Positions 1-64,000 of a stretch of 64,000 nucleotides of DNA are shown in pieces (position 1 is the stretch's first letter; each line of letters opens with the position of its first letter). The notes beneath the pieces were generated by a model that worked only from the letters and a program-made list of their open reading frames with translations, was not told the origin of the DNA and ran no database searches. Source of the stretch: a bacterium (GTDB taxonomy: Bacteria; UBA10199; 2-02-FULL-44-16; JAAZCA01); NCBI GenBank assembly GCA_021810905.1, contig JAJZQH010000004.1, positions 62,001 to 126,000 of the forward strand, in the 5' to 3' direction. Both the position numbers and the translations under genes were made by a program.

Positions 1-1177
1 ACTGAGTCCAGCGTTCGGGGTGGAATTTTACCTTTCCCTCTTCAGTGGCGCGGATCGCCTTCTCTGCGAGTGGACGCATGCGCACGAACCACTGGTCCGA
101 TAGCCACGGCTCGATGGTGGTGTGGCAGCGGTAGCAGTGGCCCACGGCGTGCTGGTGTTCCTCCACCTTATCCAGCAGCCCGGCGGCAGTGAGCGCCTCC
201 ACGATCTTCTCGCGGCACGCCTCGCGCGTGAGGCCCGCATAAGTCGCTCCAGCTTCCTCGCTCATCGTGGCATCCTCGCTCATCACGTTGATGCGCGGGA
301 GGTTGTGTCGCTCGCCGATCTGAAAATCGTTCGGGTCGTGGGCGGGCGTCACCTTCACGCAGCCGGTGCCGAATGTGGAGTCGACAAAATCATCCGCAAC
401 GATCGGGATCTGACGGCCTGTTTCCGGCAGCTGCACCATCTTGCCGATGAGATGCGAGTAGCGCTCGTCCTTCGGGTTCACAGCGACTGCGGTATCGCCG
501 AGCAGCGTTTCCGGCCGGGTGGTGGCCACGGTGACGTGGCCCGAGCCGTCGGCAAAGGGATACCGGATGTGCCAGAGGTTTCCCTTTTCGTCCTTGTGAT
601 CCACCTCGTCGTCCGCGAGCGCGGTGCGGCAGCGCGGGCACCAGTTCACGATATACTTGCCGCGGTAGATGAGCCCCTCGTCGTAGAGACGTACGAAGCA
701 CTCGCGTACCGCGGCGGAGAGGCCTTCGTCGAGCGTGAAGCGCGATCGCTCCCAGTCGCAGGAGGCGCCGAGAGCGCGGAGCTGCAAGAGGATCCGGTCG
801 CCGTATTCCTCGCGCCACTTCCAGATGCGCTGGATGAGCGCCTCGCGGCCGATCTCCTGGCGGCGCTTGCCTTCCTTCTTGAGCAGCTCGCGCTCGACCA
901 CGTTCTGGGTGGCAATGCCCGCGTGATCCGTGCCGGGCTGCCACAGCGCCGCAAGCCCCTCCATCCGCTTCCAGCGGATGAGAATGTCCTGCAGGGTGTT
1001 GTTGAGCGCGTGCCCCATGTGCAGGGCGCCGGTGACGTTCGGCGGAGGAATGACGATGCAATAAGTCGGGGCGCTGGGGGAGTCGGGGACATGGAAATGC
1101 CCGCCCTTTTCCCAGACGGAGTACCACTTCGATTCCACGGCCTTGCTGTCGTAAGTCTTGGCGAGTTCTTCCTGCAT
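1..1177 (-). CDS. valS: Valyl-tRNA synthetase, N-terminal part (cut by window edge)
   Basis: Class I aminoacyl-tRNA synthetase that charges tRNA-Val with valine in the cytoplasm. The start is ATG at 1177, preceded on the minus strand by a GAGAGGA ribosome binding site. The protein opens MQEELAKTYDSKAVESKWYS. It carries PPPNVTGALHMGH (HIGH-type ATP motif, HMGH at residues 53-56), then WQPGTDHAGIATQNVVE and the editing-domain stretch TTRPETLLGDTAVAVNP. About 392 codons are visible; the C-terminal half with the KMSKS loop lies left of the window. It reads towards the left edge, behind gpmA on the same strand with about 110 bp between. Identification is secure; only the 3' end is missing. Confidence 0.96.
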   Translation of the reverse strand, partial: MQEELAKTYDSKAVESKWYSVWEKGGHFHVPDSPSAPTYCIVIPPPNVTGALHMGHALNNTLQDILIRWKRMEGLAALWQPGTDHAGIATQNVVERELLKKEGKRRQEIGREALIQRIWKWREEYGDRILLQLRALGASCDWERSRFTLDEGLSAAVRECFVRLYDEGLIYRGKYIVNWCPRCRTALADDEVDHKDEKGNLWHIRYPFADGSGHVTVATTRPETLLGDTAVAVNPKDERYSHLIGKMVQLPETGRQIPIVADDFVDSTFGTGCVKVTPAHDPNDFQIGERHNLPRINVMSEDATMSEEAGATYAGLTREACREKIVEALTAAGLLDKVEEHQHAVGHCYRCHTTIEPWLSDQWFVRMRPLAEKAIRATEEGKVKFHPERWTQ

Positions 1178-1290
1178 GAAAGTTTCCTCTCGGGTAGGTA
1201 CAGGACTTCTAAGAAGGCAGAATATCTATGGAATCTGGGAGGCAGTGTCAATGAGGAAGGGCGTGTCTGCGATCAAGGGAACGTCTAGCC

Positions 1291-2040
1291 TCACCCCTTC
1301 GCCTTGCCCTGGCTGGCTACTGCTGCCTGGGCCTTTTTCACCTCGTCGGGGTCGCCCAGGTAATAGCTGCGGATCGGTTTGAGGGAGTCGTCGAGTTCAT
1401 AGATGAGCGGGATGCCCGTGGGGATGTTGAGCTTGGGGATTTCCTCGTCGGAAATGTTGTCGAGGTGTTTTACGAGTGCGCGGAGGCTGTTGCCGTGCGC
1501 GGCGATGATGATCTTTTTGCCTGCGCGCAGTTCCGGTACGATCATGTCATGCCAGCAGGGGAGGAAGCGCGCGACCGTGTCTTTGAGGCATTCCGTGAGC
1601 GGCAGTTCGTCTGCGGTGAGGGTACGATATCGCGGGTCGCGTCCCGGGCAGCGCTCGTCGTCCTGCTTGAGCGCCGGCGGTGGTACGTCATAGCTGCGCC
1701 GCCAGATCTGCACCTGCTCCTCGCCGAACTTCTCCGCCATCTCGGATTTGTTGAGCCCCTGCAACGCGCCGTAGTGCCTCTCGTTGAGCCGCCACGAGAT
1801 CTGCACCGGTATCCACATGAGGTCCATGTTATCCTGCACGATCCAGAGCGTGCGGATCGCGCGCTTGAGCACGGAGGTAAATGCGAGGTCATAGCTGAGC
1901 CCGGCCTCCATGAGCAGCATAGCCGCGCGCTTTGCCTCCTCCACGCCCTTGTCGGAGAGGTCCACGTCAGTCCAGCCAGTGAAGCGGTTCTCCTTGTTCC
2001 AGGTGCTCTCGCCGTGGCGGAGCAGGGTGAGTTTGATCAT
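1291..2040 (-). CDS. gpmA: 2,3-bisphosphoglycerate-dependent phosphoglycerate mutase
   Basis: Glycolytic enzyme interconverting 3- and 2-phosphoglycerate through a phosphohistidine. The 249-residue length is normal for the dPGM family. [10 protein letters not shown] carries the catalytic His9; [12 protein letters not shown] and the second-histidine motif [17 protein letters not shown] are intact. The ATG at 2040 has a GGGGGT ribosome binding site a few bases upstream. The C-terminus ends in an Ala/Lys-rich tail ([15 protein letters not shown]). It lies upstream of valS on the same strand. Confidence 0.96.
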
Positions 2041-2171
2041 CTATACCCCCATGTATGCGCAGACAGCGCAGAAAAAAAGGGTGCCAGGCACCAAGACGTA
2101 GACAGTCGCGCACGGGCTGTCAACATCGGGATATCGCGAAAAAAAACGACCGCAATGGCCGCCACTCGATG

Positions 2172-2208
2172 ATAAAAAAGTGCCAGGCAAGGTTACCCAG
2201 CCTGGCAC
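2172..2208 (-). terminator. Rho-independent terminator of the 2229-2774 gene
   Basis: Stem GTGCCAGGC (2180-2188) pairs with GCCTGGCAC (2200-2208) around an 11-nt loop. On the minus strand it is followed by a run of six T (complement of 2174-2179). It sits 20 bp beyond the stop of the minus-strand gene. A second, smaller GTGCC/GGCAC palindrome with a poly-T tract lies at about 2069-2092. Confidence 0.75.
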
Positions 2209-2228
2209 TGATATCGCGGGATCCAGAT

Positions 2229-2774
2229 TTATGGCAACTTCGGCAAGTTTGGTTTGATCTGAGTGCGGTAGAAATGAAAACCGACGCCAATAAGGGCGCC
2301 TGTGCCTAAAATAGCTGTTGATCCAACGTCAGAACATATCCGTTTGAACTTTTCAGAAGTATCTTCTGTCTTCAGTTCATCAATATTGACGCTATAGCTT
2401 TCCCGGTCGTTCGAGATCTGGGCCTTTGTCGTGACCTTGCCGTCCGCGGACTTCTCCTTCCAAATGGCGTCTACCGTGGAGAGGGTACTGTCATTACCAA
2501 TGTGGACTTTGCTGCCGATGCCGAACTGTTCACCTCTTGCGTTTGTAACAGATGCGGGTTCCTCGACTATCAGCGTGCCGGCTGGCAAAGTGATGGGGAC
2601 TCCGTTGACCTCCACGGCATTTGCCACGTGGATTGTCGGAGTGTCACATACCGGGCCATCAGCCGTGTCGTAGCAATCTTTTGGTTCCGTCGATTCCGTG
2701 AGATCCTGTATGTTTCGGGAATCCAACGATTTGAATTCCTGCTCGTTTCCCAGTCGTGGTATTTCTATAGGCAT
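2229..2774 (-). CDS. Hypothetical protein with C-terminal hydrophobic segment (orphan A)
   Basis: I do not recognise this 181-residue protein. The ATG at 2774 is chosen over one at 2807 because it has a strong GGAAGGAGATAGT ribosome binding site. The N-terminal half is polar with two Cys in KDCYDTADGPVCDTP. A middle part (TIHVANAVEVNGVPITLPAGTLIV, given in pieces: IHVANAVEV / VNGVPITLPAG / TLIVEEP) resembles a beta-rich repeat. The C-terminus has one hydrophobic stretch, STAILGTGALIGVGFHF, near residues 155-171, followed by a basic end. No N-terminal signal peptide is visible. Its upstream DNA is homologous to that of the gene at 3986-4297, so the two may be co-regulated. Confidence 0.7.
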   Translation of the reverse strand: MPIEIPRLGNEQEFKSLDSRNIQDLTESTEPKDCYDTADGPVCDTPTIHVANAVEVNGVPITLPAGTLIVEEPASVTNARGEQFGIGSKVHIGNDSTLSTVDAIWKEKSADGKVTTKAQISNDRESYSVNIDELKTEDTSEKFKRICSDVGSTAILGTGALIGVGFHFYRTQIKPNLPKLP

Positions 2775-2819
2775 ACTATCTCCTTCCCCCAAGGAGCCTG
2801 AGCTCATTCTGTCAGCTCG

Positions 2820-2916
2820 TCTCCCCCGTGTACTGACAGTATTATCGGCCGGCAGGGGGGGCGAAGTTGCGTGTGGTGGAAGATTTTTTTATGTTACGCT
2901 AACCAATTGATATTCA
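2820..2916 (-). promoter_or_regulatory. Upstream region of orphan A, homologous to that of orphan B
   Basis: Read on the minus strand, this region shares with 4325-4412 an ordered set of blocks: AATATCAAT, a poly-A patch, CACGCAACTTCG, CCTGC, CCGATAATA and CGGGGGA. CAACTT and GATAAT are 17 bp apart in both, as in a -35/-10 pair. The -35-like box resembles ECF-sigma GAACTT more than TTGACA. Promoter identity is inferred; the similarity is seen directly. Confidence 0.45.
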
Positions 2917-2920
2917 ATGA

Positions 2921-3036
2921 GATGATTCCCCGCAGCTTGCTGCGGGGTTTCCGCCACCCTCTCCCTTGAGGGGAGAGGGAAGGGTGAGGGTGATCGTCGA
3001 TGTTGCCGGTGATACCCCGCGGCTTGCCGCGGAAAG
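2921..3036. repeat. Palindromic intergenic repeats (Ccccgcagc and Ccctctccc types)
   Basis: A perfect palindrome CCCCGCAGC-TT-GCTGCGGGG lies at 2928-2947; the 30 bp at 2921-2950 recur exactly at 8758-8787. Next comes CCCTCTCCC-ttga-GGGGAGAGGG (about 2957-2979), related to the repeats at 48005-48121, then CCGCGGC-tt-GCCGCGG near 3018-3033. No gene is visible here. Confidence 0.75.
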
Positions 3037-3171
3037 CATTCATTGTGATAATTCAAAAGAACGGCCTGGATGTCCTGTTCAGGCCAGGACAATCAGCTTT
3101 TCGTTCATTCGCGACATGAACCTGATTTTACATTGTGCGAATTTCATGCGCTGTGCTAAGAAAAAATAGCT

Positions 3172-3492
3172 ATGACAAAAAAAGAAATTTTGAAGGAGAT
3201 CGAATCCGTAAAAGATCAGCTCGTTCACAAGTACGGCGCTGAACGCGTGATCCTCATCGGTTCCGCGGCATGGGGCGAGGTCGGAAAGGACAGCGATCTG
3301 GATTTTGTCGTGATCAAGGGAGATACCCCGTTTACCGGCCGTGATCGCATGCGGGAAGTGCGACGTTTGGTCCATTCCGACATGCCGGTTGATATCCTTG
3401 TCTATCGCCCGAACGAGTTTGAGGAACGAGATCGGATGGGGGACCCTTTCATCCGACTTGTCCGCACGAGGGGAAAGGTCCTGCATGGCTGA
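3172..3492 (+). CDS. MNT-type nucleotidyltransferase (antitoxin of a MNT/HEPN pair)
   Basis: Small nucleotidyltransferase-fold protein of 106 residues. The family signature is complete: G30-S31 (LIGSAAWGE) followed by D42-x-D44 (KDSDLDFVV) in a GS-x10-DxD arrangement, and a later acidic strand PVDILV. In characterised pairs such as MntA-HepT, MNT proteins AMPylate and silence the partner HEPN ribonuclease. The downstream gene fits that partner: its original ATG (3485) overlaps this stop codon by 8 nt, suggesting translational coupling. The ribosome binding site is weak. Confidence 0.88.
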   Translation: MTKKEILKEIESVKDQLVHKYGAERVILIGSAAWGEVGKDSDLDFVVIKGDTPFTGRDRMREVRRLVHSDMPVDILVYRPNEFEERDRMGDPFIRLVRTRGKVLHG

Positions 3493-3514
3493 TCCGCGCA
3501 TTGTTTCCTAGTGG

Positions 3515-3883
3515 TTGAGCAAAGCTGATGAGGATTTTCAGTTCGCCTGCACGGCGCTGGATGAAGGCAATACCTTCTTCGCCCAGATATGCTTTCATTT
3601 TCAACAGGCCGCTGAAAAATATCTCAAATCGTTCATCATTTCGCACGATCGTGAACTCCGCAAGGTCCATTCACTCATCCACTTGCTGAAATTATGCTGT
3701 CCCATTGACGGCAGACTCTCTGATCTGAGTTCGGCATGCGATCTTCTTGAAGACTATTACATTGAGACGCGATATCCAGTCCATTGGCCTTCTTCTTTCA
3801 CAAAGGTGGATGCGGATGAAGCTCGCCGAGCTGCGGAGACCATAAGAGAACGCATTATGGCGTTGTTGCCTCTCAAACCCTGA
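3515..3883 (+). CDS. HEPN-domain protein (toxin partner), start region interrupted by TAG
   Basis: All-helical HEPN protein, the usual ribonuclease partner of MNT proteins. Family hallmarks include WLSKADEDFQFA at the N-terminus and CFHFQQAAEKYLKSF near residues 26-40. RELRKVH (46-52) is a candidate R-x(4-6)-H nuclease motif. The open frame begins at TTG 3515. In the same frame, ATG 3485 encodes MADPRIVS, then TAG at 3509-3511, then W-L-S-K-A-D. The typical HEPN start is therefore split by an amber codon where a sense codon would be expected. Translation could restart at TTG 3515, or the gene may be inactive. The coding match itself is good; functional status is uncertain. Confidence 0.82.
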   Translation: MSKADEDFQFACTALDEGNTFFAQICFHFQQAAEKYLKSFIISHDRELRKVHSLIHLLKLCCPIDGRLSDLSSACDLLEDYYIETRYPVHWPSSFTKVDADEARRAAETIRERIMALLPLKP

Positions 3884-3907
3884 AAAGAGATCGACTTGAT
3901 CGATAAA

Positions 3908-3932
3908 AAAGGCGGCCGCGAGGGCCGCCTTT
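3908..3932. terminator. Bidirectional terminator between HEPN gene and orphan B
   Basis: AAAGGCGGCC, a short loop, then GGCCGCCTTT; A and T runs on both sides let it serve the convergent genes ending at 3883 (+) and 3986 (-). The same hairpin recurs at 4421-4449. Confidence 0.8.
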
Positions 3933-3985
3933 GATGAAATATCAGGCAATTGTGACCGGCATTGAAGGATGATTTTGTCAGACGA

Positions 3986-4297
3986 TTAAATACTATGATC
4001 ATCACATTCCGTTACAAAAAATTGCAAAAACCTGGTGGCAGGAGCCGAAGGTTCAGACATTATCGAATCGCACAGCTTTTGATCTTCATCTTTATTCCAT
4101 CTGATCACTTTGTTCATATATTCATCTGCGATGCTGTGTTTGGTATCGCATTCCATATCGGTGGACGCAGAGGAACGCGAGGGGCGGCAGCTGACCTCAA
4201 TATTTTCCGGTTCTTTGGATTCAGGCGCGCGGGCAGCTTCACCCGCTTTGAATATATTGCTTATAAATTCGCCGATATTGAATCCGCCGATCGTCAT
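3986..4297 (-). CDS. Hypothetical protein (orphan B)
   Basis: I do not recognise this 103-residue protein. The start is ATG at 4297, with GGAGG about 5 nt upstream; an ORF extension to 4348 lacks such a site. It opens MTIGGFNIGEFISNIFKAG, continues through a Ser/Pro/Glu-rich middle with Cys (IEVSCRPSRSS, DMECDTK) and ends RFLQFFVTECDDHSI. There is no signal peptide or membrane segment. Evidence that it is real: a good ribosome binding site, a terminator beyond its 3' end, and an upstream region homologous to that of the gene at 2229-2774. Confidence 0.6.
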   Translation of the reverse strand: MTIGGFNIGEFISNIFKAGEAARAPESKEPENIEVSCRPSRSSASTDMECDTKHSIADEYMNKVIRWNKDEDQKLCDSIMSEPSAPATRFLQFFVTECDDHSI

Positions 4298-4324
4298 AAC
4301 GACCTCCACTGATCGTATTGTTCC

Positions 4325-4412
4325 CCCGTTCTTTCTTATTATCGGCATGCAGGAGAGCCGAAGTTGCGTGGAATGGATTTTTTTCTAATTTTTGTTAACT
4401 TATTGATATTTA
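4325..4412 (-). promoter_or_regulatory. Upstream region of orphan B, homologous to that of orphan A
   Basis: The minus strand contains AAATATCAATAAGTTAAC, CACGCAACTTCG, GCCGATAATA and AACGGGGGAAC in the same order and nearly the same spacing as upstream of 2774. CAACTT-N17-GATAAT is a promoter candidate. The CGGGGGAACA block also occurs upstream of the NHL gene (49281). Confidence 0.45.
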
Positions 4413-4420
4413 AAGCGATA

Positions 4421-4449
4421 AAAAAGGCGGCCGCGAGGGCCGCCTTTTT
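4421..4449. terminator. Terminator hairpin, second copy
   Basis: AAAAAGGCGGCC (4421-4432) pairs with GGCCGCCTTTTT (4438-4449). It is the same stem as at 3908-3932 and could end leftward transcription from rocD. Confidence 0.7.
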
Positions 4450-4473
4450 GATCTCGTAACTCTTCACGTGCCT

Positions 4474-4659
4474 TGCGTTGGAATTCATTTCAAAACCCTG
4501 CGAAGGGAGGATTGCCCTTCTGGACGCTGGGGAGGGCCTGCCTGTCGGCAGGCAGGGAACTGCGCCGCAGGCGCGGGCAGGGGGGCTCCCCCTCCGAAGT
4601 GTGCGTCCAGAAGGGCAATCCGTACTGAGCGATAGGGTTTTGAAATGAGTTCCAACGCA
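4474..4659. repeat. 186-bp imperfect inverted-repeat element
   Basis: The ends TGCGTTGGAATTCATTTCAA (4474-4493) and its near-perfect complement at 4640-4659 begin a long stem. It continues through AAAACCCT and, after a short mismatch, ATTGCCCTTCTGGACGC (about 4512-4528) against GCGTCCAGAAGGGCAAT (about 4602-4618). The centre holds smaller palindromes such as CCTGCCTG-tcgg-CAGGCAGG. No coding capacity is seen. It resembles a MITE or large palindromic repeat; no target-site duplication is evident. Confidence 0.7.
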
Positions 4660-4696
4660 CCTGAATAGTTACCCGACATCTATCGACGACTTCAGG

Positions 4697-5893
4697 TTAC
4701 TTGCCAATCACCTCCGCGATCGTTTTGACCGCTCCCGCGAGCTCTTCCTTGGTGATCACCAGCGGCGGGGCGAAGCGGATCGTGGTGCCGTGCGTGTCCT
4801 TGGCGAGGATGCCGCGATTCATGAGTTCCAGCGAGAAGGGGCGCGCGGTCTCGTGGAGTTCCAGCCCCGTGAGCAGGCCCTTGCCGCGGATCTCCTTCAC
4901 GCGCTTGTGTGCGATCTTCTTGAGTTCACCGCGGAAGAATTCGCCCAGCTCCGCCGCGCGTTCGGGCAGGTGCTCGTCCACGATCACGTCGAGCGCCGCA
5001 GATGCCACCGCGCATGCGAGCGGGTTGCCGCCGAACGTGGAGCCGTGGTTACCCGGCTCGAACGCGGCCATCATGATCTCGTTGTCCGCGACGATTCCGG
5101 ATACCGGATACACGCCGCCGCCCAGCGCCTTGCCCATCGTGATGATGTCGGGCCGGACACCTTCCCAGTCGGAGCAGAACATGCGGCCCGTGCGGCCGAA
5201 GCCGGTCTGGATCTCGTCGCAGATGAGCAGCACGTTGTGTTTGCGGCAGATCTCCGCGCATTTCTTGAGATAGCCCTCGGACGGGACGAACACGCCCGCC
5301 TCGCCCTGTACCGGTTCCACGAGGAAGGCGACGGTGTTCGCGTCGATGGCGCCTTCGAGCGCATTGGCGTCGTTGTACGGAATGATCTCAAACCCGGGCG
5401 TGAACGGACCGAAGCCGGTGCGGCAATCCGGGTCTGTTGAAAAGCCGACGATCGTCGTCGTGCGGCCGTGAAAATTGCCGTCGCACACGATGATTTTGGC
5501 TTTATCGGCCGGCACATTTTTCTTGTTGTATCCCCAGCGGCGCGCGGCCTTGATAGCCGTCTCCACGGCCTCGGCGCCCGTGTTCATGAGCAGCGCCTTG
5601 TCGTAACGCGTGAGTTTGACGAGCTTGCGGATGAAGGGCCCCATCTGATCGTTGTGAAACGCGCGCGAGGTGAGTGTGAGTCTGTCGGCCTGATCCTTGA
5701 GCGCCCTGATGATCTTCGGGTGCCTGTGCCCCTGGTTGACCGCTGAATACGCGGAGAGCATGTCGATGTAGCGCCTGCCTTCCACGTCCGTCACCCAGAT
5801 CCCTTCTGCCTTTGATATCACGACGGGCAGCGGGTGATAGTTATGCGCGGAAACCTCTTCGACTTCTGCGATGTACTGTTCTGTCTTCGTCAT
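4697..5893 (-). CDS. rocD: Ornithine aminotransferase
   Basis: PLP-dependent class III aminotransferase, 398 residues, the usual family length. It converts ornithine to glutamate-5-semialdehyde (in equilibrium with pyrroline-5-carboxylate). NTGAEAVETAIKAARRWGY binds the cofactor phosphate; LLICDEIQTGFGRTG carries Asp226; ITMGKALGGGVYPVSG carries the Schiff-base Lys255. The ATG at 5893 has a GGAGG site. Together with the proline dehydrogenase and pruA genes just upstream on the same strand it forms an ornithine/proline-to-glutamate pathway. The 5' side is unusual: 13 copies of an 8-bp tandem repeat begin 10 bp before the start codon. Acetylornithine aminotransferase is a less likely alternative. 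Confidence 0.92.
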   Translation of the reverse strand: MTKTEQYIAEVEEVSAHNYHPLPVVISKAEGIWVTDVEGRRYIDMLSAYSAVNQGHRHPKIIRALKDQADRLTLTSRAFHNDQMGPFIRKLVKLTRYDKALLMNTGAEAVETAIKAARRWGYNKKNVPADKAKIIVCDGNFHGRTTTIVGFSTDPDCRTGFGPFTPGFEIIPYNDANALEGAIDANTVAFLVEPVQGEAGVFVPSEGYLKKCAEICRKHNVLLICDEIQTGFGRTGRMFCSDWEGVRPDIITMGKALGGGVYPVSGIVADNEIMMAAFEPGNHGSTFGGNPLACAVASAALDVIVDEHLPERAAELGEFFRGELKKIAHKRVKEIRGKGLLTGLELHETARPFSLELMNRGILAKDTHGTTIRFAPPLVITKEELAGAVKTIAEVIGK

Positions 5894-5902
5894 TGTTCCT
5901 CC

Positions 5903-6006
5903 GTTGGTACGTTGGTACGTTGGTACGTTGGTACGTTGGTACGTTGGTACGTTGGTACGTTGGTACGTTGGTACGTTGGTACGTTGGTACGTTGGTACGT
6001 TGGTAC
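5903..6006. repeat. Tandem repeat, 13 x 8 bp (GTTGGTAC) upstream of rocD
   Basis: Thirteen perfect, uninterrupted copies of GTTGGTAC lie directly upstream of the rocD ribosome binding site (minus-strand unit GTACCAAC). Unit number could change by slippage and alter the leader or promoter spacing. Predicted reading frames made of WYVGTLVR repeats here are artefacts. Confidence 0.97.
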
Positions 6007-6040
6007 GTTTAATTGTGACCCCGGACTATACCAGTTTTTT

Positions 6041-6076
6041 ACTAACGTACCAAAGTACTAACGCACCAACGTACCA
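6041..6076. repeat. Degenerate inverted copies of the 8-bp repeat
   Basis: TAACGTACC, AAGTACTAACGCACC and AACGTACC are diverged copies of the repeat in the opposite orientation, 35 bp beyond the perfect array. The two blocks could fold into a long cruciform between rocD and the proline dehydrogenase gene. Confidence 0.6.
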
Positions 6077-6096
6077 CTTGAATGTGCACAGATATC

Positions 6097-6963
6097 CTAA
6101 CGTACGAACAAGTGTTTCACTACAAACCACGCATTCTCCTTACGCTCGCGAATTCGGCGCAGCATATACGGAAGCCACGCGCGGCCGAACGGTATGTAGA
6201 TCCTCATCCTCCATCCGCTGGCGGCGATGCTGCTCGCCAGTTTACGCCTGATTCCGAGCAGCATCTGGAACTCGAAGCGATCGGGGTTGATTTTTTGCGC
6301 CTTCGCGAATGCTTCGAGCTCTTCGATGAGCGCTTTGTCGTGCGTTGCAATCCCGTGATAGACGCCGGATGTCAAGAGCCGCTTTGCGAGCGATGCGAAT
6401 TCGCGTCTGACCTCGGTCATCTCACGATACGCGATATCGCGCGGCTCCTTGTATGCGCCCTTGCAGAGCCTGATGCCTGCGCCGTGCTCGATGAGCGTAA
6501 GCGCATCTTCGGGCGTTCGCTTGAGCATCGCCTGAAGAGCTACGCCCACGGGGGTGATGCGTGCCTTCTTCGCGCGGATGACCTGATCGACGATCGCCTG
6601 CGTGACGTTCGATCCTTCCATGTCGACCCGTACGAAGCCGTTCATCTCCGCAGCCGCTGATACGATGCGATCGAGATTTGCGGCGCACAGGTCCGGATCG
6701 ATCATGAGGCCGATCTGGGAGAGCTTGACCGATACGTTGCGGTCGAGGTTCCGTTCCTTCAGCGCCTTTAATATAATGATATACTGATCGGTGGCGCGCT
6801 GCGCCTCCGACGCGCTCGTGACGTTCTCGCCCAGGTGATCTACGGTTGTTGCGAACCCCTGCGTCTTGAGTCTTGATGCTACCGCAAGCGCCTCTGCGAG
6901 CGTGGTGCCAGCGATGAAGCGGCGGGCAAATGGAGCGAGCAGGGAAGAGAGGAGGGTGCCCAT
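6097..6963 (-). CDS. Proline dehydrogenase (monofunctional, FAD-dependent)
   Basis: TIM-barrel flavoenzyme oxidising proline to pyrroline-5-carboxylate. Diagnostic stretches are NVSVKLSQIGL, GFVRVDMEGS, RLCKGAYKEP, GIATHD, FEFQMLLGIR and YIPFGRAWLPYMLRRIRER, together covering the FAD and substrate sites. Length 288 residues from ATG 6963. A longer frame to 7023 would translate the dispersed palindrome (LHPRSTSPSPSLQRRG), so it is rejected. The only ribosome binding site for ATG 6963, AAGGAGGGGA, is itself one arm of that palindrome and could be sequestered in its stem. The gene lies between rocD and pruA on the same strand. Confidence 0.93.
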   Translation of the reverse strand: MGTLLSSLLAPFARRFIAGTTLAEALAVASRLKTQGFATTVDHLGENVTSASEAQRATDQYIIILKALKERNLDRNVSVKLSQIGLMIDPDLCAANLDRIVSAAAEMNGFVRVDMEGSNVTQAIVDQVIRAKKARITPVGVALQAMLKRTPEDALTLIEHGAGIRLCKGAYKEPRDIAYREMTEVRREFASLAKRLLTSGVYHGIATHDKALIEELEAFAKAQKINPDRFEFQMLLGIRRKLASSIAASGWRMRIYIPFGRAWLPYMLRRIRERKENAWFVVKHLFVR

Positions 6964-7090
6964 TCCCCTCCTTTGTAAGGAGGGGCTGGGGGAGGTAGAT
7001 CGTGGATGTAAGTCCTTCGTCATAGTAACGGGGGAAAAAAGCGGCGCCTGGATCTACCCTCCCTGACCCTCCCTTACAAAGGGAGGGAAC
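6960..7090. repeat. Dispersed TAGATC-type palindrome (copy 1), split in the centre
   Basis: The arms contain CCCCTCCTTTGTAAGGAGGGG, written in parts as CCCCTCC-TTTGTAA-GGAGGGG (left), and CCCTCCC-TTACAAA-GGGAGGG (right), with inner GGTAGATC and GGATCTACC. About 45 bp of other sequence separates the inner arms, unlike copies at 27285-27372 and 39129-39213. It overlaps the start of the proline dehydrogenase gene and supplies its ribosome binding site. Confidence 0.85.
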
Positions 7091-7129
7091 GTTCTCGGAA
7101 ACGCCCTTTGAAAGGGCGGATGCATCTCA

Positions 7130-8683
7130 TTATTTCTGCAGTTTTTCACTTATGCACTTCGCCTGCATGAAGAGCAGCAGGTAGTCGCTGCCGCCGGCCT
7201 TGGAGCATGTGCCGGACATGTTGTATCCGCCGAAGGGCTGCACGCCCACGAGCGCGCCGGTGATCTTGCGGTTGACGTAAAAATTTCCGCAGAAACATTC
7301 ACGCCTCGCACTCGCTATTTTGTCCGCATTTTTCGTGAAGACGCCACCGGTGAGGCCGTAGTCGGTGCCGTTGAAGATCGCTACGGCGTCGTCAAAATCT
7401 TTTGCCTTTATCACGGAGAGCACAGGCCCGAAGATCTCCTCCTGAGCGATTCGCGCGGAAGAAGAGACATCTGCGATCACCGTGGGAGAGACGAAGTATC
7501 CCTTTTCGTCGGAGCTCTCTCCGCCGCAGACGATCCTGCCTTCCTTGCCGCCGATCTTTATGTACTCGCGGTTCTTGTCGTAGGCGTTCTTGCTCGAGAC
7601 AGGACCCATCCAGTTGGCAGGATCGGATGTCGGCCCCATGGTTATTTTCTTTACTCGCTCGCAGAGTTTGTCGAGGAACGCGTCGTAGATCTTCGCATCA
7701 ACAATCACGCGCGAACACGCGGAGCACTTCTGTCCCTGGAATCCGAATGCTGAGCGGGCGGTAGCGTCCGCGGCCTCGTCGATGTCCGTATCGCTGTCCA
7801 CGATTATCGCGTCTTTGCCGCCCATCTCAGCGATCACCCGCTTGATCCACTTCTGCCCGGGCCGCGTCTTGCCGGCTTCTTCATTTATATGCAGCCCCAC
7901 CTCGCGAGAGCCGGTGAACGAGATGAAGCGGATGCGAGGATGGGTGATGAGCGTCTCGCCCACCTCGCCGCCTGGACCTGGGAGGAAGTTTATGACGCCC
8001 GCGGGCAGACCCACCGACTCCGCGATTTCCATGAATTTTGCGGCAATGATCGGTGTGTCGCTGGCTGGCTTGAGCACCACTGTGTTGCCCGAAACGACCG
8101 CGGCCGTTGTCATGCCGGTGAGTATGGCGAGTGGAAAGTTCCAGGGCGGGATCACTGCGCCCGCGCCGAGCGGTATATAATGAAGTTCGTTGGTCTCGCC
8201 CACCCAGGGCAGGCACGGATGCGCGCCGCCGAGACGGATCGCCTCGCGCGCGTAAAAGTCGCAGAAGTCGATCGCCTCCGCCACGTCCGCATCCGCCTCC
8301 ACCCAGTTCTTGCCGATCTCATATACCATCCACGCCGAGAGTTCGAATTTGCGGCGGCGCATCTCGGCGGCTATCTTCACGAGATAATCAGCGCGCTTCT
8401 CGGCATCCACGTACTTCCACGTATCGAACGCCCTCCACGCAGCATCTATCGCCTTGAGCGCGTGCTCCTTTGTACCTTTCTGCACCGTGCCCACGACCTG
8501 ATCCTTTTTTGCGGGATTGTACGAACGGATCTTTTCCTTCAGGGTGATCTTCTCGCCGGCTATGACTATGGGATATTCTCGGCTGAATTCTTTTTCCACG
8601 GCAGCGAGCGCCGCCTCCATCTTTTTTTTGTTTTCCGGATTCGAGAAATCGGTGAGCGCTTCGTTCGTAAACGGCGGAAGCAT
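7130..8683 (-). CDS. pruA: 1-pyrroline-5-carboxylate dehydrogenase
   Basis: NAD-dependent aldehyde dehydrogenase oxidising glutamate-5-semialdehyde to glutamate, the last step of proline catabolism. At 517 residues it matches the RocA/PruA subfamily. Seen: PPWNFPLAILTGMTTA, VLKPASDTP, FTGSREVG, the general base in VIAEMGGKDAIIV, and the catalytic cysteine in FQGQKCSACSR. The C-terminal part has QEEIFGPVLSVI and GGYNMSGTCSKAGG. ATG 8683 follows an AAGGAGGT site. The substrate comes from both rocD and proline dehydrogenase, encoded on the same strand. Confidence 0.95.
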   Translation of the reverse strand: MLPPFTNEALTDFSNPENKKKMEAALAAVEKEFSREYPIVIAGEKITLKEKIRSYNPAKKDQVVGTVQKGTKEHALKAIDAAWRAFDTWKYVDAEKRADYLVKIAAEMRRRKFELSAWMVYEIGKNWVEADADVAEAIDFCDFYAREAIRLGGAHPCLPWVGETNELHYIPLGAGAVIPPWNFPLAILTGMTTAAVVSGNTVVLKPASDTPIIAAKFMEIAESVGLPAGVINFLPGPGGEVGETLITHPRIRFISFTGSREVGLHINEEAGKTRPGQKWIKRVIAEMGGKDAIIVDSDTDIDEAADATARSAFGFQGQKCSACSRVIVDAKIYDAFLDKLCERVKKITMGPTSDPANWMGPVSSKNAYDKNREYIKIGGKEGRIVCGGESSDEKGYFVSPTVIADVSSSARIAQEEIFGPVLSVIKAKDFDDAVAIFNGTDYGLTGGVFTKNADKIASARRECFCGNFYVNRKITGALVGVQPFGGYNMSGTCSKAGGSDYLLLFMQAKCISEKLQK

Positions 8684-8757
8684 GCAGGACCTCCTTGATG
8701 GTCTCGTTGCGAAGAGTGGCGGGATATCTATGGGATAGGGCGTTTAAAGTCAATCTG

Positions 8758-8787
8758 ATGATTCCCCGCAGCTTGCTGCGGGGTTTT
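8758..8787. repeat. Palindromic repeat, exact copy of 2921-2950
   Basis: CCCCGCAGC-TT-GCTGCGGGG followed by TTTTT on the plus strand. It lies between the 3' end of rlpA and the pruA start. The T-run suggests terminator activity for rightward transcription, but no plus-strand gene precedes it. Confidence 0.75.
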
Positions 8788-8809
8788 TCGCTACTGGATG
8801 GCTCGATGA

Positions 8810-10174
8810 TCAAAATTCTTCAGATTGAGGTATTGTGCGCGCCGGCGCCTTTGCAGCTGATTTTGAGGCCGGCCGTGCCGGAACTATGGCGCGTGCCTTT
8901 GTATCCGTCTTTGCAGTTGCTTTGGCGACGGCCTTGGCAGGCGCTTTAGTCGAGGCCTTTGAAGGAGAAGGTTTAGCGGCAGTTTTTGTCAGCGTTTTTC
9001 CAGGTGCGGATTTTGTGGCGGCCTTTGTCCCCGGTTTTGCAGCAGAGGACTTTGCCGCTGTCTTCGTGCTCTTCGCTGCTGCTGCTTTTGCGGGAGATAT
9101 CTTGCCGGTCGAAACCGAGGCAGCGCGTTTTGTTGACGCAGATTTTGATTTTACCGGGATAACCTCTCCCTCAACTGATGCGGTCTTTGCTTCGCGCCTC
9201 TCGCCCAGTTTCTGCAGGGCCTTCTCTATCGCTTCATCGGCGTCAGTGATGCGCTTGCTTTCCACGACTTTTTCGTCCGTGACTTCGTCCTCCGGCACGG
9301 CGGTGCTTGTTTTCGTTATGGCTTTGACGTTTTCCGCTTCAGCGTCAGCTGCGTTATCGGAATCAACATCCTCAACCGAATCGGTCTCCGCTTCATCCGG
9401 CTGTGCATCCGTATCAGTGTCTATGCGCGCGAAGCTGCTTTTTCGGTTTGCCTGGGGCCTGGAGGCGGGGCGCGATTTCTTCTCGGCCTTTGCGATCTCA
9501 TCATCAGCACTGGCGCCGCCGTTTGCGTCGTCCTGTTCGATGAGATATGCCACGCCGTTTCGCGTAACGGGCGCCTCGGCCTTCTTTGCCTTGTTCTTTC
9601 CCTTGAAGTGTTTGTTTGACGCGAGCAACACGCCCTTGTTTTGTCCGGGATTGGATTTTGCGATCACTTCGTCCATCGTCCCGGTCGAGGAGGCATCATC
9701 GGTCATCTCGGAGCGTTCTTCGACGTCACCACTGAGATCCTGCGCTTCTCCCTTGCCCTCGCGCGGTCCGAGTACCGCCACCTCAACCATGGCCGTGCCC
9801 ATGCCGAAGAGATCGATTTTTTTTGCCGCACCCTTCGACAAGTCGATAATGCGGCCGCGGACAAAAGGACCTCGGTCGTTTATTTTCACGACCACCGATT
9901 TGTGATTTTCAAGATTGGTGACCTGGACTTCAGTGCCGAGCGGCAGAGTTTTATGCGCGGCGGTCATGGCGGAGGGGCTGAAGCGTTCTCCGCTTGCGGT
10001 CTTTTTGCCGGCAAATCCAGGGCCATACCACGATGCCTGGCCGCGCTCGCGCTGCCCCGTCGGAATCCTGCGCGCCTGATAGGGCGCACACGAGGAGAGC
10101 GTAAAGATCACCGCGACCGCCAGCACGAGCATGGCGGAATGGATGTTTTTGTTGGACAAAAATAGTCTCAGCAT
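8810..10174 (-). CDS. rlpA: RlpA-like lipoprotein with long Ala/Lys/Thr-rich tail
   Basis: Septal-ring lytic transglycosylase family. The signal peptide MLRLFLSNKNIHSAMLVLAV ends at lipobox LSSC (Cys29), so it should be lipid-anchored. A double-psi beta-barrel domain follows (about 44-135): QASWYGPGFAGKKTASGERF, LGTEVQVTNLENHKSVVVKI and NDRGPFVRGRIIDLSKGAA. In the family this domain cleaves denuded glycan strands. Instead of the usual SPOR domain the C-terminal 300 residues are low-complexity: first acidic (DEAETDSVEDVDSD), then histone-H1/AlgP-like repeats of Ala, Lys, Thr, Ser and Pro. That tail resembles the exported proteins at 20095-20961. Total 454 residues, longer than typical RlpA. 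Confidence 0.9.
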   Translation of the reverse strand: MLRLFLSNKNIHSAMLVLAVAVIFTLSSCAPYQARRIPTGQRERGQASWYGPGFAGKKTASGERFSPSAMTAAHKTLPLGTEVQVTNLENHKSVVVKINDRGPFVRGRIIDLSKGAAKKIDLFGMGTAMVEVAVLGPREGKGEAQDLSGDVEERSEMTDDASSTGTMDEVIAKSNPGQNKGVLLASNKHFKGKNKAKKAEAPVTRNGVAYLIEQDDANGGASADDEIAKAEKKSRPASRPQANRKSSFARIDTDTDAQPDEAETDSVEDVDSDNAADAEAENVKAITKTSTAVPEDEVTDEKVVESKRITDADEAIEKALQKLGERREAKTASVEGEVIPVKSKSASTKRAASVSTGKISPAKAAAAKSTKTAAKSSAAKPGTKAATKSAPGKTLTKTAAKPSPSKASTKAPAKAVAKATAKTDTKARAIVPARPASKSAAKAPARTIPQSEEF

Positions 10175-10395
10175 TTAACTTCCGTGAATCGTGATTCGTG
10201 GATCGTGACTCGTCAAGCACTGACGGTACGCGATGCGCGAAATGCGCGACAACGAAATCAATAAATAATTAATGATGCGATCTTAACAGACGGTGAACTT
10301 ATCTTAGAGAATTTGCTGCGAGAGTGCTGCGCTGATTTTCAGAGAAACATTGAAAGCCTAGCCCAGGGCTTAAACATTGTAAAGGAGGTTTTTCG

Positions 10396-11517
10396 ATGTC
10401 ACAGGCGCGCTTCATCTATGACTCTACGGAAAAGAACTCAGATCTTTATTATGCAACGCAATTTCGCGCACCGGACGCGTTCATCTTCTTCGAGCATCGC
10501 GGAAAAAAATACATGGTGATGAACGATCTGGAGATAGATCGCGCGCGCAAGGAATCGTGCGCGCATCGCGTTCTCTCCATCAACGGCTATGTCAAGCGCG
10601 CGGAGGCAGCGAAAGAAAAACCCGGACAGGCGGACGTGATTCATGAGATCCTCTCCGAGAGGAAGATACGCAGCCTTGAGGTGCCGCTGAGTATGTCGTT
10701 TGCGCTGGTGGATGCGCTGCGCAAACGCGGTTACAAGATAGAGGCCGGCCCGTATCCTTTTTATCCGGAGCGGCTCGAGAAGGATAACGAAGAAAAGCGA
10801 AACATCCTCGTGACGCAGCTCACAGTCTTTGCGGCCATCGGAATGGCGCGAGACGCCATCGCCGATAGCAAAGTAAAGAACAGACAGTTAGTCCTTCGCG
10901 GAAGGCCGCTCACTTCCGACAGGCTGCGCACGATGATAAACGTCTTTCTGCTCGAGCGCGGCTACGTTGCTTCGGATACGATAGTCTCCTGCGGCGCACA
11001 CTCCATAGATCCGCATGATATCGGCGCCGGTCCGCTCAGGCCTAATGAGCCGATCATCGTGGATGTGTTTCCGCGTTCTATCAAGACGCTCTTCTACGGA
11101 GATGCGACGCGCACGTTCTGCAAGGGGCGCGCGCCGGATGCTCTCAAAAAAATATATGCAACTGTGAAGGAGGGACAAAAGCTCGGGCTCTCGATGGTGC
11201 GCGAGGGTATCAACGGACGCAGGATCCATGAGGCGATACTGGCGCTCTTTGAGAAGCGTGGCTATTCGACCGGCGAGAAGGGCGGCAGGATGCAGGGTTT
11301 CTTCCATGGCACCGGTCACGGCCTTGGGCTTGATCTGCACGAGGAACCCGTACGCATCACTCATCGCGATTATGTGCTCAAGAAGGGCAATGTGATCAGC
11401 GTCGAACCCGGGCTCTATTACAAAGGGATAGGCGGCGTGCGCATTGAGGATATAGTGTTCGTCACAAAGACCGGCTGCGATGTGCTTGGGAGATTTCCAA
11501 AAGAGCTGGAGATATGA
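10396..11517 (+). CDS. M24-family metallopeptidase (Xaa-Pro aminopeptidase-like)
   Basis: Pita-bread-fold peptidase, probably cytoplasmic, removing an N-terminal residue before proline. The first ~150 residues form the creatinase-type N-domain (SQARFIYDSTEKNSDLYYAT). The catalytic domain shows the expected metal ligands: Asp in PIIVDVFPR, Asp in YGDATRTF, His in HGTGHGLGLDLHEEP, and Glu residues in ISVEPGLYY and VRIEDIVFV. 373 residues; ATG 10396 follows TAAAGGAGG. It is transcribed away from rlpA across a 220-bp gap holding short GTGATTCGTGGATCGTGA-like direct repeats. Confidence 0.92.
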   Translation: MSQARFIYDSTEKNSDLYYATQFRAPDAFIFFEHRGKKYMVMNDLEIDRARKESCAHRVLSINGYVKRAEAAKEKPGQADVIHEILSERKIRSLEVPLSMSFALVDALRKRGYKIEAGPYPFYPERLEKDNEEKRNILVTQLTVFAAIGMARDAIADSKVKNRQLVLRGRPLTSDRLRTMINVFLLERGYVASDTIVSCGAHSIDPHDIGAGPLRPNEPIIVDVFPRSIKTLFYGDATRTFCKGRAPDALKKIYATVKEGQKLGLSMVREGINGRRIHEAILALFEKRGYSTGEKGGRMQGFFHGTGHGLGLDLHEEPVRITHRDYVLKKGNVISVEPGLYYKGIGGVRIEDIVFVTKTGCDVLGRFPKELEI

Positions 11518-11529
11518 CGGAACGGTTTT

Positions 11530-13653
11530 TCAGCGCCTGCCCCATACGCCGGTCCATCGGCTGTTTGGCGGGGAGTTCATGAGGCCGCGCGCCCGATAGA
11601 GAAAGAGCTGCGACGGACCGTCGTGCGGATGCGCCTCGAGCAGACGGCTCAGAATGTGAATTGCCTTTTCGAAGTCTCCGCAAAGATATGCATCGCGACC
11701 CGTCAGATATTCTTCGAGTTGCGGGAGGATAACGCCTGCAGGTCCCAGGAGTTCGTGGATCACGACGGATTTCTCCTCGCCGGGCAGCATCACCGGATCC
11801 AGCGGCCTGAATGCAAACGCGCCTTCCGAGGCGGCGCGAGTCATGTCGTCGACGAGTATTGCGGTGCGGTACGTTCGATTGAGCGAGCGAAGCATGACAG
11901 CGGCTTCGATCGTGCCGCCGATCATCCCGAAATTGTCGGCGCCGCGAGGGCCAAGTTCGCCCACGGAAGCCGTCCCGGATGCGATTCCTATTCCGAGCCT
12001 CACTTTCTTCAGTCCGTATCTCCGCTCTATCTCGGCTGCAGCTGACGTGATCGCCTTGATCGCTTCGAACGCGGCCTTGCATGCAATGAGGGCATGATCC
12101 TTTTGAGAAAGAGGTGCGCCGAATACCGCGCGGCACTCATCTCCTGCCCACGATTCGATAAACGCGCCGTGCTTTAGAAGTGCATTTGCCATGAGCGTTC
12201 GATAAGCCCGCATCATCGAGCAGAGTAGATCCGAAGAGAGCGGATGGGCGATCGAGGCAAACCCCCTGATATCTATCGCGCATGCGCTCAATTCGCATTC
12301 TCTTCCGAGCCGATCGAATGCGGCTGGGTCGGCGAACGCGCGGGCGAGCGATTCCTGAGACATGCGCATGCTGAATGCGCGACCATGCGTGCGCCTTGGT
12401 ATTTCTACCATCGTTACGCGCCAGGCGAGCGTGACCGCGAGCAGGATCGCGATCGCCGCGGAGACGTGGACTGCGGGAATCAACGTTCCTGCGAATACGT
12501 AGACGGCAATCGCCGCCAGCCAGATCAGTACTATGACCGCAAGCGAGCAAACGACGCGCTTTATAACGGAGAGCCGCGCAAAAGCCGCCGCGAATGCGAG
12601 GCCGGCTGCTGCGACGAATGCAATGAGCCATGGCCGCCCCGTGAGCGGCATGATCGGTTCGTTGCGCAGTATCGTATCCAGCGCGTTTGCTGCGATTTCA
12701 ATCGTGGGCATATCACCCAGCGGGGTCGCGAAGATCTGCGCTTGACTGGAATCCGTCGCTCCGATCAAAACGATTCGGCCCATCACGGTCTCGGGGGCAA
12801 GCTTGCCGGATATTACGTCTGAGATCGAAACCCTGGGGAATGTCCCGGCCTTTCCGCGAAAATTCAGAGCGATCTCGGTATCGGGGGCGGTATCTACCTT
12901 CACGTCTCCCAGCTTGACGCCGTCGGGCCTTCCGGCTGCATCCTCTGATATGAGAGGAGTGAAATTTTGCGCGGCTGCGGCTGCGGCCGCCGCGAAACAG
13001 GGATAGACGCGATGCTTCATGCGTACCGCGAGGGGCTGGTTGCGAACGACTCCGTCTGCATCGGGAAAGATGTTGGAGAAACCGTTGAGGGAAACGCGCA
13101 TTCCCGAGGGCATGAGTGTATCGAAATCGATTCCGGCCATGGCCAGCATGGGCGAATCGTCGGCGGGTGACTGCGGAAGCGCAAGCTCCCCGGAGACTGG
13201 GATTGATTTTGCCTCACCCGCCATAAACTCGTAGCCGGAGGGCAGATCGGCGAGTGTAGCGTAGAATTTGTAACCAGCGACTATCGAGCCGTCCTCGTCA
13301 CGGGCGCGTTGCCGCGATTCCGCGGCGGAAGCTGTGCGCACGAGTCCGGCGTCCACTGCGATTGCGCCGGCGTTCATGAGATACAGCTGATCTATCGCCC
13401 GAGCCATGGTCGCCCGCGGCCATGGAAGCGGGCCCATCTCATCCGTTGCGCGCTCGTTGACGGCAGCGATGATCACTTCCGGCGCATTGAGGAAACCTGT
13501 GGATAGCGAGACTCCCGCGGCGATCGAAAGGTCTTCAACGTGTGCCGTGCAGCCTGGGCGCAGTAGCGGCAGGAGCATGAACAGCGTGACGATGATCGCC
13601 AGCCGCCGTTCATTCATTTTAATGAGCCATGGTGGGAGTTCGCTCATGTTCAT
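11530..13653 (-). CDS. CHASE2-domain class III cyclase-like protein with altered active site
   Basis: Membrane sensor, 707 residues from ATG 13653, which overlaps the stop of the aminotransferase gene (ATGA). A second ATG at 13647 is better spaced from GGAGAG. Order: TM1 (about 18-33), extracytoplasmic CHASE2 (about 35-330, with [16 protein letters not shown] and [14 protein letters not shown]), three TM helices (about 345-420), class III cyclase domain (about 450-640), then a short TPR-like tail ([15 protein letters not shown]). Both metal aspartates remain ([18 protein letters not shown]). The base-recognising Lys and Asp and the transition-state Asn and Arg appear replaced: [12 protein letters not shown] stands where IGDxVNxAARL is expected. 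Catalysis is therefore doubtful; it may be a sensor or scaffold. Confidence 0.88.
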
Positions 13654-14819
13654 CTCTCCAGCATCTCCTTCATTCCGCGAACGGCCTGTTTGATGCGCTC
13701 CTCGTTTTCCACGAGCGCGAATCGCACGTATCCCTCTCCGTGTTCGCCGAAACCCGTACCGGGAGAGGCGGCAACTTCCGCCTCTTCGAGAAGCCTGCGG
13801 CAGAACGCCGCAGAGCCTTCGGATGCGTAGCGCTCCGGAATTTTCGCCCACACGAACATCGTGGCGAGGGGTTTGTCCACCTGCCAGCCTATGCGGGTGA
13901 GTCCGTCGCAGAGAACGTCCCTGCGCCGTCGATACGTCTCGCAAATCTCTGCAACGCAGTCGTCGGAACCCTGAAGCGCCACGGTCGCTGCAATCTGAAT
14001 GGGCTGGAACATGCCGTAGTCGAGGTAGCTCTTTATGCGGCCGAGCGCCGCCACCATCTCCGCGTTCCCGAGACAGAACCCCACGCGCCAGCCCGGCATG
14101 GAGTAGCCCTTTGACATCGAGTAGAATTCTACGGCCAGCTCTTTTGCTCCGGGCACCTGCAGTATGGAAGGCGCCCGGTATCCGTCGAAACAGAGGTCTG
14201 CGTAGGCGAGATCGTGAATGATGCGTATTTCGTTTTCGCGCGCGAACGCGACGATCTTTTCAAAAAAATCGAGGTCGACCGTCTGAGCTGTGGGATTCGA
14301 GGGGAACGAGAGGATGAGCAGTTTCGCCCGCGGCCAGGTGCTCTTCACCGCGCGCGTGAGGTGATCGAAGAAATCGACGTCAGGACCAATTCGCACGCTG
14401 CGCACGTCAGCACCGGAGATCACAACGGAATAGGCGTGGATCGGATAAGACGGGTTGGGCGACAGCACGACATCTCCCGGCACCGTGGCCGCAAGCACCA
14501 GATGCGCAAGCCCTTCCTTTGAGCCGAGGGTAACTATGGCCTCAGACTCGGGGTCGAGCGATACGTCGTAATGACTGCGGTAGCGTTCGCAGATCGCCTG
14601 CCTGAGTCTCGGGATCCCGCGCGAGAGCGAGTAGCGATGGTTCACGGGTTTGGACGAAGCCTCGATAAGCTTTGCCACGATGTGCGGCGGGGTGGGCAGG
14701 TCCGGATTGCCCATGCCGAGGTTTATGATGTCGCGGCCTTTACGCCTCGCCTCGCGCATGAGGCCTGCTACCTCGGCAAGGATATAGGGTGGAAGTCGTT
14801 GGAGTCTTGGAAAATCCAT
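13650..14819 (-). CDS. Class I/II aminotransferase, AlaC/LL-DAP type
   Basis: PLP-dependent transaminase, 389 residues. The start [17 protein letters not shown] at ATG 14819 has AAGG upstream. Signature stretches are [68 protein letters not shown] and the Schiff-base motif [15 protein letters not shown]. The pattern is closest to alanine-pyruvate/glutamate aminotransferases (AlaC) and methanococcal-type homologues; substrate is not certain. It is translationally coupled to the CHASE2 cyclase-like gene by an ATGA overlap, and diverges from the DUF364 gene. Confidence 0.88.
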
Positions 14820-14961
14820 GAGCACCTTCTTTCGATATGCGCGTGAATATACATTCAGCAATGCGGGAAACGCAAGCAACGCAGGCAACGGGACCGAAAG
14901 GAACGAAAGGGCGTTGATAAGTTGGCGCGGTAGGCTATATTCCCTTCAAGAGGGTCTTTGC

Positions 14962-15693
14962 ATGTCAGATGTCCTCAAGCAGATTATCGAATCCCTGTCC
15001 GACGACACGCCTGTCAGCGAAGTCGCCGTCTATCTGAATGCGACTGCGGTGGTGAGTCGGCGCATGGGGCTTGCGTACACGTTTTCCAAACACTCACTGG
15101 AGGAACCACGCGGGCGTTACGATGTTGTTGCGAACCATGGGAGGCTTACGGAGTTTTCCGCAAAAGACCTGGCGCAATACTCGATGTCCAGCCACTTGAT
15201 TGAGGCGTCGATAGGCGTCGCTGCAATCAACTCGTTGATTGAACCTGAGCCCGCGAAGCTCATCGACCGTAACGAGCTCGATCTTCTGATGGAGCGGGCC
15301 GCCGGACGAAGGTTGGCTGTGGTCGGTCACGTTCCATTCGTCGAGCGCATACGTGCCATCGTGAAAACTCTCTGGGTGCTGGAGCTCGATCCTGGCGAAG
15401 GGGAGCTGCCGGCGTCCGAGGCGCCTAACATAATACCTCATGCCGATGTGGTGGCCATTACGGGAACAACCTTGATAAATCACACGATCGACGGCCTGCT
15501 CGAGCTCGCAAAGGGAAAGCAGATCATATTGATGGGGCCCTCCACAATACTTTCGCCCGTTCTCCTCGAAGCAGGCATTTTCGCCCTCTGCGGGGCTCTG
15601 GTCACAGATCGCGACGCCGTAATGAGAGATCTGAAAGAAGGCGGCTGTTTCAGAAACCTCAAGGGTATTCGATATGTAGCAATGATGCGCTAG
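14962..15693 (+). CDS. DUF364-family protein (putative heavy-metal chelation domain)
   Basis: Cytoplasmic protein of 243 residues starting MSDVLKQIIESLSDDTPVSE. An upstream extension of the frame is rejected because it reads through low-complexity [11 protein letters not shown]. An N-terminal enolase-like DUF4213 part is followed by a Rossmann-like C-terminal part: RRLAVVGHVPFVERI, ADVVAITGTTLINHTIDGLL and KQIILMGPSTILSPVL. This matches DUF364/DUF4213 proteins, often near metal or cofactor genes. A biochemical role is not established. It diverges from the aminotransferase, so the 142-bp gap should hold both promoters. Confidence 0.8.
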   Translation: MSDVLKQIIESLSDDTPVSEVAVYLNATAVVSRRMGLAYTFSKHSLEEPRGRYDVVANHGRLTEFSAKDLAQYSMSSHLIEASIGVAAINSLIEPEPAKLIDRNELDLLMERAAGRRLAVVGHVPFVERIRAIVKTLWVLELDPGEGELPASEAPNIIPHADVVAITGTTLINHTIDGLLELAKGKQIILMGPSTILSPVLLEAGIFALCGALVTDRDAVMRDLKEGGCFRNLKGIRYVAMMR

Positions 15694-16003
15694 GCCATCC
15701 GGTCATTTCGCCTTCATCCATTCTGTGGAGAGTTCCCTATATAATGATATGGGCGATTCGATGTGTAACTATTTGATATAATTATCATTTATAGGTTTAT
15801 TTGGATTGACAAACCTGCTACCCCCGGTCTAAGCACCGCCTCTCTCGAATAATTGACCTGTTTGATCCGTCACCTCGATACCTGAGAGTGGGGGGTTAAG
15901 CCCACGGAATATACATGTGGTGACGATACCCCCCCATTATTTATTAACGATATCAAGACGTTAGGATAGTCAATCTGGCACCGATCTTGCTTTATAAGCT
16001 AAC
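15694..16003 (+). other. Intergenic region with AT-rich tract and sigma-54-like promoter
   Basis: 310 bp without a gene. It holds a palindromic AT-rich patch (TTTGATATAATTATCA around 15772-15787), G-rich and C-rich runs (GGGGGG near 15891, CCCCCCC near 15930) and the promoter candidate below. Nothing else is recognised. Confidence 0.5.
15976..15990 (+). promoter_or_regulatory. Sigma-54-type promoter upstream of lytic transglycosylase
   Basis: TGGCAC-CGATC-TTGC has the invariant GG-N10-GC spacing (GG 15977-15978, GC 15989-15990) and the TGGCAC and TTGC boxes of the sigma-54 consensus. Predicted initiation near 16002 would leave almost no leader before ATG 16004. So either the transcript is leaderless or the match is fortuitous. 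Confidence 0.5.
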
Positions 16004-16543
16004 ATGAAAAAAATCTCATATACAAAAAAACTGAAGATCGTGGCGCTGAATCTGGTAGGTATTTCAATGATTTACGGCATCAGCTTTTGTTACGGCAAGC
16101 ATATGGTGGCTGTAGCGGCTACGGAGCCGGCTGTCAGGTATTCCGATGTGATCGCCGAGGCTGCAAAGGCATCCGAAGTCAACCCGGCGCTGATCGCCGC
16201 GGTCATCCACGCAGAATCGAACTTTAAGGCAAAGGCACGTTCCCACGTAGGTGCACAGGGGCTCATGCAGATCATGCCCGCGACGCAGCGCCTTCTTGGT
16301 TGCCGCAACGGCTTTGACCCCAGGCAGAATATCATGGCCGGCAGCAAGTACTTGAGGGAGCTCCTCGATCGCTTTAACGGCAACATGGTAAACGCCATAG
16401 CAGCATACAACGCAGGTCCCGGCGCTGTGGAGAAGCATGACGGCGTGCCGCCCTACAAAGAGACCCGCGCGTACGTGAAGAAGGTTCTCGCCCACTACGA
16501 CCGGTATCAGAGGGCCTTCGCTTCCGATCCGTTCGTGTCGTAA
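16004..16543 (+). CDS. Secreted lytic transglycosylase (SLT/LysM-less)
   Basis: Periplasmic peptidoglycan lytic transglycosylase of 179 residues. The N-terminus MKKISYTKKLKIVALNLVG plus a hydrophobic core to about residue 30 is a signal peptide, which supports this start despite a weak ribosome binding site. The goose-type lysozyme/SLT domain spans about 45-165: catalytic Glu in VIHAESNFKAKARS, then GAQGLMQIMPATQRLLG, NIMAGSKYLRELLDRF and AIAAYNAGPGAVEKHDGVPPY. A sigma-54-like promoter lies immediately upstream and a strong terminator follows, so it is probably monocistronic. Such small enzymes often help assemble secretion systems, pili or flagella; the partner is not visible here. Confidence 0.93.
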   Translation: MKKISYTKKLKIVALNLVGISMIYGISFCYGKHMVAVAATEPAVRYSDVIAEAAKASEVNPALIAAVIHAESNFKAKARSHVGAQGLMQIMPATQRLLGCRNGFDPRQNIMAGSKYLRELLDRFNGNMVNAIAAYNAGPGAVEKHDGVPPYKETRAYVKKVLAHYDRYQRAFASDPFVS

Positions 16544-16562
16544 AGATTACGAGATAATATAG

Positions 16563-16590
16563 GCCCCGCTTTCCAGCGGGGCTTTTTTTT
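16563..16590 (+). terminator. Terminator of the lytic transglycosylase gene
   Basis: GCCCCGCT-ttcc-AGCGGGGC stem followed by eight T, 20 bp after the stop. Confidence 0.95.
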
Positions 16591-16625
16591 GCCTCTTACT
16601 TTCTTGCAACTGTCAACTTTGCCAA

Positions 16626-16653
16626 TTGTTCGATGGTCGAAATGTGGTATACT
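16626..16653 (+). promoter_or_regulatory. Sigma-70-type promoter of the 66-residue gene
   Basis: TTGTTC and TATACT are separated by 16 bp, ending 24 bp before the start codon at 16678. Located directly after the preceding terminator. Confidence 0.6.
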
Positions 16654-16677
16654 TAACACAGATAGCACGGAGGGATT

Positions 16678-16878
16678 ATGAAGCAACAGAGCCGTTTTGC
16701 GAGGGGGCAGAGAAACATAAAGCCCGCACGCGTGGCTTCCCGTACGGAGACGCATCCGATCGCGATGGAAAAGATGCCGTGGAAGAATCCTCTGAAGGGC
16801 GGCGAGAAGGACGTCGCAATGGCGGATGTGACCGTGAAGGGCGCAGGGCTCTTCGTGGGTTTCCATATGAGTTTCTGA
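16678..16878 (+). CDS. Small basic hypothetical protein (66 residues)
   Basis: I do not recognise it. It begins MKQQSRFARGQRNIKPARVAS and ends VKGAGLFVGFHMSF; the N-terminal two thirds are rich in Arg and Lys, the C-terminus is hydrophobic. There is no signal peptide or Cys. It is better supported than its length suggests: own promoter (TTGTTC/TATACT), GGAGG six bases before the ATG, and a 12-bp-stem terminator 22 bp after the stop. The isolated, well-bounded unit suggests a functional small protein, possibly RNA- or DNA-binding by charge alone. Confidence 0.65.
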   Translation: MKQQSRFARGQRNIKPARVASRTETHPIAMEKMPWKNPLKGGEKDVAMADVTVKGAGLFVGFHMSF

Positions 16879-16900
16879 ATAAGTAGTTTGTGAGCAGCAG

Positions 16901-16940
16901 ATGGATGGCCGATAAGTGGTGCTCGGCCATCCATTTTTTT
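16901..16940 (+). terminator. Strong terminator after the small gene
   Basis: ATGGATGGCCGA (16901-16912) pairs perfectly with TCGGCCATCCAT (16923-16934), followed by a T-run. Confidence 0.95.
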
Positions 16941-17033
16941 ATGGTCCTGCAAAGCTTTGCAGGACGTCAAAGGGATCTATCCGTGGGGAAAATAGAGGTG
17001 ACTTTTGGCGGCGGTTTTGTAAGGGTCCCGCGC

Positions 17034-17561
17034 ATGAAAAAATATTTACTGTTATTGCTGCTCCTCATATGGCTCGCGCCGTCCGCATCTCTGGCCGACG
17101 ACGAAGAGGCGCCGCTGGCGCACGGCGCGTATGAAGGAGATGTCACAAAGATAGCCGATGGAAACAGCATCGATGTCGACGGCGAGCGGTTTCATCTCCT
17201 TGGCGTGGACGCGCCGAGATCCAGTAAATGCCCCAAGGTCATCAACTGCAGTAACGAGGAGGCGAAAAAATTTCTGGAAGATAATGTGATGGGGCGCACT
17301 ATTACTTACGACTACGACCGGATGCTCGGTCGACGCGACAGGCACGGCGACCGTCGCATCTATCTCTACGTCGAAGGCGAGTTGATAAACGCGACATTGA
17401 TCGAGAAGGGGCTCGGTTTTGCCGACAGGTCGAGAGACTTCTCCAAGAAAGATCTCTTTCTGGGCATGGAGGACCTGGCACGCCGACGGAGCATGGGGTT
17501 GTGGCATCTGTGCCCCGTGGAATGCACCGGCAACAGGGCCTGCAGGACAAAAAACTGGTAG
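17034..17561 (+). CDS. Secreted thermonuclease-like (SNase) protein with altered active site
   Basis: The 175-residue protein opens with signal peptide MKKYLLLLLLLIWLAPSASL, indicating export; this start is preferred to an extended frame without one. The SNase fold is recognisable: GDVTKIADGNSIDVDGERF, HLLGVDAPRSSKC, NEEAKKFLEDNV, RIYLYVEGELINATLIEKGL, LARRRSMGLW. Aligned by eye with staphylococcal nuclease, the catalytic triad is lost: Arg35 to His, Glu43 to Arg (DAPR instead of DTPE), Arg87 to Asp. Calcium ligand Asp21 is Asn. Extra Cys pairs (KCPKVINC; CPVECTGNRAC) suggest disulfides. Probably non-catalytic. Confidence 0.85.
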   Translation: MKKYLLLLLLLIWLAPSASLADDEEAPLAHGAYEGDVTKIADGNSIDVDGERFHLLGVDAPRSSKCPKVINCSNEEAKKFLEDNVMGRTITYDYDRMLGRRDRHGDRRIYLYVEGELINATLIEKGLGFADRSRDFSKKDLFLGMEDLARRRSMGLWHLCPVECTGNRACRTKNW

Positions 17562-17839
17562 AGGGGACCTCTAATAACCGCCCATCTGCGTTGTTGTCAC
17601 TTCGTTCTGACGATAGCGGTTATTTGTTCCGAGCCTTCGGCTCGTCACGCATTATATTTTTGTACGTTGCCCGCAAACCCGCGACCTTCAACGGGTTGAG
17701 CCCTCCGAAGGAGGGCATATGATGACGAAGTGTCGATGCGTGGGTACCGCGCATCGACCGATGCTCACGTACTTCCTAGTACGCTCCGGTCGCGGGTTTG
17801 CGGGACGCCTAGCATCTGGGCGGTTCTTAGAGGTCCCCT
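17562..17839. repeat. 278-bp palindromic element between convergent genes
   Basis: Outer arms AGGGGACCTCTAATAACCGC (17562-17581) and GCGGTTCTTAGAGGTCCCCT (17820-17839) pair almost perfectly and extend inward through CCCATCTG/AGCATCTGGG. A 17-bp perfect inner pair, CCCGCAAACCCGCGACC (17670-17686) and GGTCGCGGGTTTGCGGG (17788-17804), and smaller hairpins lie inside. It fills the whole gap between the SNase and kinase genes. No reading frame is credible. Confidence 0.8.
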
Positions 17840-17848
17840 AGGGGTGTT

Positions 17849-19234
17849 CTAAGCTTCTGGAGATTTTGGGAAGGATACTTCGACCTTGAGTCCCCCGCCG
17901 TCCGAGTTAGCGAAAATCAACTTGAGTCCGCATATCTCCGCAATTTTGAGGCAGAGGTTGAGCCCGATTCCCGCGGCCTCGGAGCTGCTGCCTTCTCTGT
18001 TGAGCGATTCGATGAGTGTGGAAGGGAGCCCTGGCCCGTCATCTGCGACGGTGAGGAGGACACTGTCCGTCCGTTGAGCGATGGAGATTCTGCATCCGAC
18101 GCCGGCCGGGGCGTGATCTTTCGCGTTGCGGACGAGGTTGTCCACGAGCCGGAAGAGTAAGTCCGGATCCGCGTTGACCGTGACGCTTTCGAGTCCAGCG
18201 GAGTCAAATGCGATGGACTTCTTGAAAGTCCGCTCCCATCTCGCCTTGTTCTTGCCGCTCCATTTCACGAGGTCAAAAGGCCTCGGATGAAACAGCGCGA
18301 TGGAACGCGCGCTCTCGCCCACCTTGAGCACAGTATTGACGATTTCAGACATGCGCCGGATCTCCTCGAGCGAACTCTCCAGCACTTTTCTATATTCGCG
18401 AGTTCCCGCCTTCTCGTTGAGAAGGACCATCTCGGCCTCGCCCTGCAGAATTGTCAGCGGCGTGCGGAGTTCGTGCGCCACATAGCGGCTCATCTTGCCT
18501 AGCTGGCCCAACGCTTCACGTGTGCGCGTGCCCAGCAGGTTGATGCCGTCCACTATCGCCTGCAGGTATTGTCCCTGAGCGCCGAGCTCGAGCGGCCTCA
18601 GTCTCTCGATCTTGCGAGGATCCATCCCCTTGAGGTATCCCGCCACCGCTTCGACAGGTCTCAGCAAACGCCTGGCGAGCACGCGGGAGGTCACTACCGA
18701 TATGCCGATGAGCAATCCCAGCAGCAAAAGAACCTGCCACCAGAGATCTTCGAGGACTTCGGAATATTTCGGCAGCGGTATGGCTATCTGCAGATAAAAG
18801 TTCTTCTGTTTTCCGCGGCCCTTGTAAGGAATGATAACGCTTTCGTAGGTGCGCTGTTTTCCCGTGATAGTGATGAACACCGGTTTCTTTATCTCGCCGC
18901 CGAGCACGCTCGGTAAATCGTCGTAGGTCGAGCCCAGAGTGGTAAATATCAGTTTCTTCGACTGATCGAAGACTCGCACCGCCTTGTCCACCTTGTCCAT
19001 CTGCAGTGCGTCCTCGATGAAGTTGTTGAGGTACTGGAAATCCTCCAGCGACGAATAGTCGGAGATGCCCAGGGACACCAGGCTGGCGCCGGTGGCCTGA
19101 AGCTGTTTGTGAATGGATTCGATGTGACTTCGCACCAGCAGGCTGCCGCTCAAGACGGCGGCGGTGAGCGTGCTCACTGCCGTCATAACCCACATGGCGA
19201 CAGCCAGCCTTGACTGTAGAGACGCGCGTTGCAC
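17849..19234 (-). CDS. Sensor histidine kinase
   Basis: Membrane kinase of 461 residues. TM1 (about 14-34) and TM2 (about 166-183) flank a ~130-residue periplasmic sensor; HAMP follows (about 184-235). The H-box SRYVAHELRTPLTILQGEAE has phosphorylated His254. The ATPase domain shows LVDNLVRNAKDHAPAG (N-box), ADDGPGLPSTLIES and GIGLNLCLKIAE. The start is GTG 19234, the base after the regulator's stop, so both are translated from one message. A TCS controlling an envelope response is likely, but no target is proven. The secreted-protein genes on the other strand at 20095 are candidates. Confidence 0.93.
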   Translation of the reverse strand: MQRASLQSRLAVAMWVMTAVSTLTAAVLSGSLLVRSHIESIHKQLQATGASLVSLGISDYSSLEDFQYLNNFIEDALQMDKVDKAVRVFDQSKKLIFTTLGSTYDDLPSVLGGEIKKPVFITITGKQRTYESVIIPYKGRGKQKNFYLQIAIPLPKYSEVLEDLWWQVLLLLGLLIGISVVTSRVLARRLLRPVEAVAGYLKGMDPRKIERLRPLELGAQGQYLQAIVDGINLLGTRTREALGQLGKMSRYVAHELRTPLTILQGEAEMVLLNEKAGTREYRKVLESSLEEIRRMSEIVNTVLKVGESARSIALFHPRPFDLVKWSGKNKARWERTFKKSIAFDSAGLESVTVNADPDLLFRLVDNLVRNAKDHAPAGVGCRISIAQRTDSVLLTVADDGPGLPSTLIESLNREGSSSEAAGIGLNLCLKIAEICGLKLIFANSDGGGLKVEVSFPKSPEA

Positions 19235-19915
19235 TTATGCCTCTCCGAGCCAGTAGCCGAGGCCCCTTCGGCTCTTGATGAGCGGCTTGTACCCCTTGTC
19301 TATCTTCGCGCGGAGGTTGGCGATGGTGACCTCGACGATGTTGCTCTCGGGATAGTGGTTGAGATCCCAGGCCTGGTCGAGGATAGCGGCCTTCGAAAAG
19401 ATCTGCCCCGGATGGCGCGCGAGCAGGCAGAGAATCCGGAACTCCTTGCCCGTGAGGTCGATACGTTTTTCTCCTCTAAAGACCCTCTGTTTTTCGAGAT
19501 CGATTTTCAAATCCTCGAAAGCGACCAGGTTATCCTTGACCGCGTGCTCGACCGCCGCCTCCCGTCTTGTAAGCGTCCTTATCCTGGCGACGAGTTCTGC
19601 AACGTGAAAAGGCTTGCCCATGTAGTCATCCGCTCCTTGGCTCAACCCCTTGACCTTATCTTCCACTTCAGCCAGCGCGCTGAGCACGATTACCTTTGAA
19701 TGGGGCGATGACTTGCGTATTTCGTCCAGGGAATCGAGAGAATCAGCGCTACCCAGCAGCCGGTCGAGGACAATGGCATCGTAGGCGACGGATTGCAGGG
19801 CGGCCAGCATGTCGGTGACGGTTCCCACAGTGTCCACTACCATGCCGGCCTGCTCCAGGGCCTGTTTGATGAACCGCTGCACCTTCTTTTCGTCCTCCAC
19901 CACAAGTATTCTCAT
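19235..19915 (-). CDS. OmpR-family response regulator
   Basis: DNA-binding partner of the adjacent kinase. Start taken at MRILVVEDEKKVQRF (19915), giving 226 residues; an in-frame ATG at 19930 is also possible and neither has a clear ribosome binding site. Receiver domain 1-120 has the acidic pocket (VEDE), phospho-acceptor Asp51 in AIVLDRLLG and Lys in DYMGKPF. The winged helix (about 130-225) shows LTGKEFRILCLLARHPGQIF, SNIVEVTIANLRAKID and the wing RRGLGYWL. The gap to the divergent gene at 20095 is 179 bp. Confidence 0.93.
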   Translation of the reverse strand: MRILVVEDEKKVQRFIKQALEQAGMVVDTVGTVTDMLAALQSVAYDAIVLDRLLGSADSLDSLDEIRKSSPHSKVIVLSALAEVEDKVKGLSQGADDYMGKPFHVAELVARIRTLTRREAAVEHAVKDNLVAFEDLKIDLEKQRVFRGEKRIDLTGKEFRILCLLARHPGQIFSKAAILDQAWDLNHYPESNIVEVTIANLRAKIDKGYKPLIKSRRGLGYWLGEA

Positions 19916-20094
19916 ATGGGCCGCACTCATATACCAGCTGGCCTTCCGAGCGCAATAGGCGTGTGATTGCAGTCTGCGGTCGATGTCCGACGGCCGCAGG
20001 TCCATTAATAAATTTTAATTTTCATTTCATCGACGGCTCATCTTGTGGGCCTAGAGATCGGCACAATTCAAAAACGGGAAGGAGGTGAAAAAAC

Positions 20095-20475
20095 ATGAAA
20101 CGCATACTCTCAATCGCAATAGCAGTGGCATTCGCGCTCTGCTTGACCTCAGCGGCCAACGCTACCAGCAAGAAGGAAGATACTTCCAAGGTCAAGACCA
20201 ACACGGACACCGAGTATAACGTGACGGCGAAGCCGGCGACGGATACCAACACGACGACTCTGGCTAAGAAATCCAAGAAGACAGAGGCAAAGGCGACGAA
20301 GGAAGAGTCCAAGGCCAACCTGGAAGAGCAGGCCAGTGACGTGACGAAAGAAAACGTCAAATCCAATTCCAAGGAAGCCGGCAAGACAACCTTGAAGAAT
20401 GAGGAGCCGAAGGAGACCACGGTCGCCAAGAAGGTAAAGAAGACAAAGAAGACGACGGAAACGGAAACGAAGTAG
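20095..20475 (+). CDS. Exported Lys/Thr/Glu-rich protein
   Basis: 126 residues with a clear signal peptide (MKRILSIAIAVAFALCLTSA, cleavage near ANA-TS). The mature part is low-complexity: Lys, Thr, Glu, Ala and Asn, without Cys or aromatics apart from one Tyr, ending KKTKKTTETETK. It should be disordered and highly charged. The ribosome binding site is a near-perfect GGAAGGAGGTGA. It is followed on the same strand by a similar exported gene and a terminator, and diverges from a two-component system that may control it. Function unknown. Confidence 0.75.
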   Translation: MKRILSIAIAVAFALCLTSAANATSKKEDTSKVKTNTDTEYNVTAKPATDTNTTTLAKKSKKTEAKATKEESKANLEEQASDVTKENVKSNSKEAGKTTLKNEEPKETTVAKKVKKTKKTTETETK

Positions 20476-20562
20476 TCCTGCACCGACTTTGCAAACCGAA
20501 CGAAACTTCACATATGTGAAGAAAAATACAACGATCCCGTTACGGGAGGAAGGAAGTAAGCA

Positions 20563-20961
20563 ATGAAGAAAACATTAGCAATCGCAGTTGCAGTCGCCCT
20601 CTGCGCAGTCGCCTACATCGCGAATGCCCAGACCACAGCTCCCGCCAAGGCGGAAGCGAAGTCCGCAGCGGCATCCACGACGGCGCCCGCAGTGAAGGCA
20701 ACGGAAACAGCGAAGCCCGCAGTGAAGGCCACGGAAGCAACGAAGCCGGCAGTTGAAACGGCGAAGGCCGCTGAGGCCACGAAGTCGGCCAGCGACATGG
20801 CGAAGGAGAACTGCAAGAAGAAGAATCTCCTCGGCGCAGCTTTTGACGAGTGCGTGAAGAGCGAAGAAGCCAAGGCAAAGGCCGAGGCGATGAAGACCGC
20901 TCCGGCAGCCACGAAGACGGTAGCCCCGGCAGCGACGGCGACGAAGCCGGCAGCGAAGTAA
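20563..20961 (+). CDS. Exported Ala/Lys/Thr-rich protein with Cys pair
   Basis: 132 residues. Signal peptide MKKTLAIAVAVALCAVAYIA ends near ANA-QT. Repeats of the type KATETAKPAVKATEATKPAV fill residues 45-70 (K-A-T-E and A-K-P-A-V units). A central more ordered helix, MAKENCKKKNLLGAAF then DECVKSEEAKA, carries two Cys that could form a disulfide; Ala/Thr/Pro repeats follow. The ribosome binding site GGGAGGAAGG precedes ATG 20563. The composition parallels the gene at 20095 and the RlpA tail. Role unknown; a periplasmic spacer or cell-wall-bound protein is conceivable. Confidence 0.75.
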   Translation: MKKTLAIAVAVALCAVAYIANAQTTAPAKAEAKSAAASTTAPAVKATETAKPAVKATEATKPAVETAKAAEATKSASDMAKENCKKKNLLGAAFDECVKSEEAKAKAEAMKTAPAATKTVAPAATATKPAAK

Positions 20962-21010
20962 CTCATGAGGCAATCAGGCCGTTAAGGCCTTTGACCGAAG
21001 AGTCAAAAAA

Positions 21011-21037
21011 ACCCGCGTCATTGACGCGGGTTTTTTT
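21011..21037 (+). terminator. Terminator after the exported-protein pair
   Basis: ACCCGCGTC-att-GACGCGGGT stem with seven T, about 50 bp after the stop at 20961. Confidence 0.95.
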
Positions 21038-21094
21038 CTGCATGGACTTGAGGCGCGGGTATGGGGTATTAACGTCCACTCCAAGGAGGATGTC

Positions 21095-22300
21095 ATGCCT
21101 GCCGCAATACCTCTGACTCAATCAATCACGTGGGTCGGCGCGAACGACCGTGAAACCGAGCTCTTCGAAGGGATCTGGCCGCTGCCCCGGGGCGTTTCCT
21201 ATAATTCCTATCTGATCGCAGGCGAAAAGGTCGCACTCGTCGATACGGTCAAGCACACGAGCTTTGAGCGGCATCTCGAAAAAATACGCCAGACCATAGG
21301 CGATCGCACCGTCGATTATCTGATCATCAATCACATGGAACCGGATCATTCCGGGTCCGTGAACCTGCTGCTCAATGTCTTCCCGGAGCTCAAGATAGTC
21401 GGCAACAAGAAGACGGCGGATTTCCTCTCCAGATTCTACGGCGTGCGCTCGAACGTCGTCACAGTGGAAGACCGCGGAGAGCTCGATCTGGGCACGCACA
21501 AGCTCATATTCAATCTTACGCCCATGGTCCACTGGCCCGAAACCATGATGACCTACGATTCGACGGACAAGGTCCTGTTTTCCGGCGACGCGTTCGGCGG
21601 TTTCGGCGCGCTCGACGGCGGGATATTCGATGACGAAGTCGATCTCGGATATTTTGAAGACGAGATCCTCCGCTACTTCTCCAACATCGTGGCCAAGTAT
21701 GCGGTAATGGTGGAAAAGGCGATAACCAAAATTTCAGATCTCGAAATCGGCATCGTAGCCTCCACCCACGGACCGGTCTGGCGCAAGGACCCCGGAGCCA
21801 TTATCTCGCGCTATGCGCGCTGGAGCAGGCATGAGGCCGAAGAGGGCGTCACGATCGTCTACGGCTCGATGTACGGAAATACCGAGCGCATGATGGAGGC
21901 CGTTGCGCAGGGGCTCGCCGAAGAAGAGGTCTCGCGCATCCGAATACACAATGTGTCGAAGACTCACGTATCCTACCTGATACGCGACGCATGGCGTTTT
22001 CGCGCGCTGCTGCTGGGAAGCCCCACCTACGATACGAGGCTCTACCCGCCGATGGATTATTTCGTGAAGCTGATCGAACACAAGATGCTCAAGAACCGGA
22101 TACTCGGACTCTTCGGCACATACGGCTGGAGCGGAGGGGGGGTGGGGACGCTCACCGAATTCGCCAAGAACAGCTCTTGCGAACTCGTGGAGCCGGTCGT
22201 CGAGGCCCAATGCGCGCCTACCGCGGAAGATCTTAAGGCATGCAGGCTTCTCGGGCAGAACATCGTCAAGCGCCTCAAGGCATCGCCAAAAACCGCTTGA
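21095..22300 (+). CDS. FprA-type flavo-diiron protein (rubredoxin:oxygen oxidoreductase)
   Basis: Cytoplasmic enzyme that reduces O2 to water (or NO to N2O). 401 residues: a metallo-beta-lactamase-like diiron domain (about 1-250) and a flavodoxin domain (about 255-395). The diiron motif HMEPDHSG (His80, Glu82, Asp84, His85) is complete; later ligands fit FSGDAFGGFG and STHGPVWR. The FMN loop is VYGSMYGNTERMMEAVA. ATG 21095 has AAGGAGG. Electrons normally come from rubredoxin, and a rubredoxin gene lies at 27937 in the same run of genes. First gene of an oxygen/peroxide-defence cluster. Confidence 0.95.
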   Translation: MPAAIPLTQSITWVGANDRETELFEGIWPLPRGVSYNSYLIAGEKVALVDTVKHTSFERHLEKIRQTIGDRTVDYLIINHMEPDHSGSVNLLLNVFPELKIVGNKKTADFLSRFYGVRSNVVTVEDRGELDLGTHKLIFNLTPMVHWPETMMTYDSTDKVLFSGDAFGGFGALDGGIFDDEVDLGYFEDEILRYFSNIVAKYAVMVEKAITKISDLEIGIVASTHGPVWRKDPGAIISRYARWSRHEAEEGVTIVYGSMYGNTERMMEAVAQGLAEEEVSRIRIHNVSKTHVSYLIRDAWRFRALLLGSPTYDTRLYPPMDYFVKLIEHKMLKNRILGLFGTYGWSGGGVGTLTEFAKNSSCELVEPVVEAQCAPTAEDLKACRLLGQNIVKRLKASPKTA

Positions 22301-22370
22301 CTCAGGGCCATGAAAGCCATCATAAGCAAAATCCTTATCAACTCCCAAAGGGGACGGAAAGGAGAAAAAA

Positions 22371-22943
22371 ATGGAATTCAAGGGCTCAAAGACGGAGGGT
22401 AACCTGCTCACGGCCTTTGCCGGCGAGTCTCAGGCGCGCAATCGCTACACTTATTTCGCCGGACAGGCGCGCAAGGAAGGCTACGTTCAGATAGCCGACA
22501 TCTTTGATGAGACGGCGAACCAGGAGCGCGAGCACGCAAAGCGCTTCTTCAAATTTCTGCAGGGCGGCGATGTCGAGATCCACGGCTCTTTCCCGGCCGG
22601 CGTGATCGGCAAGACCTCGGAGAATCTCGCGGCGGCAGCGGTCGGCGAGAAGAACGAGTGGTCGGAGATGTATCCTGGCTTTGCGGCAATTGCGCGGAGC
22701 GAGGGCTTCGAAGAGATCGCAAAGGTATTTGACTCGATTTCCGTCGCAGAGAAGCAGCATATGAAGCGGTATCTCGATCTCAAGGCAAACATAGATGCCG
22801 GCAGGGTCTTCCACCGGGAAAAGCCGGTAGTCTGGCGCTGCAGGAACTGCGGTTTCCTTCATACCGGAACGGATGCACCCAAGGTCTGTGAGGCATGCGC
22901 TCATCCGCAGGCACACTATGAGATCCTTGGAGAAAACTGGTAA
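22371..22943 (+). CDS. Rubrerythrin
   Basis: Non-haem diiron peroxidase of 190 residues reducing H2O2 with electrons from rubredoxin. The ferritin-like four-helix part (1-145) has paired Glu/His motifs: GESQARNRYTYFA, ETANQEREHAKRFFKFL, SVAEKQHMKRYL. The C-terminal rubredoxin-like domain has CRNCG and CEACAHP knuckles. ATG 22371 follows AAAGGAG. Second in the defence cluster. Confidence 0.96.
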   Translation: MEFKGSKTEGNLLTAFAGESQARNRYTYFAGQARKEGYVQIADIFDETANQEREHAKRFFKFLQGGDVEIHGSFPAGVIGKTSENLAAAAVGEKNEWSEMYPGFAAIARSEGFEEIAKVFDSISVAEKQHMKRYLDLKANIDAGRVFHREKPVVWRCRNCGFLHTGTDAPKVCEACAHPQAHYEILGENW

Positions 22944-22959
22944 TATCAAGGGGGGGCAT

Positions 22960-23475
22960 ATGAATGAGAGAAAGGGTGCGGCAACTTTTCAGGGAAATCC
23001 GCTCACTCTTGTGGGCGATGAGTTGAAGCAGGGGGATCGCGCGCCGGACGTGGAACTCATCGATAACGATCTCGCTCCGGTAAAGCTCTCTTCCTTTCGA
23101 GGCAAGATCGCAATCATCACGTCCGTGCCGTCGCTGGATACGCCCGTCTGCGATACGGAGACGCGCCGGTTCAATCAGGAAGCCGGCAAACTCGGGCCGG
23201 ATGTGGCCGTGCTGGCGGTGAGCATGGACCTTCCCTTCGCGCAGAAGCGCTGGTGCGCTGCCGCGGGCATCGAATGGGTGCGCACGCTCTCCGATTACAG
23301 GGATGCGCGCTTCGGCACTACATTCGGCGTGCTCATCAAGGAGCTGAGGCTGCTGGCTCGCTCGATATTCGTACTGGATCGGGAAGGAACGGTCAGGTAC
23401 GTGCAGCACGTCAAGGAGATCACAAAAGAGCCGGATTACGATGCGGTTCTGAAGGCGGCAAAGGCGCTCGTGTAG
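22960..23475 (+). CDS. tpx: Thiol peroxidase (atypical 2-Cys peroxiredoxin)
   Basis: 171 residues starting MNERKGAATFQGNPLTLVGD; the longer frame to 22873 overlaps rubrerythrin and is rejected. The peroxidatic Cys lies in SLDTPVCDTETRRF and the resolving Cys in FAQKRWCAAAGIEWV, the Tpx spacing. Reduces hydroperoxides using thioredoxin-like donors in the cytoplasm. Placed 16 bp after rubrerythrin with a GGGGGG site upstream. Confidence 0.95.
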   Translation: MNERKGAATFQGNPLTLVGDELKQGDRAPDVELIDNDLAPVKLSSFRGKIAIITSVPSLDTPVCDTETRRFNQEAGKLGPDVAVLAVSMDLPFAQKRWCAAAGIEWVRTLSDYRDARFGTTFGVLIKELRLLARSIFVLDREGTVRYVQHVKEITKEPDYDAVLKAAKALV

Positions 23476-23567
23476 TCTTTTCATCAAGGCCGGGCGCGGC
23501 GAGATTGACAGGCTGCGGCGCATTGGCTATCGAATGCTGTCTTCATTTCCAAACTCTGGAGGATAAC

Positions 23568-24101
23568 ATGGCGGGGACAAACGAAAAGTCGCTGCACTGG
23601 CTTACGACTGCGCTGGAGATGGAGCGCAAGGGCAAGGCCTTTTATGACAAGGCGATTGCGGAATGCAAAAACCCTGTCGGCAAAGAGATATTCACTACGC
23701 TCGCGAAGGACGAGATCGTACATCAGGAGCGCATCAAGGCGATCTACTCGCATCTTGAGAGCGGCAAGCCCTGGAGTGAAGAGTGGGCCTCCATGAACGT
23801 CTCGCACGGAGAACTCGATCCGTTTTTCAAATCCCTTGCGGCCAGGCAGGGAGCCAACATCAAGGCGGAAACGAGCGATATCGAGGCGCTCGATGTGGGA
23901 ATCGATCTTGAGCAAAGTTCGATCGAGTTTTATGAGAAGCACCTTGGTGCGGCCGTCGATGTCAAGGAACAGGCCTTTCTCAAGAGGATGGTCGCGGAAG
24001 AAAAAACGCATCACAAAGTGCTTACCGATCTTAAATTCTATCTGACCGATCCCTCATCGTGGTTCGCGGAGCACGAACGCTCGGCTTACGATGGCGCATA
24101 G
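23568..24101 (+). CDS. Ferritin-like diiron protein (erythrin-vacuolar type)
   Basis: 177 residues from ATG 23568, preceded by GGAGG. Two helix pairs carry Glu and ExxH-like ligands: ALEMERKGKAFYDKAI, LAKDEIVHQERIKAIY, DIEALDVGIDLEQSSIEFYE, RMVAEEKTHHKVLTDLKFYL. It lacks a rubredoxin domain. Likely a peroxide- or iron-handling rubrerythrin relative. Extension of the frame to 23253 overlaps tpx and is not used. The next gene begins 18 bp later, so it is probably co-transcribed with it. Confidence 0.88.
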   Translation: MAGTNEKSLHWLTTALEMERKGKAFYDKAIAECKNPVGKEIFTTLAKDEIVHQERIKAIYSHLESGKPWSEEWASMNVSHGELDPFFKSLAARQGANIKAETSDIEALDVGIDLEQSSIEFYEKHLGAAVDVKEQAFLKRMVAEEKTHHKVLTDLKFYLTDPSSWFAEHERSAYDGA

Positions 24102-24119
24102 GGAGGCGGGAAGGATCAA

Positions 24120-25799
24120 ATGAGCATCAACGCCTGCAATATTCTCCTTGGCGGAGAGGCAGGGCAGGGCCTCGTTACGGTGGGCAACCTGCTGGCGAAG
24201 ATACTCGTGCGCCACGGCTATTACATAGTCGTTACGGAAAGTTATCAGTCCCGCATTCGCGGGGGCCACAACACCTTCTCCATACGCGTGAGTGCCGATC
24301 CGATCACTGCGTCGCAGGACAAAGTCGACCTGCTCGTAGCGCTCAATGCACAGACCGTGACGATAGACGGTGGAACTCTTTCAGATACGGGAACGATAGT
24401 GACCGATGAGGCATTCGGCGTGACTTGCGATCGATGTCTCCAGGCGCCCTACAGGCAGCTCGCCTCGGCGCGCTACGCGAATACCGTTGCGCTGGGCCTT
24501 GCGGCATCGTTGCTCGGCCTATCTCAGGATATCTGTTCGGAAGCGGTGAGGGAGGCGTTCGGGAGAAAAGGTCCTGAAGTTATTGAGGAGAATCTGCAGG
24601 CTCTCGCAGGCGCGTACCAATGGAGCGCCGGCAAATCCACACCTTGTCCTGGGCTGCCAAAAATCTCAGCCCCAGAGAAGCGCCTGGTGATGAATGGCAA
24701 CGACGCCATCGCCCTCGGCGCGCTCTCCGCCGGGATAAAATTTTATTCGTTCTATCCCATGACCCCGTCCACTTCGATCGGGCTCGTGCTCGCGGCAAAT
24801 GCCGCGCGCATGGGGATGGTGGTTGAGCAGGCCGAAGACGAGATCGCCGCGATCAACATGGCCATCGGCGCGTCCTTCGCGGGCGCGCCCAGCATGGTAT
24901 CGACCTCCGGGGGCGGATTTGCGCTCATGGTGGAGGGAGTGAGCCTCGCTGCGATGACGGAGACGCCGCTCGTTATCGCGGTCGGTCAAAGGCCTGCGCC
25001 GGCAACTGGATTGCCCACGCGCACGGAGCAGTCGGATCTCGAGTTCGTGCTTCACTCGGGCCACGGCGAATTTCCCAGGGCGATCTTCGCGCCTGGGAGC
25101 GTTGAGGACTGTTTCTTTCTCACGCGAAGGGCGTTTGAAATCGCAGAGCACTCGCAGAGTCCGGTTTTCATTCTCTTCGATCAGTTCCTTGCAGACTCGC
25201 AGCGCGCAGTGAAGCCGTTCGATCTGGCGGGTCTCCCGCCGATAGAGGTCGGCGCCCGGCCGGATGGCGTAAAGACTCCCTATCGACGCTTTGAGCTCAC
25301 GGCGGACGGCGTATCTCCGCGGCTCTTTCCCGGCATGGGCGAACATCTGGTGATCGCGGACAGCGACGAGCACACGGAGGACGGTCACATCACTGAAGAC
25401 CTCTCAATCCGAAAGGCGATGGTGGAAAAGAGACTTGCAAAGCTCGAATGGATCCGCAGCCAGGCGACTCCTCCGTCATTCGCCGGCGATGAATCGCCCG
25501 ATATACTGCTCGTCACGTGGGGTTCTACATTCGGCGCTGCGCTGGAAGCCGTCGAGACGATGAGGTCGCGCGGCAGAAAGGCTGCGCTTCTCAATTTTTC
25601 GCAGGTCTGGCCGCTCGTTCCGCAGCAGTTCATGGATAAACTCAAGGGTGCAAAAGAGGTGGTGGGCGTGGAAGGGAATGCCACGGCCCAGTTCGCTCGG
25701 CTCATTCGGCGGGAAACGGGATTTGAAATAGCGCGCACGATTTTGCGCTACGACGGACTGCCGATCACGCCGGAGTGGATTTTAAGGGAGATAAAGTAA
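24120..25799 (+). CDS. 2-oxoacid:ferredoxin oxidoreductase, fused gamma-alpha subunit
   Basis: 559 residues. The gamma domain (about 1-180: NILLGGEAGQGLVTVGNLLA, RIRGGHNTFSIRVS) is fused to the alpha/pyrimidine-binding domain (about 195-559: MNGNDAIALGALSAGIKFYS, YPMTPSTSIG, EQAEDEIAAINMAIGAS, STSGGGFALM, GLPTRTEQSDL). This KorA-like arrangement with the separate beta gene at 25902 oxidises a 2-oxoacid with CoA and reduces ferredoxin. 2-Oxoglutarate or a branched-chain oxoacid are both possible. It lies inside the oxygen-defence cluster between two ferritin-like genes. Confidence 0.93.
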   Translation: MSINACNILLGGEAGQGLVTVGNLLAKILVRHGYYIVVTESYQSRIRGGHNTFSIRVSADPITASQDKVDLLVALNAQTVTIDGGTLSDTGTIVTDEAFGVTCDRCLQAPYRQLASARYANTVALGLAASLLGLSQDICSEAVREAFGRKGPEVIEENLQALAGAYQWSAGKSTPCPGLPKISAPEKRLVMNGNDAIALGALSAGIKFYSFYPMTPSTSIGLVLAANAARMGMVVEQAEDEIAAINMAIGASFAGAPSMVSTSGGGFALMVEGVSLAAMTETPLVIAVGQRPAPATGLPTRTEQSDLEFVLHSGHGEFPRAIFAPGSVEDCFFLTRRAFEIAEHSQSPVFILFDQFLADSQRAVKPFDLAGLPPIEVGARPDGVKTPYRRFELTADGVSPRLFPGMGEHLVIADSDEHTEDGHITEDLSIRKAMVEKRLAKLEWIRSQATPPSFAGDESPDILLVTWGSTFGAALEAVETMRSRGRKAALLNFSQVWPLVPQQFMDKLKGAKEVVGVEGNATAQFARLIRRETGFEIARTILRYDGLPITPEWILREIK

Positions 25800-25802
25800 A
25801 AC

Positions 25803-25890
25803 TGCGTCGTTCGTCGTTAGTCGTTCGTATTTCGCAACCCGTTAATCGTCAGTTTGCGAACGACTAACGGCGAAATACGAACGACGGATT
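25803..25890. repeat. Inverted repeat of the CGAACGAC family between alpha and beta subunits
   Basis: CGTCGTTCGTCGTTAGTCG (left) is complementary to CGACTAACGGCGAAATACG plus AACGACG (right), separated by about 35 bp. CGAAATACGAACGACG recurs exactly at about 52104-52119; a related tandem lies at 59400-59428. Confidence 0.75.
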
Positions 25891-25901
25891 TCGGAGTTCC
25901 C

Positions 25902-26753
25902 ATGGTGAACTTGCAGGACAACGGCAAATACGAGACAGCATGGTGCCCGGGGTGCGGCAACTTTCCGATGCTGGACGCGATGAAGCGCGCGCTGGTGAAG
26001 CTCGATCTTGCGCCGCATCAGGTGCTCTTCGTCTCCGGCATCGGCCAGGCGGCAAAGGCGCCGCATTATCTGAACGCAAATTTGTTCAACGGGCTTCACG
26101 GGCGATCGCTGCCAGCGGCAACCGGCGCCAAGATAGCAAACAAGAATCTTGTCGTGATCGACGAGAGCGGCGACGGATGCATGTACGGCGAGGGAGGGAA
26201 TCACTTTCTCGCGGCGATCAGGCGAAATATCGACATCACCGTAATCGTGCACAATAACCAGATCTACGGCCTCACAAAGGGCCAGGCGAGCCCGACGACA
26301 GACGAGGGCGTCGTCACAAAGGCCCAGCCGCAGGGGGTGATTGAAGAGCCTTTTCATCCGCTCGCGGTGGCTGTCGCCTTGCACGCTGGTTTTGTGGCCC
26401 GCAGCTTCTCCGGCCTGCAGGATCATCTGGTGGATATGATCGTCGCGGCGGTGCGGCACCGCGGATTTTCTCTCGTCGACGTGCTGCAGCCGTGCGTCTC
26501 GTTCAACAAGGTCAATACATTCGCATGGTATAAGAAACGCTGCTCGGAGCTGCCGAACGAATACGACCCCACGGACTGGAACCTCGCGCTTAGGACGGCG
26601 TCGGAGTGGGGCGACCGCATCCCTATCGGCGTCATCTACAAAAACGATCGCCCGGCGTTTGAAGATCGCATCGACGCGCTGAAGGGCGGGCCGCTTGTCG
26701 GGGCGCCCGTTCCTCAGGATGCGCTTGCGCAGGTGATGGCCGCGTATGCCTGA
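25902..26753 (+). CDS. 2-oxoacid:ferredoxin oxidoreductase, beta (TPP) subunit
   Basis: 283 residues starting MVNLQDNGKYETAWCPGCGN; a longer frame to 25854 translates the upstream repeat and is rejected. The CPGCG cysteines bind an iron-sulfur cluster. The TPP-binding motif is DESGDGCMYGEGGNHFL (GDG followed by the metal-binding part), with VIVHNNQIYGLTKGQASPTT after it, as in KorB/PorB. It pairs with the gene at 24120, despite the repeat-filled 100-bp gap. Confidence 0.94.
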   Translation: MVNLQDNGKYETAWCPGCGNFPMLDAMKRALVKLDLAPHQVLFVSGIGQAAKAPHYLNANLFNGLHGRSLPAATGAKIANKNLVVIDESGDGCMYGEGGNHFLAAIRRNIDITVIVHNNQIYGLTKGQASPTTDEGVVTKAQPQGVIEEPFHPLAVAVALHAGFVARSFSGLQDHLVDMIVAAVRHRGFSLVDVLQPCVSFNKVNTFAWYKKRCSELPNEYDPTDWNLALRTASEWGDRIPIGVIYKNDRPAFEDRIDALKGGPLVGAPVPQDALAQVMAAYA

Positions 26754-26768
26754 GTGAACGGAGGAAAC

Positions 26769-27260
26769 ATGGAAAAAGAACTCACAGTGGTGGAGATAAT
26801 CGGCCTCGGAATCCGGAGCGAGGAGGACGCCGCGAGATTCTACGGAGCGCTCTCAAAAAAAATAAAAAACGAGCTCGTGCGCGCCAAATACGAGAGCCTC
26901 GCGAGGGAAGAAGAATCTCATCGCCACATGCTCCGCGTCATGTACGAGAAGATGACCGGCGAGAGGAATCCCCCGCGGATTCCAGGCGCCCCGGTGACGG
27001 CAGAGGGCGGCGGCATTCCTCTCATATCGGAATCGCTGGAAGAACTTTTGCAGTACGCAATGTCGCGCGAGCGCGAGTCCTGCGAGTTCTATCGCAAACT
27101 CGCTCCGAGGATGTCAGATGGTGCATCGCGCCGCACCATCGAGTATCTCGCGGATATTGAAAAAGGACACGAGTCGCTGCTCAGGTCCGAGCTCGAGGCG
27201 TATCGGCGTGACATAAACTGGTATGCGGAGAAGCCGGACATCCAGCTCGTGGGCCCGTGA
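26769..27260 (+). CDS. Ferritin-like/rubrerythrin-family protein
   Basis: 163 residues, ATG 26769 with GGAGG. Two four-helix ligand sets: GIRSEEDAARFYGALS, YESLAREEESHRHMLRVMYE, AMSRERESCEFYRKLAP and YLADIEKGHESLLRSELEAY. No Cys knuckle domain. A second small diiron protein of the cluster, likely in peroxide or iron handling. Begins 15 bp after the beta subunit gene. Confidence 0.85.
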   Translation: MEKELTVVEIIGLGIRSEEDAARFYGALSKKIKNELVRAKYESLAREEESHRHMLRVMYEKMTGERNPPRIPGAPVTAEGGGIPLISESLEELLQYAMSRERESCEFYRKLAPRMSDGASRRTIEYLADIEKGHESLLRSELEAYRRDINWYAEKPDIQLVGP

Positions 27261-27284
27261 GTTGTGAGCTGAAGCTATTTCATA

Positions 27285-27372
27285 GCCCCCTCCCCTTTGT
27301 AAGGGGAGGGTTGGGGTGGGGTAGATCGTGCAGTATCTACCTCCCCCTACCCCTCCTTACAAAGGAGGGGAA
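27285..27372. repeat. Dispersed TAGATC-type palindrome (copy 2)
   Basis: CCCCCTCCCC-TTTGTAA-GGGGAGGG, GGGGTAGATC, centre, TATCTACC, then CCCCTCC-TTACAAA-GGAGGGG. An almost complete ~88-bp palindrome between two genes of the defence cluster; it could attenuate read-through. Confidence 0.9.
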
Positions 27373-27412
27373 TTATAATCATAAGTCATGACTTGTGTTA
27401 TCAAGGAGTAAT

Positions 27413-27940
27413 ATGGATCATCAAATTTTCGCCGATACGCCAGGCCTCAATCAGGCGCTTTTTCAAGTGACGCACGGGTTGTATATCCTCACCTCGGTTG
27501 TCGGCGAGAAGATCAACGGCCAGTGCCTCGATTCGCTCATGCAGGTGACGAATATGCCTCCCCGCATCGCCATCGGCGTGGGCAAGCGTTCGCTCACGCA
27601 TGAGATGATCGTGGAGTCGGGAATTTTCGCAGCCAATGCGATAGACCGTGAATGCATCGCATGCTACGACATGGTGAAGCACTTCGGTTTCCAGTCCGGC
27701 CGCAAGGTCGACAAGTTCGCGAACATTGCATACGTGAAAGGCGAACTCGGAGCTCCGATATTGCCGGACTCCAAGGCGTTCTTCGAGTGCCGAATTGTTC
27801 GCGAGCTTACACTCGATCTCGGCACCCATTCGCTTTTCGTGGCGCAGGTGGAGCGCGCCGGTACTCAGGCGCAGGGCGAACCTCTGACATATAACGAATA
27901 TCGCAGGGTGATGAAACGTGGGATGAAGGAGGGGGGATGA
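27413..27940 (+). CDS. Flavin reductase-like FMN-binding protein
   Basis: 175 residues from ATG 27413, preceded by AAGGAG (a GTG at 27395 lies before that site and is rejected). Split-barrel FMN fold: [65 protein letters not shown]. It resembles the flavin-reductase module of high-molecular-weight rubredoxin (Hrb). Its stop overlaps the rubredoxin start (ATGA), so here the two modules are separate but coupled genes. Likely passes NAD(P)H electrons to rubredoxin. Confidence 0.9.
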
Positions 27941-28101
27941 AGGAAAAATGGTTATGTCAGGTGTGCGGTTACGTCTATGATCCGTCAGCCGGCGATCCCG
28001 CAAACGGTGTAGCGCCGGGCACTTCGTTCGAGGATCTTCCGGAAGACTGGGTCTGTCCGGAATGCGGCGTTGGCAAAGACCAGTTTGAAAAACTCGAATA
28101 A
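27937..28101 (+). CDS. Rubredoxin
   Basis: 54-residue electron carrier with a single Fe(Cys)4 site: [15 protein letters not shown] and [14 protein letters not shown] supply both CxxC knuckles. ATG 27937 is preceded by GGAGGGGGG and overlaps the flavin reductase stop by 4 nt. Expected partner of the FprA flavo-diiron protein and rubrerythrin encoded upstream. Confidence 0.97.
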
Positions 28102-28118
28102 CCAGTCCAGGGGCGGCG

Positions 28119-28814
28119 ATGACAGGCATGCATACGGTCCGCTGCGGTAAAGCTGAATACGTTCCGACAAAGATCGTCTGCGTGGGCAGGAACTTTCCTA
28201 ACCACGTGAAGGAAATGGGAGGTTCTGTTTTGCCCGCGGAGCCGGTCATCTTCATCAAACCGAATTCCTCGGTATCATTCGATCCTGCCGAAGTCATAAT
28301 ACCGTCGTCTCTTGGCCTTTTGCACCACGAGGTCGAGCTGTGCGCACTTATGCGGAAATGCGGCAGAGATATCTCTCAAAAGGAAGCGGAATCCTCCGTG
28401 TTCGGCTACGCCGTGGGCATAGATTTTACGCTGCGCGAGAGGCAGGCCGCGGCCAAGAAAGCCGGCGAGCCGTGGACGCTTGCAAAGGGTTTTGACGCGT
28501 CAGCTGTTTTCGGCAAATTCGTACCGAGCTGCGATTTAGCGGAACCGTTCACGCGCGATATAACGCTCTCGATAAATGGAGAACCGAAGCAGCGCGGCAA
28601 CATGAAAGAGATGCTCTTTGCGCCGGCAGAGATAATATCCTTTGTCTCACGATTCATGACTATCGAGGAGGGAGACGTCCTCATGTGCGGAACTCCAGCG
28701 GGCGTGGGAGAGGTGAGGCATCACGATTTGATCGATGCTGATATCGACGGCCTGCCGCCAATTCATTTCAGGGTGATTCGCGATCTGCCCGAAACTCTGC
28801 CGTTCTCGGTCTGA
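28119..28814 (+). CDS. Fumarylacetoacetate hydrolase family protein
   Basis: 231 residues, FAH fold. Motifs: KIVCVGRNFPNHVKEMGG, PVIFIKPNSSVSF, LHHEVELCALMRKCGR (metal-binding Glu), VGIDFTLRERQ, KGFDASAVFGKFVP and the final MCGTPAGVGEV. Members act as acylpyruvate hydrolases, oxaloacetate decarboxylases or 2-hydroxyhepta-dienedioate isomerases; the substrate cannot be assigned. Starts 17 bp after rubredoxin. Confidence 0.9.
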   Translation: MTGMHTVRCGKAEYVPTKIVCVGRNFPNHVKEMGGSVLPAEPVIFIKPNSSVSFDPAEVIIPSSLGLLHHEVELCALMRKCGRDISQKEAESSVFGYAVGIDFTLRERQAAAKKAGEPWTLAKGFDASAVFGKFVPSCDLAEPFTRDITLSINGEPKQRGNMKEMLFAPAEIISFVSRFMTIEEGDVLMCGTPAGVGEVRHHDLIDADIDGLPPIHFRVIRDLPETLPFSV

Positions 28815-28823
28815 GGTAATAAT

Positions 28824-29915
28824 ATGATATACGATGCCCTGCGTGGCGTGGGTCTTGAATCGCTGGATCTGCTTCTAAGGATGAGTCCGTACCTGCTCTT
28901 CGGATTCTTCGTCGCTGGCCTCATCCACGTCTTCATATCGCTCGATGCCGTCGCGCGCCATCTTGGAAAGAACAACGCCGCGTCCGTTATCAAAGCGGTG
29001 ATCTTGGGCATCCCGCTTCCTCTCTGTTCGTGCGGCGTGATCCCGGCCGCCGTTCTGCTCAGGAAGAAGGGCGCCTCGCGCGGCGCGGTGACGAGTTTTT
29101 TGATAGCCACGCCGATCACCGGAGTGGATTCCATATTCGCAACCTACTCCCTAATGGGTCTCTTCTTCGCCGCGTACCGGGTCATCGCTTCGTCGGTAAC
29201 AGCAATAGTCGCAGGGCTCCTGGCAAACGTGCTCATCAGAACGAAGGTTGCTTCGCCCTCAGAGCAACTGACGGAACCGGTAGCGGCGCCCGTGGAACAT
29301 TGCCATCACTGTGAACCGAGTGCCGATGCCGCGTTCGGTGCAGACGCGGCTACGGTCCGCCCTAACAAATTCGTGGAGCTCTTTCGCTACGCGTTCGTGG
29401 AGCTCATGGGCGACGTATGGCGGTGGCTTGCGCTCGGCATCATCATCGGCGGCATCATCTCCTACGTAATCCCCGCGGAGATGATAGAGAGATATCTCGG
29501 CTCCGATCTCCTCTCAATGCTCGCGATGCTGGTCATCGGAATCCCCATGTACGTCTGCGCAACCGGTTCGCTGCCGATCGCCGCGGCGCTGCTCATGAAG
29601 GGGATGAGCCCTGGCGCCGCGCTCGTCTTTCTGCTCGCCGGGCCTGCGACAAACGCCGTAACCATCACCGTGGTCGCACGCGAACTCGGCAAGCGCGTGG
29701 TGGTAATCTATGTCGCTTCAATAGCGATCGTGAGCGTGCTTGCAGGAATGGTGCTCAACTACTTCTGGCGCGCGGGCGGCGGCACGGAGCATATGATGGA
29801 GCACGGCGCCGTCATGGTCCCGCTCTGGGTTGAGATCTCATCGGCCGTTGTGCTCGGACTCATCTGCGTGTATCACGCGACGCGGGAAATGTTCGAAAGC
29901 CGGAGGCATTCGTGA
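28824..29915 (+). CDS. Permease of the SO_0444/ArsP (DUF318) family
   Basis: Inner-membrane protein of 363 residues, with two homologous halves of about four TM helices each. Each half has a signature: [20 protein letters not shown] (first) and [20 protein letters not shown] (second), with Cys in the membrane. The central soluble loop [15 protein letters not shown] has a His/Cys metal-binding look, as in SO_0444-type Cu/Zn efflux proteins. Metal or organoarsenical export is inferred. It overlaps the transketolase start by 4 nt. Confidence 0.85.
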
Positions 29916-31927
29916 ACAAGCTCAATGATTACGATATCGACGCGCTTTGCGTAAACTCCATCAGGATGCTGGCGGTGGATGAGGTGGAGCGTGCGAACTC
30001 CGGACATCCGGGTCTGCCCCTGGGTGCGGCGCCCATGGCCTATGTCCTCTGGACGCGATTTCTCAGGCACAACCCGCAAAATCCCTCGTGGCCCGATCGC
30101 GACCGGTTCATCCTCTCCGCGGGACATGGCTCTGCGCTCCTGTACGCGCTGCTTCACTTCACGGGCTACGACCTGCCGATGTCCGAGCTCATGCGTTTCA
30201 GGCAGTGGGAGAGCGCGACGCCGGGCCACCCTGAGCGCGGTTGCGCGCCGGGCGTGGAGGTAACGACCGGCCCCCTGGGCCAGGGCATCGGCATGGCCGT
30301 GGGTCACGCGATGGCCGAGCGCTTTCTTGCGGCGACGCACAACCGTCCCGGCGTGGATATCGTTGATCATCACACCTATGCCATCGTCTCGGACGGCGAC
30401 CTTATGGAAGGGATTTCGTCCGAAGCCGCGTCGTTTGCAGGCCATCAGCAGCTGGGCAAGCTGATCTGTCTCTACGACGACAACCACATCTCGATCGACG
30501 GCAGCACGGAGATGGCCTTCACCGAGGACGTGCCGGCCCGGTTCGAGGCATACGGATGGCACGTGCAAACGGTTGCGGACGGCAACGATCTGCATGCGAT
30601 CGAACGCGCGATAGAGCGGGCGCGGGATGATCTCAAGCGGCCATCTATCATAGCGGTGCGCACTCACATCGGCTTCGGCAGTCCGAAGCACGATACTGCA
30701 GCAGCCCACGGCGAGCCGCTGGGGGCTGAGGCTTTCAAGGCTACAAAGGCATTCTTCGGCTGGCCCGTCGACAAACCATTCTGGGTGCCCGATGACGCGG
30801 TTGCCCATATGCGCAGATGCGTGGAGCGCGGCCGCGAGCTTGAGAGCGCCTGGCTCGGAAGGCTCAAGGCGTACAGGGCGAATCATCCTGAAGAAGCGGA
30901 GCTGTTCGAGCGGGAGATCGGCGGGGAACTGCCCGATGGCTGGGAGCAATCCGTGCCGTCGTTCGAATCTGGCAAGTCGGTCGCCACGCGCGACGCCTCA
31001 GGCAAGGTCATCAACGCGCTCGCGCAAGTGCTGCCCAATCTCGTCGGCGGCTCGGCTGACCTGACACCGTCAGTAAAGACTTTCATAAACGACAGCAGCG
31101 AAGTTCAGCCGCTGCATCCCGCGGGACGCAACATCCACTTCGGCGTGCGCGAGCACGCGATGGGCGCCATCATCAACGGCATGGCGATACACGGCGGCGT
31201 GATTCCGTTCGGCGGCACGTTTCTCATCTTCTCCGATTACATGCGCCCGGCGATCAGGCTCGCGGCGCTTCAACATGCGCATTCGATCTTCGTCTTCACT
31301 CACGACTCCATCGGTCTCGGCGAGGATGGGCCCACTCATCAGCCGGTGGAGCATCTCATGTCTCTGCGCGCGATGCCCGTCCTCACGCTCATCCGCCCCG
31401 GCGACGCGAACGAGACGGCTGCCGCATGGAAGGTGGCGATCTCGCGCAAGGGCCCGGTGGCGTTTGCGCTCACGAGACAGAAGCTGCCGACGCTCGCGGA
31501 GACTGCGGATCGCGCGGGCGAGGGAGTAGCGCGCGGCGCCTACGTGCTCTCGGATTGTGAAGGAATCGCCGCGGCGATCCTGATCGCCACGGGCTCCGAG
31601 CTGCACCTTGCGATGGAGGCGCAGAGCGCGCTTGCTGCTGAGGGCATCAAGGCGCGCGTCGTATCGATGCCGTCGTGGGAGCTCTTCGAAGAGCAGCCGC
31701 GCGAATACCGCGACGCGGTGCTGCCGCCCACGATCAAAGCGCGCGTGGCCATCGAGGCGGGCGCCACATTCGGATGGAGCCGGTGGGTGGGCGATGGCGG
31801 CAAGGTCATAGGCCTCGACCGCTTCGGCGCCTCCGCGCCGGCGGAGGTCTTGATGAAGGAGTTGGGATTTACGGCGGAACACGTTGTTCAGGCAGCGAGG
31901 GAGCTCATCGGCAAAGCGCAGACGTAA
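29912..31927 (+). CDS. tkt: Transketolase
   Basis: TPP enzyme of the non-oxidative pentose phosphate pathway, 671 residues. Seen: [36 protein letters not shown], the TPP motif [19 protein letters not shown] with [20 protein letters not shown], the catalytic Glu in [12 protein letters not shown], and [15 protein letters not shown]. Start GTG 29912 overlaps the permease stop (GTGA). Confidence 0.97.
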
Positions 31928-31970
31928 GCTAACTGCGGTGCCAGATTGCTGGCTCCGTGCCGCAAAGTAC

Positions 31971-32090
31971 GCGCGGCTCCCGCCCTCCCGGCGAATGAGT
32001 CGACAAGGAGTTAAGCTCAGCGCATCGAGCTAACGTTGGAGTAACTGCCATCGCGTTCCCGTTCATTCGGCGGGAGGGCGGAAGCCGCGC
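31971..32090. repeat. 120-bp inverted repeat between tkt and msrA
   Basis: GCGCGGCTCCCGCCCTCCC (31971-31989) pairs with GGGAGGGCGGAAGCCGCGC (32072-32090) with one mismatch; the stem continues into GGCGAATGAG/TTCATTCGGC. Beyond hairpins, nothing else is seen in the gap. Confidence 0.75.
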
Positions 32091-32141
32091 TTGCTATGTG
32101 CCACTTCGCTGAAAATATCGAGATATATGCAGGAGGTTCTT

Positions 32142-32612
32142 GTGGAAAAGGCTACGTTTGCAGCCGGGTGCTTCTGGGGGGTGGAGGAGACGTTCCGTGC
32201 GATCGACGGCGTCGTGAATACCGCCGTGGGGTACATGGGCGGAACGCTTGCCAATCCTTCCTACGAAGACGTGTGCACGGACGAGACCGGGCATGCGGAG
32301 GTAGTGCAGGTGGAGTTCGATCCCGCGCGCGTGAGCTTCGAGAAACTCCTGGATGTCTTCTGGCAGAATCACGATCCCACTACGCTCAACCGTCAGGGCC
32401 CGGACGAGGGGACGCAATATCGCTCCGCGATATTCTTTCACACGCCGGAGCAGGAGCGTGCCGCGCGCGCATCGATCGAAAGGCTCGCGGCGAGCGGACA
32501 ATTCAAGCGTCCGATCGTAACTCAGGTAGTGCCGGCAGCGGAATTCTGGCGCGCTGAGGAATATCACCAGCGCTATCTGCAGAAGCAGGGGCTTTCGAAG
32601 TGTCATATCTGA
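32142..32612 (+). CDS. msrA: Peptide methionine sulfoxide reductase A
   Basis: 156 residues. GTG 32142 is chosen because AGGAGG lies 7 nt upstream and the product opens directly as [19 protein letters not shown], the family start. The catalytic Cys is in GCFWG. Other hallmarks: [48 protein letters not shown], in pieces [18 protein letters not shown] and AIFFHTPEQ. Repairs Met-S-sulfoxide in proteins, fitting the nearby oxidative-stress genes. Confidence 0.96.
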
Positions 32613-32964
32613 AGTCAGGTCCTCAAGTGCACCAAGGCGCCGCGTACAGTTGGCTCCTAGTTCATCTCGTGAGCGTTTTGGTCAGGAGGTTTTTGTCGAG
32701 GCACGCTCTCGTCGCCTCAGACGCCGACTCAGTCGCGGCGTGGTACCCACGCCGCGACACTTCGGCATTGTATAAGAGGCCATGCTGAAGGTCGTCGGCT
32801 GCCCTCCGGGCGCCGCGTTATTACTGAAGAAATTTCGGGAAATAGAATCCGGCAGTTTGTCATAATGACCATTACAGTCATTATATGGGACCATAAAAAC
32901 TTGCTGATAAATATGTTACAATAAATATGGGTCAATGATGGCCTCAACGAATAAAGGAGTTGAT
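32613..32964. other. Intergenic region without a gene; hairpins only
   Basis: 352 bp. A perfect hairpin GTCGCGGCGTGG-tac-CCACGCCGCGAC lies at about 32733-32759 and CATAATGAC-N7-GTCATTAT near 32861-32885. Between them is a short frame (MLKVVGCPPGAALLLKKFRE, from about 32782) that may be a remnant. An AT-rich stretch before 32965 probably holds the promoter of the next gene. Confidence 0.5.
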
Positions 32965-33189
32965 ATGAAACTGAATGACTCGAGCTTAAGAAAACAAATC
33001 AATACCGTGCGCCAGCGGACGGCAGACGCACACACAGAAATCCGAAAGAACATCCGAACTCTTGAAAAGCATCATAGGCGGTTGTGTAAAAAAATGCGGG
33101 CCGAAGATCTAACCGATGCTGAAAAGAATCTACTACAGACCATCATTAGAAAGCGGAATGATCTTGTCTATTTGCTCCTACGATGGTGA
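32965..33189 (+). CDS. Small helical hypothetical protein (74 residues)
   Basis: Unrecognised. ATG 32965 follows AAAGGAG. Sequence rich in Arg, Lys and Leu with heptad-like spacing: LRKQINTVRQRTADAHTEIR, TLEKHHRRLCKKMRA, LLQTIIRKRNDLVYLLLRW. Predicted as two antiparallel helices or a coiled coil. The stop is directly followed by the ATG of the next small gene, suggesting a pair. Located at the left edge of an accessory patch. Confidence 0.6.
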   Translation: MKLNDSSLRKQINTVRQRTADAHTEIRKNIRTLEKHHRRLCKKMRAEDLTDAEKNLLQTIIRKRNDLVYLLLRW

Positions 33190-33378
33190 ATGCGTTATCG
33201 ATCTCAAGGGGGCACTGCTAGGATTGGTACTCGAAAATTTGGATCAATCATCTGCAAAATTATCGAGAAACCTGTTCCGGTCGTGTTTAAAGATGGGAAG
33301 CAGATACCCGACTGTAAACACTTGGACAAGAATGACAGGTTTTGTAAGCTCACAAGAGAAAGATGCAATTTTGGATAG
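33190..33378 (+). CDS. Small Cys-rich hypothetical protein (62 residues)
   Basis: Unrecognised. The ATG immediately follows the preceding stop (TGAATG), so it may depend on coupled translation; no separate ribosome binding site is obvious. The N-terminal part is basic (MRYRSQGGTARIGTRKFG). The C-terminal part has IPDCKHLDKNDRFCKLTRER followed by CNFG. The C-x8-C-x6-C spacing could bind a metal. Coding status is moderately likely. Confidence 0.45.
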   Translation: MRYRSQGGTARIGTRKFGSIICKIIEKPVPVVFKDGKQIPDCKHLDKNDRFCKLTRERCNFG

Positions 33379-33453
33379 CCCAAGATATTCCCTCCGACAA
33401 CGAACACCGCTTGATGTCGAGTCAGGAGGCTTGATCCCTTGGGGAACTTCGTG

Positions 33454-33491
33454 TATTGATGCCTCATAAAGGACGTTATGAGGCATCAATA
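33454..33491. repeat. Perfect 16-bp-arm inverted repeat
   Basis: TATTGATGCCTCATAA (33454-33469) and TTATGAGGCATCAATA (33476-33491) around a 6-nt loop. There is no T-run, so it is not a standard terminator. It lies between the small Cys-rich gene and the ATPase operator-like array. Confidence 0.85.
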
Positions 33492-33525
33492 CCAGGCATT
33501 GAGGCTGATTGTTACCGCATAAAAG

Positions 33526-33569
33526 ACCACTCTTGGTGGACCACTATTAGTGGCCCACTTTTGGTGGAC
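33526..33569. promoter_or_regulatory. Three tandem CCACT-N-AGTGG-like palindromes upstream of AAA ATPase
   Basis: CCACTcttggTGG, CCACTattAGTGG and CCCACTtttggTGG follow each other with almost no spacing, ending about 30 bp before the ATPase ATG (33600). The arrangement suggests an operator array or repeat specific to this gene family. Compare 47809-47866. Confidence 0.5.
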
Positions 33570-33599
33570 AACTGCCGCCGGGCATGTTAAAAGTCTGCC

Positions 33600-34733
33600 A
33601 TGCCCTCACCCAAAATATTCAAATACGACGTTCTCATTGATGCTGGAGACCTCTGCGACCGGAAATCGGAACTAGAAGAGCTTCTCAAACGAGCGAAAAC
33701 GAAAAAACACACAATCCTCTTTGCCCCACGGCGGTACGGCAAGACGTCGCTCATCAAGAATGTTGTCGGGGAGACCTTCTCCCATCTGAGCAGACAGCAT
33801 CTCGTGCTCTTTTTTGACCTGATGGATGTCCAAAGCCTTGAATCCATTGCCAAACGATTTCATCATGGAATTTCCTTGGCCCTCGCTCACCGATTTTCCG
33901 TCAAAAAGCTTCTGAGTGACGTGAGCGCTTATCTGAAAGGTTTTTCGCTCCAGGTCGATGTTGATCCGGCGACAAATCAACCATCGATTTCGCTGGCAGC
34001 AAAGGTGCGAGAGCCGAAGATCGAGATCTCAAACCTGATCGATGTTATAAAGAGGCTCGCTCATCAATACCCCACGATGCTTATTTTGGACGAATTTCAC
34101 GACATTACTTTTGTCCCCGAAGCGGAGGCCCTCTTTCGCGGTCTGCTTCAAGAATTAGGAGAAACAGCGGTCTTCATCCTGGGATCAAAACGGCACCTGA
34201 TGACGCTGATGTTCCAGGATGCTCATTCTCCTCTCTTTCACTACGGCGATGAAATGCACCTTGGCCGAATCCCCATCAAAGACTGGATGGCCTATTTTCA
34301 AGAACGACTGGCCCCTAGGAAGATCAAAATTGACGAAGGGGCTCTAAACTCGATTCTGACGACCCTTTGTGATGTCCCAAACGCCATCTGCGAGTTCGGC
34401 GCTTGGTTGGTCGACAATCTGGAATCTGAAACAACCTTGACGGTCGGTCTCCTTAGACTGCAAATGGACCGTTTAGTGGAGAACAAACAGAGTTATGCTT
34501 ATTTACTTCAAGGATACACCGAAAAGGAATGTGGAGTAATGAGCGCCCTCGCAAAGCAGCAATTCATTCTTGAACCGCAATCCGAAGCCATCCTGAAAAC
34601 CATCCACGCCTCAAAATCGAGTGTTGCCAAGATCATCAAAAAACTCATGAACCGTGGCCTTGTCGAGTATGAGACCGACAAAGGCTATCGCCTTTCAGAT
34701 CCGCTTTTAGGACACTATCTGGCAACGCGGTGA
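33600..34733 (+). CDS. AAA+/STAND-type ATPase of the archaeal ATPase family with C-terminal wHTH
   Basis: 377 residues. The P-loop APRRYGKTSLIKNVVGE lies near residue 42; Walker B is TMLILDEFHD near 155; a sensor-like serine follows in VFILGSKRHL. A C-terminal winged-helix part (about 305-377: KQQFILEPQSEAILKTIHAS, SSVAKIIKKLMNRGLVEYE) would bind DNA or mediate assembly. This layout matches Pfam ATPase_2-type proteins, common as accessory genes in bacteria and archaea but of unproven role. No ribosome binding site is evident; a palindrome array lies just upstream. Codon use looks more AT-rich than the housekeeping genes. Confidence 0.8.
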   Translation: MPSPKIFKYDVLIDAGDLCDRKSELEELLKRAKTKKHTILFAPRRYGKTSLIKNVVGETFSHLSRQHLVLFFDLMDVQSLESIAKRFHHGISLALAHRFSVKKLLSDVSAYLKGFSLQVDVDPATNQPSISLAAKVREPKIEISNLIDVIKRLAHQYPTMLILDEFHDITFVPEAEALFRGLLQELGETAVFILGSKRHLMTLMFQDAHSPLFHYGDEMHLGRIPIKDWMAYFQERLAPRKIKIDEGALNSILTTLCDVPNAICEFGAWLVDNLESETTLTVGLLRLQMDRLVENKQSYAYLLQGYTEKECGVMSALAKQQFILEPQSEAILKTIHASKSSVAKIIKKLMNRGLVEYETDKGYRLSDPLLGHYLATR

Positions 34734-34740
34734 GCAATAA

Positions 34741-34929
34741 AGGCAGGAAGAGGGCTCTGACGAGAACACAAATTTATTTGAATACTACGTCGGGGAATCG
34801 TATCCAACGCACAGCGTTCTTTGGAATAGATTCGCCATAAACAAAAAAACTGCTCGGGTCTTTGTTTTTGATCTTGAATCCAGCAACTATATCCCAATTG
34901 AGAAATGGAGAGAAAAACAGTACAAATAA
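34741..34929 (+). pseudogene. Gene fragment (C-terminal remnant)
   Basis: An open frame without a start codon after a stop at 34738. It reads EYYVGESYPTHSVLWNRFAI, then NKKTARVFVFDLESSNYIPI and EKWREKQYK before TAA 34927. It looks like the protein-like C-terminus of a lost gene; I cannot name the family. It lies between the ATPase and a truncated LOG gene. Confidence 0.4.
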
Positions 34930-34968
34930 ATGAACATCTCTAGAACTCATTTTGGACAACAACAGCCT

Positions 34969-35184
34969 ATGACCAAAACCATCTGCGTCTTCTGTCCTTC
35001 CAGCAGCAAGGTCTCGCCGGTTTTCTTCGAGGCGGCGAGGGAGCTCGGCAGTATCATCGCCTCAAAGGGATACTCGCTGATCTACGGGGGAACCAGGGTC
35101 GGGCTCATGGAGGCGCTGGCCGACGCGGCGCTCGCGCATGACGGACGGGTGATCGGTGTGATTCCGCAGGCGAAGTGGTTGTAA
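34969..35184 (+). pseudogene. Truncated LOG-family (lonely guy) lysine-decarboxylase-fold gene
   Basis: 71 residues: MTKTICVFCPSSSKVSPVFF, ELGSIIASKGYSLIYGGTRV and GLMEALADAALAHDGRVIGV are typical of the N-terminal third of LOG/YvdD nucleotide-monophosphate nucleosidases. The sequence then ends IPQAKWL-stop. The catalytic PGGxGTxxE motif and the rest (normally 180-200 residues) are absent, so it should be inactive. The downstream gene follows within 30 bp, consistent with a deletion junction near 35170. Confidence 0.75.
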
Positions 35185-35214
35185 TGGCCGCTCATCTTGA
35201 TAAGAGAGGAAATC

Positions 35215-35553
35215 ATGACTATCGATGAATTCAATAAGCGAAGGGGCGAATTGAATAATCTGATGTCCGAGCATGATGACTTCTTTCAACAGTTCGGCGC
35301 GCTCGACGATAAGGCGTATTCCGAAGGCGCGATTCCAAAGAAATACAAAGAACTTATGGGGCTGTCTATTTCAGTGATCGGCAGATGTGAAGAATGCATC
35401 CTCTATCATCTGCAGGGCTGCATGAAGGAGAAGACGAGCGCGCGGGAGATGATAGAGGCGATCAAGATTGCTGTAATTGGCGGAGGTTCGATCACTTATC
35501 CGTCGGCAAGATACGCCTTCAAGATAATGAAGGAATTGAAAGCTCTGGATTGA
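35215..35553 (+). CDS. Carboxymuconolactone decarboxylase/AhpD-like protein
   Basis: 112 residues from ATG 35215 (AGAGGAAATC upstream). The AhpD-fold redox motif CEECILYH (CxxCxxxH) is present near residue 61, preceded by KELMGLSISVIGR and followed by IEAIKIAVIGGGSITYPSAR. Likely a small thiol peroxidase or disulfide reductase. Complete length for the single-domain family. Confidence 0.9.
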   Translation: MTIDEFNKRRGELNNLMSEHDDFFQQFGALDDKAYSEGAIPKKYKELMGLSISVIGRCEECILYHLQGCMKEKTSAREMIEAIKIAVIGGGSITYPSARYAFKIMKELKALD

Positions 35554-35605
35554 TAAACGGCAGCCCGTAGCAAAAATGGCCGATTTCACTAGGAGAACGG
35601 CCGTT

Positions 35606-36520
35606 CTACACGCTCAATTGTTTTGCCAGACATTCGATATGTCTGTTATCTGTTCCGCAACAGCCACCAAGTATCTTGATTCCGAAGTCATCGTGCAATT
35701 TCTTCATTCCTTGTGCAAATATCTCAGGTTCTTCCGTAGCAAGTTCTGCCATATCGTCCAGCTCCTCAGGGCTCTTGGCCGAGGTGTTGGCCTGTATTCC
35801 CATCAACCTTTCGAGAGGTATATTTAAAGCACTGCGGAGAACCGAGTGATGGACGCAATTCGTCATGTAGCATAACGGCTTAATTGAAACCGCCGCATCT
35901 ATAAATGAAATCGCGTCCGAGAGCGGTGTTCCGTCCAGCAAAGTGCCTGCAGGACGAATTACGAAGCTGATTATGTAGTCCAGGCCGGTATCTGCCATTG
36001 CCATAGCGATCCCGGTTGCTTCGGAGAGGGCGGGAAGAGTTGAGGCGAAGAGAAAATCAACGCCAGAGTCTGCCAGCGCAGTGAGCTGATACCTGTGAAA
36101 ACGGTGCGCCTCCCCTTGACTTAATGCCTCCTGAGGCTTGTAGCAATCACCCTTGGAGCTGATCAGGCCGCCGATGAATATATTATTCATGTAGTCGGCA
36201 TAGCCGCTGCGCAGTCCCGCCAGAAAAATAAAATTGTCACCGTTGACATTCTGCCCGATCAGGCCTGCTGATCTTACGCGTTCTTCGTTTGCCCGCCACG
36301 TCGGAGTGAAGATCATCATGGGAATATTATACGCGTTGCCGATATTAAGGTATTGGCGGTAGATGCCGCGTATAACGGATCTATATTTCGGATCGTAAAT
36401 GAACCCAGCGTTACTGATGTGGGCATCCAGCGGAACGGAAAATTCTCTCCGAAGTCGTTCGACAACTGCGCCTTCTGTAAGGATAATTCGTTCTGTAGCG
36501 ATCAATTCTTTGAGACTCAT
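35606..36520 (-). CDS. Homocysteine S-methyltransferase family protein
   Basis: TIM-barrel zinc methyltransferase, 304 residues from ATG 36520 (TTG 36532 is an alternative). The zinc ligands fit MTNCVHHSVL and the GGCCGTDNRHIECLA motif near the C-terminus. Other family features: ILTEGAVVERLRREF, NAGFIYDPKYRSV, DFLFASTLPALSEATGIAMA, SFVIRPAGTLLDGTPLSDAI. It probably methylates homocysteine or a related thiol from a small methyl donor. No ribosome binding site is evident. The next gene upstream ends 8 bp before this ATG, so translation is probably coupled. Confidence 0.85.
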   Translation of the reverse strand: MSLKELIATERIILTEGAVVERLRREFSVPLDAHISNAGFIYDPKYRSVIRGIYRQYLNIGNAYNIPMMIFTPTWRANEERVRSAGLIGQNVNGDNFIFLAGLRSGYADYMNNIFIGGLISSKGDCYKPQEALSQGEAHRFHRYQLTALADSGVDFLFASTLPALSEATGIAMAMADTGLDYIISFVIRPAGTLLDGTPLSDAISFIDAAVSIKPLCYMTNCVHHSVLRSALNIPLERLMGIQANTSAKSPEELDDMAELATEEPEIFAQGMKKLHDDFGIKILGGCCGTDNRHIECLAKQLSV

Positions 36521-36528
36521 ATGTGGAC

Positions 36529-36918
36529 TCAATGGTACGATTCCACAGTGGCGATGCGGCCTTCGTGATCGTCTAGGCGTATTGCTATCCGGTCGATCCG
36601 GGCCGTGAGCCGTTCTTCCATTGCATCGAGTTTGGCGTCGAATTGTCGGGTCAGCCGCTCCTCAGAGGCCAGCAGCTTCTTGTCGAATTCAATGGCCATC
36701 ATGTCGACTTTGTAATCGAGGGCATCGATCTTCCGGTTGAGTTGGCTTACAGATGCCGTCATGAATTCGATCACAAAGTCCATCTTGGATTTCAGCTCTT
36801 CTAAGAGCACTGCATTGTAATGCATGATCGTGTCCTTTTCGTCCAGCTCCTCTGTCGGCGTGTCGATACGGCCCTTGCCTTTTTCTCTGTCGCTTCCCGG
36901 TCGATTTTTCGATTTCAT
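36529..36918 (-). CDS. Coiled-coil hypothetical protein
   Basis: 129 residues; ATG 36918 follows GGAGGAGG. After a charged N-terminus (MKSKNRPGSDREKGKGRID) it is almost entirely helical with heptads: LEELKSKMDFVIEFMTASVS, LNRKIDALDYKVDMMAIEFD, RLTRQFDAKLDAMEERLTAR. Such proteins resemble short tail-fibre-like or scaffold coiled coils; no family assigned. A sigma-54-type promoter lies about 75 bp upstream, and the methyltransferase gene follows in the same transcription unit. Confidence 0.75.
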   Translation of the reverse strand: MKSKNRPGSDREKGKGRIDTPTEELDEKDTIMHYNAVLLEELKSKMDFVIEFMTASVSQLNRKIDALDYKVDMMAIEFDKKLLASEERLTRQFDAKLDAMEERLTARIDRIAIRLDDHEGRIATVESYH

Positions 36919-37342
36919 GAAGCCTCCTCCGTCTATGCGGGCTCACCTGCGCTGTCAACGCGAATGTCCCTGAATGTCCTTGAATTTATAAAGCAAGTTC
37001 CGTGCCGTAGGAGGCATGGGCGGTTGAGATGAAATTATTATGATAAATCGCAGCGTTGGAATTGTGTTCCGATGCGCGGACAGCTGCGCGCTGCTGCGTT
37101 TTCATGCAGCGCCGCCGAAATCAATGCGGCTGCATTCTTGGGTTCAGCAGTTCGCTGGAGTTGTTTAAGGGCAGTATTTTGCCGGGTAACTTTGTCTGCC
37201 CTGGATAACTGCGCTAAACCCCACGGCTTCACTTGAATGCCATTCAATTCGCCGCCAAGAATTCGCGCAACTTTCTTGGAAATGGACCGAAAATGATGCC
37301 GATTGCTATGAAGTATCCGAGATGTATCTGCGTGGAGGGATC
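36919..37342. other. Intergenic region with divergent control signals
   Basis: 424 bp between divergent genes. Direct repeats GAATGTCC at about 36962-36978, a sigma-54-type promoter on the minus strand, the palindrome CAGCTGCGCGCTGCTG near 37081-37096, and TTGGAA-N4-TTCCGA near 37055-37071. CGCAACTTTC near 37269 on the plus strand resembles the box upstream of orphans A and B. A 69-codon minus frame at 37038-37247 lacks a ribosome binding site. Confidence 0.5.
36991..37007 (-). promoter_or_regulatory. Sigma-54-type promoter of the coiled-coil gene
   Basis: On the minus strand CGGCACG-GAAC-TTGCTT has exact GG-N10-GC spacing and the CACG and TTGCTT boxes. Predicted initiation about 63 nt before ATG 36918. 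Confidence 0.6.
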
Positions 37343-38608
37343 ATGAGTTGGCTTTCTGATGCCTGGAGTGGGGTTTCCACCTGGAAAGGATGGGATTATC
37401 TTCAACACGTGCTTCCCGAAGAACAGAAGGCGCCCTCCGTTCTCGTTATTTGGAATGCAGGTTGCAACTCCGGGGTGATCGGCGCACCGGCATCGTTTGG
37501 TTCGGCCGATATTCTGCAAGAGGTGGTGGAGGAAAATCAGGAAATGTTGGAGGCAGAGCGCGCTTGCGCCAATCTTGATTCCTATGGATCATCCTATACC
37601 AGAACCTGTCAGTATCTTGCCTCGCAGTGCACGGAGGCGCGCGACAGAGGAGTGCCGCTAGAGATAGATCTGCCAGGCGGCACGAAATTCTCTGCGAGTT
37701 CGTATGAAAACTGTCTGGAGGAGAGCCGGAAGAGCCCTGTTGAAGATGGCCCCTTGCGCGCGATGAGTATCCCGAAGAGATATCGGCCATGGTCTCACGC
37801 ATTATATCGAGAGCGATGTCTCGAAGAACGCGATTTTTTGAAGCCTGCCGACGGTTATGAAGAGACGGCAAAGAAATTGCTAGCGGCGCGAGGTCTGTTG
37901 AAGGGTGAAGAGACCGCTTCCGATGCAGTCTCCGGCCGAGTGCTGGATGCATTTGCATCGGCAGATGGTGACGATGAGCTCCTGATAATATATGGAGATG
38001 TCCATTTGGGTGGAGAGATATTGAGGCAGAACACTGCAGCGGTGATGAAATTGCAGGAACGAGGTCTGAGAATCATGGGTACAGAAGGCGCATCTCCCCT
38101 TGATACAGTCAGCGTCGTCATGGATGATTTGCCGAGAGAAACGTGTGATATTTTGGCGCAAACTTCTCTTACTCACTACCTGATTTCTCTTTCATGCTGG
38201 ATGAGCGGCAGGGAGGGGAGGGTTCTGGGCACGGAAGATATGAGTCTTCACGGCGAGCAGGTGAGATTGCTCAATCTGGTTGAGGATAAATCCAATAAGG
38301 ATGGATGTGAAAAAGTAAGAGCTATCGTTGATACTCAAGATTTGTCTATCCAGCGTTCCATCGCGATGATCCGGAATCTGAGGTCTTCCATGAAGGAGCA
38401 GAAAGTTGCCACTGGGGTGCAGATAGTCGGTTATGCTCATTTGCGCGATATGCAGATTTATCTGCGGCAGCAGAGGGTGAGCTATGTGATGGTTGGAGTC
38501 CCCGCGGTTGAAAACGCAAACAACGTGGTCGTGGAGGCGGAGAAACGGAATAATCGTAAAATCTGCCGCGACAATATAGATATGATCAGCCGAAATTGTT
38601 TTGACTGA
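37343..38608 (+). CDS. Hypothetical protein, possible divergent TIKI/TraB/EreA-type hydrolase
   Basis: 421 residues from ATG 37343 (GTGGAGGG site). No signal peptide. The first ~190 residues are unrecognised. The C-terminal part has two GX2H motifs about 170 residues apart, GDVH in LLIIYGDVHLGGEILRQN and GYAH in VQIVGYAHLRDMQIYL, with intervening Glu-containing GTEGASPLDT and GTEDMSLHGEQVRLL. Paired GX2H motifs plus a conserved Glu are typical of the EreA/ChaN/TraB/TIKI superfamily of metal-dependent enzymes. The assignment is tentative and rests on these motifs only. Moderately AT-rich codon use. Confidence 0.7.
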   Translation: MSWLSDAWSGVSTWKGWDYLQHVLPEEQKAPSVLVIWNAGCNSGVIGAPASFGSADILQEVVEENQEMLEAERACANLDSYGSSYTRTCQYLASQCTEARDRGVPLEIDLPGGTKFSASSYENCLEESRKSPVEDGPLRAMSIPKRYRPWSHALYRERCLEERDFLKPADGYEETAKKLLAARGLLKGEETASDAVSGRVLDAFASADGDDELLIIYGDVHLGGEILRQNTAAVMKLQERGLRIMGTEGASPLDTVSVVMDDLPRETCDILAQTSLTHYLISLSCWMSGREGRVLGTEDMSLHGEQVRLLNLVEDKSNKDGCEKVRAIVDTQDLSIQRSIAMIRNLRSSMKEQKVATGVQIVGYAHLRDMQIYLRQQRVSYVMVGVPAVENANNVVVEAEKRNNRKICRDNIDMISRNCFD

Positions 38609-38631
38609 GAATACCCCTCAATATCGATTTA

Positions 38632-39117
38632 TCACGGTCTATCCCTATACAGCTTCTGATACGTAGGGCTCTTCGCGGCTGCAATGGATTCGTGTGTGTC
38701 GTCAACGCTCGGCGGCTGCGGGGCCTTTGGCGCCTTGGCTATGTCGCTCGTTCGCGGCCCTCTCTTCAGCGCGTGGCGCGCGAGTCTCAGGAAATACGGC
38801 AGCAGCTTGTACGTGAAGAACGTGCCGATGGCGGCGACGAGAGCCGTCTGCGGGTCGCCCTCTATGCTCTTCACGATCCCGTCGATCGCATTGTCGATCC
38901 CCGTGCGCATGTTCGCCATCACCTGGCTGAACGGAGTGTTGTGATAGACCGCGAGTCCGAAGTCGCGCAGCACGAACGCGATTGTGCGGGAGCCGCCGAT
39001 GAGCCGCTCGTGCGCAGAGCCCTGCTGACCGAGTGTCAAGAGTGTGGCGATGAGCGCCAGTTCGTTCACGAGTTTCTCGACTACAAAAATCAGCATGCGG
39101 ATGATGAAGCGGATCAT
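38632..39117 (-). CDS. Hypothetical membrane-associated protein
   Basis: 161 residues; ATG 39117 with GGGAGG. An N-terminal hydrophobic helix (MIRFIIRMLIFVVEKLVNEL, continuing ALIATLLTLG) and a second (ALVAAIGTFFTYKLLPYFL, about 95-113) suggest two membrane segments. The C-terminus is polar (RGPRTSDIAKAPKAPQPPSV). Unrecognised. It follows the RND operon on the same strand, separated by a palindromic repeat that may terminate the operon's transcript. Confidence 0.65.
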   Translation of the reverse strand: MIRFIIRMLIFVVEKLVNELALIATLLTLGQQGSAHERLIGGSRTIAFVLRDFGLAVYHNTPFSQVMANMRTGIDNAIDGIVKSIEGDPQTALVAAIGTFFTYKLLPYFLRLARHALKRGPRTSDIAKAPKAPQPPSVDDTHESIAAAKSPTYQKLYRDRP

Positions 39118-39128
39118 ATTAGCCTCCC

Positions 39129-39213
39129 TCAAAACCCTCCCCCTTTGTAAGGGGGAGTTGGAGGGGTAGATCAAGGATCTACCTCCCCCGCCCCTCCTTA
39201 CAAAGGAGGGGGG
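39129..39213. repeat. Dispersed TAGATC-type palindrome (copy 3)
   Basis: CCCTCCCCC-TTTGTAA-GGGGGAG, GGGGTAGATC-aag-GATCTACC, CCCC, then CCCCTCC-TTACAAA-GGAGGGG. Nearly perfect over 85 bp, starting directly at the stop codon of the RND gene, where it could act as a 3' mRNA stabiliser or terminator. Confidence 0.9.
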
Positions 39214-42200
39214 TTATTTTTGATGTCTCAATCGCTTGATCAAAGTTGTCGCCAAAATCTTTGCCTTCACGAAGTCTTCCCGATGCAGCCCCCGCTCGCG
39301 CAAGGTTTCGATCAGCACGTAGAGCACGGGCACGAGCACGAGGCTTAAGAACGTGGACGCGATCATGCCTCCGAAGACCGCGGTGCCAAGCGAGTGGCGG
39401 CTGGCCGAGCCCGCGCCCGTCGCGATCACCAGCGGCACGACGCCCAGGATAAATGCCAGCGCGGTCATGAGGATCGGCCTGAGTCGGATGTGCACCGCTT
39501 TGAGGGCCGCGTCCACGATGCCCATGCCCTGTTCATGTTTTTCCTTTGCGAACTCCACGATCAGGATCGCGTTCTTGCTCGCGAGGCCGATGAGCATCAC
39601 GAGCCCGATCTGGCAATAGACGTCATTGACCAGACCGCGGGACCACTGTGCGACCAGTGCCCCAAGTATCGCGAGCGGCACGGCCAGCATGATCATGAGC
39701 GGCATGCTGTAGCTCTCGTACTGCGCGGCGAGGAAGAGGAAGACGAAGATTATTGCAAGCGCGAAGATGTAAGGCGCAAGCCCTCCGGACACTATCTCCT
39801 GCAACGCAGTTCCGGTCCATTCAAAGCCGTAGCCCTCCGGCAGGATCTTCGCTGCAATCTTCTCCATCGTATTGATCGCCTGTCCGGAACTGTAGCCGGG
39901 CGCGTTGTTGCCGTCGATCTCGACTGAGCGGTAGACGTTATAGTGCGTGATCGTCTGCGGCCCGCGGATCGTGTCGATGGTGATGAGTGCAGACAGCGGC
40001 ACCAGATCACCCTCGGAGCTGCGCACGTACAGCCGCGAAATATCGGTGCGATCGGAGCGGAACTGATCCTGCGCCTGCACGAATACGCGGTAGACGCGGC
40101 CGAATTTGTTGAAGTCGTTGACGTAGAACGAGCCGAGGTATGCCTGCAGCACGTTGAATATCTGCGATACCGGGATGCCCAGTTGTTTTGCCTTGTCGCG
40201 ATCCAGGTTCACGTAGAGCTGCGGGTAATTCGTCTTGAACTGCGTGGACATGCCCGCCAGCGATGGGTCCTGCATCGCCTGCTGCATGATGCTGCGGGTC
40301 ACTGCCGCTAGCGGGTCTATGCCTTTGTCCTGCTGATCCTGCAGCATGAACTGGAACCCGCCGGTCGTGGATAGACCGCGTATGGGCGGCGGATTGAACG
40401 CGAAGATGAGGGCGTCGCTTATGTGACGCACCTGCGCCTGGATGCTGCCCATGATCGCCTTGATGTCGGTCTCGGGCGTCTCTCGTTCGCGCCATGGCTT
40501 GAGTATGATGATGAGCGTGGCGGCGCTGGAATCCACGTTCGCCGTTATCAGGTTGAACGCGCCGATGGTGATGATGTCCTGAACTCCCGGCGTTGCTGCC
40601 GCGATCTCCTCAATCTCCTGCGTGACCTGCATGGTCCGGTCGACGGCCGTGCCTTCTGGGCCCTGCATGATCATGAAGAAATAGCCCTGGTCCTCGTCCG
40701 GCAAGAAGCCCGTGGGCAGCATGCGGAAGAACAGGAGTGTGACGACGAGCAACGCCGCAAATCCGCCGATGATGATCTTCCAGCGCCGGATGAAGACGCC
40801 CACGCCGCGCACGTAGCTCTCGGTGGCCCAGGCAAAGAAGCGGTTGAAGAGCCTGAAGAACGCAGGCTCGCGCCCTTCCTGTCTGCGTTTTAGTATTACG
40901 GCGCACATGGCCGGCGAGAGGGTGAGCGCGTTGATCGCGGAGATGCCGACGGAAAAGGCGATGGTGAGCGCGAACTGCTTGTAGAGCTGGCCCGAGATGC
41001 CGGGCATGAAGGCCACGGGCACAAACACCGCAAAGAGCACGAGCGTGGTTGCGATGATCGGGCCCACCACCTCGCCCATGGCCTTTTCAGTCGCCTCACG
41101 CGCGGAGAGGTTTTCCTCCTCCATGATGCGCGAGGCGTTCTCCACGACCACGATCGCGTCGTCCACCACGAGACCTATGGCGAGCACCAGTCCGAAGAGG
41201 GTGAGCGTGTTGATCGAGAAGCCGAGCGCCATCATGAGCCCGAACGTGCCGATGAGCGAGACCGGGATCGTGATGGCCGGGATGATGGTCGTGCGCGCGC
41301 TCTGCAGGAAGAGGAAGATCACCAGGAACACGAGGATGATCGCCTCTCCCAGCGTTACGAGCACTTCCTTGATGGATTCGGTCACGAAGATCGTGGTGTC
41401 GTAGGGTATCTTATACTCCAGCCCCTTTGGAAAGCGCTTGGAGAGCCTCTCCATAGTGGCGCGCACTTCTTTCGCCAGCTGCACGGAATTGGCGCCGGGC
41501 AATTGGTAGATGCCGATGGTGATGGCGTTTTTCCCGTTGAGCGTCGTAAACCAGCCGTAATTCTCAGCGCCGAGCTCGACGCGCGCCACGTCACGGATCC
41601 GCACGACCGAGCTGTCCGACCCGGTGCGCACGATGATGTTCTCGAACTCCTCGACGCTCTGCAGCCTTCCTTTGGTCGATATGGTGTATTGAAACGCCTG
41701 TCCCGGTCCCATCGGCGGCTGACCGATCGCCCCGGCCGCAACCTGGATGTTCTGGTCCTGTATGGCGTTGATGACGTCCGCGGCGGTGAGATTCATGCCC
41801 GTGAGTTTGTCCGGGTCGAGCCAGAAGCGCATGGAATACTTGCGTTCGCCGAAGATCGTGACGTTGCCCATGCCCGGCAGGCGCTTGAGCACGTCCACCA
41901 GGTTGATAGCGGCGTAGTTGGAGAGGAAGAGGTCGTCGTAGGTCTCATCAGGCGAGAAGAGGTTGATCGCCTGGATGAAGTCGGTCGACTGCTTCTGCGT
42001 TGTGACGCCGATGCGCTTGACGTCGTCGGGCAGCTGCGGGAGCGCGATGGCCACGCGGTTCTGCACGTCCACCGCGGCGATGTTGAGGTCGTAGCCTATA
42101 TTGAAGGTGACGTTGATCGTGCAGGTGCCGTCGTTGTTGCTCGTGGAGGACATGTACATACCGCCCTCCACGCCGTTTATCTGCTCTTCCAGCGGGCGGG

Positions 42201-42387
42201 TGACCGTATCCTCAACCACTGCGGCGCTTGCGCCGGTGTAGGTGGCCGAGACCTGCACGACCGGCGGCGCGATCTCGGGGAACTGCGCCACGGGCAAAAG
42301 CCCTATACACACGCCGCCCGCGAGCACGATCACGAGCGCGATTACGGTCGAGAAGACCGGCCGTCGTATGAAGAAGTTTACGAACAT
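39214..42387 (-). CDS. RND efflux transporter, HAE1 (AcrB) family
   Basis: Inner-membrane proton-driven multidrug pump, 1057 residues, full length. Starts MFVNFFIRRPVFSTVIALVI. Seen: pseudo-repeat structure with 12 TM helices, proton-relay Asp pair in GLVVDDAIVVVENASRIMEE (TM4), the Lys of SKNAILIVEFAKE (TM10), and porter-domain motifs QNRVAIALPQLPDDVKRIG and GLGNVTIFG-like LPGMGNVTIFGE. Together with the adaptor and outer-membrane genes upstream it forms a complete tripartite pump. Confidence 0.97.
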   Translation of the reverse strand: MFVNFFIRRPVFSTVIALVIVLAGGVCIGLLPVAQFPEIAPPVVQVSATYTGASAAVVEDTVTRPLEEQINGVEGGMYMSSTSNNDGTCTINVTFNIGYDLNIAAVDVQNRVAIALPQLPDDVKRIGVTTQKQSTDFIQAINLFSPDETYDDLFLSNYAAINLVDVLKRLPGMGNVTIFGERKYSMRFWLDPDKLTGMNLTAADVINAIQDQNIQVAAGAIGQPPMGPGQAFQYTISTKGRLQSVEEFENIIVRTGSDSSVVRIRDVARVELGAENYGWFTTLNGKNAITIGIYQLPGANSVQLAKEVRATMERLSKRFPKGLEYKIPYDTTIFVTESIKEVLVTLGEAIILVFLVIFLFLQSARTTIIPAITIPVSLIGTFGLMMALGFSINTLTLFGLVLAIGLVVDDAIVVVENASRIMEEENLSAREATEKAMGEVVGPIIATTLVLFAVFVPVAFMPGISGQLYKQFALTIAFSVGISAINALTLSPAMCAVILKRRQEGREPAFFRLFNRFFAWATESYVRGVGVFIRRWKIIIGGFAALLVVTLLFFRMLPTGFLPDEDQGYFFMIMQGPEGTAVDRTMQVTQEIEEIAAATPGVQDIITIGAFNLITANVDSSAATLIIILKPWRERETPETDIKAIMGSIQAQVRHISDALIFAFNPPPIRGLSTTGGFQFMLQDQQDKGIDPLAAVTRSIMQQAMQDPSLAGMSTQFKTNYPQLYVNLDRDKAKQLGIPVSQIFNVLQAYLGSFYVNDFNKFGRVYRVFVQAQDQFRSDRTDISRLYVRSSEGDLVPLSALITIDTIRGPQTITHYNVYRSVEIDGNNAPGYSSGQAINTMEKIAAKILPEGYGFEWTGTALQEIVSGGLAPYIFALAIIFVFLFLAAQYESYSMPLMIMLAVPLAILGALVAQWSRGLVNDVYCQIGLVMLIGLASKNAILIVEFAKEKHEQGMGIVDAALKAVHIRLRPILMTALAFILGVVPLVIATGAGSASRHSLGTAVFGGMIASTFLSLVLVPVLYVLIETLRERGLHREDFVKAKILATTLIKRLRHQK

Positions 42388-42394
42388 GACGTCC

Positions 42395-43633
42395 TTACTT
42401 TTTTGGCGGCATGAGCACAGCCTTCAGCATTAGATCCCTCATACCAGGTTCCCGCGTGGAGAGCCTCGGCGTCACCTGCGAGCCGGGGCGCACGAGCTGG
42501 AGTCCGGAGACGATGACGAGCTCACCGCCGTCGATCCCCTTGTCCACGATGCGCGCGCCTTCGATGCGATCCCCTGCGGTGACGTGCCGCTGCTCCACCG
42601 TATTGTCGCTCTTTACGATCATCACGTAGCTGCCCTGTTGATCCTCGGCGATCGCCTGCTCCGGGACGAGCACCGCATCCGGGTGCTCGCCCAGATCCAC
42701 GCGCGCCTGGAGGTACAGGCCGGGCAGCAGCGTCTTCTCGGGATTGGGTATGACCGCGCGCATGGAGACCGTGCTCGTCTTCTGATCGACCGTGTTGTTG
42801 ACGAAGTCGATCGGGCCTTTGTGCGCGAATGGCTTGCCGTCCGGCATGATCACTTCGACCTCAATCTTTCCCTGAGCGAGTCTTTCTATGATAGCCGCAG
42901 CGTCGCGCGAACTCGGCGCAAAATAGAGGTACATCGGGTCGAGCTGCACGATGGTCGCGAGCTGCGTGTCCTGGCCGGCGCCCACGAGGTTGCCCACGTT
43001 CACGAGCATGCGGCCGATTCTCCCCGAGATCGGCGAGTACATCTTGCAGTAGCCGAGGTTGAGGCTGGCCTGCTCAACCGCTGCGCGATCCGCCTCCACC
43101 GCAGCCCTGGCTTCATCCGCCTTGGTGCGATAGTTGTCGTAATCTTCGCGCGACACGTAGTCCTTGCTGGCAAGCGGGGCGTAGCGCTTTACCTGTTCAT
43201 TGGCAAATGCCAGTGCTGCCTCGTCCTGCGCGAGCTGCGCCTGCGCTTGGTCGAGCTTTGCCTTAAACGGCGCCTCGTCGATCTCGAAAATCAGAGCGCC
43301 CTCATCGACGTCGGCGCCTTCCTCAAAGGCCTTCTGCGTGAGAAACCCTTCCACGCGCGCTCGGATGTCTACGAGGCTCACGGCCACGGTGTTTGCGACA
43401 AAGTCCTGCGTGTACGGAACCGATTTGCGCTCGGCGAGTTCCACGATGACCGTGGGACCGTGAGGCACGAAGAGCCTGTGCACGCGGTGCAGCCCCCAGC
43501 TCACGAGCACGAGCACGAGCGCGAGCGCGGCAAGGTAGCGCCACGTGAGGAGGTGGCGCTTGCTCTTGACGTGCACCCAGAAACGGCGCAGCCATTCCGT
43601 CATCGAACACCAGAGTTCGTCATTGAGCTGCAT
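42395..43633 (-). CDS. RND periplasmic adaptor (membrane fusion protein)
   Basis: 412 residues from ATG 43633, which overlaps the upstream OMF gene by 14 nt and has AAGGGGG upstream; MTEW at 43603 has no such site. A signal anchor at about 33-50 (AALALVLVLVSWGL) is followed by the barrel-sandwich/lipoyl halves, a coiled-coil hairpin (KAKLDQAQAQLAQDEAALAF, ADRAAVEQASLNLGYCKMYS) and beta-barrel parts (PISGRIGRMLVNVGNLV, LLPGLYLQARVDLGEHPDAV). AcrA-like. Confidence 0.95.
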   Translation of the reverse strand: MQLNDELWCSMTEWLRRFWVHVKSKRHLLTWRYLAALALVLVLVSWGLHRVHRLFVPHGPTVIVELAERKSVPYTQDFVANTVAVSLVDIRARVEGFLTQKAFEEGADVDEGALIFEIDEAPFKAKLDQAQAQLAQDEAALAFANEQVKRYAPLASKDYVSREDYDNYRTKADEARAAVEADRAAVEQASLNLGYCKMYSPISGRIGRMLVNVGNLVGAGQDTQLATIVQLDPMYLYFAPSSRDAAAIIERLAQGKIEVEVIMPDGKPFAHKGPIDFVNNTVDQKTSTVSMRAVIPNPEKTLLPGLYLQARVDLGEHPDAVLVPEQAIAEDQQGSYVMIVKSDNTVEQRHVTAGDRIEGARIVDKGIDGGELVIVSGLQLVRPGSQVTPRLSTREPGMRDLMLKAVLMPPKK

Positions 43634-45086
43634 CGGTTTCCCCCTTGATTCTGTCATCAGCAGCGGGCAATTCAGCTCCCACCGCATGCAGGAGTTCGGC
43701 ATAGGACGTGGAGATATTCATCCGCGCGCCTATGAGCTGAGCCCTGGCCGACGCGAGCACGCTCTGCGCATTCAGAAGCTCCACGATGTCTGCGGCGCCT
43801 TCTTTGTAGCGGGCTGAAGATGCGTCGAACGATTCGGAGGCGCTCGTGAGAAGGCTCTTGCTCGCCGTGAACTGCTCCAGGGCAGTGCGATAGTTAGAAT
43901 AAGCGTCCCAGACGTCCGTGACCACACTCTCTTCCTGAGTCTTGAGAGACGCGCGTGCGGCGTCGAGCTGGGCGCGCGCAGCCCTGACCGAATTCTTCAT
44001 ATTGAATCCGTCGAAGATGGGGACTGAGAGCGTGACGCCGCCGTAATTGAACGTTCCGTTCTGGTCCTTCGTGGTCAGGATCTGCGAGGAGGCGGTGCCG
44101 TTCAACTGTGGAAACGGCAGCGCCCTGGCGGCCTTGAGCTGGGCAGCGGCCTGGTCCACTGCATGGACAGCTGCGCCGAGCGCCGGCCTGTTCTCTCTCG
44201 CCAGATCCACGAGCCCATCCACGCTGCGGCTGAATTCCTTCACCGGCAGGCGATCCGGTTCCCGTGCGATCTCGAAGCGCCTGTTCGCGGGCCAACCTAT
44301 TGCAGTTGCGAGATTGCCCTTGGTGATCGCGACCTGGCCTCTGTCTGAGGCCAGCCTGAGCCTCACCTGATCCGCGTTCGATCGCGCCTGCAGGACGTCG
44401 GAGAGCGTGCTCACGCCGGATTTCAGCCTCTCCTCCGTAGAACGCACGGTCGTTTCCGCCTCGATAAGACTCTTTTCATCCGCGGCCACGAGGGCCTTTG
44501 CCGCGAGGTGCGTATAATAAGCCTGCGGGACGTTTCGCAGCACGTCCTGAATCGCCTGATTATGATTCCAGTTTGCCGCCATGAGCGCCTGCTTTGCGGC
44601 CTCGGCCTTTGCGCCCCGGCCGCCGAAATCGAGCAGCAGATAATTGAGGGTGGCGTTGGCGCTCACGAAGGATTCGCCCCCCTGCAGCTGCGGAATATCT
44701 CCGCCGTTCGCAACAACCGCCGCTGAGACCGAGGGATAATAAGGTGCGTGCGAGATTCCCCAGTTTGCGGCCGAGGCCTGGGCCTGCGCCCAGGCATAGC
44801 GCGTGACCGGATTGATCTGCAGGGCAATATCCACAAGCTCCGCGAGCGTGTAGATATTGCCGTCCGTCTGCTCCGCAGGGCTGGGCTCCGCGAGATTACC
44901 CTCCGCCGCCGGCAGGGAGATCGGGCCTCCCTTGTAATCGGGCACTTGCGAAGGCGAGGGCGCAACGTATCTGGATGGATTTATTTCAGGCAGAGAATGA
45001 GCTGCACTGGAAAAGAGGATGACGAATCCGATGGACAACAGAACTACCCGCGAAATGCGGGAGAGGATACTTCTTATGATATTCAT
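43620..45086 (-). CDS. Outer-membrane efflux protein (TolC/OprM type)
   Basis: 488 residues with signal peptide MNIIRSILSRISRVVLLSIG; start ATG 45086 (GTG 45107 possible). Two OEP repeats: ADEKSLIEAETTVRSTEERL with KSGVSTLSDVLQARSNADQV, and SLLTSASESFDASSARYKEG with AADIVELLNAQSVLASARAQ. NYGGVTLSVPIFDGFNMKNS is typical of the second repeat. First gene of the three-gene efflux operon; no dedicated regulator is adjacent. Confidence 0.95.
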   Translation of the reverse strand: MNIIRSILSRISRVVLLSIGFVILFSSAAHSLPEINPSRYVAPSPSQVPDYKGGPISLPAAEGNLAEPSPAEQTDGNIYTLAELVDIALQINPVTRYAWAQAQASAANWGISHAPYYPSVSAAVVANGGDIPQLQGGESFVSANATLNYLLLDFGGRGAKAEAAKQALMAANWNHNQAIQDVLRNVPQAYYTHLAAKALVAADEKSLIEAETTVRSTEERLKSGVSTLSDVLQARSNADQVRLRLASDRGQVAITKGNLATAIGWPANRRFEIAREPDRLPVKEFSRSVDGLVDLARENRPALGAAVHAVDQAAAQLKAARALPFPQLNGTASSQILTTKDQNGTFNYGGVTLSVPIFDGFNMKNSVRAARAQLDAARASLKTQEESVVTDVWDAYSNYRTALEQFTASKSLLTSASESFDASSARYKEGAADIVELLNAQSVLASARAQLIGARMNISTSYAELLHAVGAELPAADDRIKGETDAAQ

Positions 45087-45215
45087 TCGGATGGACGCGG
45101 TGCGCACTGAACGATCCCGTTTATTGAGTGTTCTTCAATAGTTGGATCATGTGGACATGTCAAATATGATAGGGGGACAGGCTCTGGAGCTTGTCATTTC
45201 AAGAGCTGCAGGGGA

Positions 45216-46580
45216 TCACTCGGGGCAGCGCACGTCGTGGTGGTCGGCCGCCTTGCGGCCGAGTTCCATGCCGCGGGGCCACGCGATGAACTTCTTGACG
45301 AAGTGGTGCGGGAGGTAACTCTGCTTTGCCTTGCGCAGGCCCGGGATTCCCAGGTCCTGCTCGCGGTTGACGAACTCGAAATCCTGGAGAGCTTCCCTGC
45401 AGAACCACTGGTTGATGAGCTGGTAGATGCCCTTCACATCGGAATTGCCCTTCTCGAAATGGATCACTGCGGTATTCGCGTTCAGTCGTTCGCCGATCGT
45501 GAACGCCTCAATGACGCCGTCGGCTCGGATGGCTCCTCCGATCAGGCCGAGCGCCTCGTAATTATCGAAGAGCTCCTGCAGGGCCTGATATTCATGACAC
45601 AGGCCGGGTTCTTGTCCGCACCCGCGCGCCTCACACCAGCGCCTGGCCATGTCGCGGACCTCGGAGAGGTTTTCCATAGAGATCTTTTCGTAGCGGCATT
45701 CGTGCTCCGAGAGGCACTGGGCGATGAGGTTGCGTTTTGCGTGATAATTGCGACCGGCCAGCTCGGCGAGATCTACGCGGCGATAGACGTAGTCGAAGTT
45801 GTCGCGGTCTTCGGTCACCTCCCAGCCGTTTTTGAGCGCGGACGATGCGGCGTGCTCGGTCAGACGCAGGATCGCCACGACCTGCCGGCCGCTTTCCCGT
45901 TCAACGGCCTGCATTGCATTCGCAATAGAGATGTCGCCGATGGGCGGCCCTGCGATCAGGGCGGAATCGTCTATGTCTTCGTAGACTATGATCGCGCCGT
46001 TGTGCTCCGCTATGCGTACCCGGTGAAAGAGTCTCCAGACGAAAAAATTGGTAAAAGTATGTTCAGAGATGTCAGGCGGATACGACGCCAGCATCCGGTC
46101 TACGGCCGCTTTATGGGCGAGCGAGACCGGGCCCTGAAGCGGCGCCTCGATTCGCGAGAATGCCTTGCGCATCCTGCGATGAACGATGCCGACCTCCTCG
46201 AACGGTTCGCCGTCGATTGCATAGCCGAGTTTTTCGTAGAACGGAACGATAGGTTCCCGTGCGTGGATGTACGCATCGGAAAAGCCCGCGGCGAGGAGCC
46301 TTGCCTCCATCTCGCGCAGGAGCGAGCTGCCCACTCCATGCCGCTGGAACTGCGGCTCCACGGCCATCTGAAAGATCCTCCCAGATTTGCCCTCGGGCCT
46401 GAAGAGCACGCAGCCTATGACGCGGCCGCACTCGATCGCCACCAGGTGCATGCTTTCGCGCTCGAACGAAAAGAGCTCCGAGCCGGGCGGCATGCGCAGC
46501 GGTTTGCGCAGCAGTTCAAAGCGGAGGTCCTGCTCCTGCGCATAAAAGGGGTCGTCGACAGAGATGAGTTTGAATTCCAT
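45216..46580 (-). CDS. GNAT acetyltransferase fused to DUF2156 domain
   Basis: 454 residues, two domains. Residues 1-145: GNAT, with VIGCVLFRPEGKSGRIFQMA and the acetyl-CoA loop VEPQFQRHGVGSSLLREMEA. Residues 150-454: DUF2156-like (phosphatidylglycerol lysyltransferase C-terminal fold, itself GNAT-like), with PDISEHTFTNFFVWR, GAIRADGVIEAFTIGERLN and the diagnostic NREQDLGIPGLRKAKQSYLP. The fusion suggests an acyltransferase acting with aminoacyl or acyl donors; substrates unknown. The stop of the ATPase gene upstream lies 3 bp before its start, so the two are probably co-transcribed. Confidence 0.85.
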   Translation of the reverse strand: MEFKLISVDDPFYAQEQDLRFELLRKPLRMPPGSELFSFERESMHLVAIECGRVIGCVLFRPEGKSGRIFQMAVEPQFQRHGVGSSLLREMEARLLAAGFSDAYIHAREPIVPFYEKLGYAIDGEPFEEVGIVHRRMRKAFSRIEAPLQGPVSLAHKAAVDRMLASYPPDISEHTFTNFFVWRLFHRVRIAEHNGAIIVYEDIDDSALIAGPPIGDISIANAMQAVERESGRQVVAILRLTEHAASSALKNGWEVTEDRDNFDYVYRRVDLAELAGRNYHAKRNLIAQCLSEHECRYEKISMENLSEVRDMARRWCEARGCGQEPGLCHEYQALQELFDNYEALGLIGGAIRADGVIEAFTIGERLNANTAVIHFEKGNSDVKGIYQLINQWFCREALQDFEFVNREQDLGIPGLRKAKQSYLPHHFVKKFIAWPRGMELGRKAADHHDVRCPE

Positions 46581-46582
46581 GA

Positions 46583-47806
46583 TTACACGAAGCTCCTGAG
46601 AAATGCCGCAGCGCCGGTCACCCAGACGCGCAAGTCGCCTGCAACGCGATAGCGTCCCTCCTGTTCTTCTTGGGTCACAAGAACTGTGTGCCGGGGCGTG
46701 AGCGCGCTGGCCATGTGGAGGAGCGATCGGGGCAACTCATCACCCTTGAGTTTGCATTCAATGAGCATCCACGGTTTTTTCTCCCTGAGAATTAAAAAGT
46801 CTACTTCACGTTTTTCAAGATCGCGAACATAATAGAGATCAAACTCGCCGGCTCCTGTGTCGTTCCAGAAGTCGATTGATTTTTTGAGGTGCACGGCCAC
46901 CATATTTTCGAACCGCGCGCCCGGATCCACGATCTCCGACCAGTCAAAGAGAAAAAACTTGGCTTCTTTTTTGAGCCCCCGCGCTATCTGTTTTGAATAC
47001 GGAGCGATACGAAAGCAGTAGTAGATTGCCTCAAGCCATTTGAGCCACGTGCGCACGGCATTATAGCTGACATCAAGCGATTCGCGCAGTGAATTGATCG
47101 AGAGGGTGGAGCCGACCGTTGCGATGACAAGGTCCATGAGATTTTCGATGTGGCTCAGGTCGTGAATTTTGGAGAGGTCTCGGAGATCCTCCTTGATCAG
47201 ACGCTCCCTTCGCATCCTCTTCCAGCGTCGATGGAACGCATCCTTCCCTTCAAGCAGCGGTTCTGGAAAACCTCCGAACTTGAGGAGTGATTCCAACGCA
47301 GCTTTTGTCTCAGCGTCCGTCCCGGACGAGAGTTCAGCGGGCGGTGAAGGATTCATGCGGCCCAACAACTCATTCACGGAAAACGGGTGGAGGTGCAGGA
47401 GCCAATAGCGGCCGAGGAGGCTGTCTCCGCCGCGGCGATAGACATCGAGCCGGGCACTCCCTGTGACGAATGTCGCGAGATCGTCCCGGAAACTGTCGAA
47501 GTATCCTTTGAGAAAGGCCTTCCACTTGGGATATTTGTGCAGTTCATCAAAGATGATGAGAGGTTTCGTCTTTGCATTGGCAATCTCTTCCTTGAAGAAC
47601 GTGTAATGGATGTCGCGCACCGGTTTCCTGTCCACAGGCCTGTCCCAGTTCAGATATGCGATGTTTTTGTATCCGAGCTGCGGGCCGATGTCCTGCAGGA
47701 GGGTTGTCTTGCCCACCTGCCTTGGCCCTGCGACAAAGACCATCTTTTTCAAATCTTCGGGGTGGGCAAGAAGATGGGTGCCGAGATAGCGACGCTTGGG
47801 TTGCAT
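46583..47806 (-). CDS. AAA_14/DUF4143 ATPase
   Basis: 407 residues. P-loop VFVAGPRQVGKTTLLQDIG (about 24-42), Walker B PLIIFDELHKYPKWKAFL, sensor FVTGSARLDVYRRGGDSLLG; then a helical part and the C-terminal DUF4143 domain with a PD-(D/E)XK-like core: GEFDLYYVRDLEKREVDFLI and PWMLIECKLKGDE (D...ExK). The family is widespread in bacteria and archaea and often accessory; function is not settled. ATG 47806 has no ribosome binding site: a 30-bp palindrome ends two bases upstream, suggesting autoregulation or a leaderless message. Confidence 0.92.
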   Translation of the reverse strand: MQPKRRYLGTHLLAHPEDLKKMVFVAGPRQVGKTTLLQDIGPQLGYKNIAYLNWDRPVDRKPVRDIHYTFFKEEIANAKTKPLIIFDELHKYPKWKAFLKGYFDSFRDDLATFVTGSARLDVYRRGGDSLLGRYWLLHLHPFSVNELLGRMNPSPPAELSSGTDAETKAALESLLKFGGFPEPLLEGKDAFHRRWKRMRRERLIKEDLRDLSKIHDLSHIENLMDLVIATVGSTLSINSLRESLDVSYNAVRTWLKWLEAIYYCFRIAPYSKQIARGLKKEAKFFLFDWSEIVDPGARFENMVAVHLKKSIDFWNDTGAGEFDLYYVRDLEKREVDFLILREKKPWMLIECKLKGDELPRSLLHMASALTPRHTVLVTQEEQEGRYRVAGDLRVWVTGAAAFLRSFV

Positions 47807-47808
47807 GT

Positions 47809-47866
47809 GATAAGTTTACCTGTATAGGTAAACTTATCAAGATAAATTGATCTGTATAGGTAAAAA
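47809..47866. promoter_or_regulatory. Operator-like palindrome and its partial direct repeat before the DUF4143 gene
   Basis: GATAAGTTTACCT (47809-47821), GTAT, AGGTAAACTTATC (47826-47838): a perfect 13-bp-arm palindrome. A second copy, GATAAATTGATCTGTATAGG then TAAA, follows at 47841-47864, a 32-bp period. It directly abuts the ATG. Confidence 0.75.
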
Positions 47867-48240
47867 AGCTGCTGATTCTGAGGGACATTGCGTGGTCTTT
47901 CAGCGCATCGGTGTCAGGCGATTTTGGGAAGCGGATAACTCGCCGACATTGCAGACGAATTCAAATTATCGGGCATTTAACCCTAATCCGGCATAACTTG
48001 CTATCAACACCCCCTCTCCCTCAATGGGAGAGGGTTGGGGAGAGGGTGAACAATTGGAACCAAGTCTACCGCAAGTGAATTTCCCCTCTCCCTGTCCCTC
48101 TCCCACAAGGGGAGAGGGGACGCTACTTTGCAGGTCAGGCATATGAGTTTTATTACCGGATTAAGGTTAACAATGATGAACTCAAAGTCGCCTGGCACCG
48201 GAATCATGTCCATCATAGTCCCATAGCTGAATGATCTAGT
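47867..48240. other. Intergenic region with Ccctctccc palindromes
   Basis: No gene seen. At about 48008-48050 CCCCCTCTCCC-tcaat-GGGAGAGGG, and at about 48085-48119 CCCCTCTCCC ... GGGGAGAGGGG; these match the repeat at 2957-2979. Shortly before the NHL gene GTCGCCTGGCACCGG resembles the GTGCCAGGC stem at 2180. Confidence 0.6.
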
Positions 48241-49281
48241 TCAGGAATTTGAAGGCGCTGCGATGCAGGAAACTTTGTACACCCTATAGGGCGGAGCACC
48301 ATCACCATTCGAAAAAAAGAGATTTCCATCCTTATCAATCGCAACTCCCGACGGATGAAATAAAGCTGCGTCCTTGGCCAAAATATTTTGCCCTGACGAA
48401 GGGTCTTGTGTCCCGCCTCCCGCAACTGTTTGAATGATTCCTTGCGTATCGATCTTCCTGATTCGATTGTTTCCGAAATCAGCAAAATAGAGATTGCCCG
48501 CAGAATCAACTGTAATATCCCAAGGCCACCAGACACTCGCTAACTTCGCCTCGCCGCCATCTTCCGAAAAAGCCCATTGGCCATTTCCGGCAATTTTAGT
48601 CACATTTCCAAGCGGATCAATCTTTCGGATATAGTATTGATCAGTGACGTAAAGATTTCCCTGCCCATCGAAAACCATGCTGCCCATCCTACTGGCATCT
48701 GGAATGTCAACGAATATTGAAGGAGGACTTACCAAGGACATCTTGTAAATTGAATTTCCAGATGCAACATAAATTATCTCTGAGGGCATTGCGGTCTTGA
48801 CAGCAATCGCTCCTCCACCGATTGAATTGGGCACCGTCGTCATCACCCCTTGCGGCGAAAGCATACTAACTTGCGGACCACCTGCAATGAAGATGTTCCC
48901 TTGCAGGTCTATGGCAAAGTCTGCCACAGCCTCCTTGTCGAGGAGTTTCGTTACAGTGCCGTTCATGTCGATTTTATCAAGCTTATCATCATACGAATCC
49001 GGGGCTACAAAAAGGTTCCCTTCATTGTCGAAAGCTAATTTGCCCCTCGTAGGGGCGAATTTGCTCATCGTACCGCATATTATTGTTAAAGGAAGGGGAG
49101 TTTTCTGCACAGGTCCGATGGTAACAGATCGCGAAGCAGGTTTCGTAATGGCCTGTTGACTGGGTTGTGTGGGACTGCTGACCGCTGGTTTTGTTGCGGT
49201 TATCTCCGCGCCATATAAGATGGTTGGAGCAAAAAAGAACAGCAGACACAGAGCAAATGATCCACTCTTGATGATCGACAT
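48241..49281 (-). CDS. Exported NHL-repeat protein
   Basis: 346 residues from ATG 49281 (GGGAGG, 5 nt upstream). Signal peptide MSIIKSGSFALCLLFFFAPT, cleavage near LYGA-EI. The rest is a beta-propeller of NHL repeats: GKLAFDNEGNLFVAPDSYDD, VADFAIDLQGNIFIAGGPQV, GSMVFDGQGNLYVTDQYYIR, WDITVDSAGNLYFADFGNNR, SGVAIDKDGNLFFSNGDGAP. No enzyme domain. Likely a periplasmic or surface binding protein. Its leader contains CGGGGGAACA, as in orphans A and B. Confidence 0.9.
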   Translation of the reverse strand: MSIIKSGSFALCLLFFFAPTILYGAEITATKPAVSSPTQPSQQAITKPASRSVTIGPVQKTPLPLTIICGTMSKFAPTRGKLAFDNEGNLFVAPDSYDDKLDKIDMNGTVTKLLDKEAVADFAIDLQGNIFIAGGPQVSMLSPQGVMTTVPNSIGGGAIAVKTAMPSEIIYVASGNSIYKMSLVSPPSIFVDIPDASRMGSMVFDGQGNLYVTDQYYIRKIDPLGNVTKIAGNGQWAFSEDGGEAKLASVWWPWDITVDSAGNLYFADFGNNRIRKIDTQGIIQTVAGGGTQDPSSGQNILAKDAALFHPSGVAIDKDGNLFFSNGDGAPPYRVYKVSCIAAPSNS

Positions 49282-49415
49282 AACGCCTCCCATTTTTGAT
49301 ATCATTGTTTTTTTCACATGTTCCCCCGATCGTTATTCGGTCTTGACTGGTAACAAGCCACCAGAGAGATTATGAGTAATTCCTGTGCCAGATCTGGAAC
49401 GGTGTAATATGTTGA

Positions 49416-49925
49416 AATTGTTATGTTCATTTTTTTCTGGGTGCTGATCATTTTGAGAAAATCCCGGATGAATGTCAAAAAATGGACGCTAGATCTCAAC
49501 GATTGCTGGCCCGCTTTGTACGTTTTGGCGTCCTCCACCGGGAGGACGTGAAGAACGACCTCGTTGTGCTCAATAAACTCCTTCGCGCAGGTTTCGTTCA
49601 AAAGACTTATCGGCAGGGGCGTGTTTTTATGAATTGACTCAGAAGGCCCTTCCTATCATCGAACAATATCGGCATGTCCTCCTTGAGAAACTCCGTTTGC
49701 AGGCGCTTCTCGATCCACGATTTGTGCTTCCCGCAGAGGATATCCGTTTTCTTGATGCGCGTGCGCCTTACGCAGCTCCATCCGTATGAGAACTTCAAAC
49801 GCATTGTTCATGAGATGCTCGTGTACTATATCGGAAACCCACGTGAAGTCCTCTTGAGTGCATTGATAGTAACTCAGCGCGTGTATGCTGAGCATGTTGA
49901 CGAATTCAAGGCATTGCTTTCGTAA
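49416..49925 (+). pseudogene. Frameshifted gene, winged-helix-like protein of unknown family
   Basis: Coding-like sequence continues through three frames. Frame 1: FEKIPDECQKMDARSQRLLA, RFVRFGVLHREDVKNDLVVL, NKLLRAGFVQKTYRQGRVF (wHTH-like). At the T5 run near 49625 the frame shifts (+1) into ELTQKALPIIEQYRHVLLEK and LRLQALLDPRFVLPAEDIRF. Near 49780 it shifts again into LHPYENFKRIVHEMLVYYIG and LLSALIVTQRVYAEHVDEFK, stop 49923-49925. No start codon with a ribosome binding site is visible. A regulator-like remnant; family not recognised. Confidence 0.65.
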
Positions 49926-49983
49926 GAGAGAGTCGAAATTATTGCGTGACACTGCAAAAGGATGTTACGGTGCGGCAAATCTT

Positions 49984-50328
49984 ATGGCTGATACAAAACG
50001 ACATGGCTGTTCCTGCGAAAAGTGCCGGGAGTGCTGCAGGCGCGAGTCCGGGTGGTTTGTGCCCGGGGAGATCGCCCCTGCTGCGCGTTTTCTGGGGCTC
50101 GACGAGAAGGAATTCGTCTCCCGCTTCTGCGAGGAGCACCATGAGGACGGCGTCCTGGCGCTCTCGCCCGTGCGCAAACCCGGAAAGGGCGAGTGCGTCT
50201 TTCTTTCCCGCGAGGGCGATTGCACCATACACGCGGTAAAGCCGTACGAATGCAGGAAGGTATACGGCTGCGAAGGCGAATCCCGCCACCGCAGGATCAG
50301 GGAGATCATCAAAAGAATGTGGCGATGA
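49984..50328 (+). CDS. YkgJ-family Cys-cluster protein
   Basis: 114 residues from ATG 49984 (no strong ribosome binding site). The zinc/iron-chelating pattern is complete: GCSCEKCRECCRRESGWFVP in the first part, and GECVFLSREGDCTIHAVKPY followed by ECRKVYGC in the second. Family members bind an Fe-S or zinc cluster; role unknown. Overlaps no other gene; pgl follows in 11 bp, so the pair may be co-transcribed. Confidence 0.88.
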   Translation: MADTKRHGCSCEKCRECCRRESGWFVPGEIAPAARFLGLDEKEFVSRFCEEHHEDGVLALSPVRKPGKGECVFLSREGDCTIHAVKPYECRKVYGCEGESRHRRIREIIKRMWR

Positions 50329-50339
50329 AGGAGGCCGAG

Positions 50340-51077
50340 ATGAACCAGGAAGTCTACAGATTCAATAAGCAGGAACAGTGCATAGCGGCTCTCGCGGACC
50401 TGATATGCTCGAAGGCGAGCGAGAGCTATCAGGCGAGGGGGATATTTACGCTCGTGCTCTCCGGAGGGCTCACGCCGATAGAGTTGTACGAGTCCCTCGC
50501 CACTGAAAAATTCATGGACAAACTCAAGTGGGATCGCACCCACCTCTTCTGGGGCGACGAGAGATTCGTTCACGTCGACGATCCTGAGAACAATTACACG
50601 ATGGTGCAGCTCGCGATGATATCGCAGGTGCCGATTCCGCTTCAAAACGTGCATCGCATACGCACTGAGACGGTCGACGCGGAGGAAGCCGCGCGCGATT
50701 ACGAATCCCATCTGCGAGAGTTCGCCGCAAGAGAGCCGCGCTCCATGGGGAGCGGAAAATTCCCGAAGTTCGATCTGGTGCTGCTGGGCCTTGGAGTGGG
50801 AGGCCACACCGCCTCTCTCTTTGCGGGGAGATCTGAGCTCGCGGAGAGCAGCAGATGGGTCGTTGCCTCGGAAGCGCCTCCTGAACAATCACCCAAGGAC
50901 AGGATCACCATGACCTTTCCCGTGTTCAACAATGCGCGCTGCGTTGCGTTCCTCTTCTATGGCAAAGAAAAAAACGCGATGCTCGATCAGATAATAAGGA
51001 CGCCCGATGAGGCCGCAAAGATATATCCTGCGGCCAGGGTGCGCCCTGCGGGCGATCTGCTCTGGTTCGTGGCGTGA
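50340..51077 (+). CDS. pgl: 6-phosphogluconolactonase
   Basis: 245 residues starting MNQEVYRFNKQEQCIAALAD; ATG 50340 has AAGGAGG upstream. It hydrolyses 6-phosphogluconolactone in the oxidative pentose phosphate pathway. Motifs: FTLVLSGGLTPIELYESLA, THLFWGDERFVHVDDPENNY (catalytic region) and LVLLGLGVGGHTASLFAG, as in SOL/DevB. Zwf and Gnd are not in the window; transketolase is at 29912. Confidence 0.94.
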   Translation: MNQEVYRFNKQEQCIAALADLICSKASESYQARGIFTLVLSGGLTPIELYESLATEKFMDKLKWDRTHLFWGDERFVHVDDPENNYTMVQLAMISQVPIPLQNVHRIRTETVDAEEAARDYESHLREFAAREPRSMGSGKFPKFDLVLLGLGVGGHTASLFAGRSELAESSRWVVASEAPPEQSPKDRITMTFPVFNNARCVAFLFYGKEKNAMLDQIIRTPDEAAKIYPAARVRPAGDLLWFVA

Positions 51078-51089
51078 CGAGGGCTTGAG

Positions 51090-51755
51090 ATGATTCGAGA
51101 GATATTGAAGAACAGTCCGCTCTTTGCCGGCTTGAGCGCCGCGGCGCTCGGCGATCTCACGAAGGCCTCGAGGAAATGCGCATTCGCATCCGGCGAGATG
51201 ATCTTTTCGGAAGGCGATGAAGCAGAGGCCCTCTTCATTCTGGCTGGCGGCACAGTCGATCTCATCAAGAGCTCATCCGCCGGCAAAGAGCAGCTGGTGC
51301 GCTCGGTCAAGAGGGGCGAGATATTCGCTGAAGCTGCGATGTTCTCCGGCGACACCTATCCCGTCACGGCGATTGCGCGCGCGCCTTCCGAGCTCGTCTC
51401 GATCACCAAGGCCGCGTTCGTACGTTTTCTGAAGACGCACCCGGATGCGTCGATGGCTATCATAGGAACAATGGCGAAGCTGCTCAGGCATCTCAATAAT
51501 CTCCTCTCCGAGCTTTCCCTCTCCTCGGTTGAATCGCGCCTGGCCGCCTGGCTCTTGCGGCGCATGCGTGAGAAAGGCTCGCGCAGTTTTCTCATCGGCA
51601 TCGCGAAGAGGGATCTGGCATTCAGGCTCGGCACGGTGCCCGAAACACTCTCCAGAAATTTGCGCAAGCTCGCGCAGAGCGGCGCGATCAGAGTGGCGGG
51701 CGAGAAGGTCACGATTGTTGACGCCGATCTGCTCGAAGAGTCCGCAGGTTTATAG
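51090..51755 (+). CDS. Crp/Fnr-family regulator, HcpR-like
   Basis: 221 residues. Cyclic-nucleotide-like effector domain (1-115: KNSPLFAGLSAAALGDLTKA, FSEGDEAEALFILAGGTVDL, GEIFAEAAMFSGDTYPVTAI), dimer helix, then HTH (about 165-221: RDLAFRLGTVPETLSRNLRK, ending LAQSGAIRV). No N-terminal FNR-type Cys cluster. In Deltaproteobacteria and others HcpR controls hcp and an adjacent ferredoxin; exactly those genes follow downstream, with a Crp/Fnr-like palindrome between. Assignment by context is strong. Confidence 0.88.
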   Translation: MIREILKNSPLFAGLSAAALGDLTKASRKCAFASGEMIFSEGDEAEALFILAGGTVDLIKSSSAGKEQLVRSVKRGEIFAEAAMFSGDTYPVTAIARAPSELVSITKAAFVRFLKTHPDASMAIIGTMAKLLRHLNNLLSELSLSSVESRLAAWLLRRMREKGSRSFLIGIAKRDLAFRLGTVPETLSRNLRKLAQSGAIRVAGEKVTIVDADLLEESAGL

Positions 51756-51782
51756 TCCTTTGTAATTAAACGTAAATCAGAC

Positions 51783-51796
51783 TTGACCTGAGTCAA
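51783..51796. promoter_or_regulatory. Crp/Fnr-type operator (TTGAC-N4-GTCAA)
   Basis: TTGAC-CTGA-GTCAA is a perfect palindrome in the FNR/HcpR style, 27 bp after the regulator stop and 55 bp before the ferredoxin ATG. Likely the HcpR site for the ferredoxin-hcp pair. Confidence 0.75.
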
Positions 51797-51851
51797 TGCC
51801 CCGGCGGGCGTCATCCGCTACTATGGTTGCATGAAAGCGGAGGACACTATT

Positions 51852-52601
51852 ATGAAGGTCAAAAGAAATATCGTGCGGATCGACGAGTCGCTCTGCGACG
51901 GCTGCGGCGCGTGCATTCCTTCATGCCATGAAGGCGCGCTGCGGATCGTGGACGGCAAGGCGCGGCTCGTGGGCGACGTTTACTGCGACGGCCTGGGCGC
52001 GTGTCTCGGTCATTGCCCGCGCGGTGCGATCACGATCGAAGAGCGTGAGGCGGAGGAGTTCGATGAAAATGCGGTGAACGAACACATGGAAAAAAACAAT
52101 GACGTCGAAATACGAACGACGAACGACCAACAACGTGGAACGCTCGCATGCGGTTGCCCTGGAACCATGGCCAGATCGCTGGCGCCGAGACGGCCCGCGC
52201 TGGAAGAGAATCCAGCCGCGCAATCACAGCTCGCAAACTGGCCGGTTCAGCTCACGCTCATCCCGCCCACGGCGCCCTGGCTTCGCGATGCCGATCTACT
52301 ATTGCTAGCGGATTGCGCGGCTGTCGCATCACCCTCTCTGCACTCGAAGCTTTTGCGCGGCAGGGGAGTGGCCATCGCGTGTCCCAAGCTCGATGATGCG
52401 GACGCGCATGCCGCAAAGCTCGCCGCGATAATACGCGACGGCAGGCCCCGCTCCATCGAAGTCGTGATCATGGACGTGCCGTGCTGTCGCGGGCTGTACG
52501 AGATCGCTCGTAGGGCAAGAGATATGGCGGACGTCGAGATCGCTCTCTCGGTATCTATAATGAAGATCGAGGAAGGGGAGGCGGTCGCCGTAAATTTATG
52601 A
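51852..52601 (+). CDS. Ferredoxin-domain protein linked to Hcp
   Basis: 249 residues from ATG 51852 (GGAGG about 9 nt upstream; ATG 51831 also in frame). N-terminal 2[4Fe-4S] ferredoxin: CDGCGACIPSCHEGALRIVD and a second cluster loop CDGLGACLGHCPRGAITIEE. The C-terminal half (ADLLLLADCAAVASPSLHSK, VAIACPKLDDADAHAAKLAA, VVIMDVPCCRGLYEIARRAR) is an unnamed Cys-containing domain seen in Hcp-linked ferredoxins. Between them, VEIRTTNDQQR is encoded by the dispersed CGAACGAC repeat, an in-frame insertion. Probable electron donor to Hcp. Confidence 0.9.
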   Translation: MKVKRNIVRIDESLCDGCGACIPSCHEGALRIVDGKARLVGDVYCDGLGACLGHCPRGAITIEEREAEEFDENAVNEHMEKNNDVEIRTTNDQQRGTLACGCPGTMARSLAPRRPALEENPAAQSQLANWPVQLTLIPPTAPWLRDADLLLLADCAAVASPSLHSKLLRGRGVAIACPKLDDADAHAAKLAAIIRDGRPRSIEVVIMDVPCCRGLYEIARRARDMADVEIALSVSIMKIEEGEAVAVNL

Positions 52602-52667
52602 TGGGCAAGAGGACTGAAAAATAATACAACGCGCGCGCAATCGATTGCGCAAAAAAAGGGAGGAAGC

Positions 52668-54314
52668 ATGAACATGTTCTGCTATCAGTGTGAACAGACG
52701 GCAAAGGGGACGGGATGTACCGTGCAGGGCGTATGCGGCAAGTCGCCCGATGTGTCGTCGCTCATCGACCTTACCATGCACGCGGTCAAGGGGGTTTCGA
52801 TGTACGCGCACCGCGCGCGCACGCTAGGTGTGGCGGATCGCGAGATAGACGTCGCAGTCGTTGAAGCCCTCTTCTCCACTGTCACTAACGTGAATTTCGA
52901 TCCTGAGAGATATCAGCCGATACTTTTCAATCTTGCGAAGCTGCGCGACCGCGCAAAGGAGATGTACGAAGATGCCGGCAGGAAGAAGGGCCTGACGCCG
53001 GAACAGCTAACAGGCCCTGCTGCATGGAGGCCGGCTAAAGATCTGGCGGGTCTCATCGAGCAGGGCAAGGGGGTGCCGATTCCCGCGCGCATCGAGAAAT
53101 ACGGCGCCGATGTGACGGGCCTCATGGAACTCGTGGCCTACGGACTCAAGGGAATGGCTGCATATGCGGATCACGCGCACGTACTGCACAAAGAGGACGA
53201 CGGCGTATACGCGTTCTTCCATGAGGCGCTCGATGCGCTGACAAAGGAAAAACAGGATGCGAACGAACTCACGGCGCTGGCGCTCCGCTGCGGCGAGGTG
53301 AATATCAGGATTCTGGAGCTCCTTGATGCGGCGAACAACACGTACGGTCATCCGGAGCCCACGAAGGTGCGCATCGAACCGGTAAAGGGCAAGGCGATAC
53401 TCGTATCAGGACACGATCTCAAAGATCTGGAAGAGTTGCTCAAGCAGACCCAGGGCAAGGGGATCAACGTGTACACGCACGGCGAGATGCTGCCGTGCCA
53501 CGCGTATCCGGGGCTCAAGAAGTACAAACATCTCGTCGGCAACTACGGCGGGGCGTGGCAGGATCAGCAGAAGGAGTTTGCCGCGTTTCCCGGCGCCGTG
53601 CTCATGACCACGAACTGCATCCAGCGTCCGCAGGAAGTTTACAAAGGCCGTATATTCACGTCGGGGCTGGTGGCGTGGCCGGGTGTGAAGCACATCGCGG
53701 ACAGAAACTTCGCTCCCGTGATCGAGTCCGCGCTTGCGGCGCCCGGCTTTGACAAGGACGGTTCGGACCGGACGATCCTGGTCGGCTTCGGTCACGATGC
53801 GGTGATGGGCGTGGCGGACAAGGTGATCGACGCGGTGAAGACGGGAAAGATCAAACACTTCTTCCTCATCGGAGGTTGCGACGGCGCAAAGCCGGGGCGC
53901 AACTACTACACGGAATTTGCCGAGAAGGTTCCGAAGGACTGCGTGATACTCACGCTCGCGTGCGGTAAGTATCGCTTCAACAAGCTGGAGTTCGGCGATA
54001 TCGGAGGCATCCCGCGGTTGCTCGACTGCGGCCAGTGCAACGACGCCTACTCGGCGATCAAGATCGCAACTGCGCTAGCCCAAGCATTCAACTGCGGCGT
54101 GAACGACCTGCCGCTTTCGATGATACTCTCGTGGTACGAGCAGAAGGCGGTCTGCATCCTGCTTTCGCTTCTGCACCTGGGCATCAAGAACATTCGCCTG
54201 GGGCCGACCCTTCCGGCATTCGTGACGCCGCCGGTGCTGCGCGTGCTGGTGGAGAAATTCAACATAATGCCTATCTCCACGCCTGATGAGGATTTGAGGG
54301 CGATCCTTGGCTGA
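52668..54314 (+). CDS. hcp: Hydroxylamine reductase / hybrid cluster protein
   Basis: 548 residues, full length. The N-terminal cluster motif MFCYQCEQTAKGTGCTVQGV plus CGK gives Cys-x2-Cys-x8-Cys-x5-Cys. Hybrid-cluster ligands fit NVYTHGEMLPCHAYPGL, VLMTTNCIQRPQEVYKGRIF and LDCGQCNDAYSAI. It reduces hydroxylamine and NO under nitrosative stress. ATG 52668 follows GGGAGGAAGC. The 66-bp gap to the ferredoxin gene holds a GCGCAATC-GATTGCGC palindrome. Confidence 0.97.
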   Translation: MNMFCYQCEQTAKGTGCTVQGVCGKSPDVSSLIDLTMHAVKGVSMYAHRARTLGVADREIDVAVVEALFSTVTNVNFDPERYQPILFNLAKLRDRAKEMYEDAGRKKGLTPEQLTGPAAWRPAKDLAGLIEQGKGVPIPARIEKYGADVTGLMELVAYGLKGMAAYADHAHVLHKEDDGVYAFFHEALDALTKEKQDANELTALALRCGEVNIRILELLDAANNTYGHPEPTKVRIEPVKGKAILVSGHDLKDLEELLKQTQGKGINVYTHGEMLPCHAYPGLKKYKHLVGNYGGAWQDQQKEFAAFPGAVLMTTNCIQRPQEVYKGRIFTSGLVAWPGVKHIADRNFAPVIESALAAPGFDKDGSDRTILVGFGHDAVMGVADKVIDAVKTGKIKHFFLIGGCDGAKPGRNYYTEFAEKVPKDCVILTLACGKYRFNKLEFGDIGGIPRLLDCGQCNDAYSAIKIATALAQAFNCGVNDLPLSMILSWYEQKAVCILLSLLHLGIKNIRLGPTLPAFVTPPVLRVLVEKFNIMPISTPDEDLRAILG

Positions 54315-54341
54315 TTGAAAGAGAAAACCGATCGAGACAGA

Positions 54342-54367
54342 AAGGGCCTTGCCATGGCAAGGCCCTT
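54342..54367. terminator. Palindrome downstream of hcp
   Basis: AAGGGCCTTGCC-ATGG-CAAGGCCCTT-type perfect dyad; the T-run after it is short, so it may act for both converging genes (hcp and the gene ending at 54389). Confidence 0.75.
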
Positions 54368-54388
54368 ATCTATTGATGCGATCGACAG

Positions 54389-54592
54389 TCAGGTTGCAAA
54401 AAGAACTATCGCGGCGTGTAACGTGGCGAAGCCCAATGCCAGCGAACCCAATATGAAATGATAGATGGGTTTGGCCCACCGCCAGTGGAGTTTCCATCTT
54501 GCAATGCCAGTGAATATCGTCAGCACGATGAATGAATAGGTGACAACGCCAAGAGGTACTATCAGTTCAGCGAGAGCGCCTTCTTCTACCAT
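54389..54592 (-). CDS. Small two-TM membrane protein
   Basis: 67 residues; ATG 54592 with GAGGAGG. After MVEEGALAELIVP two hydrophobic segments, LGVVTYSFIVLTIFTGIA and FILGSLALGFATLHAAIVLF, flank the basic loop RWKLHWRWAKPIYH. The His residues near the membrane resemble short haem-b or iron-sulfur-linked anchors, but no family is assigned. It lies just downstream of cysK on the same strand. Confidence 0.75.
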   Translation of the reverse strand: MVEEGALAELIVPLGVVTYSFIVLTIFTGIARWKLHWRWAKPIYHFILGSLALGFATLHAAIVLFAT

Positions 54593-54619
54593 AGCTCCTC
54601 CTCAATTTTTCATATGCGA

Positions 54620-55549
54620 TCAGTTTTCCTGAAACAACGGCGTGCTGAGGTAGCGCTCGCCGGTGTCGCAGATGATTGTCACGATGGTCTTGCCCTTGTT
54701 CTCCGGGCGTGAAGCAACGATCAGCGCCGCGTGGACGTTGGCGCCGGAGGAGATGCCCGCGATGATTCCCTCCTCGCGAGCGAGCCGGCGCGCCATACTG
54801 AAGGCCTCGTCGTTGGTGACCTGCAGGATCTCGTCGATGATTTCGCGGTTGAGGATTTTTGGCACGAACCCGGCGCCGATACCCTGGATTTTGTGCGGGC
54901 CTGGAGCGCCGCCGGAGAGCACTGGCGAATCCGTCGGTTCGACGGCAATCGCGCGGAAACCAGGGCGACGCTGCTTGAACACCTCGCCTACACCGGTGAG
55001 CGTGCCGCCAGTCCCGACGCCCGCCACGAAGATGTCGACGTTGCCGTCTGTGTCGCGCCAGATCTCTTCCGCCGTTGTGCGACGATGCACATCCGGATTC
55101 GCCGGGTTATCGAACTGCATCGGAACAAAGGCTTTGCGTTCGGTTGCGGCGAGCTCCCGCGCCTTGTTGATCGCGCCTTTCATACCTTCCGCTCCGGGTG
55201 TCAGCACGAGCGTTGCGCCCAGGGCCTTGAGCATGCTGCGTCGCTCAACACTCATAGTCTCGGGCATTGTGAGCACGAGCTTGTAGCCGCGCGCCGCGGC
55301 GACCATGGCGAGCGCGATGCCGGTGTTGCCGCTGGTCGGTTCAACGATAGTTGTGGTGGCGTCGATGCGGCCGTCCCGTTCCGCAGCTTCTATCATGCTG
55401 AGCCCTATGCGATCCTTCACAGAACTCGATGGATTGAACGATTCGAGCTTTCCCAGGACCGTTGCTTCGCAGCGCGACGCAACGCGGTTGAGTCGCACAA
55501 GCGGCGTTTGACCGATCAACTCCGTAATGTCGTTTGCAATGCGAGCCAT
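54620..55549 (-). CDS. cysK: Cysteine synthase A (O-acetylserine sulfhydrylase)
   Basis: 309 residues, PLP enzyme making cysteine from O-acetylserine and sulfide. [14 protein letters not shown], the PLP Lys in [19 protein letters not shown], the [16 protein letters not shown] loop, [16 protein letters not shown] and the C-terminal [14 protein letters not shown] are all standard. ATG 55549 follows AGGGGG. Oriented towards hcp. Confidence 0.97.
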
Positions 55550-55721
55550 TGATACCCCCTGTTCAGTAACGAATGGATACGAAAATAACGTGATATGTCT
55601 CGTTCAGATCTGTTCATGCATTGTAGGCATCCGTCAGGATAATACAATGCAATAAATGCCGCCTTGTCACGCCTGCTACGGCCTGATAGAGCCAGCCTCA
55701 GCTGGAGAGATGGGAGGAATC

Positions 55722-56144
55722 ATGCTCAAAATTCGTATGGCTCGGGCTTCGGACGAAGAAGCGATCAGCCGGCTTTTGGAAGAGCTTGAACTCATGCGTC
55801 AGTCGTTGTCAATGAGCGGTTTCTGGGTGGCGGAAGAGGAGGGAGAAATCGCTGGCATCGCTCACGTTGAAGAGGCTGGCGATGCCGTTTTCTTAAGCTC
55901 CGTGGGCGTGAAGAAGGATAGACAAAGGCATGGAATTGCGTCCCTGCTTCTCAAGGAGATCTTTGCGGCGTCGGGCAGGGACGTATATCTCTATACGGTG
56001 ATACCTGACTTTTTCCGCAGGCTCGGGTTCAGTGAAGTTTCGGAGCCGCAGGGACTTCCTGACCGCGGGCTCTTCGGCTGCGATGCGTGCGAACCAGGCA
56101 GGTGCGTGTGCATGATGCGGCCCGCCGGCGTTTACGGTGCTTAG
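55722..56144 (+). CDS. GNAT-family N-acetyltransferase
   Basis: 140 residues starting MLKIRMARASDEEAISRLLE (GGGAGGAATC upstream). The acetyl-CoA loop is KKDRQRHGIASLLLKEIFA, followed by VYLYTVIPDFFRRLGFSEVS. ArgA-like small GNATs look similar, but the last stretch with GCDACEPGRCVCMMRPAGV is Cys-rich and unusual. Substrate unknown. Confidence 0.85.
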   Translation: MLKIRMARASDEEAISRLLEELELMRQSLSMSGFWVAEEEGEIAGIAHVEEAGDAVFLSSVGVKKDRQRHGIASLLLKEIFAASGRDVYLYTVIPDFFRRLGFSEVSEPQGLPDRGLFGCDACEPGRCVCMMRPAGVYGA

Positions 56145-56174
56145 CACTCACAGGCTGTTTAATGGAGAAGAAGA

Positions 56175-56627
56175 ATGAGCAGCTCGCTGGTCGAAGAAGT
56201 TCGAAATGCGGTGTCATCCGGCAGGACTCGCGACGAGATATTGCAGCGCGTATGCAGGTTGATCTACGAGCGCGTTCCACGTTGCGACTGGGTCGGTTTT
56301 TATCTCGTGAATCCGTCAAAAAAGGACGAACTGGTCCTCGGGCCGTTTGTGGGCGAGCCGACCGAGCACGTGCGCATCCCGTTCGGCCTTGGCGTATGCG
56401 GCTCCGCCGCCGCAGCGAAGAAGACGGTCGTCGTGGACGACGTGAGCGTTGAGTCCAACTATCTCTCCTGCAGCCCCAACGTCAAATCGGAGATCGTGGT
56501 CCCGGTGATGAAAGATGGTGAGGTCGTGGGCGAGCTGGATATAGATTCGCATACGCCGGCTGTCTTTGGCGAGCAGGAACGCAGGCTCTTTGAGGATATT
56601 TGCGAACTTGTTGCTTCGCTGTTTTAG
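56175..56627 (+). CDS. GAF-domain protein, free-methionine-(R)-sulfoxide reductase-like
   Basis: 150 residues forming one GAF domain: CDWVGFYLVNPSKKDELVLG, PFGLGVCGSAAAAKKTVVVD, SNYLSCSPNVKSEIVVPVMK, GEVVGELDIDSHTPAVFGEQ. Cys in GVCGSA and LSCSP occupy the positions of catalytic and resolving Cys in fRMsr (MsrC). Reduction of free Met-R-sulfoxide is likely. It overlaps the convergent dedA gene by 4 bp at the 3' ends. Confidence 0.85.
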   Translation: MSSSLVEEVRNAVSSGRTRDEILQRVCRLIYERVPRCDWVGFYLVNPSKKDELVLGPFVGEPTEHVRIPFGLGVCGSAAAAKKTVVVDDVSVESNYLSCSPNVKSEIVVPVMKDGEVVGELDIDSHTPAVFGEQERRLFEDICELVASLF

Positions 56628-57268
56628 ATCGAGATCACGTCGTGGTCTATCGGCTTGCGCACTGCTTTGACGTGGCGCCAGACCCACCACACGATGCCGG
56701 CCAGAATAACAATACCTATCGCGGTGTCGAATCGGTGGAAGTAGACGCCCAGCGTCTCCCACCTGTCGCCAAGGGACATGCCCGCCCATGCAAGGGCATA
56801 GCACCACGGAAAGGATCCAGCAAAGGTGAGCACTACGAACGGAACGAACTTCATGCGCGAGATGCCCGCAGGAAGCGATATGAAGGTGCGCACGACTGGC
56901 ATGAGCCTCGAGAAAAACACGACCCACGAACCGTAGCGGTTGAACCAGCGGTCCGCCAGCGCCACGTCATGGTGCGAGATGAGGATATACTTGCCGTACT
57001 TCCAGATGAAAGCGCGGCCGCCGTATCGTCCCACGGCATAGGCAGCCACCGAACCTATTACGCACCCCAATGCCCCGGCCAGTGCCGTACCAAAGAGCGT
57101 GAATTGACCCTGCGAGACGAGGTACCCGGAGAAGGGCATGATGATTTCGCTGGGCAGCGGAATGCAGGCTGATTCAATGGCCATCATGGCTGCGATGCCT
57201 ACATATCCGAGCGATGAGATGCCTGCTATTATGAACCCCGCGAAAACCGAGATGATTTTTCCGATCAT
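56624..57268 (-). CDS. DedA-family (SNARE-associated) membrane protein
   Basis: 214 residues, inner membrane. Typical DedA sequence: GYVGIAAMMAIESACIPLPS, EIIMPFSGYLVSQGQFT, GRYGGRAFIWKYGKYILIS, FNRYGSWVVFFSRLMPVVRT and FISLPAGISRMKF. Likely an undecaprenyl-phosphate/phospholipid flippase-type transporter. Its terminal helices are hydrophobic (AIGIVILAGIVWWVW). Confidence 0.93.
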   Translation of the reverse strand: MIGKIISVFAGFIIAGISSLGYVGIAAMMAIESACIPLPSEIIMPFSGYLVSQGQFTLFGTALAGALGCVIGSVAAYAVGRYGGRAFIWKYGKYILISHHDVALADRWFNRYGSWVVFFSRLMPVVRTFISLPAGISRMKFVPFVVLTFAGSFPWCYALAWAGMSLGDRWETLGVYFHRFDTAIGIVILAGIVWWVWRHVKAVRKPIDHDVISI

Positions 57269-57307
57269 TGGTCGACCTCAGTAAGGTTGAGGCGCGGACC
57301 CTAATTG

Positions 57308-57334
57308 AAAAGGCCGTGCAGGGCAAGCACGGCC
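57308..57334 (-). terminator. Terminator hairpin reading leftward
   Basis: GGCCGTGC-aggcaag-GCACGGCC-type stem (arms 57312-57319 and 57327-57334); on the minus strand it is followed by TTTT. It would end leftward transcription from the 57776 gene across the tRNA locus, just before dedA. Confidence 0.65.
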
Positions 57335-57406
57335 TCTGGGCTCAACAAAATTCTTGCCATATTCCAGCGAATTGGCTAGGTACGCCGCCTCGGCCGCCGG
57401 TAACCG

Positions 57407-57504
<98 letters not shown>

Positions 57505-57521
57505 GGGAGCTAGCGGTCTTT

Positions 57522-57776
57522 TTATTCGGCAACCAGATAGACTTTATCGTGATCGCGGCACTTTCCCACCATCTTCACGCCGATGTCGTCGCCGCTGTTT
57601 GCCTCATGGACGTCCGCATTTTTTATCTGCATTGTGAGGATCTTTTCCGTGAAATCCGTCGTATGTCCCTTAACGTGGATCGTGTCGCCGACCTTGAGCG
57701 GCCCGTTGGTAATCTTGATGGCTGCAACGCTCAGGTGATTGAAGTAATGCTCAACAAAGCCGATTTCCTTTTCCAT
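57522..57776 (-). CDS. Small EF-Tu domain-2-like protein
   Basis: 84 residues; ATG 57776 preceded by GGGGGAGGGT. The sequence is a single translation-factor beta-barrel: NHLSVAAIKITNGPLKVGDT, IHVKGHTTDFTEKILTMQIK and HEANSGDDIGVKMVGKCRDH resemble domain 2 of EF-Tu/IF2 without any GTPase domain. Stand-alone versions are annotated as translation-elongation-factor-like proteins; role unknown. AT-rich upstream DNA (57785-57850) probably holds its promoter. Confidence 0.85.
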   Translation of the reverse strand: MEKEIGFVEHYFNHLSVAAIKITNGPLKVGDTIHVKGHTTDFTEKILTMQIKNADVHEANSGDDIGVKMVGKCRDHDKVYLVAE

Positions 57777-58008
57777 ACCCTCCCCCTTGATTGAGATTTA
57801 ATTGATTTTCTTTATATTAAAATATCATACGGTATGGGTTTGTAAATATCTGAAATGCTGGTGCATTTGCAGACGCCGCGAAGACATGGGAATGCTTTCT
57901 CGCGCGATGCGGCCGCCTGCAATCTGTTATTCTGATTGATATTGCGGCGATCTTTCGTTAACAGTCGCTGCCCGCTGAAGGCCGATGCGTGCGGGCAAGG
58001 GGGTTTTG

Positions 58009-59349
58009 ATGAGACTGTGCGTGATAGGGTCGGGTTACGTGGGGCTGGTGAGCGGCGCGTGCCTGGCGGACGTGGGCAATACAGTCGTCTGCGTGGATAA
58101 GGACCCGGCCAAGGTCGCATCTCTGAAGAAGCATCGCATTCCCATCTATGAGCCAGGCCTTGAAGAGATAGTGCGCCGCAACGTCGAGGAAGGCCGCATA
58201 TTCTTCACTACAGATCTTGCCGAGGGGCTGCGCAGCGCGGAGATATGCCTCATCACGGTAGATACGCCCCCTGGCGGCGACGGCAGAGCGGACCTGAGCA
58301 GCGTGCTCGGCGCGGCCGGGCAGATCGGCGAGCTGTTGGACCACCCGGCCGTCGTCGTCACAAAGAGCACCGTGCCTGTCGGCACGACGATGCGCGTGAA
58401 GGAGAAAATCGCCGAGGGTCTGCGCCGCCGCGGCCTCGATCCCGAGAAGCTGCTATCGGTCGCCTCGAATCCCGAGTTTTTGAAAGAGGGCGACGCGGTT
58501 GCCGATTTTATGAAGCCGGATCGCGTGATCGTGGGCGTTGAGAATGACGACGTCGCTGAGAAGATGCACCTGCTCTATTCTCCACTCATGCGGCGCAGCG
58601 ACCGCTTCATTAGAATGAGCATTCCGTCAGCAGAGCTCTCCAAGTACGCGGCGAACGCTATGCTCGCTACGCGCATATCTTTCATGAACGAGATGGCGCG
58701 CCTCTGCGAGAAGGTCGACGCCGATATCAATGAAGTAAGGCGCGGACTCGGCGCTGATCCGCGAATCGGCCCGGATTTCCTCTACGCGGGGCTCGGTTAC
58801 GGCGGCTCGTGTTTTCCCAAGGACACCAGGGCGATCATAGGCCTTGGTCGCGAGCGCGGCGCGGAGACAACGATCGTGGAAGCGGTGAATCGCGCAAACG
58901 AGATGCAGCGAGCGTGGTTCTGGAACAAGATCGTGGACCACTTCGGCGGGCTCGGGGCGCTCAAGGGAAAGAACGTCGCCGTCTGGGGCGTCGCCTTCAA
59001 GGCGAACACCGACGACGTGCGCTTCTCTCCGGCGCTCTATCTCATCGAGCAGCTTCAGGACGCGGGCGCTTCCGTTGCGGCATTCGACCCGGTGGCGGCG
59101 GAAGGCGCAAAAACCGCCCTCGGCAAGCGCGCGAACGAACTGCGCTGGACGCGCGGCGCGTACGACGCGGTGGAGGGCGCGCACGCGCTCGTCGTCTGCA
59201 CCGAGTGGCGCGAGTTTCGGAGCCCGGATTTCGCGCGCATGAAGTCGATGATGAGCGCGCCCGTAGTCTTCGACGGACGCAATCTCTACGACCCAAAGGC
59301 CATGGCCGAATACGGATTCAAATACGTCAGCGTTGGGCGGAAGGCGTGA
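58009..59349 (+). CDS. ugd: UDP-glucose 6-dehydrogenase
   Basis: 446 residues, NAD-dependent two-step oxidation of UDP-glucose to UDP-glucuronate for polysaccharide synthesis. Rossmann start MRLCVIGSGYVGLVSGACLA, VTKSTVPVGTTMRVKEKI, NPEFLKEGDAVADFMKPDR, the catalytic Cys in LGYGGSCFPKDTRAI, and VAFKANTDDVRFSPA are present. ATG 58009 is favoured by AAGGGGG upstream. It is followed by a NusG-like gene, as in capsule/exopolysaccharide loci; the glycosyltransferases are not in this window. Confidence 0.96.
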   Translation: MRLCVIGSGYVGLVSGACLADVGNTVVCVDKDPAKVASLKKHRIPIYEPGLEEIVRRNVEEGRIFFTTDLAEGLRSAEICLITVDTPPGGDGRADLSSVLGAAGQIGELLDHPAVVVTKSTVPVGTTMRVKEKIAEGLRRRGLDPEKLLSVASNPEFLKEGDAVADFMKPDRVIVGVENDDVAEKMHLLYSPLMRRSDRFIRMSIPSAELSKYAANAMLATRISFMNEMARLCEKVDADINEVRRGLGADPRIGPDFLYAGLGYGGSCFPKDTRAIIGLGRERGAETTIVEAVNRANEMQRAWFWNKIVDHFGGLGALKGKNVAVWGVAFKANTDDVRFSPALYLIEQLQDAGASVAAFDPVAAEGAKTALGKRANELRWTRGAYDAVEGAHALVVCTEWREFRSPDFARMKSMMSAPVVFDGRNLYDPKAMAEYGFKYVSVGRKA

Positions 59350-59363
59350 GCGAGGCATGAAAC

Positions 59364-59927
59364 ATGAAACAGGAAGCAAGAAATAATCTGCAATTATCAG
59401 TCGACGAACGACGAACGACGAACGACGATTCACGTTTGTCCTGGTACGTCATCCAGACAAAGCCGCTGGCCGAGGAGTCGGTGCGCAAACACCTGCAGAA
59501 CGCGGAGTTCGAGACCTTCCTTCCGAAGATCCGCACGATGGTGCGCGGGAGAAAGACATCGCGCATCAAGCCGCTCTTTCCCTCTTATCTCTTCGCGCAT
59601 CTGGATCTCTCGGACGCAAATCTGTATCGCATGATCAAATACACTCGCGGGGTTAGAAAAATTCTCGGCGACGGTTCTCTGCCCGTTGCACTGCCGAACG
59701 AGATGATCGAACTCATCAGGAGCCGCATGGATGGGGATGGGATAATCGAGCAGCGGCTCACGATGCAGAAGGGCGACGAGGTGCGCATCCGCATCGGTCC
59801 GTTCCGCGACCTCGTCGGCATCCTCGAAAAGCCAGTCTCCGCCGCCGGACGCGTGCGCGTGCTCCTGCAGATCATGAAGCAGCAGATCCGCTGCGAATTA
59901 TCGGCGGGGGATATTGAGAGGGTGTAG
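59364..59927 (+). CDS. NusG-family specialised antiterminator (RfaH/UpxY-like)
   Basis: 187 residues. NGN domain (about 28-125: LSWYVIQTKPLAEESVRKHL, VRGRKTSRIKPLFPSYLFAH, MIKYTRGVRKILGDGSLPVA) and KOW domain (about 135-187: QKGDEVRIRIGPFRDLVGIL). Such proteins travel with RNA polymerase to read through long polysaccharide operons. The first 27 residues contain DERRTTNDDSR, encoded by the CGAACGAC repeat (59400-59428), so the native start may have been further in. It starts 14 bp after ugd. Confidence 0.93.
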   Translation: MKQEARNNLQLSVDERRTTNDDSRLSWYVIQTKPLAEESVRKHLQNAEFETFLPKIRTMVRGRKTSRIKPLFPSYLFAHLDLSDANLYRMIKYTRGVRKILGDGSLPVALPNEMIELIRSRMDGDGIIEQRLTMQKGDEVRIRIGPFRDLVGILEKPVSAAGRVRVLLQIMKQQIRCELSAGDIERV

Positions 59928-60100
59928 ATTTAAAAATATAAATATCAATAAGTTAGGCCGAATATTTAACGTGCCTTTTTCCCTGCGATTCCAAAAATTG
60001 CTTGTCTCAAATATAAAATTTATACTATGAACCGCTCATGCATGCCTTCCGGAGTTCCGCGACAGGGGGAGGGCGGGAAAATTGTCCGGTATTCGGTACG

Positions 60101-60120
60101 CTGTTCAGTAAAATGAACAG
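60101..60120. promoter_or_regulatory. Palindromic enhancer candidate
   Basis: CTGTTCA-gtaaaa-TGAACAG, perfect 7-bp arms, centred about 118 bp before the predicted sigma-54 transcription start, the usual distance for an NtrC-type enhancer. Confidence 0.6.
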
Positions 60121-60202
60121 AGAGTCGTTCTGTTTTCGGCACGCTGATCAATCCTCGATTTTCATTCCACTGAAATCATTCACAATTTTGATCACTCCGT
60201 TT

Positions 60203-60218
60203 TGGCACGCTTGTTGCT
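60203..60218 (+). promoter_or_regulatory. Sigma-54 promoter, consensus match
   Basis: TGGCACG-CTTG-TTGCT fits TGGCACG-N4-TTGCW exactly, with GG-N10-GC spacing. Predicted start near 60229, giving an 80-nt leader before ATG 60307. Confidence 0.9.
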
Positions 60219-60306
60219 ATCTATACAGCCAAAATCAACAGAGCTGTAATTGCACGCAGCTTAATCGGGAGTGTGATCCCATAACAATTTCGAGCGGAGG
60301 TTAGAG

Positions 60307-61710
60307 ATGAACTCACTGCGACGAATCCTCATTATCGACGACGACGCGGATTTTCTCGTGGGCATGCGCATGCAGCTGCGCGGGCTTTATGGCGTGCTCA
60401 CGGCGACGTCGGTTGCCGAGGGCATGAAGCTCATCCAGGAGCAGGACGTGGACCTTGTGCTGCTCGACGTAGGCCTTGAAGGCGAGGACGGGCTCGAAGG
60501 GATCGGCAGGATTCATGACGTGCATCCGTCAGTGGGCGTTGCGATGCTTTCAGGTCGGCGCGACGTGAAGACGGTGGTGGAGGCGATCCGCGTGGGTGCG
60601 GTCGATTACCTCACCAAGCCAGTCTCCAACGACGAACTCGCGGAGGTGGTAGAGAAGGCCGTTGCCGCGCGTACGATCCAGGAGAAATGCGAGGCGCTCC
60701 TGCGCACGCAGACGAACGGAAACGGAAGCACGACCAACATCGTGCAGAACAGCCTCAAGATGCGCCAGCTCATGGCCGAGGCAGAGCACATCAAGGGGCA
60801 TCGCGCGAACGTGCTCATCATCGGCGAGACCGGAGTGGGCAAGGAGCTCATGGCGCGGCACGTAAACGAAAACAGCGAGGACGGAAAGAAACGTCCGTTC
60901 ATCGCGGTAAACTGCGCGGCGATTCCGGATCACCTGCTAGAGTCGGAGCTCTTCGGACACGAGGCGGGTGCATACACGGGCGCGAATCGCAGGCGCATAG
61001 GCAAGTTCGAGCTGGCCGACGGCGGAGATATATTTCTGGACGAGATCAGCACGATGAAGCTGGACCTGCAGGTAAAGCTTTTGCGCGTATTGCAGGAGCG
61101 TGAGTTCTGCAGGCTCGGCAGCAACACGCCGATCAAGGGCGACTTCCGCGTCATCTCCGCCTCCAACCAGCCGCTCGATGCTCTCGTGGAGAGTGGGGCG
61201 TTCCGCGCTGATCTCTACCACCGCCTGCGCGTGATCCAGCTCTTCGTCCCGCCGCTGCGCGAGCGGCTGGAGGACATCCCTCTGCTCGTGGATCATTTTC
61301 TCGAAAAATTTTCGCATGGCGTGACGACGAAGCGCATGACCGATCAGGCGATGGCGCGGCTCATGGAATACACCTGGCCCGGCAACGTGCGCGAGCTCGC
61401 GAACGTGGTGCAGAGCTTGGTCATCATGTCGCAGGGAGATATCATCGATACGACCGCGTTCCCGCCGTGGGTGCTCAATGGTTGCAAACAGGCGCCTGAC
61501 ATGCGCGCGCTGAATCTCGATCATCCACCAGTGCCGCAAGCCAGGGACGACGTGACCACGCTGCGCGACTACGTAGCCCAGGCCGAGCGCCGCTACATCG
61601 AGCGGGTGCTGACGATTCACGACGGCGACAAATCCAAGACGGCGCGAGCGCTAGACATGGGCCGCACCACCCTCTACATGAAGCTCAAGGAACTGGGGCT
61701 GATGAGGTGA
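60307..61710 (+). CDS. NtrC-family sigma-54-dependent response regulator
   Basis: 467 residues: receiver (1-125; DDDADFL pocket, phospho-Asp54 in LVLLDVGLEG, Lys in DYLTKPV), AAA+ (about 145-375) and Fis-type HTH (about 425-467). Walker A GETGVGKE begins at residue 173; the sigma-54 contact loop is GAYTGA near 221 (variant of GAFTGA); GGDIFLDEIS is Walker B; the HTH is KSKTARALDMGRTTLYMKLK. All are intact. Preceded by a consensus sigma-54 promoter and a palindrome, it is probably autoregulated. No cognate kinase is adjacent. Confidence 0.96.
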   Translation: MNSLRRILIIDDDADFLVGMRMQLRGLYGVLTATSVAEGMKLIQEQDVDLVLLDVGLEGEDGLEGIGRIHDVHPSVGVAMLSGRRDVKTVVEAIRVGAVDYLTKPVSNDELAEVVEKAVAARTIQEKCEALLRTQTNGNGSTTNIVQNSLKMRQLMAEAEHIKGHRANVLIIGETGVGKELMARHVNENSEDGKKRPFIAVNCAAIPDHLLESELFGHEAGAYTGANRRRIGKFELADGGDIFLDEISTMKLDLQVKLLRVLQEREFCRLGSNTPIKGDFRVISASNQPLDALVESGAFRADLYHRLRVIQLFVPPLRERLEDIPLLVDHFLEKFSHGVTTKRMTDQAMARLMEYTWPGNVRELANVVQSLVIMSQGDIIDTTAFPPWVLNGCKQAPDMRALNLDHPPVPQARDDVTTLRDYVAQAERRYIERVLTIHDGDKSKTARALDMGRTTLYMKLKELGLMR

Positions 61711-61746
61711 TGGGAACTCAAAGATAAAACGCAAGGGAGATATGAG

Positions 61747-62787
61747 ATGATAACCACTGGTTGCTATTTGACGCCATTATTTACCGATGCGCATATTTTG
61801 GATTTACCTATGGAAGACACTCTTTCGGATTGTAATGATGGTCATTTTCAAGATGACAGATCTCTATGGAAGGCACCATTTATCCAATGTTCAATATTAA
61901 GCAGGCGTGGGATATCAGTTGATGACTCAAGCAATACTAGTGGGATAGAAAATGGAGGAGATAACGGGGACGGTTCCTCAGTTGATGCACAAAAAGTTTT
62001 CGAAAATTTTTTGGAGCGACACAAGTGTGAGATAATGAGCATAAGCCAGGAGGAAGTGACGCCCGAAGTGCTCCTGGAGGGTTTAGGATGCTCTCTTGAG
62101 TTTACAAAATTTGTAGCGATGCACGATACCCTCATGTATTCACAGATGATAGAAGTAATTTTGACATGCAATTTGCCTTCATCGAGCGCCAGATTTATCG
62201 ATTTATGTGCGGGGAGCAGTGTGCCCACAATCCGAGCGCTGCTGAGAAATCCTGCGTATAAAGATCTCACCGTCGTATCGGTAGATGTCGATGCTGACGC
62301 GATAACCATCAGTCGGAGGAATGTAGCGCTCGCCGGTCTGCAGAGCAGATTCATAATTATGCAGTCAGATATGCTTGCCTATCTCGACAATGTGTCTATA
62401 GGCGAAAATGAAATTCTAGTATCGAACCCTCCATACATGCCAATTCCCGCTACTGCGAAGAGCGACTTTTTCTTGCCGGTTGATGGGGGTGCGGATGGAA
62501 CGAAATACCTGGAACAAATTCTCACGAAAGATATGCCTGCTGGTTCAATAGTCGGAATTAGATGGTGTTCGCTTACAAATCCAGTGAGATTAGTCAAACT
62601 CATCGAAGATCGGTTCGATGTTGTGGACGTCAGAGCGCATAGAGCTCCATTTGGAACATATGCGAAGATGACTCAGGAATACCTGCAGAAACAACGAGAG
62701 GCCGGTAAGTCGGTATTTTATCAAGATGCCGCTGGTAATAAAAATTTTGTTTTTATGAGTACGGTGTTACGCCGAAAAGAGGGTTAA
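61747..62787 (+). CDS. NPPY-motif SAM-dependent methyltransferase with unknown N-terminus
   Basis: 346 residues; ATG 61747 with AAGGGAG upstream. Residues 1-140 are unrecognised, acidic in part (GIENGGDNGDGSSVDAQKVF). The C-terminal Rossmann methyltransferase has motif I FIDLCAGSSVPTIRALLRN, acidic VVSVDVDADAITISRRNVA, and catalytic NPPY in EILVSNPPYMPIPATAKSDF (about residue 227). NPPY marks N-methylation of Gln, adenine or guanine; HemK/PrmC and RlmG-like enzymes share it. Codons are clearly more AT-rich than in the genes before 61710, suggesting transfer. The next gene starts 3 nt after its stop. Confidence 0.85.
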   Translation: MITTGCYLTPLFTDAHILDLPMEDTLSDCNDGHFQDDRSLWKAPFIQCSILSRRGISVDDSSNTSGIENGGDNGDGSSVDAQKVFENFLERHKCEIMSISQEEVTPEVLLEGLGCSLEFTKFVAMHDTLMYSQMIEVILTCNLPSSSARFIDLCAGSSVPTIRALLRNPAYKDLTVVSVDVDADAITISRRNVALAGLQSRFIIMQSDMLAYLDNVSIGENEILVSNPPYMPIPATAKSDFFLPVDGGADGTKYLEQILTKDMPAGSIVGIRWCSLTNPVRLVKLIEDRFDVVDVRAHRAPFGTYAKMTQEYLQKQREAGKSVFYQDAAGNKNFVFMSTVLRRKEG

Positions 62788-62789
62788 TA

Positions 62790-64000
62790 ATGCGTCATGT
62801 CGGATATATAAGAATAATATTGGCGCTGGTTACCTTGATGGCAATGTTTGTGAACATTGCTGACGCAATTTCATCAGAATCCAAGTCAATCGTCAAAATA
62901 GGGGCCCTTCTTCCTTTATCAGGGCCTCTCGCCAGGATTGGAAAGACGCACATGCGAGGGCACGAATTTGCCGTGTCTGAAATTAATGCCCTTGGGGGTA
63001 TCCATTCACTGGGAGGGGCAAAAATTAAGATGATATATGCCGATACTATGGGGGATCCAGTACGTGGAATGGAAGAAACCAAACATCTTATAGAGACAGG
63101 TGTTATCAGTATCATGGGTGCATATCAATCTGCCGTTGTGATTCCATCGTCTGAAATAGCTGAAAAGGAGCGTGTTCCCTATATAGTGACAACGGCGCTT
63201 TCAGACAAAATCACTCAGCGGAAAATGCACTATCTCTTCAGACCCGAAGCTAATATTTCAGACTTTGTCAGGGATGAAATTCGGTTTATTGAATATCTGT
63301 TCAACAGGAAGTTGGCCGGTAATAGGCTCACTTTATTATACGAGGATTCACTGTTTGGTCAATTTACAGCGATGCTACAACGACGATTAGCAAGAGAGAA
63401 TAATTTAGCAATTGTAGCGGATATTTCATATTCAAGTAACTCGCATGATTTGACCGAGGTCTGTCATGCTCTGCAAGCAGCCAGGCCGGATGTCGTGTTG
63501 CAGACTTCATATTTGCTTGATTCGATCCAAATCGCGCGCCTTATGGACCAACAGAAGATACATCCTTCGGTTATTATTGCGACTGGAGCGGGTCCAAAGG
63601 ATCCGGAATTTATCAGATCTCTCGGATCTGCATCTGATTATTGGTTCGTAGTAAATGAATGGAACTATGACATGATGAGACCTGGGGCAAAGGAATTAAA
63701 TGAAAGATATAGAGCGAGGTATGGTGTTGATATGGACGGCATAGCTGCCATGTCATACATGTCAACTTGGCTTGTAAAAGAAGCGCTTGAGAATGCGGGC
63801 ACAACTCAAAGGGAGGATCTTGCTAGAGTGTTGCGGGATATCGATCTTGATTATGGACCAGGTGCGATTTTGCCTTTGGGTGGCGTGGCGTTCGATGAGA
63901 ACGGACAAAATCGATTTCAAACAATTATGACACAGATCATTGATGGAAAACATCGTACGGTCTGGCCTCCTGAATTGGCTTCCTCCGAGCCAATACCCAG
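62790..64000 (+). CDS. Periplasmic branched-chain amino acid/amide-type binding protein (cut by window edge)
   Basis: 403 codons visible. Signal peptide MRHVGYIRIILALVTLMAMF. The mature part is a LivJ-like (Peripla_BP_6) type I binding fold: IVKIGALLPLSGPLARIGKT, FAVSEINALGGIHSLGGAKI, MIYADTMGDPVRGMEE, IMGAYQSAVVIPSSEIAEK and RLTLLYEDSLFGQFTAMLQR. It should capture an amino acid, amide or urea-like ligand for an ABC transporter beyond the window, or act as a receptor. Tightly linked to the NPPY methyltransferase, with the same AT-rich codon use. Confidence 0.92.
   Translation, partial: MRHVGYIRIILALVTLMAMFVNIADAISSESKSIVKIGALLPLSGPLARIGKTHMRGHEFAVSEINALGGIHSLGGAKIKMIYADTMGDPVRGMEETKHLIETGVISIMGAYQSAVVIPSSEIAEKERVPYIVTTALSDKITQRKMHYLFRPEANISDFVRDEIRFIEYLFNRKLAGNRLTLLYEDSLFGQFTAMLQRRLARENNLAIVADISYSSNSHDLTEVCHALQAARPDVVLQTSYLLDSIQIARLMDQQKIHPSVIIATGAGPKDPEFIRSLGSASDYWFVVNEWNYDMMRPGAKELNERYRARYGVDMDGIAAMSYMSTWLVKEALENAGTTQREDLARVLRDIDLDYGPGAILPLGGVAFDENGQNRFQTIMTQIIDGKHRTVWPPELASSEPIP

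Follow-up and report, generated by a model that had tools for sequence, protein, structure and literature searches.

The window analysed here is a 64,000-nt stretch of a bacterial contig, in which an ATPase gene on the minus strand is preceded by a perfect palindrome lying almost against its start codon and by a degenerate second copy of that palindrome. The features of the locus, in order of position, are as follows:

45216 to 46580, minus strand: gene with GNAT and LPG_synthase_C domains (Pfam), downstream of the ATPase gene and outside the unit; this adjacency was not seen in the other loci searched.
46583 to 47806, minus strand: AAA_14-DUF4143 ATPase gene, PADLOC PDC-S01-like, 407 aa (open reading frame, Pfam and PADLOC model PDLC04790, E = 1.8e-44).
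46592 to 46960, minus strand: PD-(D/E)XK-like domain, residues 283-405, with E300, E334, D336, E350 and K352 conserved in at least 95% of 112 relatives.
47006 to 47158, minus strand: winged-helix region, residues 217-267 (alignment and AlphaFold2 model, pLDDT 91-93 for residues 221-270).
47207 to 47806, minus strand: STAND/AAA-like nucleotide-binding part, residues 1-200 (Walker A G27-T34, D87 E88, GFP at 179-181).
47804 to 47806, minus strand: ATG and predicted transcription start of a leaderless message, as judged from the -10 box at -12.
47808 to 47839, no strand: O1, putative operator, a perfect palindrome of 32 bp whose centre lies 17.5 nt before the A of the ATG, in the register of the family.
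47813 to 47818, minus strand: -10 box TAAACT, inside the right O1 arm, after a 16-bp spacer.
47816 to 47818, minus strand: in-frame TAA upstream of the ATG, at codon -4, in the right O1 arm.
47835 to 47840, minus strand: -35 box TTGATA, at the O2/O1 junction and the outer end of the left O1 arm.
47840 to 47871, no strand: O2, putative operator, a degenerate second copy centred at -49.5, 32 bp from O1, with its best-matching part at 47841-47864.

The first-pass annotation had called the product a DUF4143 ATPase of a family whose role is unknown. Pfam bore out the identity, both AAA_14 (96.9 bits, cut-off 27, E = 1.2e-27) and DUF4143 (77 bits, cut-off 28.1, E = 1.8e-21) scoring above cut-off. 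The statement on role needs updating, since the protein matches seven models of the PADLOC defence candidate PDC-S01, with PDLC04790 being the best. We take the PDC-S01 family to be COG1373. The sections of PMC12988326 that deal with PDC-S01 rank it as the fourth most common prokaryotic defence system, with 29,494 bacterial and 9,986 archaeal systems, and state that experimental validation is pending for most PDCs; an account of rumen genomes names it, in the part concerned with it, as the most frequent individual locus (PMC13356809).

Walker A and B residues G27, P28, R29, Q30, G32, K33, T34, D87 and E88 were conserved in at least 95% of the 112 relatives. The AlphaFold2 model (14 sequences, pLDDT 80.4, pTM 0.85) placed the winged-helix helices at residues 217-229, 237-244 and 248-260, and ordered the PD-(D/E)XK-like domain as helix-strand-strand-strand-helix-strand, that is, with the alpha-beta-beta-beta-alpha-beta core and a D...ExK motif. 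The closest solved fold was SSO1545 (2fna; Z = 15.7, 258 residues aligned at 5.0 Å, covering residues 1-294), followed by PABY2304 (Z = 15.1), a clamp-loader subunit (14.5 over 129 residues), and CED-4 and the plant NLR RPP1 (13.4 each); sequence identity in these matches was about 15%, and the PD-(D/E)XK-like part was barely covered. As modelled, the fold fits a STAND ATPase. In a Foldseek list ordered by E-value, eukaryotic AAA+ and RuvB chains came first, with low TM-scores; this list was not relied on, and a sequence search of the PDB returned no trusted relative, the best match being 8g28_A (E = 0.0078) over the nucleotide-binding part only.

The inverted repeat O1 has arms TGATAAGTTTACCT and AGGTAAACTTATCA, with 14 of 14 pairs matched around a 4-bp loop. 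It had been reported earlier as a 30-bp palindrome ending two bases before the ATG; the palindrome is real and perfect, but it is 32 bp long and a single base separates it from the A at 47806. The second partial copy, said to lie 32 bp further on, was indeed present at 47841-47864 (24 nt at 88% identity to O1, the two starts being 32 bp apart). None of 3000 dinucleotide shuffles of the upstream region reached its inverted-repeat score of 14, and the 30-bp palindrome pattern, allowing up to three mismatches, had no further match within the window and none in 100 shuffles. The whole genome (2.98 Mb in 21 contigs) holds 13 DUF4143 matches, spread over 12 reading frames. In it the 14 specified core bases of O1 have a single exact occurrence; allowing two mismatches added the gene's own second copy plus one further site (C15:8103).

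A separate element lies further upstream, at 47995-48135. This repeat of 141 bp contains many CCCTCTCCC/GGGAGAGGG inverted motifs and has six long copies in the genome including the one in the window (88-100% identity, 95-141 bp) and additional shorter pieces. An Rfam search over 45000-49000 gave matches that were all under the gathering score, among them miRNA models over the repeat at 48003-48127.

Scanning of 47750-48150 revealed a sole promoter-like site, TTGATA-16-TAAACT on the minus strand (mean of 0.2 in shuffles). Its -10 box ends 6 nt before the ATG, which falls within the spacing of about 5-8 nt characteristic of leaderless genes. A start further upstream is barred by the in-frame TAA in the right O1 arm, and the next in-frame starts downstream, TTG19 and ATG22, are disfavoured because R6 is conserved in at least 95% of the 112 relatives. 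The earlier statement that there is no ribosome binding site proved nearly, albeit not strictly, true: GGAG, GAGG and AGGA were not found before the ATG, but a 4-nt AGGT, at most a poor Shine-Dalgarno site, lies 11 nt before it in the right O1 arm. Since Shine-Dalgarno use in the window is itself modest (a word of at least 4 nt precedes the first ATG in 27 of 46 called genes, 19.7 expected), absence alone is weak evidence, and the case for a leaderless message rests on promoter spacing. On that spacing we predict that the ATPase message is leaderless.

Folded as RNA, the palindromic region reaches -18.7 kcal/mol (z = -4.9), as low as none of 200 shuffles, which would suit a hairpin acting in translation control, message stability or termination. 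However, the sole promoter-like site sits inside the palindrome, so that the hairpin would not be transcribed from it; the interval 47750-48150 holds no terminator-like site, and a tandem 32-bp register would be expected of DNA sites over an RNA stem. We consider the hairpin explanation very improbable.

The comparison of DUF4143 upstream regions that had been proposed at first pass was run on 112 genes of the window's clade and 28 more distant ones, and the palindromic promoter pattern recurs. With the window protein as query, relatives were detected in 85 of 146 genomes. The clade set comprises 112 distinct upstream regions from 40 genomes, taken best-scoring places first: 117 tblastn genes yielded 115 with usable starts, and 112 after removal of duplicates. 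The distant set was selected with the DUF4143 profile (PF13635) instead of by similarity to the window protein; of the 30 best matches 28 were used, two having been dropped for want of a usable start. Both sets thus consist of best-scoring places and are not random samples, and their start codons were picked by rule, so some will be wrong (e.g. L024 and L028). As controls we used 167 neighbour genes from the same loci as the clade set, and two other families from the same genomes, Fic (29 of 30 loci used) and ATPase_2 (27 of 30).

Identity at a lag of 32 reached 0.439 in the 112 clade regions, with all other lags between 10 and 59 at or below 0.310 and neighbours at 0.268. Inverted repeats at p < 0.05 preceded 76 of 112 clade genes versus 17 of 167 neighbours; other random-shuffle runs gave 75 and 79 of 112 for the clade, and 12.5% of 112 sampled neighbours and 18 of 167. 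Direct repeats at the same threshold were found in 48/112 versus 7/167, either type of repeat in 92/112 versus 23/167, and agreement of at least 0.5 among four half-sites in 67/112 versus 2/167. Inverted-repeat centres in the clade showed three peaks, one at -17.5, one at -33.5 to -34.5 and one at -49.5, positions that correspond to two tandem palindromes and their junction. The nearest relative found (69% identity) has a similar core and keeps both copies and the 32-bp spacing; its core has no other site in its genome at up to one mismatch.

Promoter elements recur in the same register. Among the 112 clade regions TTGAC starts at -34 to -36 in 46 places and TA[ACT]AAT at -12 in 20, while the best promoter score exceeds 6 for 102 genes. 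In 67 of 112 clade genes (shuffled mean 2.6, maximum 5 in 8 runs), versus 8 of 167 neighbours (shuffled mean 4.9, maximum 8), the -10 box begins 9-14 nt ahead of the start codon. This last comparison is weakened by the fact that neighbour starts (longest open reading frame, first ATG, GTG or TTG), like those of Fic and ATPase_2 (first ATG), are less trustworthy than those of the DUF4143 genes; the shuffle nulls are unaffected by the starts of other families. Neighbour upstream regions are also less AT-rich (GC 0.42 versus 0.31), and shuffles control for composition, not for start errors. In the distant set the leaderless spacing was seen in 17 of 28 genes (shuffled mean 0.6, maximum 2). Most clade genes look leaderless, because a sigma-70-like -10 box stands at this distance in 67 of them, and the earlier suggestion of a leaderless message with a palindrome over its core promoter gains computational support from the sole site in the window and from both sets of relatives. 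Exceptions exist: 36 of 112 clade genes lack an inverted repeat at p < 0.05, and 45 lack a promoter at leaderless spacing. GGAG, GAGG or AGGA precede the start in 13/112 DUF4143 genes versus 48/167 neighbours, the two groups differing in base composition. Two loci of one genome (L114 and L149 in G109) represent a natural leadered variant, keeping the repeats and following them with a leader that carries AGGAGG.

Conserved gene neighbourhoods were sought among open reading frames of at least 50 aa within 1500 nt of the clade genes, where the sequence reached that far. The largest non-DUF4143 family occurred at 3 of 112 loci, another DUF4143 gene lay nearby at 12, and a conserved adjacent partner gene of the type II toxin-antitoxin kind was not found among the 112 loci. 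A functional link to the downstream gene, a GNAT-DUF2156 fusion in the first-pass annotation, was not supported. In 150 DUF4143 loci with downstream flanks of about 1-1.5 kb, long matches to this GNAT-LPG_synthase gene came only from the two loci that represent the window's own copy, the sole other hit being a weak 72-residue match at L133. The adjacency looks incidental.

Much of the clade shares the outer stretch of the half-site, about TGACTATTTT, which supplies the -35 box in forward and the -10 box in inverted orientation. The three inner bases agree across the four half-sites of a gene and differ between genes. With the register fixed by the outer part alone and all 112 genes included, within-gene agreement of this inner code was 0.539, compared with 0.305 for shuffled partners (maximum of 1000 shuffles 0.345); for neighbour genes the corresponding values were 0.251 and 0.254. 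A contrast calculated on 44 genes was set aside as inflated, these genes having been chosen partly by half-site agreement.

Similarity of the inner code was weakly related to whole-protein identity in the 44 selected genes (rho = 0.131, 1 of 500 permutations as high), a link that common descent alone could explain. Across 67 genes, operators were no more alike where winged helices were more alike (rho = -0.004, matched or exceeded in 149 of 300 permutations), and Mantel tests of whole operator against whole protein gave rho = 0.007 for 112 genes and -0.041 for 67. A 40-residue segment, 321-360, reached rho = 0.178 against the operator, a value without a permutation test of its own that we do not claim as a signal. 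For the PD-(D/E)XK-like domain the partial signal was borderline (0.082, matched or exceeded in 14 of 300 permutations) and likewise is not claimed. Operator similarity was 0.430 within a genome (227 pairs) versus 0.417 between genomes (5989 pairs).

These data bear on whether the palindromes are instead bound by a host transcription factor whose gene lies elsewhere, with the ATPase gene only as its target. The half-site part common to many genes speaks for such a factor, but promoter boxes can explain that part, whereas the inner code agrees within a gene and differs between genes, and operators are hardly more alike within a genome than between genomes. Furthermore, the exact core occurs once in the window genome, and in genome G026 sites with up to one mismatch lie only at the gene's own two copies. 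A separate host factor is in our judgement unlikely. The simplest source of a gene-specific reader would be the gene itself, because the inner code is private, neighbours do not recur and the operators of paralogues are hardly more alike.

The core TTTACCTRTAYAGGTAAA was tried as a general mark of the family and rejected: genome contigs contain 37 exact stretches of it, none of which the window protein matches at E = 0.01. When these stretches were compared with 28 of the 112 clade proteins and 38 proteins of a second set, one (L080) held a distant DUF4143 match, with the palindrome about 290 bp past its 3' end. In three of five stretches inspected (L057, L075 and L067, from two Pseudomonas and one Burkholderiales), TTTACCTGTACAGGTAAA precedes an open reading frame starting MKRKQ and is apparently the operator of a different regulator. 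A role for the core as a viral target or decoy was not adopted either: viral contigs gave 18 stretches of it versus 4 of a control palindrome of like composition, and a single control is too few to support such a role.

Beyond the clade, inverted repeats were found in 15 of the 28 distant DUF4143 genes and direct repeats in one. As direct repeats are this rare, the tandem 32-bp form appears to belong to the window's clade, and the leaderless inverted-repeat form to extend more widely, within this 28-locus sample. Fic controls showed inverted repeats in 8/29 and leaderless spacing in 3/29; for ATPase_2 (PF01637; L251-L280) the counts were 16/27 and 2/27. This other P-loop ATPase family would therefore have promoter repeats in common with DUF4143 but not the leaderless spacing, its starts being less certain. 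Inspection by eye showed two Fic loci (L221 and L222) with an inverted repeat of the ATATGGT...ACCATAT type that ends at their start codon, and three distant DUF4143 loci (L168, L215 and L217) that appear to have arrays of short direct repeats in place of palindromes. In each of ten genomes of 1.8-4.6 Mb (G005, G011, G012, G015, G020, G026, G029, G037, G045 and G088) the family is strikingly expanded, to at least 23 DUF4143 matches.

Twelve named plasmid relatives were inspected as well. Those of Azotobacter salinestris and A. chroococcum have arms of 17 and 14 bp, respectively, overlapping the ATG. On a plasmid of Candidatus Rhabdochlamydia oedothoracis (L164), a tandem repeat at about 1459-1507 ends just before an in-frame ATG located 48 nt upstream of the annotated start, which is probably placed too far downstream. 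Others of the 12, e.g. those of Runella and Allochromatium, showed no clear palindrome at the start. The viral set comprised 14 of 16 loci; L210 and L211, which have the same length and score as L209, were left out. Two of these relatives (L218 and L219), identical in upstream sequence, have 15-bp arms at the start, and most others of the 14 lack a start-codon palindrome; the window protein alone as query found no relative in viral contigs.

Ten of the 12 plasmid relatives have a transposase, integrase or toxin-antitoxin-type gene in the stretch shown. Together with the strongly conserved PD-(D/E)XK-like residues, this would suit a palindrome that is no operator but a site targeted by a mobile element, or lying at its junction, or else a target of the ATPase's nuclease-like domain. 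Nevertheless, a second exact or one-mismatch copy was found neither at the gene's other end nor elsewhere in the genome, and the position relative to the -35 box, -10 box and ATG recurs among relatives, which a target site would not need. We judge this explanation improbable.

Our preferred reading, which we hold to be probable on the sequence comparisons above, is that the gene is leaderless and that the palindrome serves as its promoter-proximal operator, a private site read by the gene's own product. RNA polymerase would use TTGATA-16-TAAACT and start at or beside the A of the ATG, leaving the mRNA without a leader. The -35 and -10 boxes lie in the two arms of one palindrome, O1, with O2 placed 32 bp or about three helical turns upstream. 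The ATPase would most likely bind O1 and O2 as dimers and turn its own promoter off, and its nucleotide or ligand state would set its release from these putative operators. Three observations favour the compact autoregulated unit envisaged at first pass, with the ATPase as the presumed binder: the operator architecture recurs, the half-sites are private to each gene, and no neighbour family recurs beside the clade genes.

The product could instead activate its own promoter, or the tandem sites could form a bistable switch. Activators bind upstream of the -35 box, where O2 lies, and the -10 box TAAACT is weak; O1, however, reaches from the -35 box through the spacer and the -10 box to the predicted start, where repressors typically bind. 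Activation or bistability strikes us as unlikely, and repression by the gene's own product remains the favoured mode. The winged helix of STAND proteins is often a regulatory domain and not a DNA reader. Related ATPases nonetheless offer precedents for DNA binding or transcription control: according to the relevant part of PMC4599002, such a domain binds DNA in Rx1, and IniR, described in part of PMC5760070, combines an SSO1545-like ATPase domain with a separate DNA-binding domain and controls transcription.

More speculatively, and as a tentative proposal, each PDC-S01 gene of the clade might be a closed, self-addressed switch. Its STAND ATPase would read a private word, present in up to four copies, at its own leaderless promoter. 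The resting protein would be the repressor, and a phage signal or a change of nucleotide state would release it, freeing the nuclease-like domain and firing the leaderless message at once; tens of paralogues would then amount to tens of mutually insulated sensors. Very common immune-like proteins may in this way control their own switching. One private word for each gene would, if true, show how an expanded family avoids cross-talk, and a STAND-type ATPase would be added that may be both a regulator of its own gene and a nuclease. The recurrent operator also provides an experimental handle, in the form of a predicted DNA ligand for each protein, a reporter of the activation signal and a means of correcting start codons.

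The window ATPase belongs to the same protein family as PDC-S01, described as an ATPase fused to PD-(D/E)XK; its promoter and operator architecture does not feature in the portion of PMC12988326 that describes the system. A literature search on DUF4143, AAA_14/PF13173, PDC-S01, COG1373, SSO1545 and leaderless defence, with most subscription papers and all preprints outside its scope, found no report of this promoter architecture among the matches listed. With SSO1545, PABY2304 and NLR-type STAND ATPases the protein shares the arrangement of nucleotide-binding and winged-helix parts (Z = 15.7 and 15.1, and 13.4 for CED-4 and RPP1), at about 15% identity and with the C-terminal domain barely compared. 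Controller proteins of restriction-modification systems are small separate helix-turn-helix proteins. Their likeness to the present case is that a defence-type gene under self-control has tandem palindromic sites at its promoter; unlike in those systems, no recurrent regulator gene stands beside the ATPase. Lambda cI expressed from PRM, and other leaderless autoregulated repressors, combine a leaderless message with operators over the regulator's own promoter, and the present gene resembles them in both respects. There, however, the regulator is a classical helix-turn-helix repressor, whereas the present gene would rely on a STAND ATPase carrying a nuclease-like domain and, as we propose, on an operator word private to each paralogue. 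Leaderless autoregulation at this locus would accordingly be a new variant of that scheme, in a very common uncharacterised family whose members presumably bind their own operators.
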